34,364 nucleotides of DNA from Candidatus Zixiibacteriota bacterium (GTDB lineage Bacteria; Zixibacteria; MSB-5A5; GN15; FEB-12), in NCBI GenBank assembly GCA_022571845.1, contig JACZXB010000005.1, positions 147,888 to 182,251 on the forward strand, in the 5' to 3' direction. This document shows positions 1-34,364 of this stretch, in pieces. The notes below the pieces were generated by a model. It was not told the DNA's origin, did no database searches, and saw nothing but the letters and a program-made list of their open reading frames with translations. A program made the translations under genes and the position numbers. Positions within the stretch are counted from its first letter, which is position 1. Every line of letters starts with the position of its first letter.

Positions 1-50
1 TTTTGTTTCCGGCGGCGAAGAAAAAAGAACGGAAGACGTAAATAAAGATG

Positions 51-123
51 GATTCCCGCCTGCCTCGAGGCCACGCTACCGAGGCCTTACTCGGCACCAT
101 GGTCGGGATTAAAACGCGGGAAT
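51..123. repeat. Inverted repeat element with ATTCCCGC / GCGGGAAT ends
   Basis: ATTCCCGC at 52-59 is exactly complementary to GCGGGAAT at 116-123, enclosing about 56 bases. Inside, the word CGAGGCC occurs twice (65 and 80). Intergenic elements bounded by these end sequences are common in environmental genomes and are usually read as small palindromic, REP-like or MITE-like repeats. Only one copy is visible here, so mobility is inference. Confidence 0.55.
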
Positions 124-146
124 GACCGGTGGGTAACGGAGTATTT

Positions 147-218
147 TGTAGGTCAGGACCCTTGTGGTCCTGACTCTTCTAGAGCAATTAGTCAGGAAGA
201 CAAGCTTCCTGACCTACA
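147..218. repeat. Nested palindromic repeat with two hairpins
   Basis: TGTAGGTCA at 147-155 pairs with TGACCTACA at 210-218. Inside are two perfect 9-bp stems: GTCAGGACC (152-160) with GGTCCTGAC (166-174), and GTCAGGAAG (191-199) with CTTCCTGAC (205-213), each with a five-base loop. The DNA or RNA could fold as one long outer stem or as two adjacent hairpins. This is the architecture of a REP/BIME-like intergenic element. No T-run follows either stem, so an intrinsic terminator is unlikely. Confidence 0.7.
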
Positions 219-278
219 CAAGATAACGCGTTTAGTAGCATAACCTCAAAAATTCAATACAATTTCCCTACAACAAGT

Positions 279-307
279 TTGCAGTTAGTGAATCGGTTAT
301 TTAAGTT
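279..307 (+). promoter_or_regulatory. Possible promoter of ruvX-mltG
   Basis: TTGCAG (279-284) and TAAGTT (302-307) are separated by 17 bases. The -10-like box ends five bases before the ruvX ATG and there is no Shine-Dalgarno sequence between them, so transcription would begin at or next to the start codon. Each box is a partial match and the region is AT-rich, so this call leans on the same layout at other operon heads in this window. Confidence 0.35.
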
Positions 308-312
308 AAAGT

Positions 313-741
313 ATGTCACTGGCTGAAAACAGAAGATTTCTCGGTATTGACTACGGCGAGCGCCGTATCGGACTGGCTAAAAGCGACCCAAGCGGCACTA
401 TTGCTTCGGCTTTGATTACAATCGAAGTTAGCTCTATGGCTGAGGCTATTAAGAAAATTGCCGAAAAGATAAGTGAGATTGAACCTGACGGGATAGTCAT
501 CGGTTATCCGCTTCATATATCTGGCGAAAAGAGCGAAAAATGCCATGAGGTTGACAAATTTGTCGAAAAGTTGGAAGAGATTTATAACAAACCGATACAT
601 AAAGTAGACGAACGTTGGAGTTCAGCCGAAGCAGCCGATGTCGTTCATGCCCATGGCAAGAATATAGGTCAGGACAAAGGACGAATAGACCGTCTGGCGG
701 CAGTAATAATTTTGCAAAGGTTTTTGGATGGAGAAAACTGA
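313..741 (+). CDS. ruvX: RuvX/YqgF family pre-16S rRNA nuclease
   Basis: This is a 142-residue RNase H-fold nuclease of the RuvX/YqgF family, close to the usual length of about 138. Family members act in maturation of the 16S rRNA 5' end. The N-terminal GIDYGERRIGLA (residues 11-22) carries the first catalytic Asp (D13). The middle strand is VIGYPL, followed by a glycine/serine loop. The second acidic motif is VDERWSSAEA (E100) and the third is GRIDRLAAVIILQ (D126). All three acidic positions expected for the active site are present. The ATG at 313 has no Shine-Dalgarno sequence and lies just downstream of promoter-like boxes. The 3' end overlaps mltG by 14 bases, so the two genes are probably co-transcribed, a common pairing in bacteria. 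Confidence 0.93.
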   Translation: MSLAENRRFLGIDYGERRIGLAKSDPSGTIASALITIEVSSMAEAIKKIAEKISEIEPDGIVIGYPLHISGEKSEKCHEVDKFVEKLEEIYNKPIHKVDERWSSAEAADVVHAHGKNIGQDKGRIDRLAAVIILQRFLDGEN

Positions 742-1750
742 CACGAAAATATCGACATTTAAATATATAGGGAAGTTAGCCGCAGTCGTCGTTTTGGCCG
801 CGTCGCTGCTTGGCGCTGTTACTTACCATTTTCCGAAAAATATCGGTGATAAAACTGTCACGGTTATAGTCAAACAGGGGGATAGTTTTAAAAGCGTAAC
901 CGTCAAACTTGTCGACGGCGGTGTTTTGTCCTCAAAAGCTATGCTCAAGATTCCTGCCAGAATTTTTGGTGTCGACAAAAGACTTATTCCCGGTCGTTAC
1001 GATTTCACAGGCAAAAATTCTTACTCAAGTGTACTGAAAAAACTTGGGCAGGGGGATTTTGTTCGTATAAAAGTTACTATCCCCGAAGGCGCCACTATCT
1101 GGGAGACTGCCGCTTTGCTTTCTGATAATCTAAAATTCGAACCGGATTCACTTAAAGCTCTAAACATCTACACTGAGTTTTTGACGGAACAGGAACTTCC
1201 ATATCTCGAAGGCTATCTTTTTCCCGAGACTTATTATTTTCCCTGGGGCTCGTCTGCCCGCCAAGCCGCTGCTATCATGGTTAAGCAGTATCGATCTATG
1301 ACAGATTCTCTCTGGCCTGAAACAATAACGGCATCTCTGACTAAAGAAGAGATTATTATTCTGGCCTCAATCATTGAAGCCGAAACAGGCGACGGCAACG
1401 AGCGGGAGCTGGTATCTTCGGTCTATCATAATCGTCTTAAGAAAAAAATGAAACTCGATGCCGACCCAACTGTCATATATGGTTTGGGAGGACTGAAGCG
1501 CTCGCTCTGGCTGAAAGATTTAAAAAAGAGAACTCCTTACAATACTTACTTAAATAGAGGCTTGCCGCCCACCCCCATAAATTCACCGGGGCTGGCTGCC
1601 ATCAAAGCAGCCTTATATCCGGCTGAGTCAGATTATTATTATTTTGTGGCTGACAATGGCGGTAAACATCTGTTTTCAAAAACGAACACCGAGCACAATC
1701 GTAACAGGCGGCGAATTAAAGGAGAACAAAGAGAAGCCCGAGGAAAATAA
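728..1750 (+). CDS. mltG: Endolytic murein transglycosylase MltG (YceG-like)
   Basis: This 340-residue protein is an inner-membrane lytic transglycosylase that cuts nascent peptidoglycan strands and so limits glycan chain length. A single N-terminal membrane anchor lies at about residues 14-34, with the rest periplasmic. A LysM-like segment occupies roughly 40-115. The diagnostic EGYLFPETY is at 161-169. The catalytic region ASIIEAETG (213-221) holds the expected Glu at about 217, followed by VYHNRL and the LDADPTVIYGLG block. C-terminal PPTPINSPG and YYYFVADNGGKH blocks are also family hallmarks. The gene overlaps ruvX by 14 bases. Its stop codon abuts, with no intervening base, the stop codon of the convergent minus-strand gene. 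Confidence 0.95.
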   Translation: MEKTDTKISTFKYIGKLAAVVVLAASLLGAVTYHFPKNIGDKTVTVIVKQGDSFKSVTVKLVDGGVLSSKAMLKIPARIFGVDKRLIPGRYDFTGKNSYSSVLKKLGQGDFVRIKVTIPEGATIWETAALLSDNLKFEPDSLKALNIYTEFLTEQELPYLEGYLFPETYYFPWGSSARQAAAIMVKQYRSMTDSLWPETITASLTKEEIIILASIIEAETGDGNERELVSSVYHNRLKKKMKLDADPTVIYGLGGLKRSLWLKDLKKRTPYNTYLNRGLPPTPINSPGLAAIKAALYPAESDYYYFVADNGGKHLFSKTNTEHNRNRRRIKGEQREARGK

Positions 1751-2293
1751 TCAGGCTGTCTGCTTCTTTTTTACCAGTTTGCTGGCGAAGCGGTCCAAAA
1801 GCGCATCAGATTCGCCTTCTTCAAGCATTGCAAAGGCTGTTGGATTCTGAGAACTGAATCCGACCAAACCTATAACTTCGCCTTCAAATTTCAGAGGTTT
1901 CAGAGCAAACGACTGTGTCAGCGGCTCCAGCAGAAGTTTTTGTTCAAAGAAATTTCCGCTAAAAGCATTACTGAAGCTCTCGGTATAGAGGTTACCGTCT
2001 TCGATAACTTTTTCAAAGAGCGACTTAGCTGGCGGCAGGCTGAGCGACAGACCATCGCGTTTTTGGCCGTTGGCCCAGGTAGAAATGGCCGAGAGCGAGG
2101 AGTCTTCCTGCTTTAAAACCAGAACACTCTTGCCGATTTCGTATTTGTCTTTTAGATGGTTAGTGATTTCAAAAAAGATTTCCGCAGGATCGCTTTCCTG
2201 TTCAAGTACCTGATTGATATCTTTTACACTGCCGTTTGATACGGTAGCAGAGACAGATGACGGCATAGATGTGGTCTCATTGATGTTGTTCAT
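1751..2293 (-). CDS. GAF-like domain protein of a regulatory cluster
   Basis: This 180-residue soluble protein has a low-complexity Ser/Thr-rich N-terminus (about 1-25). Residues 30-170 read as a GAF-like sensor fold: a helix, then strands such as KSVLVLKQ, a variable loop region, and a terminal LKFEGEVIGLVGFSSQNP stretch typical of the last GAF strands. No output domain, kinase core or HTH is visible. It is the last of three minus-strand genes and overlaps the NtrC-like gene by 17 bases. A G-run about ten bases upstream of its ATG serves as ribosome binding site. It may sense a ligand or bind the neighbouring regulator; both are inference. The GAF assignment itself is by pattern only. Confidence 0.6.
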   Translation of the reverse strand: MNNINETTSMPSSVSATVSNGSVKDINQVLEQESDPAEIFFEITNHLKDKYEIGKSVLVLKQEDSSLSAISTWANGQKRDGLSLSLPPAKSLFEKVIEDGNLYTESFSNAFSGNFFEQKLLLEPLTQSFALKPLKFEGEVIGLVGFSSQNPTAFAMLEEGESDALLDRFASKLVKKKQTA

Positions 2294-3671
2294 CTGAATA
2301 AACCCCCAAAGTTTCAGTTTCAGATTCTTTGTTTTTTTCTAGCTTAAATTTTCTTACTTTTCTCCAGAGAGTGGTTCTGCCGATGCCCAGCTGCTGGGCC
2401 GTATGAGTAAAATTCCAATTGTTGTCTTCTAAGGCTTTGGTAATATGCATTCGCTGGTTGTCTGCCAGTGATGACTTTTGGCCGTCTTTTGATTTAATTG
2501 CAGAGGCTAAGCTTCCTTTACGATGGGCCGACTCAACGAAAGTAACAGAGACGGCATCGAGATTTTTTTCCTGACAGATTGTAACTGCGCGCTTCAGGCA
2601 GTTCTCCAGTTCACGCACATTTCCGGGCCAGTCATGTTTCGATAGTTTTTCAATCGCTGAAGAAGTTATTCCCAATGACGGACTATCGATTTCAAAGGCG
2701 TATTTTCTTAAGTAATACGAGGCCAGAACTTCGATATCTTCAATCCGATTATCCAGTGACGGAATCGAAATCTCAATCGCTTGCAGCAGCTCAACTAAGC
2801 GGTTGTCGACTAAGTTTTTCCTGACCAGGTTGTAAAGCGGCTGATCGCAGGCAAGGATGAGTCTCGGCATTGCCGATTGGCTGTCTGATAAGGATTTATT
2901 CTGATTTAACGCGATGAGCTGTGTCAGCAGTTTTTGTGAATCTAAATGCATACTTTCTAAGTGAGAGATGAAAACTGTTGAGGCATCCATACTGCTTGAA
3001 TCGAATATTCTTTTTAACTCTGTTTCGATAAATTCCCTGGTGGCGCTGGAGCAGTCGATACTGTTAAGTTCATTTTTGCGACGTAGAGAATGATAATGAA
3101 TAATATTGGCCAGAAGAGTTTTGCCAGTACCGGTTTCTCCCGAGATAACGACCGGGATATCACACAGCGCCATTTGCATGGCAGTCTTTCGAATCCGTTC
3201 TATTTTTAAGGAAACTCCAACAAAATTGTCAAAGCCGTAGTTCATGGCGATCTGCTGACGCAGCATCATTAGTTCGCTCATGTTATCTTTTGATGCGGTT
3301 ATGGCCGTTATTTTTGACAGCAGAATGTCACTATTGATCGGGTTTAGAAGATAGTCGGAAGCTCCTGCATTTATAGCTGTTGCTGCCAGTTCTTGATTTT
3401 CCGGATTAATCACTGCCAGAATTTCAGTATTGGGGAATTCGCTGGTAAATTGCGATATAGCAGTCAACAGCTCGCCTGAGTCATCGTCTATCATCACTAT
3501 CATTATGAGATAATTTTTCCCGCCTAATTCTGTGCGAGCGTTTTCGAGACTTGTTACTCGTGTGAAGCGGTGAAGCAGTTCAGGTATCGCAATACTTAGT
3601 GAGCTACTCTGGTTTGATTTTATATCCAATACGAGAATCTCAATTGGAGCTTCTCTGCTACTTGTAAGCAT
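2277..3671 (-). CDS. Degenerate NtrC-like regulator: receiver-like, AAA+ and Fis-type HTH
   Basis: This 464-residue protein has the domain order of an NtrC-family activator. The receiver-like domain (about 10-125) has an Asp at the phosphoacceptor position (about D62) but NP instead of the conserved KP (N110). The AAA+ domain (about 145-365) keeps Walker A GETGTGKT (178-185) and the DWPGNVRELENCLKRAV block. The segment that should contain the GAFTGA sigma-54 contact loop is about a dozen residues short and lacks that motif, and the Walker B acidic pair is replaced by Ser-His in TVFISHLE. A Fis-type helix-turn-helix (about 404-444) is well kept. It probably still binds DNA, but classical sigma-54 activation is unlikely. 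I take the ATG at 3671 behind AAGGGA; a TTG at 3674 is the alternative. It overlaps both flanking genes. Confidence 0.8.
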   Translation of the reverse strand: MLTSSREAPIEILVLDIKSNQSSSLSIAIPELLHRFTRVTSLENARTELGGKNYLIMIVMIDDDSGELLTAISQFTSEFPNTEILAVINPENQELAATAINAGASDYLLNPINSDILLSKITAITASKDNMSELMMLRQQIAMNYGFDNFVGVSLKIERIRKTAMQMALCDIPVVISGETGTGKTLLANIIHYHSLRRKNELNSIDCSSATREFIETELKRIFDSSSMDASTVFISHLESMHLDSQKLLTQLIALNQNKSLSDSQSAMPRLILACDQPLYNLVRKNLVDNRLVELLQAIEISIPSLDNRIEDIEVLASYYLRKYAFEIDSPSLGITSSAIEKLSKHDWPGNVRELENCLKRAVTICQEKNLDAVSVTFVESAHRKGSLASAIKSKDGQKSSLADNQRMHITKALEDNNWNFTHTAQQLGIGRTTLWRKVRKFKLEKNKESETETLGVYSDEQHQ

Positions 3672-4845
3672 CAATTTTGTGTCCCTTAAAATTTATTGAA
3701 AGTTCGCTAATCAGAGCATCTCTGCCGTCAGAAATATCTATTAGCGAGAACTGCAGCTTGCCAGACAATTTTGCCGCTAACTTCCACCATTCATCTTCTT
3801 TGATGTCGATTTTGCTCATAGCTTTGGCGTCAGTCGTAAACACAATCTTCAGATTGCCGTCAAGGGGAGATACCAGTTTCATTGTAGTTTTACTGTCAGT
3901 TCCGATTTTGGAGCGGTGAGTCATTAGTATCGACTGCAAAATCAGCCGAACAGTAGCCTTAAAATTTGATAGAGTTTGAGAATAACTGGCTGCAGCCGTA
4001 GACCCAAAATCATCAGAAATCTTTACTATCTGAGAAGTGACTGAATCCAGTTCCGAAAGAATCGTGTCGGAAATAGCAAGGTGCAGATTTTTTTCCAGCA
4101 GCGCATTTAGGCGGCTGGTATGTATATCTGTGGCGGTGACTTCGTCGATGACCTTTATAGACTCAGCTAATGACGACTGGGCAGTAGTCAGTTTATCTGA
4201 AATTTTCTTGGATTTGCTTTCATTGGCGCTGATTTCAGAGAAACTGATCAGGGAAAGATATAATTCTCCAGCTTGCATATTTTCAAGCTTCATTTTGGTA
4301 GAACCAAGAAGTTTTAGGAAGGCACCTTTGGCGGCACCAAATTCTGTCCCAATTATATTTGAATCACTAATGCCGGTAGTTCGGCAGAACTCTTTGCTGC
4401 AAGCGATAACTCTGCCCGATGACCTGCTCACCAGGATAGCTGAGTACTTGTTAAATTTGAGATGTACGCGCAGGGCGGTCTCTTTGATTGCTTGCCAGTC
4501 TGAAAAAATAGCAACTGCCAGGCCCTGATGTTTCATCAAAGGGTCGCTGATGGCCAGTTCTCCCTGTTGGACAGAGATTATCAAGTTCGGGTCGCTCTTG
4601 TCGACGGCTTCAAAATAAACCGTTTCACTGTCTTTACTGATTATAGGTCTGGAGCCGGTGGCAAAGGCGGCTGCAATCATTTCAGTTTCGTAGCTGCTTA
4701 GCCGGCCGTTTAACATCAAGCCCAGAAGTACCGACTCAACTGCTACGGATTTATGTTCATCAACAATTCTGCTGACTGAATCAAGCATGTTATCGGCATT
4801 ACTTAATGCTCTCAGCGGGGTCTCTTGATTTTTAGTAGTGGCCAT
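3658..4845 (-). CDS. PAS-containing, histidine-kinase-like sensor without catalytic motifs
   Basis: This 395-residue protein is predicted soluble, with no membrane segment. Residues about 30-125 look like a divergent sensor fold. Residues 128-205 read as PAS, with AILVSRSSGRVIACSKEF followed by a TGISDSNIIG segment. A Ser/Lys-rich linker and helices (about 215-310) sit where the dimerisation domain of a histidine kinase would be. Residues 320-390 resemble the strands of an ATP-binding domain, but I see no H-box histidine in a convincing context and no N, G1 or G2 box. It heads the minus-strand cluster, and its stop lies inside the NtrC-like gene (14-17 base overlap), suggesting stoichiometric production of the two. 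It may be a pseudokinase partner of that regulator. The kinase-like reading of the C-terminus is tentative. Confidence 0.6.
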   Translation of the reverse strand: MATTKNQETPLRALSNADNMLDSVSRIVDEHKSVAVESVLLGLMLNGRLSSYETEMIAAAFATGSRPIISKDSETVYFEAVDKSDPNLIISVQQGELAISDPLMKHQGLAVAIFSDWQAIKETALRVHLKFNKYSAILVSRSSGRVIACSKEFCRTTGISDSNIIGTEFGAAKGAFLKLLGSTKMKLENMQAGELYLSLISFSEISANESKSKKISDKLTTAQSSLAESIKVIDEVTATDIHTSRLNALLEKNLHLAISDTILSELDSVTSQIVKISDDFGSTAAASYSQTLSNFKATVRLILQSILMTHRSKIGTDSKTTMKLVSPLDGNLKIVFTTDAKAMSKIDIKEDEWWKLAAKLSGKLQFSLIDISDGRDALISELSINFKGHKIDAYK

Positions 4846-4975
4846 ATTCTATTTGTATGTTTCAATTTGGGACAACTACAAATAGTATCGGGCAGATTGT
4901 AGAAACCTTAACAGCCCCATTCTGGGTGCATATTTAGGGCCTATAATGACTTTTTGGGAAAGGTTGTCTTTGTCC

Positions 4976-5004
4976 TTGACAGATTATGGCAAGTGCTGTA
5001 ATAT
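4976..5004 (+). promoter_or_regulatory. Promoter of gatC-kdsB-pyrG
   Basis: A perfect TTGACA (4976-4981) is followed after exactly 17 bases by TAATAT (4999-5004), a four-of-six match to the sigma-70 -10 box. The gatC ATG begins six bases after the -10 box, about where transcription would start, and no Shine-Dalgarno sequence precedes it. The mRNA is therefore predicted to be leaderless. Confidence 0.65.
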
Positions 5005-5009
5005 AGCCT

Positions 5010-5296
5010 ATGCCACTATCAAGAGAGCAGGTTGAGCAGATAGCATCTTTGGCCCGGCTCAAATTATCCCCAAAAGAGATTGAAAAGTTTGCCAGCGAAT
5101 TGACTCTGATTTTGGACTATGTTGAGCAGTTAGCTGAAGTTGATACCGAAGGGGTCGAGCTTAAAGACCAGTTTATAACAGCGGAAAATGTCTTCAGAGA
5201 AGACAACAGCCGCAAATCACTGAGCCGTGATGAAGCTCTCTCAAACGCTCCTGAAAAGGACGAGGAGTTTTTTAAGGTGCCCAAGGTTATTGGCTG

Positions 5297-5297
<1 letters not shown>
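5010..5297 (+). CDS. gatC: Aspartyl/glutamyl-tRNA amidotransferase subunit C
   Basis: This 95-residue protein is the small C subunit of the GatCAB amidotransferase, which converts Glu-tRNA(Gln) and/or Asp-tRNA(Asn) to the amidated forms. The N-terminal block REQVEQIASLARLKLSPKE and the FASELTLILDYVEQLAEVDTEGVE block are the family signature. The C-terminal tail ends FFKVPKVIG, as in most homologues. The length matches the family (about 95-100). GatA and GatB are not in this window, which is a known but less common arrangement. The stop overlaps the kdsB start by one base (TGATG), so translation is probably coupled. The start lies directly behind promoter boxes without a ribosome binding site. 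Confidence 0.95.
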
Positions 5298-7725
<2,428 letters not shown>

Positions 7726-7776
7726 CAGGGCTAAGTAGCAGTATTCAATGCTCTTCCCTGAGCGGTTTGCGGCCGG

Positions 7777-7805
7777 TTGACATCGGCTTTATCTTGGGCT
7801 ATTGT
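7777..7805 (+). promoter_or_regulatory. Promoter of the polysaccharide cluster
   Basis: A perfect TTGACA (7777-7782) is followed after 17 bases by TATTGT (7800-7805). Transcription would start near 7811, giving a leader of about 47 bases with a GGAG ribosome binding site (7848-7851) before the TTG start of the export gene. It sits in the gap between pyrG and the cluster and so may drive the cluster independently. Confidence 0.6.
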
Positions 7806-7857
7806 TGCTCTCTGCAAAACAGAAACGGCAGAGTAAACCATATTTAGCGGAGCAAGA

Positions 7858-9162
7858 TTGAAATTTATTTCGATATTCCTGGGCATTCTTATTCTGGCAT
7901 CTTATGGCTGGACTCAAGATAGCCCCCAGCCTCAGTTCGACCAGCCGGTAGATGCAGCCAAATACATTATCCGTCCCGGAGATGAACTGTCGGTAATCTT
8001 TTTAAAAGCAAACATCGAGCCCTTGAAACTTACGGTTGACCCCGAGGGCAGAATCATACATGAAAACCTGGGGATGATAACTCTGTCACATCTGACTTTA
8101 GAGCAGGCCCGCCAGATACTCAGGCAGGCCCTAAAAGAGCTCTATAAAGTTGAGCAAATTTCGGTCTCAATCATAAAGCCAAGAGAAGTTCGTATTTCTA
8201 TAATGGGCGCTATTAAATCTCCAGGGATGTATACCGGTTTCTCTTCTGAGCGGATTTCACAACTGATAAAAGAAGCGGGAGGGATTTTAGAAGATGGCTC
8301 ATCCAGGACAATCAAATTTAGCGGCGGCCCCGAGGAAATCAGAGTAGATCTGGACTTAGCAGTATTCACAGGTGATATCAATTCAGACCCGTGTCTCTAT
8401 TCAGGCTATACTCTTTATGTCCCTCGCAAGCTGAGCCAAAGAGTCCAGGTAACAGGCGAAGTTAACTCCCCTCGAGAAATAGAACTGATCGATGGTGACG
8501 ATTTAGAGCGGTTAATTGCTTTAGCGGGCGGATTGCGAAGCTGGGCAGACTCAAGCAATATTTATCTGCTGAGGTCAGGTCAAAAATTAACTGAAAACAT
8601 AAGTGAAATTAAAGCCGGCGACATTATAATTGTGCCCTCACTGGAGCTGCCTGATACCTTTCGGCAGCTGGTTGCTTTTGGCGCGGTCAATAATCCCGGC
8701 AGATACTCTTTCGATAAGGCTGGTTCACTCAAAGATTTAATCAGTTTGGCCGGAGGATTTAAAAAGACAGCCTCAAAAGAAAGAACAACTCTGTTCCGCT
8801 TAGCCTTAACGGACGAAAAGGGACGTATTTCACCGAAGCGATTTTCTATTTCAAACGCTTTTGGCGCTTCTGAAAACGAAAGCAATTTTTCTCTTTTGCC
8901 AGGTGATTCAATCTTTGTGCCGTATTTTGTGGGTTATGTAGAAGTGAGCGGCAACGTGCCGAACCCGGGCACCTTTACATTTTTAAAGGGAAAAGATTCA
9001 AAATACTATATTTCGCTGGCTGGCGGATTCCTGCCTGGTTCCGATGAGGCTATGATAGAGATTTTTCATCCGGCTTCGAAAATTACGTCAACTCACTCCA
9101 CAGCTGTTCATATTAACGATGGCTCCCGGATCATCGTGAATCTGCTAAAGGAAGAAAATTGA
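7858..9162 (+). CDS. Wza-like polysaccharide export protein with repeated SLBB domains
   Basis: This 434-residue secreted protein belongs to the polysaccharide biosynthesis/export (Poly_export, Wza/KpsD) family. A signal peptide covers about 1-20. There is no Cys just after the signal region, so it is not an obvious lipoprotein, unlike Wza. The Poly_export domain begins YIIRPGDELSVIFLK and ends near residue 105. Four SLBB-type repeats follow, each with a G-x-V/I-x-x-P-G/R core: SIMGAIKSPGMY, QVTGEVNSPREI, VAFGAVNNPGRY and EVSGNVPNPGTF, with LAGG motifs after three of them. It would form or gate the outer-membrane or periplasmic polysaccharide channel. The start is TTG with a GGAG box. The stop overlaps the next gene by four bases. 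Confidence 0.88.
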   Translation: MKFISIFLGILILASYGWTQDSPQPQFDQPVDAAKYIIRPGDELSVIFLKANIEPLKLTVDPEGRIIHENLGMITLSHLTLEQARQILRQALKELYKVEQISVSIIKPREVRISIMGAIKSPGMYTGFSSERISQLIKEAGGILEDGSSRTIKFSGGPEEIRVDLDLAVFTGDINSDPCLYSGYTLYVPRKLSQRVQVTGEVNSPREIELIDGDDLERLIALAGGLRSWADSSNIYLLRSGQKLTENISEIKAGDIIIVPSLELPDTFRQLVAFGAVNNPGRYSFDKAGSLKDLISLAGGFKKTASKERTTLFRLALTDEKGRISPKRFSISNAFGASENESNFSLLPGDSIFVPYFVGYVEVSGNVPNPGTFTFLKGKDSKYYISLAGGFLPGSDEAMIEIFHPASKITSTHSTAVHINDGSRIIVNLLKEEN

Positions 9163-10361
9163 ACGACACACAACCCTCAAATTTTTTAAGCCTGCTTGAG
9201 CTAATGGCCAAGCGAAGCCGCTTTATAATAAGTTTTGTGCTGATTTGCACTCTTTCGGCGGTAGTGTTATCATTAATTTTACCAAAATGGTACAAAGCCA
9301 CAGCTACACTTCTTCCTCCAAAGGAGGTGACAGTTTCGGTCGGTGGGCTGGGGAAATTTGCCGAGGCTGTCTCAGTTACCGGCGGCCTTAACCTGCCGGT
9401 ATTAGTGACACCTTCGGATGTATATGCTAAAATGCTGGCAAGCCGGACAATTGCAGAAAGTATAATCAATAAGTTTCAGCTGCTGGCTCTTTATGATACA
9501 GATAATTTTGATGAAACGTATGAAGAACTAATGAGCAATACTGATTTTAGAGTTACAGCTGAAGGTCTGGTGACTGTTTCTGCCGAGGACAAGTCGCCAC
9601 AGCAAGCAGCAGATTTGGCTAATGCTTTTGTGGCCACGCTTGACAGTATTAACCGCAATATTGCTGGACAAAGAGCTAAGCATAATAAAGATTTTATTGA
9701 AACCAGACTGAGTCAGATTAAACAGGAATTGGATTCTTCCCGGACATTGTTCGAACGATTTCAGATAGAAAACAAAGCTGTAGATTTTGAGCAGCAGACC
9801 AAACTTGTCACCGAAAGAGCTATAGATTTAAAAATCAGACAAGCCCAGGCCGAACTTGATGTCGAAATGGCAGCGCTGGAACTTGGCCAGGGCAATCCAA
9901 AACTTGTTGAGCTTAAAAGCAAAAGCAGAATTATATCTGAGCAGCTGGACAGACTTGAAAACGAAAACCGAGACAACTCATTTTTCTCGGTTCCTATTTC
10001 AGCGATTCCTGCCCTGCGCGGGAAATACGAAATGCTCTATAGCCAGGTCAAAGTGAACGAAAAGCTATATGAAATTCTCTTAGAGCAGCGGGAACTCTCA
10101 AAAATACAGCTGAGTGAAAATTCTCCGACTATTTCTGTTTTGGACCAGGCCCGGGTGCCGTCAATCAGGAGCCGTCCCCAGAGAACTTTGATTGTTGTGT
10201 CTTCATTCGGATTTTCTTTGATTATGGCCATATTTATGGCAGCTACCGCAGAATATTTTGAACGTTTAAGAAAAAGCAGTCCGCAGCAGTATTTGGCGGT
10301 ACAATCATTTATTGACGCCTATTTCGGCTGGCTGCCGGGAGTGAAAAAGAAAAGTTCTTAA
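9159..10361 (+). CDS. Wzz-like polysaccharide co-polymerase
   Basis: This 400-residue inner-membrane protein is of the Wzz/chain-length-determinant type. The first membrane helix is at about 21-41, followed by the typical WYKATATLLPPKE strand. A long coiled periplasmic region (about 170-310) lies between, and the second membrane helix is at about 343-362, preceded by ARVPSIRSRPQR, matching the Pro-rich segment before TM2. The short cytoplasmic tail has no tyrosine kinase domain. Such proteins control the chain length of surface polysaccharide and work with the export protein encoded immediately upstream. The start is TTG, overlapping the previous stop (TTGA), with AAAGGAAG as ribosome binding site. 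Confidence 0.88.
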   Translation: MNDTQPSNFLSLLELMAKRSRFIISFVLICTLSAVVLSLILPKWYKATATLLPPKEVTVSVGGLGKFAEAVSVTGGLNLPVLVTPSDVYAKMLASRTIAESIINKFQLLALYDTDNFDETYEELMSNTDFRVTAEGLVTVSAEDKSPQQAADLANAFVATLDSINRNIAGQRAKHNKDFIETRLSQIKQELDSSRTLFERFQIENKAVDFEQQTKLVTERAIDLKIRQAQAELDVEMAALELGQGNPKLVELKSKSRIISEQLDRLENENRDNSFFSVPISAIPALRGKYEMLYSQVKVNEKLYEILLEQRELSKIQLSENSPTISVLDQARVPSIRSRPQRTLIVVSSFGFSLIMAIFMAATAEYFERLRKSSPQQYLAVQSFIDAYFGWLPGVKKKSS

Positions 10362-10372
10362 AAAGTTACATT

Positions 10373-11134
10373 ATGACTGATTCAATAATTTCAAAAACAG
10401 CTTCAATAGGCGACGGCAGCAGCTGCGGTAATTTCTGTACGATTGGTGAGAATGTCAATATCGGAAAGGGCTGTAAAATCGGCCACAATGTTGTGATACA
10501 TGAAGACACCAGCATTGGAGATAACGTCCGCATCGACGACGGCTCTGTTATCGGTAAGCTTCCCATGCGCGCTGCCAATAGCGCCGTCACCCGCGATGAT
10601 GAGCTGCCGCCCTGTAAGATAGACTCAGACTGTATTATCGGCACCCATGTAATTATATATCGCGGCTCTGATATCGGGACAAAAGTATTGATAGCAGACC
10701 TGGCTACTATTCGTGAGCAGGTCACCATCGGCAAAGCGACAATAGTCGGCCGGGGAGTGGCTATTGAGAATGAATGTAATATCGGAAAATATGTAAAACT
10801 CGAAAGCAACGTCTATATCACAGCTTACTCGGAAATCGAAGACCGCGTATTTGTGGCGCCCTGCGTGGCGACTTCAAATGACAATTTCGTTGGCAGAACC
10901 AAAGAGCGCTTCAAACATTTCAAAGGTGTCATTCTGAAAAAAGGCGCCAGAGTTGGTGTAAACTCTACTATTTTGCCGGGCAAAACAATCGGCGAAGATT
11001 CTCTGGTTGGCGCCGGTACCTTAATTACCAGCGACACTCCTCCTAAGAAAATAGTGGTGGGCGTTCCGGGAAAACCTGTGCGCGATGTTCCCGAAGAGCA
11101 GCTGCTGGAAAATCAGGGCTGGGAAGACGAATAG
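10373..11134 (+). CDS. Left-handed beta-helix acetyltransferase, probably sugar N-acetyltransferase
   Basis: This 253-residue protein is built of hexapeptide repeats ([IV]-G-x-x-x-x), for example IGDGSSCGN, IGENVNIGKGCKIGHN and VGVNSTILPGKTIGEDSLVGAGTL. It ends with VGVPGKPVRDVP, the usual close of the left-handed beta-helix. A loop after residue 60 and the block VATSNDNFVGRTKERFKHFKG resemble WbpD/WlbB-type N-acetyltransferases that act on UDP-3-amino sugars. The DegT aminotransferase directly downstream (12-base gap) would supply the amine, as in the WbpE-WbpD pair. The substrate is inferred from this context. An acyltransferase of another NDP-sugar is possible. Confidence 0.83.
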   Translation: MTDSIISKTASIGDGSSCGNFCTIGENVNIGKGCKIGHNVVIHEDTSIGDNVRIDDGSVIGKLPMRAANSAVTRDDELPPCKIDSDCIIGTHVIIYRGSDIGTKVLIADLATIREQVTIGKATIVGRGVAIENECNIGKYVKLESNVYITAYSEIEDRVFVAPCVATSNDNFVGRTKERFKHFKGVILKKGARVGVNSTILPGKTIGEDSLVGAGTLITSDTPPKKIVVGVPGKPVRDVPEEQLLENQGWEDE

Positions 11135-11146
11135 CAACAGGCGGCA

Positions 11147-12253
11147 ATGGCAGTACCACTTTTAGATCTCAAAAGACAATACGCCTATATCAAAGAAGAG
11201 ATGGAGGCGGCAATTTCGGAAGTTTTCCGCAGCGAACTTTTTATTCTCGGCCCGCAAGTTACAGAGCTTGAGCAAAAGATTGCCGAGTACTGCCACACAA
11301 AATATGCTGTGGCTGTTGCCTCGGGAACAGACGCCCTGCTTTTAAGTCTGAGAGCCTGCGATGTTGGTCCCGGCGACGAAGTAATCACTTCTGACTTTTC
11401 GTTTTTTGCCTCTGCCGGAGTTGTTTCGCACCTTGGCGCCAGTCCGGTTTTTGTAGATATAGAGTCAGACAGTTACAATATTAATCCTGAACTTTTAGAA
11501 AAAGCAATCACACCCAAAACAAAAGCGATTGTACCGGTTCATCTTTTCGGTCAGATGGCTGATATGGACCCGATAATGCAGATTGCTAAAAAGCATAATC
11601 TTAAAGTTGTCGAAGATGCGGCGCAGTCTATCGGGGCAGAATATAAGAGCAAATTTTCCGGTTCGATTGGCGATTTGGGCTGTTTTTCTTTTTTTCCGTC
11701 AAAAAATCTGGGTGGTTCTGGTGATGGCGGTATGATTGTAACCAACAGCGAAGAGCTTTATGAAAAATGTAAAATGCTGCGCTGCCATGGCGAGAAACCA
11801 AAATATTATCACCGGATAGTCGGTTATAATTCCCGCCTTGATACCCTGCAAGCAGCGACGCTTTTGGTGAAACTTCCTTATTTGCGCAAATGGTCAGAAA
11901 AAAGAATTGAACATGCTAAGTGTTACGATGAAGCCTTCAAAGATGTTCAGGCTGTGACTACTCCCAAAGTCATGGAATATAATACGTTTCATATATATAA
12001 TCAGTACACTCTGGCCTCACCTAAGCGCGAAAAGATAATGGCCGGGCTCAAAGATGCGGAGATTGGCCATGCCATATATTATCCGGTTCCGTTTCATAAG
12101 CAGGATTGTTTTGCTGACCTCGGCTGCAAGCCCGAAGATTTTGAAGTTACAAACGATGTGACCGAGCAGGTTTTTTCTATTCCGGTTTATCCTGAGCTGA
12201 CAGATGATGAGCAAGCCCAGGTAATCGAAACAATAAAGAAGCTGGCTTCTTAA
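11147..12253 (+). CDS. DegT/DnrJ/EryC1/StrS sugar aminotransferase, WbpE-like
   Basis: This 368-residue PLP-dependent aminotransferase transfers an amino group to a keto-sugar nucleotide. VPLLDLKRQY opens the protein as in WbpE-type members. ASGTDAL is the phosphate-binding loop, EDAAQSIGA holds the Asp that contacts the PLP ring, and FFPSKNLGG carries the Schiff-base Lys at about 186. YNSRLDTLQAA and the C-terminal IPVYPELTDDE are also typical. Adjacency to the hexapeptide acetyltransferase suggests the two make an acetamido group on a UDP-sugar for the surface polysaccharide. The dehydrogenase that would create the keto group is not in this window. Confidence 0.92.
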   Translation: MAVPLLDLKRQYAYIKEEMEAAISEVFRSELFILGPQVTELEQKIAEYCHTKYAVAVASGTDALLLSLRACDVGPGDEVITSDFSFFASAGVVSHLGASPVFVDIESDSYNINPELLEKAITPKTKAIVPVHLFGQMADMDPIMQIAKKHNLKVVEDAAQSIGAEYKSKFSGSIGDLGCFSFFPSKNLGGSGDGGMIVTNSEELYEKCKMLRCHGEKPKYYHRIVGYNSRLDTLQAATLLVKLPYLRKWSEKRIEHAKCYDEAFKDVQAVTTPKVMEYNTFHIYNQYTLASPKREKIMAGLKDAEIGHAIYYPVPFHKQDCFADLGCKPEDFEVTNDVTEQVFSIPVYPELTDDEQAQVIETIKKLAS

Positions 12254-12338
12254 CAACAATTCAAATATCCTCTGGCATGGACAATAGTCCTTCAAAATCT
12301 GTAAACAGAAAATTCAGTGGTAATCGATTGGCATAAGA

Positions 12339-13409
12339 ATGGCTAAGCGTCGCATTCTCATATTCGGCTGGTCGGATTCGGTGCACGTACAGCGCTGGTG
12401 CCAGGGTTTGAGCCGCAGAAATTTTGAAATCAAGTTGGTTTCAGTAGGCGGAGAACCGCTATCATCTGTAGAGACAGTCAATCTTCCCAGAAAAGGAAAA
12501 CTATCATATCTGAGCCAGCTTTCACGCGCGGCCAAAGAAGCAGATTCGTTTAAGCCGGATCTGGTACATGCGCACTATGCCGCCGGCAGCGGACTGCTGG
12601 GGCTGAGTTGCCGAGCGCGTCCGTTTTTGGTTTCAGTCTGGGGCAGCGACATTGACAAAAAATCAAACAACTTGATTGCACGCTTAATTACAAAAAGGGT
12701 TTTGAGAAAAGCTGACCATTTAACCGCTACCAGTAGATTCTTAAAAAATCAAGTTGAAGGCATAATTTCTTCTGTTCAAAACAAAATAAGTATCATACCA
12801 TTTGGAGTGAACGTCCCGAGCAGCATTGATCCTGCCGATGAGCAGACGAGTCCAAATATCTGTTTTATCAAAGTACATCGTCATATCTATGGGGCAGATA
12901 TTCTTCTTAAGGCCATGGCTATAGCAAAAAAAGAAATCCCTGGAATAAAATTGAGAATAGCCGGTGCTGAAAACAGTTACACCATTGTTTTAAAAAAACT
13001 AATCGCAGAGCTTGGGCTAAGAGAAAACGTTCAGTTTGTCGGCTATATTAATAATGATGAGATTTATGCGTTCATAAAAGAGCATGCATTTATGGTGATG
13101 CCTTCGCGCTCTGAGAGTTTTGGTGTGGCAGCTTTAGAATCATCAGCCTGCGCCCGGGCGGTAGTAGCAGCCAATGTTGGCGGCGTTCCCGAAGTTGTAA
13201 TCGATGGTAAAACGGGTATACTGGTGGAGCCGGAAAATCCAAAAGCATTGGCCAAAGCAATAATCGAATTAGCTAAAAACTCTGACAGGTGCCGTCAAAT
13301 GGGCAGAGCCGGTTATGAATTTGTAAAAGAGAATTATGACTGGGAAAAATCGCTTGAGGCTATGTCGGAACTTTACGACAGATTGATTGATGAGTCAGAG
13401 CAAAACTAA
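12339..13409 (+). CDS. GT4 family glycosyltransferase (GT-B fold)
   Basis: This 356-residue protein is a retaining glycosyltransferase of the GT4 type. The N-terminal Rossmann half starts RILIFGWSDSVHVQRWCQGL and includes DLVHAHYAAGSG and SVWGSDID. The C-terminal donor-binding half contains the E-x7-E motif in SESFGVAALE (Glu at about 259 and 267) followed by GGVPEVV and GILVEPENP. No membrane segment is present; such enzymes act at the inner leaflet on lipid-linked glycans. It probably adds a sugar during assembly of the surface polysaccharide. The acceptor and donor cannot be read from sequence. It overlaps the next gene by about 20 bases. Confidence 0.9.
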   Translation: MAKRRILIFGWSDSVHVQRWCQGLSRRNFEIKLVSVGGEPLSSVETVNLPRKGKLSYLSQLSRAAKEADSFKPDLVHAHYAAGSGLLGLSCRARPFLVSVWGSDIDKKSNNLIARLITKRVLRKADHLTATSRFLKNQVEGIISSVQNKISIIPFGVNVPSSIDPADEQTSPNICFIKVHRHIYGADILLKAMAIAKKEIPGIKLRIAGAENSYTIVLKKLIAELGLRENVQFVGYINNDEIYAFIKEHAFMVMPSRSESFGVAALESSACARAVVAANVGGVPEVVIDGKTGILVEPENPKALAKAIIELAKNSDRCRQMGRAGYEFVKENYDWEKSLEAMSELYDRLIDESEQN

Positions 13410-14562
13410 AAGAACAATCCGGCTGTTTGATATGAAGCTGTCGAGTGCGGCCAAAAAAGAAGTTAATAATGTCATGGCCTCCGGCTGGCTTTCTACCGGC
13501 AGCAGAGTTGCCGATTTTGAAAAGCAGCTCTCCAGAATTCTGAACGTACCCTATGTAGCGGCTCTGTCATCGGGGACTGCGGCTCTTCATCTGGCGCTGG
13601 AGTCTACCGGCGATTTCAAAGAAGCAGAAATCATAACCACACCGTTTACATTTGTAGCCACAGTCGAAGCAATAATGTTAGCTGGTTCAAAAATTGTGCT
13701 GGCTGATATTGATTCTGAAACGTTAAATATATCGGCCGAAGATGCGGCACGAAAGATTACGAAGAAAACCAAAGCTATAGTTGCAGTAGACATTGCCGGA
13801 AACCCGGCCGATTATAGCGCCATAAGAAAACTCTGCAGAGATCATTCGCTGAAACTTATTTCTGATTCAGCACATGCACTCGGTACAAAATATAAAAACA
13901 AGACGATGCCGGAGCTGGCCGATGTTTCTGCTTATTCTTTTTATCCGACCAAAAATGTTACCACGGCCGAGGGCGGCGCAGTCGCCTCAAAAAACAAGAA
14001 GCTTATTGAAAAAGTCAGGCTTCTGTCCAGCCACGGCCTTACCAGTAACGCTTACCAACGGCAAAAAACGGGAGGCTGGGGCTACGATGTACCTGTTTTC
14101 GGTTACAAAGCCAACCTCTCAGATATTCACGCCGCACTTGGTATTGGTGAGCTGAAAAATTTTGAAAAAAATCAACGGAAAAGAACAATGCTGGCCAAGC
14201 GATATCTGGCAAATCTCAGTCACCTCTCGGATTCTCTCAGACTTCCACCGGTAGCAACCGACATCCAGCATTCCTGGCATCTGTTTATTATTCAGCTTAA
14301 TCTCGACAGCTTAAAAATCGACCGTAACAGATTTATAGCCGAATTGTCAAAACTTGGGGTCCAATGCGGTGTACATTATCAGCCGGTATTCGAGCTGTCT
14401 TTCTATCGCCAGGCTCTAAAACTAAAGGCCAGCGATTTCCCCAATGCTGCCAAAGCCGGAAAATCGGTAGTCAGCCTGCCTCTTCACACGCTTTTGAAGA
14501 TATCCGATATTGACTTTGTCTGTGAGTGCCTCGCAGCTATTTTAGGCCGCAACCGGCACTAA
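13390..14562 (+). CDS. Second DegT/DnrJ/EryC1/StrS sugar aminotransferase
   Basis: This 390-residue PLP enzyme is clearly related in fold to the aminotransferase at 11147 but is divergent. ALSSGTAALHLAL is the phosphate loop, SDSAHALGTKY replaces the usual EDAAH block while keeping the ring-contacting Asp, and YSFYPTKNVTTAEGG holds the Schiff-base Lys at about 188. The Thr-Thr-Ala-Glu-Gly-Gly after the Lys is the form seen in ArnB/PseC/SpsC-like enzymes that make 4-amino sugars. A second amino sugar, or the second amino group of a diamino sugar, is likely. I use the ATG at 13390; a TTG three bases upstream is possible. It overlaps the glycosyltransferase and closes the cluster. Confidence 0.9.
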   Translation: MSQSKTKRTIRLFDMKLSSAAKKEVNNVMASGWLSTGSRVADFEKQLSRILNVPYVAALSSGTAALHLALESTGDFKEAEIITTPFTFVATVEAIMLAGSKIVLADIDSETLNISAEDAARKITKKTKAIVAVDIAGNPADYSAIRKLCRDHSLKLISDSAHALGTKYKNKTMPELADVSAYSFYPTKNVTTAEGGAVASKNKKLIEKVRLLSSHGLTSNAYQRQKTGGWGYDVPVFGYKANLSDIHAALGIGELKNFEKNQRKRTMLAKRYLANLSHLSDSLRLPPVATDIQHSWHLFIIQLNLDSLKIDRNRFIAELSKLGVQCGVHYQPVFELSFYRQALKLKASDFPNAAKAGKSVVSLPLHTLLKISDIDFVCECLAAILGRNRH

Positions 14563-14581
14563 ATTATCTTCGTTATGGTTA

Positions 14582-14610
14582 TTGTATAATCTGAAATTAT
14601 TTTGTATTAA
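14582..14610 (+). promoter_or_regulatory. Possible promoter of the TGS GTPase gene
   Basis: TTGTAT (14582-14587) and TATTAA (14605-14610) are 17 bases apart, and the ATG begins seven bases past the end of the -10-like box, so transcription would start at the start codon. A perfect TATAAT also lies at 14585-14590 but has no good -35 partner. No Shine-Dalgarno sequence is present. The AT-rich sequence makes either reading uncertain. Confidence 0.35.
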
Positions 14611-14616
14611 GTAAGT

Positions 14617-15615
14617 ATGCCGGCAAATTTACCGCCCCAGTACTACGAGCTCGAGAGAGAATTTAAGGCCGAAAGAGATACGCGCGAAAAGCTTCGTCTG
14701 GCCCAGGAACTCTTAAGGATGATGCCCAAGCATAAGGGAACGGATAAACTTCAGGCCGATCTCAAAGCCAAGATTTCCAAATTGAAAAAACAGATAGAGA
14801 ACCCCAGCGGCGGTGTACATGGGGCGCGTCAGGTCGAAGCCTTTGACCATATCGTCAAAGAAGGGGCCGGACAGTTTATACTTATCGGAGCGCCAAATTC
14901 CGGTAAATCGTCACTTCTGGAATCTTTGACTCATGCCAAACCGCTGGTGGCAGATTATCCCTACACCACCCGCGAGCCGATGACCGGCATGATAGCATAC
15001 GACACCGTGCAGCTACAGCTGATTGACACGCCGCCAGTCTCGCCTGATTCGTATGAGAACTATCTGGGCGGTCTTATCCGCAACGCTGATATTATCGTGA
15101 TTGTGGCCGATCTCTCGTCAGAGAAAATGATAGATGATTTGAAATTTATAATCGGTAAACTTGAAGAAAAAAGAATTGTCTTAAAAGCAAAAGTGCCCGA
15201 CCGGGCAGACGACCCGCGCATTTCTCATAAGAAAGCTTTTGTATGTGCTCACAAGTTTTACGAAGATGAGAGCCACCATAAGCTAAAGGACTTAGAAGAG
15301 CTGTTCCCGCATTTTGCGATGGTGGTTACTTCAATACTCGACAACGACAGCCTTGACGCCTTTAAGATGACAGCTTTTGAGTCCCTGGACGTGATGAGGG
15401 TTTACACCAAGCGCGCCGGGCACGAACCGGATTACAATGACCCGCTAATATTGCATCTGGGCGGGACAGTCGAAGAGGCCGCCAACGAGCTTCACAAAGA
15501 TTTCGCCCGCAAACTGAAATTTGCGAAGATCTGGGGCGAAGGCAAATACCAAGGCCAGAAAGTACACAAGGATTTTGTGCTGGAAGACAAAGATATACTG
15601 GAATTTCATATCTGA
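14617..15615 (+). CDS. DRG/Obg-like GTPase with C-terminal TGS domain
   Basis: This 332-residue protein has a helical, charged N-terminus (about 1-65), a G domain (85-265) and a C-terminal TGS domain (265-332, ending HKDFVLEDKDILEFHI). Walker A is GAPNSGKS (91-98). The switch I Thr is in YPYTTREP, as in Obg/DRG proteins, and G3 reads DTPP (137-140). The guanine-specifying NKxD motif is not seen: the expected position reads CAHKFYED (210-217). VVTSILD could be G5. Related proteins bind ribosomes, so a translation or ribosome-associated role is likely, but nucleotide specificity is in doubt. It appears to begin its own transcription unit, without a Shine-Dalgarno sequence. Confidence 0.85.
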   Translation: MPANLPPQYYELEREFKAERDTREKLRLAQELLRMMPKHKGTDKLQADLKAKISKLKKQIENPSGGVHGARQVEAFDHIVKEGAGQFILIGAPNSGKSSLLESLTHAKPLVADYPYTTREPMTGMIAYDTVQLQLIDTPPVSPDSYENYLGGLIRNADIIVIVADLSSEKMIDDLKFIIGKLEEKRIVLKAKVPDRADDPRISHKKAFVCAHKFYEDESHHKLKDLEELFPHFAMVVTSILDNDSLDAFKMTAFESLDVMRVYTKRAGHEPDYNDPLILHLGGTVEEAANELHKDFARKLKFAKIWGEGKYQGQKVHKDFVLEDKDILEFHI

Positions 15616-15649
15616 TTTTGAACCTCTTTAATAGAAACCAATAATGCGC

Positions 15650-15678
15650 TTGACTTGGGGGCAGCTTGGGCCAAGATT
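15650..15678 (+). promoter_or_regulatory. Possible promoter of the membrane-protein gene
   Basis: TTGACT (15650-15655), five of six matches to -35, is followed after 17 bases by AAGATT (15673-15678), a weak -10. The ATG at 15685 begins seven bases beyond, with no ribosome binding site. The -35 box is exactly 35 bases upstream of the start codon. Confidence 0.4.
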
Positions 15679-15684
15679 TAGTCT

Positions 15685-16824
15685 ATGCAGTTTCCCTTAA
15701 AGTATGATTATCGAGATATTCTAAGCGCTCCGGCGGCGGCGCTGGCCGCCAAACGTATTTTGGTGATGACGCTCTTTTTGTGTGCGGGGCTGGCTTTATA
15801 CGACTTGTTTTGTTATGTCGCCTTAGCAATCGAGGGTGAAAAAGTGGGGCGGGCTTTTGCTGTCTACGGTTTTTTCCCATTTGAAAGTTTCAGCTTTGAC
15901 AGCCTCGTTGCTGCCATAGTCTATTGGTCCGGAGGTCTGCTGGCGCTGCTGGCAGTCATGACCGGTATGACCGCGGTGGCAGCTTTTGAAATTGAAGCTA
16001 TTCGCGGTTATCACTTTCTGGGAATTAGAAAGTCGATTGGCTTTGCGCTCAGCAGATTTAAGCAGCTCTTTTTATCGGAGCTTTCGGTATTTGCATTTGT
16101 GCTTTTGATAATTCTCTTGATATTTATCTATGGTCTGATAGGCCGGATTCCGTTTATAGGTGAGTGGATTTACACAGTGTTTTTTGTCCTGCCCGGTTTT
16201 GTCATAGCCATCTTTACCGTTTTTATTCTATTGGTTTTTATTTTATCAGTGCTGCTTTTACCGGCGGTGGCGGCGGCTAACCGCAGCGGCGAAACATTTG
16301 ACTCTATCTTAGAAACATTTTCGACTATCATCCGCCAGCCGGTTCGCTGGACTTTCTATACATTAATTTCCGCAGCGGCGGCCAAAGTTTTCGGATTTGT
16401 ATATGCTTATTTTGCTTTTCGGGCGGTTCAGTTTTTAACCTGGTCAAGTTCACTTGGAGGTGGAGACAATATAACCAACTTGGTCAAGAGCGGTGTTAAT
16501 CATCTGCCTGTCAAATCCGATGTTGCCGTTTACACTTTCAATTTGTTCGAAGGCATCGACTGGGGCATAAATGTCGCTGCCTGGTCACGCGGTAGTTCTG
16601 CCGACAGCGAAGTTTCGTACTTCATGGCGTTTATGCTCTTCGTAATTTTTGCTTCGATTTTCGGCTATATGCTCTCAGTCATTGCCACCGCGCAGGCGCG
16701 GGCGGTGGTGATTATCCGCAAACTCAAAGACGATTATAACATCGCCGACGAAAAACCGCTGTTCTATAAAGAGGAGCATGTCAACCCGAAAGTGGAAGAA
16801 CAACCGGAGATTGGCAAGTCGTAA
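15685..16824 (+). CDS. Polytopic membrane protein of unknown function
   Basis: I do not recognise this 379-residue protein. About six hydrophobic segments can be seen, near residues 23-48, 78-102, 130-158, 164-200, 226-255 and 308-335. A charged, cytoplasmic-looking C-terminal tail runs from about 340. Between the fifth and last segments is a polar loop of about 50 residues (GDNITNLVKSGVNH onwards). No transporter or enzyme signature was found. It lies between the TGS GTPase and panC, with a 24-base gap to panC, so it may be co-transcribed with panC. It appears to have its own promoter. Confidence 0.85.
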   Translation: MQFPLKYDYRDILSAPAAALAAKRILVMTLFLCAGLALYDLFCYVALAIEGEKVGRAFAVYGFFPFESFSFDSLVAAIVYWSGGLLALLAVMTGMTAVAAFEIEAIRGYHFLGIRKSIGFALSRFKQLFLSELSVFAFVLLIILLIFIYGLIGRIPFIGEWIYTVFFVLPGFVIAIFTVFILLVFILSVLLLPAVAAANRSGETFDSILETFSTIIRQPVRWTFYTLISAAAAKVFGFVYAYFAFRAVQFLTWSSSLGGGDNITNLVKSGVNHLPVKSDVAVYTFNLFEGIDWGINVAAWSRGSSADSEVSYFMAFMLFVIFASIFGYMLSVIATAQARAVVIIRKLKDDYNIADEKPLFYKEEHVNPKVEEQPEIGKS

Positions 16825-16848
16825 CCTTAGATTCAGTTTAGTTCCCCC

Positions 16849-17691
16849 ATGCAAACCATCCGCTCAATAACTAAAATGCAAAAAGCCTCGAGGCAATTAG
16901 CTGCCAGAAGCAAGACAATTGCCTTAGTTCCGACTATGGGAAATCTGCACGAGGGGCATCTGTCGCTCATTCGGTGCGCCAGGAAAACTGCTGACGTTGT
17001 AATCGTTACTATCTTCGTCAACCCCAAGCAGTTTGGACCCAAAGAAGACTATAAGAAATATCCGCGTGATGAAAAAAACGATATCGCCAAAATTAAAAAA
17101 GCCGGCGGCGATATTGTTTTCATCCCCAAGGCGACCCAAATCTACCCCGATGATTTTCAGACTTATGTAACAGTCGAGAAACTCAGCCAAACACTCGAAG
17201 GCAAAAGCCGGCCGGAACATTTTCGGGGAGTAACTACTGTTGTCGCCAAACTGTTTAATATCACCCGCCCGGATGTCGCTATTTTCGGAGCCAAAGATTT
17301 TCAACAGTCAAAAGTATTAAAACAGATGACCAAAGATTTAGGCTACCCTATAAAATTTGTTATCGCCCCGACTGTGCGTGAAAAAGACGGCCTGGCCATG
17401 TCCTCCCGTAACAGATATTTCACAGTCGAACAGCGCCACCAGGCCTGCTGTCTATATTATGCCTTGCGCACAGCCCGAGAGATGGTCAAATCCGGCATCA
17501 AAGATGTTAGAACAATCAAAAGCGAAATGCGGGCGGTGATAAAAGCAACTTCACCAAAATGCAAAATCGACTATATAGCGTTTACAGAATTTGACAGTCT
17601 CAAGCCGGTTTCGAAAGCTTCCAAATCGACTATTTGCAGCCTGGCTGTCTGTGTTCATAACGTCCGCCTGATCGATAATATGCGGCTGTAG
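16849..17691 (+). CDS. panC: Pantothenate synthetase
   Basis: This 280-residue enzyme joins pantoate and beta-alanine using ATP to make pantothenate, the precursor of coenzyme A. The family motifs are all present: PTMGNLHEGHLSLI with the HxGH nucleotide-binding motif (about 35-38), IFVNPKQFGP, RPEHFRGVTTVV, FGAKDFQQ and LAMSSRNRYF (KMSKS-like). Length is normal (about 280). The start ATG follows a C-run and has no evident ribosome binding site. The gene that should partner it, panD, lies 1.4 kb downstream, separated by an AT-rich Fic gene. Confidence 0.97.
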   Translation: MQTIRSITKMQKASRQLAARSKTIALVPTMGNLHEGHLSLIRCARKTADVVIVTIFVNPKQFGPKEDYKKYPRDEKNDIAKIKKAGGDIVFIPKATQIYPDDFQTYVTVEKLSQTLEGKSRPEHFRGVTTVVAKLFNITRPDVAIFGAKDFQQSKVLKQMTKDLGYPIKFVIAPTVREKDGLAMSSRNRYFTVEQRHQACCLYYALRTAREMVKSGIKDVRTIKSEMRAVIKATSPKCKIDYIAFTEFDSLKPVSKASKSTICSLAVCVHNVRLIDNMRL

Positions 17692-17734
17692 GCGGACTTA
17701 GTTCAATTATTTAGGGTAATTTCGTATTTGCTCC

Positions 17735-17833
17735 TTGTTAATTAATCGAATAAAATCCTTGACATTAAGATGTTGAATAGTAAATACTTAAGTAGAGAGA
17801 TTGTTAATTAAGTAATAGTTGATTGTTAATTAA
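17735..17833. repeat. Three copies of TTGTTAATTAA flanking the fic promoter
   Basis: The 11-base word TTGTTAATTAA is found at 17735-17745, 17801-17811 and 17823-17833. The last two are part of a longer shared word, GATTGTTAATTAAGT. The start-to-start distances are 66 and 22 bases, both multiples of 22 and so close to whole helical turns, placing the sites on about the same face of the DNA. One copy lies upstream of the fic -35 box and two lie downstream of the -10 box, an arrangement suited to a repressor. No regulator is identified. Confidence 0.6.
17759..17786 (+). promoter_or_regulatory. Promoter of the fic gene
   Basis: TTGACA (17759-17764, perfect) is followed after 16 bases by TAAATA (17781-17786). 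Transcription would begin near 17793, leaving a leader of about 64 bases that contains two of the three TTGTTAATTAA repeats. An imperfect ribosome binding site (AAGGATTG or TGGGA) precedes the ATG at 17857. Confidence 0.55.
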
Positions 17834-17856
17834 GTGCCTTAAGGATTGCTTGGGAT

Positions 17857-19014
17857 ATGGCTGAATTTAAGCATTTTGACTTAAAAATTGTAGCCCCAGA
17901 ATTCGATTCCCCGCTTATAAATCTAATCATAGAGCTGGATAAACTAAGAGAGAGAGTTCTTTATGGTTCTACAAAGCCGATTATTTTTTATCAACTCAAA
18001 CAGATTTTCCATATGCTCGAAAGTCTTGCTTCAGCAAGAATAGAAGGAAACAATACAACAGTAGCAGATTATATAGAAACGAAAATTGAGCAATCATCTA
18101 AAAGTAATGATATGCAATTCAGGGAAATTCAGAACATGGAGGTCTGTCTGGATTTTATCGAAGAAAATATTGAAGACTCAAAAATTGATAGAGCGTTTAT
18201 AAGTGAACTTCATAAAATAGTCACAAAGGACTTACCTTTTAAAAATAAAGGTGAAGGAGACGAGACACCGGGAGCATATAGATCGAAACAAGTAAGCATA
18301 GCGAATTCATCACATATTCCACCTGAACCGGTTACTGTTTATAGTTACATGGAAGAATTGTGTGAATTTATTAAGACTGAACATGAATCCAAGTACGATC
18401 TTTTGAAAACATCTCTTGTGCACCACCGCTTCGTTTGGATTCATCCCTTTAACAACGGAAATGGGCGGACAGTTCGAATGCTTACATACGCAATGCTTAT
18501 CAAGTATGGGTTTAGTGTTCAAGCTGAGGTCGGAAGAATATTAAATCCCGCGGCAGTATTTTGCAATGACAGAAAAGAGTATTATGCTAAATTAGCTTTA
18601 GCAGATACAGGAACCGATGAGAATGTTTTGAAATGGTGTGAGTACGTACTAGGAGGCTTAAAAAAAGAGATTGAAAAGATTGACCGTTTACTAAAGTATG
18701 ATTTTTTAAAAAGCAAAATTCTGGTTCCAGCAATTGTTCATGCTTTAGACCGGGCATGGATAACTGAAATAGAATTTAGAGTACTAAAAAAAGCGATAGA
18801 TAAACAAATTATAAAGGCAGCAGACTTAAGCGATGTTATTCACACGAGGCATCTGCCAGAACGCTCAAGAATTATTCGGCGTCTAAAAGATAAGAAAATG
18901 CTTATTTCTGTCTCTGGAAGTCCGCGAAAGTACGCCATTTGTTTTCAAAATAATTATCTAATTCGGGGCATTATTGAACAATTGTCAAAAGAGGGCTTTG
19001 TTTCGGTTAATTAG
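17857..19014 (+). CDS. Fic-domain protein (probable AMP-transferase) with C-terminal winged helix
   Basis: This 385-residue protein carries the Fic core motif HPFNNGNGRTVR (196-207), complete with catalytic His and the GNGR anion site. Fic enzymes usually transfer AMP from ATP to Ser, Thr or Tyr of a target protein. An N-terminal SARIEG (59-64) matches the (S/T)xxxE(G/N) inhibitory helix, so it is a self-inhibited class II Fic. TPGAYRSKQVSI (137-148) is the usual flap region. Residues from about 300 to the end look like a winged helix-turn-helix. The sequence is more AT-rich than its neighbours and interrupts panC-panD, suggesting horizontal acquisition. It has its own promoter, nearby repeats and a downstream terminator. 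No antitoxin gene is adjacent. Confidence 0.92.
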   Translation: MAEFKHFDLKIVAPEFDSPLINLIIELDKLRERVLYGSTKPIIFYQLKQIFHMLESLASARIEGNNTTVADYIETKIEQSSKSNDMQFREIQNMEVCLDFIEENIEDSKIDRAFISELHKIVTKDLPFKNKGEGDETPGAYRSKQVSIANSSHIPPEPVTVYSYMEELCEFIKTEHESKYDLLKTSLVHHRFVWIHPFNNGNGRTVRMLTYAMLIKYGFSVQAEVGRILNPAAVFCNDRKEYYAKLALADTGTDENVLKWCEYVLGGLKKEIEKIDRLLKYDFLKSKILVPAIVHALDRAWITEIEFRVLKKAIDKQIIKAADLSDVIHTRHLPERSRIIRRLKDKKMLISVSGSPRKYAICFQNNYLIRGIIEQLSKEGFVSVN

Positions 19015-19040
19015 TCCCTTCTTTCTTCTATTTCCTTGAT

Positions 19041-19069
19041 GCACGACTTTGTGCGACGTGCGTTTTTTT
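19041..19069 (+). terminator. Probable intrinsic terminator after fic
   Basis: GCACG (19041-19045) pairs with CGTGC (19057-19061), and a shorter GCAC/GTGC alternative exists within. The stem is followed by G and seven T residues (19063-19069). The stem is short but all-strong at its base. It would isolate fic from panD, which has its own promoter just downstream. Confidence 0.5.
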
Positions 19070-19085
19070 CGTGCTATATGGAGGC

Positions 19086-19113
19086 TTGATTTGATATTCA
19101 CTTTGGCTATATT
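19086..19113 (+). promoter_or_regulatory. Probable promoter of panD
   Basis: TTGATT (19086-19091) and TATATT (19108-19113) are separated by 16 bases. The panD ATG lies nine bases past the -10 box, so any leader would be only a few bases long and carries no Shine-Dalgarno sequence. The promoter lies just after the fic terminator. Confidence 0.5.
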
Positions 19114-19122
19114 CCCCGTCTT

Positions 19123-19476
19123 ATGCAGATAACTGTTTGTAAATCAAAGATTCACCGGGCAACCATAACCGGCGGTGACACCGGCTATGTCGGCTCTATA
19201 ACCATAGATTCCGATTTAGTCAAACAGGCTGATATGGTACCTTATGAGCGGGTTCAAATTTGTAATGTGACCAATGGCGAGCGTTTTGAGACCTATATTA
19301 TTCCCGGCGAGGCCGGCAAGGGGGAGATTATCTTAAACGGCGCCGCTGCCCGCAGGGGTCTGCCGGGGGATATCGTCATAATAATTGCTTACGGTATTAT
19401 CGAAAAAGATGAAGCTGAGGGGCACCAGCCGGTAGTTGTCCATGTTGACTCCAATAACCGAGCGGTCAAAATCTGA
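19123..19476 (+). CDS. panD: Aspartate 1-decarboxylase precursor
   Basis: This 117-residue pyruvoyl enzyme makes beta-alanine from aspartate for pantothenate synthesis, supplying the substrate of PanC. The self-cleavage site is visible as YVGSITID, with Gly24-Ser25 at the canonical position; Ser25 would become the pyruvoyl group. KSKIHRATIT (7-16), ICNVTNGERFETY and NGAAARRGLPGDIVIIIAY are family blocks. Length is normal (about 115-130). It lies downstream of the Fic gene rather than next to panC and appears to be transcribed from its own promoter. Confidence 0.97.
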   Translation: MQITVCKSKIHRATITGGDTGYVGSITIDSDLVKQADMVPYERVQICNVTNGERFETYIIPGEAGKGEIILNGAAARRGLPGDIVIIIAYGIIEKDEAEGHQPVVVHVDSNNRAVKI

Positions 19477-19491
19477 TTTTGAAAAAAGTCA

Positions 19492-19519
19492 GTGACAAAA
19501 AGCTAACTTTTAATAATTT
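19492..19519 (+). promoter_or_regulatory. Possible promoter of the GlmU-like gene
   Basis: GTGACA (19492-19497) and TAATTT (19514-19519) are 16 bases apart, and the ATG begins six bases after the second box with no ribosome binding site. The matches are partial and the sequence is AT-rich. The gene may equally be co-transcribed with panD, which ends 48 bases upstream. Confidence 0.3.
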
Positions 19520-19524
19520 CAAAT

Positions 19525-20268
19525 ATGTCAATTAAACGGGCAGCCATAATTCTCGCCGCCGGCAAAGGCAAACGGATGAAATCGGAACTGGCCAAAGTTC
19601 TGCATCCGATAAACGGCCGGCCAATGATAAGAGTTCTCTTAGATGAACTAAGCCAGCTCAAATTCGAAAAGACTGTTTTGGTCATAGGTCATCAGGGTGA
19701 AGAAATTCAAAAAGAGCTGTCTGATTCAGCTGTGGAGTTCGTCTGGCAGCTGGAGCAGCTCGGTACCGGCCATGCGGTACAGATGGCTGCTGAGAAGTTG
19801 TCAGATTTTGATGGTACAACACTGGTGGCGCTGGGTGATGTTCCGTTTTTGTCGGCTGCAACTATAGAAAATCTGTTTGAAATGCACCATAAGTCAGAAT
19901 CAGCTGCGACCTGTTTATCAGCCGATTTCGAAGATCCAGCCGGTTATGGCAGAATTGTCCGAATAAATGATACAGACCAGATAGAGGCGATAGTTGAACA
20001 CAAAGAGGCCTCTCCGGAAATCCTTGAAATCAAAGAGATAAACTCCGGTACTTTTTGCTTTGATAATCAGGAGCTTTTCAGATGGCTCAAAAAAGTCAAA
20101 AGTGAAAATGTCCAAAGCGAATACTATCTAACCGACGTCATTAAGCTAATGAATGACAATGGCTTAAAGGTTTCAGTGGTAAAAGCTAAGAACCGGGACG
20201 AAGTCTGCGGAATCAACTCAATTGAGCAGCTTGAAGAGTTAGAGCAGAAATTCAGAAATAGGGCATAA
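19525..20268 (+). CDS. glmU: GlmU-type N-acetylglucosamine-1-phosphate uridylyltransferase domain only
   Basis: This 247-residue nucleotidyltransferase matches the N-terminal half of GlmU, which makes UDP-GlcNAc from UTP and GlcNAc-1-phosphate for peptidoglycan and lipopolysaccharide. IILAAGKGKRMKSELAKVLHPI (9-30, read as shorter blocks LAAGKGKRM and KVLHPI) is the nucleotide-binding loop. QLGTGHAVQMA, ALGDVPFLS, PAGYGRIVR and EINSGTF are the substrate-binding motifs in order. The protein ends after the CGINSIEQLEELE block, exactly where full GlmU would continue into its hexapeptide acetyltransferase domain, so that domain is absent. Acetylation must be done by another protein, or the enzyme serves a different sugar phosphate. 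Confidence 0.88.
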   Translation: MSIKRAAIILAAGKGKRMKSELAKVLHPINGRPMIRVLLDELSQLKFEKTVLVIGHQGEEIQKELSDSAVEFVWQLEQLGTGHAVQMAAEKLSDFDGTTLVALGDVPFLSAATIENLFEMHHKSESAATCLSADFEDPAGYGRIVRINDTDQIEAIVEHKEASPEILEIKEINSGTFCFDNQELFRWLKKVKSENVQSEYYLTDVIKLMNDNGLKVSVVKAKNRDEVCGINSIEQLEELEQKFRNRA

Positions 20269-20360
20269 ATCTCATTTTTTTTGACACAAATCAAAGCCCA
20301 ATTACGTTTAACTATTGAAAGCTATCTTACCGGCCGATAATATAAAAAACGGGTTTTATA

Positions 20361-20389
20361 TTGACGAAACGACAATTTCCATATAAATT
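20361..20389 (+). promoter_or_regulatory. Possible promoter before the small secreted-protein gene
   Basis: TTGACG (20361-20366) and TAAATT (20384-20389) are 17 bases apart, with the ATG at 20406. A perfect TTGACA also lies at 20281-20286 but has only a weak -10 partner near 20303. Either could start this transcription unit. Confidence 0.35.
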
Positions 20390-20405
20390 CATAGAGACTT
20401 CAGTT

Positions 20406-20876
20406 ATGAAAAACATAATCACAATATTAGTATTGGTCCTTTTGGCTTTGCCTGTTTCGGCTCAGTTTGTAGAACAACCTCAAACGAGACCTGATATTGC
20501 CAAAGACAGCTACGGGGCTTCTCCGTCGGAGACACCTTTTTCGCTGCTCGACCTTTCGCGAATTAGATGGTCACACAGCTATTCGGTAACATATTTCTCC
20601 GGTGGCATAGGCTCCTCTTCTTTGGGAATTTTTAATACTACTATGTTCTATGAGCTTTCTTCGAAACTGTCGCTAAATATGAATCTTGGAATTGCCCACG
20701 ACCCCAGCTCACTTTGGACTAATGGCAAAACCAGCAATACAACTTTTCTGCCCGGGTTTACGCTTGACTATCATCCCTCTAAGAAGTTTCAGATGAGTAT
20801 TTCGTATCAGCAGTATCTGGGTAACCCGTATTACTATCCTAACTACTACCGAAGGGGGATGTTCTCGATTAGGTAA
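20406..20876 (+). CDS. Small secreted protein, possibly outer-membrane associated
   Basis: I do not recognise this 156-residue protein. From the ATG at 20406 it begins with a clear signal peptide, KNIITILVLVLLALPVSAQF, with likely cleavage after SAQ or A-Q. A TTG 45 bases upstream would extend it by 15 polar residues and bury the signal peptide, so I reject that start. The mature part has alternating polar and aromatic or hydrophobic residues (HSYSVTYFSGG, LSLNMNLGIAH, FQMSISYQQYLG), as in short beta-barrel or autotransporter-like strands. The C-terminus is rich in Tyr and Arg. It would be periplasmic or in the outer membrane. No function can be assigned. Confidence 0.7.
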   Translation: MKNIITILVLVLLALPVSAQFVEQPQTRPDIAKDSYGASPSETPFSLLDLSRIRWSHSYSVTYFSGGIGSSSLGIFNTTMFYELSSKLSLNMNLGIAHDPSSLWTNGKTSNTTFLPGFTLDYHPSKKFQMSISYQQYLGNPYYYPNYYRRGMFSIR

Positions 20877-20944
20877 AGAGCTAAAGAATAAAAGATTTTT
20901 TTGTTTCTCGATTCGCCCCGTTTTCTCACCTTAGCTAACAGTCA

Positions 20945-21463
20945 ATGTCAAATAAGATAAATAAATTTCAAACCAGCAAACTATCAAATCTCAGTAGAGT
21001 TAAGGCATTTCTCCGTAAGCTTAGATACGCAGGTTATCTGGCAATTATGCTGGTAACGGCCTATTCGATTTATGAGATATCGTTCTTGATAAAGTTGACA
21101 TCAGGCATTACCATAGAGAAGCAGGTTCCAGCAAGCCAGGCCGATGTTGAGATAATTTATTCGAAAGGGAATCTGCTAAACGCGGAAATTGTGGCCAATA
21201 AACTGGCAGACTATAGGGGCAGTGATTTGGCCATATCTGTTGTTGGTATGGAAGCGCTCGAAGGTCGCTTATTGCGCAAGACTTTGGTGATATCCCGCAA
21301 GAAGAATACAAAGATAGCACAGATGGTTGCGGAAAAAATAGGTATCGATAATTCCAAAGTTGTTTACAGGGCACCGATTGATAAAGATATGTCACCGACA
21401 GTAACTCTGGTATTGGGAGAGGATTTGCCGGTATATGTTCAAGAAAAAGCTAAGGAGATTTGA
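20945..21463 (+). CDS. Membrane-anchored LytR_C-domain protein
   Basis: This 172-residue protein has a basic N-terminus, one membrane segment at about 29-50 (AGYLAIMLVTAYSIYEISFL) and an extracytoplasmic domain resembling the LytR/CpsA/Psr C-terminal domain. The pattern VEIIYSKGNLLNAEIVANKLADY, a basic middle with RKTLVISRKK, then IAQMVAEKIGI and VTLVLGEDL fits that fold. The catalytic LCP domain is absent. LytR_C proteins without LCP are often found next to rsfS, and here rsfS follows after nine bases. The role is unknown; a cell-envelope function is likely from the domain and location. Confidence 0.75.
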   Translation: MSNKINKFQTSKLSNLSRVKAFLRKLRYAGYLAIMLVTAYSIYEISFLIKLTSGITIEKQVPASQADVEIIYSKGNLLNAEIVANKLADYRGSDLAISVVGMEALEGRLLRKTLVISRKKNTKIAQMVAEKIGIDNSKVVYRAPIDKDMSPTVTLVLGEDLPVYVQEKAKEI

Positions 21464-21472
21464 TTTAGCAGT

Positions 21473-21841
21473 TTGAAAAAGCAGTTGTCTCTGGAACTGG
21501 CCCGAATGGCCGGTCGTCTGGCTCTGGAGAAAAAGGGTTTTGACGTTCGTATATTAAGGCTGAAAGAATTATCTTCAGTTTGTGATTACTTTTTGATAGT
21601 TTCCGGTGAAGCCGACCTTCATGTCAAGGCCATCGCCGAGACTATTGTAAAAGGACTAAAAGAAGCAGGCGAAAGGCCATTGCATTTGGAAGGAATGGAT
21701 GAAGGAAACTGGGTGCTGCTTGATTATATAGATGTGATAGTTCATGTTTTTCGAGAGCCCACCAGACAATTTTACTCTCTGGAAAGACTTTGGGGAGATG
21801 CGCCGATAGAACAACTGGCCGACAAGGCGCTGGCAGGTTAA
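21473..21841 (+). CDS. rsfS: Ribosome silencing factor RsfS
   Basis: This 122-residue protein binds ribosomal protein uL14 of the large subunit and blocks subunit joining during starvation. CDYFLIVSGEADLHVKAIAE, GMDEGNWVLLDYIDVIVHVF and FYSLERLWGDAP are the conserved blocks in order. The length is normal for the family (105-130). The start appears to be TTG at 21473; AAGGAG lies 15 bases upstream, which is farther than usual. It follows the LytR_C gene closely and precedes rho by 37 bases. Confidence 0.94.
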   Translation: MKKQLSLELARMAGRLALEKKGFDVRILRLKELSSVCDYFLIVSGEADLHVKAIAETIVKGLKEAGERPLHLEGMDEGNWVLLDYIDVIVHVFREPTRQFYSLERLWGDAPIEQLADKALAG

Positions 21842-21858
21842 GAAATAAGCAATAACAT

Positions 21859-21864
21859 TATAAT
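21859..21864 (+). promoter_or_regulatory. Possible -10 element for rho
   Basis: A perfect TATAAT lies in the 37-base gap between rsfS and rho, 14 bases before the rho ATG. No good -35 hexamer is at the right distance because that position is within the 3' end of rsfS. A separate rho start would allow rho to be expressed apart from rsfS. Confidence 0.3.
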
Positions 21865-21878
21865 AGCAGGTTACAACC

Positions 21879-23126
21879 ATGGAAATAACGGAACTTAAAA
21901 CTAAGACTATTGCCGACCTTTTAAAGATGTCAGAAGATCTGGATATTCCGGGTGTTTCGGGTCTTAGAAAACAGGAGTTAATTTACAAAATTATGGAGGC
22001 CGGCTCAGCCTCGGACAGTACTATTCTGGCCGAAGGCGTGCTGGAGATTCTTGATGAAGGCTACGGTTTTTTGCGCTCGCCTGATTATAATTATCTGCCG
22101 GGGCAGGATGATATTTATGTCTCACCCTCCCAAATCAAGAGGTTTGATCTCAGAACAGGTGACATAATCTCCGGACAGGTGCGTCCGCCAAAAGATTCTG
22201 AACGGTATTTTGCTCTTCTCAAAATTGAGTCGGTAAATTATGAAGACCCCGATGCCGCCAAGCACAAGACTTTTTTTGACAATTTAACACCGCTCTATCC
22301 GGAAGTACCGTTTCGCCTGGAGCTTGATCCCGAAGAATTGACCACCCGCATTATCGATTTGATGTGTCCGATTGGCAAAGGTCAACGTGCTTTGATAACT
22401 TCGCCCCCCAAAGCCGGTAAAACCATGATTCTCCAGAAGATTGCTCAGGCAATTACTACTAATCATCCGGAGGTTAAACTTATTGTACTTTTGATAGACG
22501 AGCGGCCGGAGGAAGTAACTGATATGCGCCGGTCGGTGCGGGGTGAAGTGGTTTCATCGACTTTTGATGAACCGGCGGACAGGCACGTGCAGGTTGCCAA
22601 TATGGTACTGGAGAAATCGAAAAGATTAACCGAACACGGGCATGATGTTGTTATTTTGCTTGATTCAATCACAAGACTGGCCAGAGCGCATAACTCGGTA
22701 GTGCCTCACTCCGGCAAAATTCTCTCCGGTGGTGTAGACTCCAATGCTTTGCACAAACCAAAACGCTTTTTTGGAGCGGCCCGTAACATTGAAGGAGGCG
22801 GTTCGTTGACTATCATTGCCACGGCGCTAATTGAAACCGGTTCACGTATGGATGAAGTCATTTTTGAAGAGTTTAAAGGAACCGGTAATATGGAGCTGGT
22901 GCTTGACCGCCGCTTGTCGGACCGCAGGATATTTCCTGCAATGGACATTAATCGTTCGTCTACCCGTAAAGAAGAACTGCTGATGCCGGATGAAACTCTC
23001 ACAAAAATCTATATATTGAGAAAGTTTTTAGCAGAAATGAATCCAATTGAAGCGATGGAGTTTTTGATAGACAGAATGAAAAAGACCCAGTCTAATGCAA
23101 AGTTCCTGGCATCAATGAAAGACTAG
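21879..23126 (+). CDS. rho: Transcription termination factor Rho
   Basis: This 415-residue protein is the hexameric RNA helicase that ends transcription at Rho-dependent sites. The Rho N-terminal helical domain covers 1-45. The cold-shock-like RNA-binding domain (50-120) carries [22 protein letters not shown]. The RecA-like ATPase domain contains Walker [37 protein letters not shown] (Walker B), [14 protein letters not shown] (Q loop) and [11 protein letters not shown] (R loop). There is no long insertion, and length is close to the E. coli protein (419). The stop codon sits within the stem of an intrinsic terminator. Confidence 0.98.
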
Positions 23127-23148
23127 CTGAGTTAGTCTTTGGGTTTTT
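23118..23148 (+). terminator. Intrinsic terminator overlapping the rho stop codon
   Basis: AAAGACTA (23118-23125) pairs perfectly with TAGTCTTT (23133-23140) over a seven-base loop. It is followed by GGG and five T residues (23144-23148). The rho stop codon (TAG, 23124-23126) lies in the stem and loop, and the T-tract lies inside the 3' end of the convergent minus-strand gene. On the minus strand the same stem is followed by only three T residues. Confidence 0.6.
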
Positions 23149-24109
23149 CGTCTCTGATCTCTTTGTACATTATCAGTCCGTCGCTTCCGACTGCAAAAAG
23201 GTAGCTGTCGACAAAGCACATATCCAGTATAGTTAGTTCCAGTGGTGTCTCTTCTTCAGCCCAATTGATGCCTCCGTCAATTGTCACCATCATCGCCCCT
23301 TTGCTTCCGGCAATATATCCATATTGACTGTTTAACAATATTGAGCTCAAAAAGGATTTCTTTTTATCCTGCTTTTTGTTATACCAGGTTTTACCGCTGT
23401 CATTAGAGTAACCACAAGTTCCTTTGGGTCCGGCCATGATGCCCGTAGAGCCGTACATGGAAAATGTTCTAGCCGGGGCACCTTCTAGAGTGGCCACAGA
23501 CTGCCACGATTTGCCATCGTCGTTTGAGATGTTCAGCCGTCCTATTGCCATAAAATACATTTTGTTTTTTGATTTGCTTTGTCTAATCTCGCTATAAGCC
23601 AGTCCCGAGGCCTCGAATCTTTCCCAGTTCTTGCCGCCGTCAACAGTTCTCACTGCAATTCCGTTAAAGCTGTTTGATTCTAAGGGCCGCATTCCCACCG
23701 CAACGCCAGTAAGAGAGTCTTTCATTTCAATATCAAAAAAAATTGCGCCAATATCGTCAAAAGAAACATCATGCCAGCTGGAGCCGCCGTCGCTGGTTTT
23801 AAAAATGGAACCGAGATGTCCACAGGACCAGCCGTTTTGGCTGTTTTCAAAATAAAGTGATTCTATCCGAATATTTTTGATAATCACTGATTTCTGCCAG
23901 CTTTTACCTCTATCTGAGGTTCTGAAACAGTAACCGCTGGCAGTTACTACCAGACCGCTGTCGGCGGTAATCATTACTATATCAGTCAGGTGGTCATAGG
24001 AGGGAAATTCTATGAGCTGCCAGTCCTGAGGATTAACGCCTGTGCTGAAAATAGCTAAAGCTGCCAGCAAAAGCAGAAATCTGCCGATTATCGTTTTAAT
24101 TGTTTCCAT
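23132..24109 (-). CDS. Secreted BNR/YCF48-like beta-propeller protein
   Basis: This 325-residue protein has a hydrophobic N-terminal signal (about 10-27, FLLLLAALAIFSTG) and then repeated Asp-box motifs of the BNR/YCF48 type: RTSDRGKSW, KTSDGGSSW, RTVDGGKNW, ISNDDGKSW, YSNDSGKTW and VTIDGGINW. Each follows a strand pair with G-x-x-G loops, giving about six blades of a beta-propeller. Such proteins act as scaffolds or assembly factors, as with YCF48/HCF136 in photosystem II; in non-photosynthetic bacteria the role is unknown. No C-terminal sorting domain or anchor is visible. It converges on rho with a gap of five bases. Confidence 0.83.
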   Translation of the reverse strand: METIKTIIGRFLLLLAALAIFSTGVNPQDWQLIEFPSYDHLTDIVMITADSGLVVTASGYCFRTSDRGKSWQKSVIIKNIRIESLYFENSQNGWSCGHLGSIFKTSDGGSSWHDVSFDDIGAIFFDIEMKDSLTGVAVGMRPLESNSFNGIAVRTVDGGKNWERFEASGLAYSEIRQSKSKNKMYFMAIGRLNISNDDGKSWQSVATLEGAPARTFSMYGSTGIMAGPKGTCGYSNDSGKTWYNKKQDKKKSFLSSILLNSQYGYIAGSKGAMMVTIDGGINWAEEETPLELTILDMCFVDSYLFAVGSDGLIMYKEIRDEKPKD

Positions 24110-24220
24110 AGCTATATCTTTTTACTATCCCAACCGGTATAAGTTTTAAGAAATTATGTTTAAGTAAGATAATCGGCTTAACTTTGATGTCAAATAAGCA
24201 GTTGTCTAAGGATTTTGCCT

Positions 24221-24886
24221 ATGGATAAATCACCGGTAATAGAGATAAATAACGTTTATCTCAAATCTGACCGCAGAAATCAGATATTTAAGAATCTGGA
24301 TTTCAAGCTTATGCAGGGCAGGTCTGCTGTGGTATACGGCCCTCCCGGTTCTGGCAAGTCCAGTCTCATAAATCTTCTTTTGGGGTTGCAAAAGCCGAGT
24401 TCGGGGTCGGTTGAACTGTTTGGTCAGAATATCGGCAATTCATCAAAGATGAGACTAAACAACATACGCCGGAAAATCGGCGGAATTGGCGGCATGTTTG
24501 AACTGATACCGTCGCTGACAGTATCTGAAAACATAGCCTACCCGCTGGTGATAACAGGCGAAAGAAGTAAAGTCCGCAAGGAGCGGCTCTTAAAAATGCT
24601 GACCGAGTTTTCTTTGATAAAACAGGCTGCTGATTTGCCGGAGAAACTAACCAGAGTAGAGCGGACACTGGTACAGTTTGCCAGGGCTTCGATAGCCAAT
24701 CAGCCGCTGCTCATAATTGATGAACCTTCGGCCGGACTTGACAGCAAGACTTTCAGCCGTTTGTCCGAATTTTTAGTCCGGGCGTCATTTTCAGGGAGGT
24801 CGATGATAATACTGACCTCGGAACCGGGCACCAAAAAAATTCCTAACTCAGATTTCTATCAGCTCAAAGGAGGTGGGTTAGTCTGA
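24221..24886 (+). CDS. ftsE: FtsE-like ABC ATPase with eroded catalytic motifs
   Basis: This 221-residue protein is by position and overall sequence the ATPase partner of FtsX, acting at the division site to control peptidoglycan hydrolysis. Walker A GPPGSGKSS (40-48) and Walker B LLIIDEP with D167-E168 are intact. The Q-loop Gln is Gly (G91 in GGIGGMF), the ABC signature LSGGE/Q reads LTRVE (143-147), and the switch His after Walker B reads TSEP (199-202). ATP binding is possible but standard ABC hydrolysis is unlikely. I use the ATG at 24221, eight bases after AAGGAT; a TTG six bases upstream is less likely. It heads the long ftsE-rluD run. Confidence 0.85.
   Translation: MDKSPVIEINNVYLKSDRRNQIFKNLDFKLMQGRSAVVYGPPGSGKSSLINLLLGLQKPSSGSVELFGQNIGNSSKMRLNNIRRKIGGIGGMFELIPSLTVSENIAYPLVITGERSKVRKERLLKMLTEFSLIKQAADLPEKLTRVERTLVQFARASIANQPLLIIDEPSAGLDSKTFSRLSEFLVRASFSGRSMIILTSEPGTKKIPNSDFYQLKGGGLV
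24866..24885 (+). promoter_or_regulatory. Strong Shine-Dalgarno sequence that sets a CTG start for ftsX
   Basis: AAAGGAGGTGGG (24866-24877) lies at the end of ftsE. AGGAGG ends nine bases before the CTG at 24883, which is in frame with ftsX. The CTG overlaps the ftsE stop as CTGA, the layout normally seen as ATGA in coupled genes. No ATG, GTG or TTG in the ftsX frame lies between this site and codon 32. Confidence 0.75.
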
Positions 24887-25740
24887 CCAGACTTGGCTAT
24901 ATCCTGAAGGAGCTGCTGCGAAATATCTATCGTAACCCGGGCACTTCGCTCGGCTCACTTCTGTCTCTAACGCTTTTGTTTTTGCTGTTTGATATTTTCT
25001 GGATTAGCGCCGCTACTTCCGACAGGTTTTATTCCTCTCTTCTTTCTGATTTACAAATGCATGTGTATCTCTCTGAGTCACTAACTGATTCATCGGCGGC
25101 TCTGTTATCTGGCGACCTGACTGAAATTGACGGTGTTAACGCACTCCAGCTGGTATCAAAAGAGATGGCCCGCAGGGAGCTGGCCACTCTGGTCGGCACT
25201 GATCTGCTGGTTGGTTATGATAATATCAATCCGCTGCCGCGTTCTTATATTTTGGGTTTTGAGCTTACCTATTTAACTGTATCGAAAATGGAAGAGATTG
25301 AAAGCAGAATTATCGGCATAGCCAATATAGATAAGGTTGAGTACAGCCGCCAATGGCTGCAAAAAGCCGAATTTACCCGGTCTATAGTTTTGAAAATCGG
25401 GCTGGTGCTTGGCGGACTGATTATTCTTACAACTCTGATAACTTTCGGTAACAGCATCCGCTTGATGACGCGCGCCAGAGCAGTCGGCTTTACTCAGATG
25501 CGTCTTCTGGGAGCGGGCAGGACGTTTCTGGCGATGCCGTTTTTATTGGAAGGTTTTCTAATGGGTTCCGTCTCTGCTGCCCTGGGCTGGGGGACGATTA
25601 TTTATTTTTACAATCGCATTGCTTTCAGGCAACTTGAGATAGTATTACCTACATTAGATGAGATAGTTCTATTCTGTCTGGCCATGGGAGCGCTGGGTAT
25701 ATTGAGCGGATTTGTAGGTATTAGAAAGCTGCTTAAATAA
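24883..25740 (+). CDS. ftsX: FtsX-like cell-division membrane protein with CTG start
   Basis: This 285-residue inner-membrane protein is the permease-like partner of FtsE. It transmits a signal to a periplasmic hydrolase activator. The N-terminus TRLGYILKELLRNIYRNPG is the typical FtsX cytoplasmic helix, followed by membrane helix 1 (about 24-45). A periplasmic loop spans about 46-165, and three more helices lie near 170-190, 215-240 and 262-280, the FtsX topology. Starting at the first ordinary start codon (TTG, 24976) would remove the cytoplasmic helix and half of helix 1, so I choose CTG at 24883. The stop shares a base with the next start (TAATG). Confidence 0.87.
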   Translation: MTRLGYILKELLRNIYRNPGTSLGSLLSLTLLFLLFDIFWISAATSDRFYSSLLSDLQMHVYLSESLTDSSAALLSGDLTEIDGVNALQLVSKEMARRELATLVGTDLLVGYDNINPLPRSYILGFELTYLTVSKMEEIESRIIGIANIDKVEYSRQWLQKAEFTRSIVLKIGLVLGGLIILTTLITFGNSIRLMTRARAVGFTQMRLLGAGRTFLAMPFLLEGFLMGSVSAALGWGTIIYFYNRIAFRQLEIVLPTLDEIVLFCLAMGALGILSGFVGIRKLLK

Positions 25741-26915
25741 TGAAAGCCGCCGGTAACCTAAGCAGAAATCTGATATTAATTTTATTACTTGCAGCTCTTA
25801 TATCACCCGTCCAGGCGGCGTCCAAAAGAGACATTCTCAAACAACATGAAGGCTTAAAAGAAATTCAAAAGGAAGTTGAGGATAGCCGTAACAAATTAAA
25901 TCTTCTCAAAAAAGAAGAATCAGCTGTTCACAAGAAAATTTCCAAATATGACCAGCGCATCGAATCCAACAAAAAAGTAGTCCGCAGACTAAACAACGAG
26001 TTAAATGTGCTGAAGAAAAACGTAAGACATGCAGAAAAAAAATTAGAGAATTTACAGCTGATACTTGATCGAGCCATAAAACGTTACTTAGGAAATATCA
26101 GACAGTTTTATTTTACCACCAGAGAGTTTAAGGAGACCGGCTGGCTTGACCCAAACAAAGAGACAAATCTGGAAAGGCGCATAGTTCTACTTTCGGCTTT
26201 TGCCAGTTATGAATCGGACAACCTGGCCAAAGTAAACAATTTTTTGAATCAGACAATTGAACAAAAAAATCAGCTTAAAGGTGAGCGTAGTAAAGTCAGA
26301 AGACTAAAACAGTCCAAAGAAACGGCGACTTCTCTGGAAAGGAGCAAAAAAAGCAGGCAGCAAAAAGAACTTCAAAAACTCCGCCGCAAAAAGACACAAG
26401 AGTCGGATCGCCTGATAACTCTGGAGCAGGCTGCCAGAGAAATGGAAATGATTCTGGTCAGGCTGGAAAAAGAGAGACGCCAGAGAGGCGTTCGCAAGCG
26501 CTCCGATGAGGCTTCATTTTTTGCCGGTCTGAAAGGACAGCTTCGTTCTCCGTTTAGAGGAGAGATTACGGTACAGTTTGGCAAATCGGTGGACAAAACG
26601 ACTAATCTTAAGTCCTTTTCGCCCGGAATAAGTATTCAGGGCAGAGCCGGTCAGCCGGTATACAGTATAGCTGCCGGGTCTGTGGCTTATGTTGGGGATT
26701 TGCGGGGCTACGGTAATTTTGTTATTATAGATCATGATGGTATTTACTTTACAACCTATGCCGGCATTGCCCAGGCAAACGTACAAAGCGGAGAACTGGT
26801 AGCAGGAGGAACCAATCTTGGAGAAGCAGGTCCCGACGGACTGATAAAATTTGAGCTTCGCAAAGGGCGTGAACCTCTTGACCCGATAAAGTGGATTTCA
26901 ATTGACACATTTTGA
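25740..26915 (+). CDS. envC: EnvC-like murein hydrolase activator with degenerate LytM domain
   Basis: This 391-residue protein has a signal peptide (1-26, ending VQA-A), a long coiled coil (about 30-250) and a C-terminal LytM/M23 domain (265-391). The zinc ligands of active M23 peptidases are missing: the first His and Asp positions read Ser294 and Ser298 in SPGISI, the HxH-type motif reads LIK before FELRK, and the YAHL His is Gly342. In E. coli the similarly inactive EnvC is recruited by FtsEX and activates amidases AmiA and AmiB; the same order ftsE-ftsX-envC here supports that role. No amidase gene lies in the window. It overlaps ftsX by one base and holB by 14. Confidence 0.88.
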   Translation: MKAAGNLSRNLILILLLAALISPVQAASKRDILKQHEGLKEIQKEVEDSRNKLNLLKKEESAVHKKISKYDQRIESNKKVVRRLNNELNVLKKNVRHAEKKLENLQLILDRAIKRYLGNIRQFYFTTREFKETGWLDPNKETNLERRIVLLSAFASYESDNLAKVNNFLNQTIEQKNQLKGERSKVRRLKQSKETATSLERSKKSRQQKELQKLRRKKTQESDRLITLEQAAREMEMILVRLEKERRQRGVRKRSDEASFFAGLKGQLRSPFRGEITVQFGKSVDKTTNLKSFSPGISIQGRAGQPVYSIAAGSVAYVGDLRGYGNFVIIDHDGIYFTTYAGIAQANVQSGELVAGGTNLGEAGPDGLIKFELRKGREPLDPIKWISIDTF

Positions 26916-28026
26916 TATAGAAAAATTTCAGCCCAAAGCCTGGCAGATTTTATCCAGATCATTTAAGAATAACCGCGTAGCCTCGACTTACCTGTTTCAT
27001 GGTCCCGAAGGCTGTGGCCGCTGGGCGCTGGCAATCTCTTTTGCGGCTCTTTTAAACTGTGAAGATTTGCAGGATGAAGGCGACTCTCTAGCTACCCCTT
27101 GTGGCAAATGCGGCTACTGCTACCGGATTTTCTCGCTGAATTTTGAAGGGCTTTATTTTGCCTTGCCTCTTTCGCCTTATAAAAACTCTGACCAGGCGGC
27201 AGAGCTGACAAATGAAATTTTAAAGACAAAAAGAGCTGAACCGTTCAGTATTATTTCTTCGACTCAATCGAGAAATATCCCTATCGAAACCGCCAGAGAA
27301 ATCCGCAGGAGCCTGTCACTAAGGAGCAGTCACGATATAACCAGGGTGGCAATTTTTTATGAAATGGAAAAAATGCGAACAGCTTCCGCTGACGCACTTC
27401 TTAAACTTATTGAAGAACCGCCGCCCAAGACGGTTTTGATTTTGATTTCCCGAAGAGCCGAGGCTCTTTTGCCGACTATTCAGTCACGTTCACAGAAAAT
27501 TCGGATTAACCGCGTTCCCAAAGAGACGGCTATTGAATATCTGCAGTCTGCCTACGATTTGAGCGAAAGCCGGGCCAAGCTGCTGAGCCGGATAAGTGAT
27601 TATTCGCCGGGCAGAGCCATTGAATTGATAGATGAACAGGGGGAGGCTACTGAGCGGGGAGTCGGGCTGCTTCTTTTCAAATCATTGCTTGAGGAATCCC
27701 CGTATCAGACGGTTTCTCATATTAATGAAATGCTCGATTTACGAAACAGAGGCGGGATTGACAGCTTGCTCAGCCTGTGGCAGTCGCTGCTTCGTGATTG
27801 TGTCAATTACTCCGTAATTGGCGATGAAAATGAGCTGATCAATACCGATTTCACCAGTGATATCAAAAGGCTTTCCGCTCGTATCAAAGGGAGTGAAGCA
27901 GCTGCCAGTATGGCCGATGATATCAAGAATACGCTTGAAGATTTGAGACGCAACAGTCATATTCAGGGAGTGCTAACTTCGCTGACATTAAAACTTAAGT
28001 CGCATATCGGTGCGGCAGTAAATTAA
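26902..28026 (+). CDS. holB: DNA polymerase III delta-prime subunit
   Basis: This 374-residue protein is the clamp-loader stator. TYLFHGPEGCGRWALA (29-44) corresponds to the Walker A region with Arg instead of Lys, fitting a subunit that does not hydrolyse ATP. Zinc-binding cysteines are present (C53, C67, C70, C73). FYEMEKMRTASADALLKLIEEPPPKTVLILISR, read in blocks EKM, ALLKLIEEPP and TVLILI, is the AAA+ core, followed by LLPTIQSRSQKI, the SRC-like sensor with Ser for Cys. A helical C-terminal domain follows. The start is TTG behind GTGGAT, inside the envC end. Its position directly before ricT matches Bacillus. Confidence 0.92.
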   Translation: MTHFDIEKFQPKAWQILSRSFKNNRVASTYLFHGPEGCGRWALAISFAALLNCEDLQDEGDSLATPCGKCGYCYRIFSLNFEGLYFALPLSPYKNSDQAAELTNEILKTKRAEPFSIISSTQSRNIPIETAREIRRSLSLRSSHDITRVAIFYEMEKMRTASADALLKLIEEPPPKTVLILISRRAEALLPTIQSRSQKIRINRVPKETAIEYLQSAYDLSESRAKLLSRISDYSPGRAIELIDEQGEATERGVGLLLFKSLLEESPYQTVSHINEMLDLRNRGGIDSLLSLWQSLLRDCVNYSVIGDENELINTDFTSDIKRLSARIKGSEAAASMADDIKNTLEDLRRNSHIQGVLTSLTLKLKSHIGAAVN

Positions 28027-28054
28027 GAGGCTTGGCTAAAGATAACAGGAAATT

Positions 28055-28978
28055 ATGGCAGATTTATTTTTGATAGAGTTTAAGGGTCACCGCAAAGAGT
28101 ATTTCTTAAATAAATACTATCATGACATAAATAAAAATGACAGTGTCATCATTCAGGCTGAACGTGGTGAAGATGCCGGAATAGTCAAACTGCAGTTGAG
28201 CAGCGAGACTAAAATCAACACCAGTTCCCGGCCGCGCTCAATACTTCGTCCTGCTTCAGAAGAAGATATTGCCAGAATTAAAGAAATACAGGAGAGAGAG
28301 GCTCAGTACAAAAAGGAAGTTATCCAGATTATCCGCCGGCATGGCCTGGTTATGAAAGTAGTGGATGTTGAACTTCAATTTGACGGCAACAAAATGACTG
28401 TATTTTTTACTGCCGACCAGAGAGTAGATTTCAGGGCGTTGGTTAAAGAGCTTGCTTCAGAATACAAAACAAGAATAGAAATGAGACAGATTGGCGTCAG
28501 GGACGAAGCCAGGCGTGTGGGCGGCTACGGCATCTGCGGTAAAGAGCAGTGCTGCTCCTCATTCTTGACCGAGTTTACGCCTATTTCTACTCAGGATGCA
28601 CGCGTTCAGGATTTGCCGCTCAATCCATCGAAATTATCAGGCAACTGCGGCAGACTGCTGTGTTGTCTTAAATACGAAGTAGGCCTTTATAAGCAGACAA
28701 AGCGTAAATTCCCTCAGCCGGGGAAATTTGTCTCTACGGTAAAGGGTGATGGATTTCTGGAACGGGTAGATTATTTTCGCGAGGAAGCCATTATCAAGAA
28801 CTCCGAGGGTGAAATTTTCCGAGTGAAAGCTGACGAAATCAATAAAGCTGAAGACCGCCAGGAGATAGCTGAAAGCTCAATCGCCGTTCCGGCCGTAACT
28901 GTTTACGATGAGAGTAAGGAAATTGAATCGGCCAGCGAAGAAGAACTGAAGAAACTTGATGAACCGGACAGTGATTAA
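28055..28978 (+). CDS. ricT: RicT/PSP1 family protein
   Basis: This 307-residue protein belongs to the PSP1 family, represented by RicT (YaaT) of Bacillus, part of the iron-sulfur RicAFT complex that promotes mRNA cleavage by RNase Y. GVRDEARRVGGYGICG leads into the two cysteine clusters: C161, C166, C167 (CGKEQCC) and C198, C203, C204 (CGRLLCC). All six are in their expected places. The last 50 residues are acidic and variable. RicA and RicF partners are not visible nearby. AGGA lies about eight bases before the ATG. The order holB-ricT-metG-tatD-rsmA is also that of the Bacillus region, with fewer genes between. Confidence 0.93.
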   Translation: MADLFLIEFKGHRKEYFLNKYYHDINKNDSVIIQAERGEDAGIVKLQLSSETKINTSSRPRSILRPASEEDIARIKEIQEREAQYKKEVIQIIRRHGLVMKVVDVELQFDGNKMTVFFTADQRVDFRALVKELASEYKTRIEMRQIGVRDEARRVGGYGICGKEQCCSSFLTEFTPISTQDARVQDLPLNPSKLSGNCGRLLCCLKYEVGLYKQTKRKFPQPGKFVSTVKGDGFLERVDYFREEAIIKNSEGEIFRVKADEINKAEDRQEIAESSIAVPAVTVYDESKEIESASEEELKKLDEPDSD

Positions 28979-28998
28979 CCAATAGTCAGGACAGAACC

Positions 28999-30924
28999 TT
29001 GCCAAATCCGTTTTATGTGACAACGCCAATTTATTACGTGAATGACCGTCCTCATATCGGCCACGCCTATACCACTATTGCGGCAGATTTCCTGACGCGA
29101 TTTCATGTTCTGGCCGGACGCGAAGCTTTCTTTTTGACAGGCACCGACGAACATGGTTCCAAGGTTGCCGAAGCCGCCCAGGCAGCCGGGCTTACTGAAA
29201 TAGAATTTTGCGACAGAACAGTTGAGCATTTTAAGAAAGCCTGGGAAAGTCTGTTAATAAATTATAGTTACTTTATCCGGACAACATCGGAACGTCACAA
29301 AGAAGCAGTCTGGAAAATACTTGATGCCATGCGCCAGGCCAAAACCAATGACGGACAGGAAGCAGTATATTCGGATTATTACGAAGGTCGCTACTGCACC
29401 GGCTGCGAAAAATTTATGACCGAAAAAGAACTGGTTGACGGTATCTGTACGCTGCATGACCGCAAAGCTGAACTTATTAAAGAGAAGAATTATTTTTTCA
29501 GGCTTTCGGCCTACCTGCCTGAGATTAAGCGAAGAATCAAATCGAATGAATTCCTGATACTTCCCGAAGAGCGCCGGCGCGAAGTGCTCGGTCTGATTGA
29601 CCAGAACATTGGAGATTTTTCGCTGTCTCGTGAGAAAGTAAAGTGGGGCATTCCGCTATCATTTGATGATTCGCAACTGGCCTATGTCTGGGTCGATGCC
29701 CTGACTAACTATATTTCAGCAATTGGTTATGCCGATGACCAGGAAAGTTTTGAAAAATGGTGGAACGGCGCTGAGGCGGTCCATCTGATGGCCAAAGATA
29801 TTCTCAAATTCCACTGCCTTTACTGGCCGGCCATGCTGCTGGCAGCCGGTGTCAAAATTCCTAATACTGTTTTTCTGCACGGCTTTTTTACTGTCGACGG
29901 CGAAAAAATGTCAAAATCGCTGGGGAAGAAAATTGACCCGATTGATATGGTCAATGAATTTGGCGCCGATGCCACCAGATACCTGCTCCTGACCCAGTTT
30001 CCATTTGGAATCGATGGCGACATTCAGGTTGACCGCTTTGCCAGACAATACAATTCTGATCTGGCTAATGATTTGGGCAATCTGGTCTCAAGAGTAGCCA
30101 AGCTGATAGCTACCAACTTTGACAGCAAACTTCCCGAACCAAAAAAAGATCTGAGCGGACTTAAAGCTCTGATGAGCACAGCGGAAAAAGTCCCCGGAAG
30201 TGTTTATTCGCACGTCAAGCATTTTGCACCTGACAAAGCCATAGCCGAGGCCATCAATCTGGTCAAAGCCGGCAATAAGTATTTCAATGATACTGCTCCC
30301 TGGAAATTGGCAAAAGAAGGCAAGACCGATGAACTGGGCGGGGTTCTTTATGCCTGCTGCGAAATTCTCAGGATTGTGTCAATCATGCTTTACCCGATTA
30401 TGCCCAATAAGATGCAGGAGCTGCGTTCGGTTTTGAGTTTAGATGACTCAACTCTCAGTTTGAAAAATGCCCAGACATTTTTTGAGCTTAAGCCGGGCAC
30501 AAAAATTAAATTGAAAGAAGCTATTTTCCCGCGCCTTGATGTAAAAAAAACTATCGAATCCAAAGCTGAATCCAAATCTTCTGACAATGCGGACAATAAT
30601 GGTCTTCTGGACTTTGCAGAATTTGCCAGAGCAAAATTGAAAGTCGCACTAGTAATTGAAGCAGAAAAAATCGAAGGCACCGACAAACTTTTAAAATTGC
30701 AGATAGACCTCGGCACAGAAAAGAGACAGATTGTAGCCGGAGTAGCCGAGCATTATTCTCCCGAAGAGATTACAGGCAAAAAGATTATAGTAGTCTCCAA
30801 TCTTAAGCCAGCCAAAATCCGGGGGGTAGAGTCCAACGGCATGCTGCTGGCTGCCAAAAGCGACGGGAAACTTACGCTCGTCTCCCTGGCGTCGGACCTG
30901 CCGGCTGGTTCCGATGTCAGCTGA
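28999..30924 (+). CDS. metG: Methionyl-tRNA synthetase with C-terminal tRNA-binding domain
   Basis: This 641-residue class I synthetase charges tRNA(Met). The HIGH motif is HIGH at 19-22 and the KMSKS motif is in EKMSKSLG at about 303. A CxxC pair with a following Cys/His (about 133-150, YCTGCEKF and ICTLH) forms a zinc knuckle. The anticodon-binding helical domain lies at about 375-520. A Ser/Lys-rich linker leads to an EMAP-II/Trbp111-like OB fold (about 540-641, with KVALVIEAEKIEGTDKLLKL and GVESNGMLLAA). The start is TTG behind AGGA. The end overlaps the tatD start by one base. Confidence 0.97.
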   Translation: MPNPFYVTTPIYYVNDRPHIGHAYTTIAADFLTRFHVLAGREAFFLTGTDEHGSKVAEAAQAAGLTEIEFCDRTVEHFKKAWESLLINYSYFIRTTSERHKEAVWKILDAMRQAKTNDGQEAVYSDYYEGRYCTGCEKFMTEKELVDGICTLHDRKAELIKEKNYFFRLSAYLPEIKRRIKSNEFLILPEERRREVLGLIDQNIGDFSLSREKVKWGIPLSFDDSQLAYVWVDALTNYISAIGYADDQESFEKWWNGAEAVHLMAKDILKFHCLYWPAMLLAAGVKIPNTVFLHGFFTVDGEKMSKSLGKKIDPIDMVNEFGADATRYLLLTQFPFGIDGDIQVDRFARQYNSDLANDLGNLVSRVAKLIATNFDSKLPEPKKDLSGLKALMSTAEKVPGSVYSHVKHFAPDKAIAEAINLVKAGNKYFNDTAPWKLAKEGKTDELGGVLYACCEILRIVSIMLYPIMPNKMQELRSVLSLDDSTLSLKNAQTFFELKPGTKIKLKEAIFPRLDVKKTIESKAESKSSDNADNNGLLDFAEFARAKLKVALVIEAEKIEGTDKLLKLQIDLGTEKRQIVAGVAEHYSPEEITGKKIIVVSNLKPAKIRGVESNGMLLAAKSDGKLTLVSLASDLPAGSDVS

Positions 30925-31700
30925 TGATTGATTCGCACTGCCATCTTTATATAAAGAACTCCACTGAGCAACAGGACCAGCTTATAAAAGAGGCTGTGGC
31001 TGATGGCATCGGCAAGATTATCAATATCGGCATTGATATTGAGACATCGCAGCTGTCGCTTGACCTGGCCGAGAAATATGACTCGCTCTACTCTACAGTT
31101 GGCATTCATCCGCACGATGCCAAAAAGCTAAATGAGCAATCTATTGAAAAGCTGCGGCAGTTAGCGGCACACGATAAAGTCGTGGCCATAGGCGAAATCG
31201 GTCTGGACTTTTACCGTAATCTTTCTCCTAAGCCGTTGCAATACGCAGCTTTCAAAAAGCAACTTGAGCTGGCTATAGAACTTAAAAAACCAATAGTGAT
31301 ACATACCCGTGATTCTCTTGAAGAAACAATCGAAGTAGTAAATAAATATGCAGCTGAACTTGTCGGCGGAGTATTTCACTGCTTCCCCGGTGATGCCGAT
31401 GACGCTGAACGAATTTTTAAACTGGGATTTTCTGTTTCCTTTGGAGGAGTTATTACTTTTAAGAATTCAGATATGGCCGAGGTTGCCGCACAGGTGCCAC
31501 TGGAAAATATAATACTTGAAACTGATTCTCCATACCTGACTCCGCTGCCCTTTCGCGGCAAACAAAACCGTCCGGCCTATCTGAAATATGTCTATGAAAA
31601 ATTAGCCGAGCTCAGAGGCCTGCCAGTTGCCGATATCGAATCGATAATTGACAGAAACTGTGTCAAGCTGTTTAAGCTCGAAGAGACATTCGCAGGTTAA
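30924..31700 (+). CDS. tatD: TatD family metal-dependent DNase
   Basis: This 258-residue TIM-barrel hydrolase has the usual metal-binding signatures: MIDSHCHL (HxH, 5-7), GIHPHDAK, AIGEIGLDFYR (Glu), VIHTRDS, GGVFHCFPGDADDAE and the final Asp in ILETDSPYLTP. TatD proteins are Mg-dependent 3'-5' exonucleases or endonucleases implicated in DNA repair and fragmentation. Length is normal. It is coupled to metG by a one-base overlap and is followed by rsmA after two bases. Confidence 0.95.
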   Translation: MIDSHCHLYIKNSTEQQDQLIKEAVADGIGKIINIGIDIETSQLSLDLAEKYDSLYSTVGIHPHDAKKLNEQSIEKLRQLAAHDKVVAIGEIGLDFYRNLSPKPLQYAAFKKQLELAIELKKPIVIHTRDSLEETIEVVNKYAAELVGGVFHCFPGDADDAERIFKLGFSVSFGGVITFKNSDMAEVAAQVPLENIILETDSPYLTPLPFRGKQNRPAYLKYVYEKLAELRGLPVADIESIIDRNCVKLFKLEETFAG

Positions 31701-31702
31701 AC

Positions 31703-32503
31703 ATGACTGGAATCAGATCCAAAAAAAGTCTGGGTCAGCACTTTCTGGTATCAGAGAGAATTGTTAATTCGATAGTTGAACTCATCTCAGCTACTCCTGA
31801 GCAGGCCATAGTGGAAATCGGCCCCGGCCAGGGCGCTCTTACCTGGCCGCTCTCAAAGATTGGCGCCAAGCTGATAGCAGTAGAATTTGACCGCCAGCTG
31901 GCCGCTCAACTAAACAGAGAGTTTGAAAAAAACTCAAATGTGACGATTTTAAATCAGGACTTTCTCAAATTTGAACCTGAGTCAAAAAACTTAGATAAAT
32001 TTATTCTGTGCGGAAATCTGCCTTACAATATCAGCTCGCCGGTTATTGACTGGACCGTGAAAAATAGAAATAAAGTTACAAAGGCTGTTTTCATGCTTCA
32101 AAAAGAAGTCGCACTGCGGCTGACTTCGACTGCCGGAAGCAAGCAATGGTCGCCTCTGGCTATATTTACCCAGCTTTACTATGAAACTAAGCTCCGTTTT
32201 ACCGTTTCCCCTGAAAATTTTGAGCCGCTTCCGGATGTTGATTCGGCGGTAGTGACTCTGGATATTAAGAAAGAGCCGGAAATTAAAAACGCAGTAAAAT
32301 TCGAACAGCTGGTTAGAAAGTCGTTTAAGCAAAGGCGCAAGCTGCTCTCAAATAATCTGATACCCGATATCATTCCGGACAGCAAAACAGCCGCCAGAAT
32401 TTTTATGGAACTCAAATTTGGCCCGAAAGTAAGAGCAGAAGAGATTGAAAGTTCTAAGTTTTTAGAATTGACTGAAAAGCTGGTGTCACTTAAGATTCTA
32501 TAA
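31703..32503 (+). CDS. rsmA: 16S rRNA dimethyladenosine transferase
   Basis: This 266-residue SAM-dependent methyltransferase makes the two adjacent N6,N6-dimethyladenosines near the 3' end of 16S rRNA (KsgA). KKSLGQHFLVSERIV opens the protein, VEIGPGQGALTWPL is the SAM-binding motif I, AVEFDRQLA contains the acidic ribose ligand, LNQDFLKF is motif III and CGNLPYNISSPVI is the catalytic NLPY motif. The C-terminal helical domain contains SFKQRRKLLSNNL. Length is typical. It is part of the tightly packed metG-tatD-rsmA run. Confidence 0.97.
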   Translation: MTGIRSKKSLGQHFLVSERIVNSIVELISATPEQAIVEIGPGQGALTWPLSKIGAKLIAVEFDRQLAAQLNREFEKNSNVTILNQDFLKFEPESKNLDKFILCGNLPYNISSPVIDWTVKNRNKVTKAVFMLQKEVALRLTSTAGSKQWSPLAIFTQLYYETKLRFTVSPENFEPLPDVDSAVVTLDIKKEPEIKNAVKFEQLVRKSFKQRRKLLSNNLIPDIIPDSKTAARIFMELKFGPKVRAEEIESSKFLELTEKLVSLKIL

Positions 32504-32537
32504 GTATATTTTTGAAACTGATACAGGAGAGAAAAAA

Positions 32538-33275
32538 TTGCCTGCACTTTCTGTAAGTCTGGACATGATTGGGGTATTGCGCGAGGCTGGTTCTCAAAAA
32601 GAGCCGGACCCCGCACAGGCCGCTGTTTTAGTTGAGCTGGCCGGAGCCGATGGCCTGTCAGTGCAGCTTCGGCGAGACCGAAAATATATAAGGGACAGAG
32701 ACCTGTTTATTCTAAAGAATATCACCAAGACAAAGCTTGGTGTAGAAATTTCTCCAATCGAGGAAATTCTGGACAGAATCATAGAGATAAAGCCGCATTC
32801 TGCCACGATAGTGGCCGAAACAAGCGACAGCGATAGTCCGGTCGCCACCGTAGATTTGCACAGCGGCGAGTTTGATTATAATGAACTGGTCAGCCGTTTT
32901 AATGGCTCCGGAATTAAAACAAATTTCTTGATCGAGCCGGAAATTGAAGCAGTCAAGAGTGTAGCCAAAACCGGCGCCGATGGTGTACTTTTAAGTTGCC
33001 TGGGCTACGCCGACGCGGCTGATAATAACGAAGCCAGAGAAGAACTTGACCGGATTGACCGGGCGGCACAAGCTGCTTCACGACAGAGTCTGATAGTCTA
33101 CGCAGGAAGAGGTCTCGACTATAAGAATATTTCTCCGCTGGTGGAGCTGGGATACATTGCCGAATTTGTAATAGGGCGGGCTATTTGCGTCAGGGCGCTG
33201 TTCCTCGGTCTTGAAAGAGCTGTCAGCGAAATGATTCAGGCGATAAATCATGGGCAGCCATCTAATCCGGGTTAA
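32538..33275 (+). CDS. pdxJ: PdxJ-family protein with replaced active-site histidines
   Basis: This 245-residue TIM-barrel protein aligns along its full length with pyridoxine 5'-phosphate synthase. Shared blocks include DPAQAAVLVELAGADGLSV, RDRDLFIL, LGVEISPIEEIL, YADA and VIGRAI. The residues that define catalysis in PdxJ differ: E. coli H45 is Gln43, H52 is Tyr50, H193 is Arg191 (YAGRGL) and the N-terminal Asp-His is Asp-Met (D9-M10). The Glu equivalent to E72 remains (E70). Pyridoxine phosphate synthesis by the known mechanism is therefore doubtful. The start is TTG behind AGGAG. It lies between rsmA and rluD with a three-base gap to rluD. No pdxA is in the window, though in many bacteria pdxA neighbours rsmA. 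Confidence 0.78.
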   Translation: MPALSVSLDMIGVLREAGSQKEPDPAQAAVLVELAGADGLSVQLRRDRKYIRDRDLFILKNITKTKLGVEISPIEEILDRIIEIKPHSATIVAETSDSDSPVATVDLHSGEFDYNELVSRFNGSGIKTNFLIEPEIEAVKSVAKTGADGVLLSCLGYADAADNNEAREELDRIDRAAQAASRQSLIVYAGRGLDYKNISPLVELGYIAEFVIGRAICVRALFLGLERAVSEMIQAINHGQPSNPG

Positions 33276-33278
33276 TTA

Positions 33279-34271
33279 ATGAGCATCAAAGGTGCCGGGG
33301 ATAAGAAATTTCGTCTTAAAGTCACCGGCGAATCCATTGGTCAACGACTCGACTTATTTTTAAGTTCGAATGCCGAGCTGAATCTTTCCCGAAATCGAAT
33401 TCAGAAGTTAATCAAAGATGACAAAGTATTAGTAAACGGACAGATTCCTCAGAAGAGATTGGCTCTCTCTGCCGGAGATATAATAGATCTTACTTTGCCT
33501 CTTCCCAAGAAATCTGAGATAACTGCTGAAAATATCGATCTGGATATTCGTTTCGAAGACGAATTTCTGGCAGTGGTCAATAAACCGGCCGGTATGGTGG
33601 TTCATCCGGCAGTCGGCAACCGCAGCGGCACTCTGGTAAATGCACTGATGTATCATTTTGAAAACCTTGCTCAAGGCGGCGGGGCTGAGCGGGCAGGCAT
33701 CGTCCATCGCCTGGACAAAAACAGTTCGGGGCTGCTTTTGGTGGCCAAGACAGATGTTGTTCACCGGGAGCTTCAAAAGTCGCTGCAAGAAAGAAGCATA
33801 AAAAGAGAGTATCTGGCGCTGGTATGCGGCCGCCTAAAAGATGCCAGAGGTCTGATAAAGACTCTTATCGACCGCTCCAAAAAAGATAGAAAAAAAATGG
33901 CAGTTACCAAAACATCGGGAAGAAAAGCCGTCACCGAGTACGAACTCAAGGTCAGCTATAGAAGCTATCAACTTCTTAAACTTTCACTGCAGACCGGCCG
34001 TACTCACCAGATTCGAGTTCACCTGGCGCATCTGGGGCATCCTGTCTTTGGTGACTCCGAATATGGCGGCAGGGAAAAATGGCACCGCGGCATTTTTGCT
34101 CCGGAGAGACCGCTGGCAAAAAAACTTCTGGAAATACTTCCCCGACAGGCTCTTCACGCCCAAAGACTGGAGTTTGTCCACCCCGTAAAAAATGTCAGGG
34201 TGATAGTAGAGTCAGAGATTCCTGCCGATTTTCAGAAAGTATTAGACCTGCTGGAAAAAGAGGGCTGCTGA
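33279..34271 (+). CDS. rluD: RluD-type ribosomal large-subunit pseudouridine synthase
   Basis: This 330-residue enzyme isomerises uridines in 23S rRNA. An N-terminal S4 RNA-binding domain (about 18-75) contains SRNRIQKLIKDDKVLVNG. The catalytic domain has VVNKPAGMVVHPA, GIVHRLDKNSSGLLLVAKT with the catalytic Asp in HRLD, and GRTHQIRVHLAHLGHPVFGD, followed by ALHAQRLEFVHP. All blocks of the RluA/RluC/RluD family are present. RluD is favoured over RluA and RluC by the S4 domain and the length, though RluC is not excluded. The stop codon is also the first three bases of the 16-bp tandem repeat. Confidence 0.93.
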   Translation: MSIKGAGDKKFRLKVTGESIGQRLDLFLSSNAELNLSRNRIQKLIKDDKVLVNGQIPQKRLALSAGDIIDLTLPLPKKSEITAENIDLDIRFEDEFLAVVNKPAGMVVHPAVGNRSGTLVNALMYHFENLAQGGGAERAGIVHRLDKNSSGLLLVAKTDVVHRELQKSLQERSIKREYLALVCGRLKDARGLIKTLIDRSKKDRKKMAVTKTSGRKAVTEYELKVSYRSYQLLKLSLQTGRTHQIRVHLAHLGHPVFGDSEYGGREKWHRGIFAPERPLAKKLLEILPRQALHAQRLEFVHPVKNVRVIVESEIPADFQKVLDLLEKEGC

Positions 34272-34364
34272 GGTACAAGGTGCCTGAGGTACAAGGTGCC
34301 TGAGGTACAAGGTGCCTGAGGTACAAGGTGCCTGAGGTCCAAGGTGCCAGAGGTACAAGGTGCC
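34269..34364. repeat. Six tandem copies of a 16-bp repeat at the window end
   Basis: The unit TGAGGTACAAGGTGCC repeats head to tail six times without spacers. Copies 1-4 are identical, copy 5 (34333-34348) has one change (TCC for TAC) and copy 6 (34349-34364) begins AGAG. The array begins exactly with the TGA stop codon of rluD and runs to the last base, so its true length is unknown. The 16-base period is not a multiple of three. Confidence 0.97.

Follow-up and report, generated by a model that had tools for sequence, protein, structure and literature searches.

A probable flagellar-class regulatory operon of Candidatus Zixibacteria in which a kinase and an NtrC-type regulator have degenerated together

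Brucella NtrX is an NtrC-family protein without the GAFTGA loop, and both it and the NtrC of Caulobacter have a cognate kinase and a phosphorylatable receiver. Caulobacter NtrC, in which GAFTGA is likewise missing, works at sigma-70 promoters (PMC12421884). Among the kinase–regulator pairs tied to flagellar assembly, FlrB/FlrC, FleS/FleR and FlgS/FlgR all phosphorylate and use sigma-54, and PAS domains are present in the kinases FlrB and FleS (PMC7064773). A close described case is FlbD of Caulobacter crescentus, a flagellar regulator of the NtrC type whose receiver has diverged; active without a cognate kinase, it needs no phosphorylation, is controlled by its partner FliX and represses fliF through ftr4 (PMC3096577, PMC3930126). 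A 2025 review calls it a mystery how pseudo-receivers are switched (PMC12632262).

The locus described here lies in a window of 34,364 nucleotides (the whole stretch of DNA that was analysed); all sequences used come from uncultured, assembled genomes, and the assignment to Candidatus Zixibacteria follows from named assemblies. Three minus-strand genes, A, B and C, overlap by 14 nt (A/B) and 17 nt (B/C) with ATG starts, as an earlier note on this DNA had claimed; the TTG start listed for B is one codon ahead of the ATG. The features are the following.

4886–4911, minus strand: sigma-28/FliA-type promoter TTAAG-N15-CCGATA, upstream of A
4858–4874, minus strand: palindromic candidate operator TGTCCCAAATTGAAACA, consensus TGTNTCANNNTGAAACA, 11 nt downstream of the -10
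3658–4845, minus strand: gene A, 395 aa, ATG, PAS-type pseudo-histidine kinase; an N-terminal domain, PAS at about aa 134–205 and a degenerate DHp/CA-like C-terminus, with the H, N, G1 and G2 boxes absent
2277–3671, minus strand: gene B, 464 aa, ATG, NtrC-like
3297–3671, minus strand: pseudo-receiver of B, aa 1–125, phospho-Asp replaced by Met and Lys by Asn
3117–3140, minus strand: Walker A of B, GETGTGKT, aa 178–185, intact
2961–2978, minus strand: Walker B position of B, TVFISH, aa 232–237, D-E replaced by S-H
2358–2390, minus strand: recognition-helix core of B, LGIGRTTLWRK, aa 428–438, identical in 58 of 58 trio B proteins
1751–2293, minus strand: gene C, 180 aa, ATG, GAF-like partner

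By homology, B has a REC–AAA+–Fis HTH architecture, as judged from Pfam (AAA_lid_14, 1.5e-18; Sigma54_activat, 2.1e-15; HTH_8, 2.2e-12; Response_reg sub-threshold at 0.0039), from a structure model (pLDDT 78) and from a fold search, in which Brucella NtrX ranked top, followed by NtrC1. The earlier note had held that the receiver Lys, the GAFTGA loop and the Walker B acidic pair are lost from B while the Fis-type HTH and Walker A are intact, and the residue check bears it out on all these points, the DNA-binding part being the conserved part. The same check shows that the acidic pair of B reads D-I (its second acidic residue replaced by Ile), that the Arg finger is replaced by Leu with the sensor-II Arg kept, that the GAFTGA sigma-54 loop is deleted in the window genus, and that the residues for kinase-to-regulator phosphotransfer are absent in that genus and present in family f9. 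From these residues, B of the window genus is predicted to be unable to be phosphorylated, to hydrolyse ATP or to contact sigma-54. The paralogues sampled in its own genome keep GAFTGA and have different recognition helices, so that the loss is specific to the trio operon. As an NtrC-family protein without GAFTGA, B resembles Caulobacter NtrC and Brucella NtrX, but it differs from them in having neither the receiver residues nor Walker B, and its partner A has no kinase boxes. The flagellar pairs FlrB/FlrC, FleS/FleR and FlgS/FlgR are matched in full architecture by the f9 orthologues, whereas the window members are by sequence incapable of phosphorylation and sigma-54 use.

For A, Pfam returned PAS alone, sub-threshold (0.046), and the histidine-kinase test by residue check found no H, N, G1 or G2 box in it; the N, G1 and G2 boxes had already been reported missing, and the H-box His is gone as well. 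Over the DHp/CA region, the A family profile aligns to the canonical histidine kinase orthologues with an hhalign probability of 95.5 (E 1.4e-8), and a fold search with the structure model of A returns PAS-histidine kinases, a match that is supportive only, since the mean pLDDT is 62. Structure prediction, proposed in the earlier note as a check, gave histidine kinase-like (A) and NtrX/NtrC-like (B) folds whose active sites are not intact. At two other loci (L054:7710-8750 and L055), A stops soon after the H box, its entire catalytic domain being gone, and the receiver and AAA+ residues of B are intact. The GAF-like nature of C is supported by its orthologue L033, which exceeds the Pfam GAF cut-off (PF01590; 1.7e-6, 29.0 bits against 22.4), the window C itself being under that cut-off with a sub-threshold match to GAF_2 (0.0035).

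The canonical form of the system is found in family f9 (L244, L246 and L247), where A has every part of a histidine kinase (HATPase_c, 2.6e-23 in L246) and the receiver, GAFTGA or GSFTGA, D-E and Arg finger are all present in B (Sigma54_activat, 6.9e-71, and Response_reg, 9.4e-32, in L247). Since the canonical version occurs in the outgroup families, the window state is the derived one, and the ancestral state is a canonical histidine kinase with a receiver/GAFTGA AAA+ activator. The same f9 loci carry an extra stand-alone receiver between B and C (L247:7371-7739, about 122 aa, Response_reg 7.7e-13). Receiver, loop and ATPase residues are all kept in 19 of the 58 trio B proteins and all lost in 32, and the other 7 are mixed. 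No protein retains the loop without the ATPase residues; retained loops within the order read G[AS]FT[STN]A, not GAFTGA. Parsimony on the flanking-gene tree gives a minimum of 5 changes for the loop, 6 each for D-E and the Arg finger and 8 for the receiver, and f9 adds one more case of loss, L245 beside L244 in the same genus. For joint loss, an independent-pairs test reached no significance, the pairs being too few, and the Fisher values are uncorrected for relatedness. A tree of B only groups the degenerate members of f1, f2 and f3. We attribute this to long-branch attraction, since L059 clusters with f2 in the tree of flanking genes and its C gene is of the f2 type. In f1, the kinase ATP-binding boxes are absent from every A examined, and the survival of the H box mainly beside intact receivers suggests an intermediate stage with phosphotransfer only.

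The view of the trio as an undescribed module thus stands in part, for it derives from a canonical kinase/NtrC pair that is intact in sister lineages, with precedents in FlbD/FliX and Caulobacter NtrC; the parts, and phosphorylation-free NtrC proteins as an idea, are already known. Pseudo-receivers, aspartate-less receivers and pseudo-histidine kinases such as DivL have also lost the phospho-acceptor Asp and Lys or the kinase boxes. What is new, and sets the trio apart from them, is that kinase and regulator have degenerated in concert within a single fixed operon, and have done so in several lineages, with the DNA reader and the operator constant.

In most genomes examined in one order of Candidatus Zixibacteria, the trio stands in the fixed order pyrG-kdsB / A-B-C / mltG-ruvX. 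The top B match is well above the paralogues in nearly all of 40 relatives, and a gene-C profile search gave matches in 114 of 132 phylum genomes, strong ones in families f1–f4, f9 and f10, with many of the others being weak GAF matches in larger proteins. Within the genus, dN/dS (NG86) is 0.18–0.25 for A, 0.15–0.16 for B and 0.13 for C, the best conserved of the three, against 0.06–0.18 for the neighbour genes; the ATPase-dead AAA+ domain of B gives 0.08–0.10 and the N-terminus of A 0.07–0.08. The orthologous trio at the same place across the order, together with dN/dS of 0.13–0.25, shows that the trio is not due to chance, and both the presence in relatives and the purifying selection that the earlier note had wished to see examined are found. 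A, B and C are not decaying and are held by purifying selection. The stops of gene C (1751) and mltG (1750) abut convergently with a gap of 0; elsewhere in the window (17857–19014, plus strand), a Fic-type protein with the motif HPFNNGNGR lies inside a housekeeping gene cluster.

The consensus of sigma-28 (FliA) promoters is TAAAGTTT-N11-GCCGATAA, and both strings occur in FliA papers. The conserved promoter and operator upstream of A (4858–4911) lie outside 1751–4845, the part treated in the earlier note, and had been missed. Across the order, the upstream module reads TAAAG-N15-CCGATA, usually followed 11 nt on by TGTNTCA-NNN-TGAAACA. The promoter and operator module, scored at fixed spacing, reaches 19 of 24 or more in 28 of 39 upstream regions. 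Among 2316 control windows about 14 do so, and a number of these overlap a real site; in several of the low-scoring upstream regions the start is mis-called and the site is present further in. A sigma-28-like box stands upstream of A also in f9 and f10, which have the same HTH core but not the full palindrome, f9 having AGTTTCAC at that place. The sigma-28 box without the operator is seen in two genomes from which A and/or C have gone: G017 has B alone behind a perfect sigma-28-type box (L064, 8318–9670), and G019 has the trio without C (L058, 8686–10119). A FliA profile matches in 40 of 40 genomes at E<=0.001, 35 of them over the cut-off, and RpoN is present in 37 of 40. Judged by its promoter element and the genomic FliA, the trio appears to be a sigma-28-dependent operon.

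An operator scan of the order gave about two matches per genome and almost none in the reversed control. The recurrent non-trio sites, YGTTTCA-NNN-YGGCACA-N4-TTG, lie 65–75 nt upstream of fliR, and the pattern YGTTTCANNNYGGNACANNNNTTG occurs 25 times, mostly upstream of fliR, in 22 of 40 genomes, with 0 in the control; a related site stands at the fliR promoter of about 25 genomes. The usual gene order after fliR is flhB-flhA-flhF-flhG, and fliA follows about 6–7 kb downstream of fliR on the same contig. The fliR site overlaps a sigma-54-like -24 element, by which its TGGCACA half is equally explained; its TGTTTCA half is weak or missing in f4, and the site of the window genus is imperfect (TGTTTCA-AAC-CGGCATA). 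The -12 of the fliR promoter (e.g., L156, L158, L175 and L177) reads TTGC in f2, f9 and f10 and TTGA or TTGT in f1 and f4, a difference between families that suggests a change of sigma factor at the fliR operon. One more exact match to the operator, upstream of a flagellin gene of the own genome, was rejected as a target and is probably due to chance, since it lies inside a TPR coding sequence; that flagellin gene is served by a sigma-28-like promoter of its own that lacks the operator. At L089:1731-1765, a flagellin gene has the sigma-28-type promoter TTAAG-N15-CCGATT and no trio-type operator. The one-mismatch scan of the own genome (24 matches versus 15 in the control) was uninformative, and a pattern with the sigma-28 box fixed and the gap free to vary matched mostly trio promoters and revealed no further regulon. 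The upstream sigma-28 promoter, the palindrome and the related fliR site together point to the control of flagellar genes, a function that the earlier note had not seen.

We consider it probable that A-B-C is a flagellar-class regulatory operon, expressed from sigma-28, in which B acts without phosphorylation, mainly as a repressor, and is tuned by contact with A and C. In the predicted mechanism, an operon descended from a canonical histidine kinase/NtrC-type sigma-54 activator pair and a GAF protein would be transcribed from the sigma-28 (FliA) promoter, so that its expression would coincide with activity of the late flagellar sigma factor. The B dimer most likely binds the palindrome at its own transcript start through the unchanged Fis-type HTH, and probably also the TGTTTCA site at the fliA-carrying fliR operon. 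By occupying promoters, B would serve mainly as a repressor or feedback brake, probably repressing its own operon, with its activity set by direct contact with the pseudo-kinase A and the GAF protein C, as FliX does for FlbD. FlbD represses an early flagellar promoter via a site there; for the trio, conserved candidate sites, with binding predicted, lie at its own sigma-28-type promoter and at fliR. The two systems differ in that FlbD keeps sigma-54 activation, and in that the trio operon has a pseudo-kinase and a GAF protein in place of FliX and a sigma-28-type promoter; against the NCBIfam FlbD model, B scores 133 bits and does not reach the cut-off of 750. Going further, several lineages may independently have made the system into a phosphorylation-free, ATPase-free flagellar repressor module whose dead parts were selected as protein-contact parts, a proposal that we advance tentatively and with rather more doubt than belief.

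The sign of regulation could be the opposite, with B activating sigma-70 or sigma-28 promoters by recruiting RNA polymerase, in the manner of HupR or Caulobacter NtrC. Family proteins without GAFTGA do act at sigma-70 promoters (PMC3162934, PMC12421884), and the fliR promoter in f1 and f4, without the -12 GC expected of sigma-54, may be served by another form of polymerase; however, the operator of the trio lies just downstream of its own -10, a position usual for repression, and we regard activation as unlikely. It is rather improbable that the palindrome belongs to another regulator and that B binds elsewhere: the presence of the HTH core without the full palindrome in f9 and f10 would fit such an arrangement, but the operator is gone in G017 and G019, where A and/or C are lost, and neither the operator nor the HTH core shares in the changes seen in the rest of B.

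The fixed neighbourhood of the trio with mltG/ruvX and kdsB/pyrG could mean that it serves the adjacent cell-envelope genes (kdsB, mltG) instead of flagella, yet these neighbours are on the opposite strand and did not turn up next to it in f9 or f10, where the sigma-28-like box is still there; the operator pattern is rare and recurs at fliR, and the promoter of the trio is of the flagellar sigma-28 type; a role in the envelope is therefore very improbable. That the three genes are decaying, functionless remnants, as the lost catalytic residues and the disappearance of A or C from some genomes might be taken to mean, is extremely improbable in view of the dN/dS of the genes and of the dead AAA+ domain, and of the conservation, throughout the order, of reading frames, gene arrangement, promoter and operator.

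If A-B-C is indeed a sigma-28-expressed flagellar repressor operon, it would offer access to flagellar regulation in an uncultured phylum. One orthologous operon is seen here at many stages, from a full kinase and GAFTGA activator to complete loss, with a recognition-helix core that does not vary and an operator that is the same within the order. With such a graded series around a constant DNA reader, one can test which of the old components still matter after the loss of phosphorylation and ATP hydrolysis. Because the enzymes were lost repeatedly and the DNA-reading part stayed unchanged, the family offers a natural series for studying regulators that work without phosphorylation.
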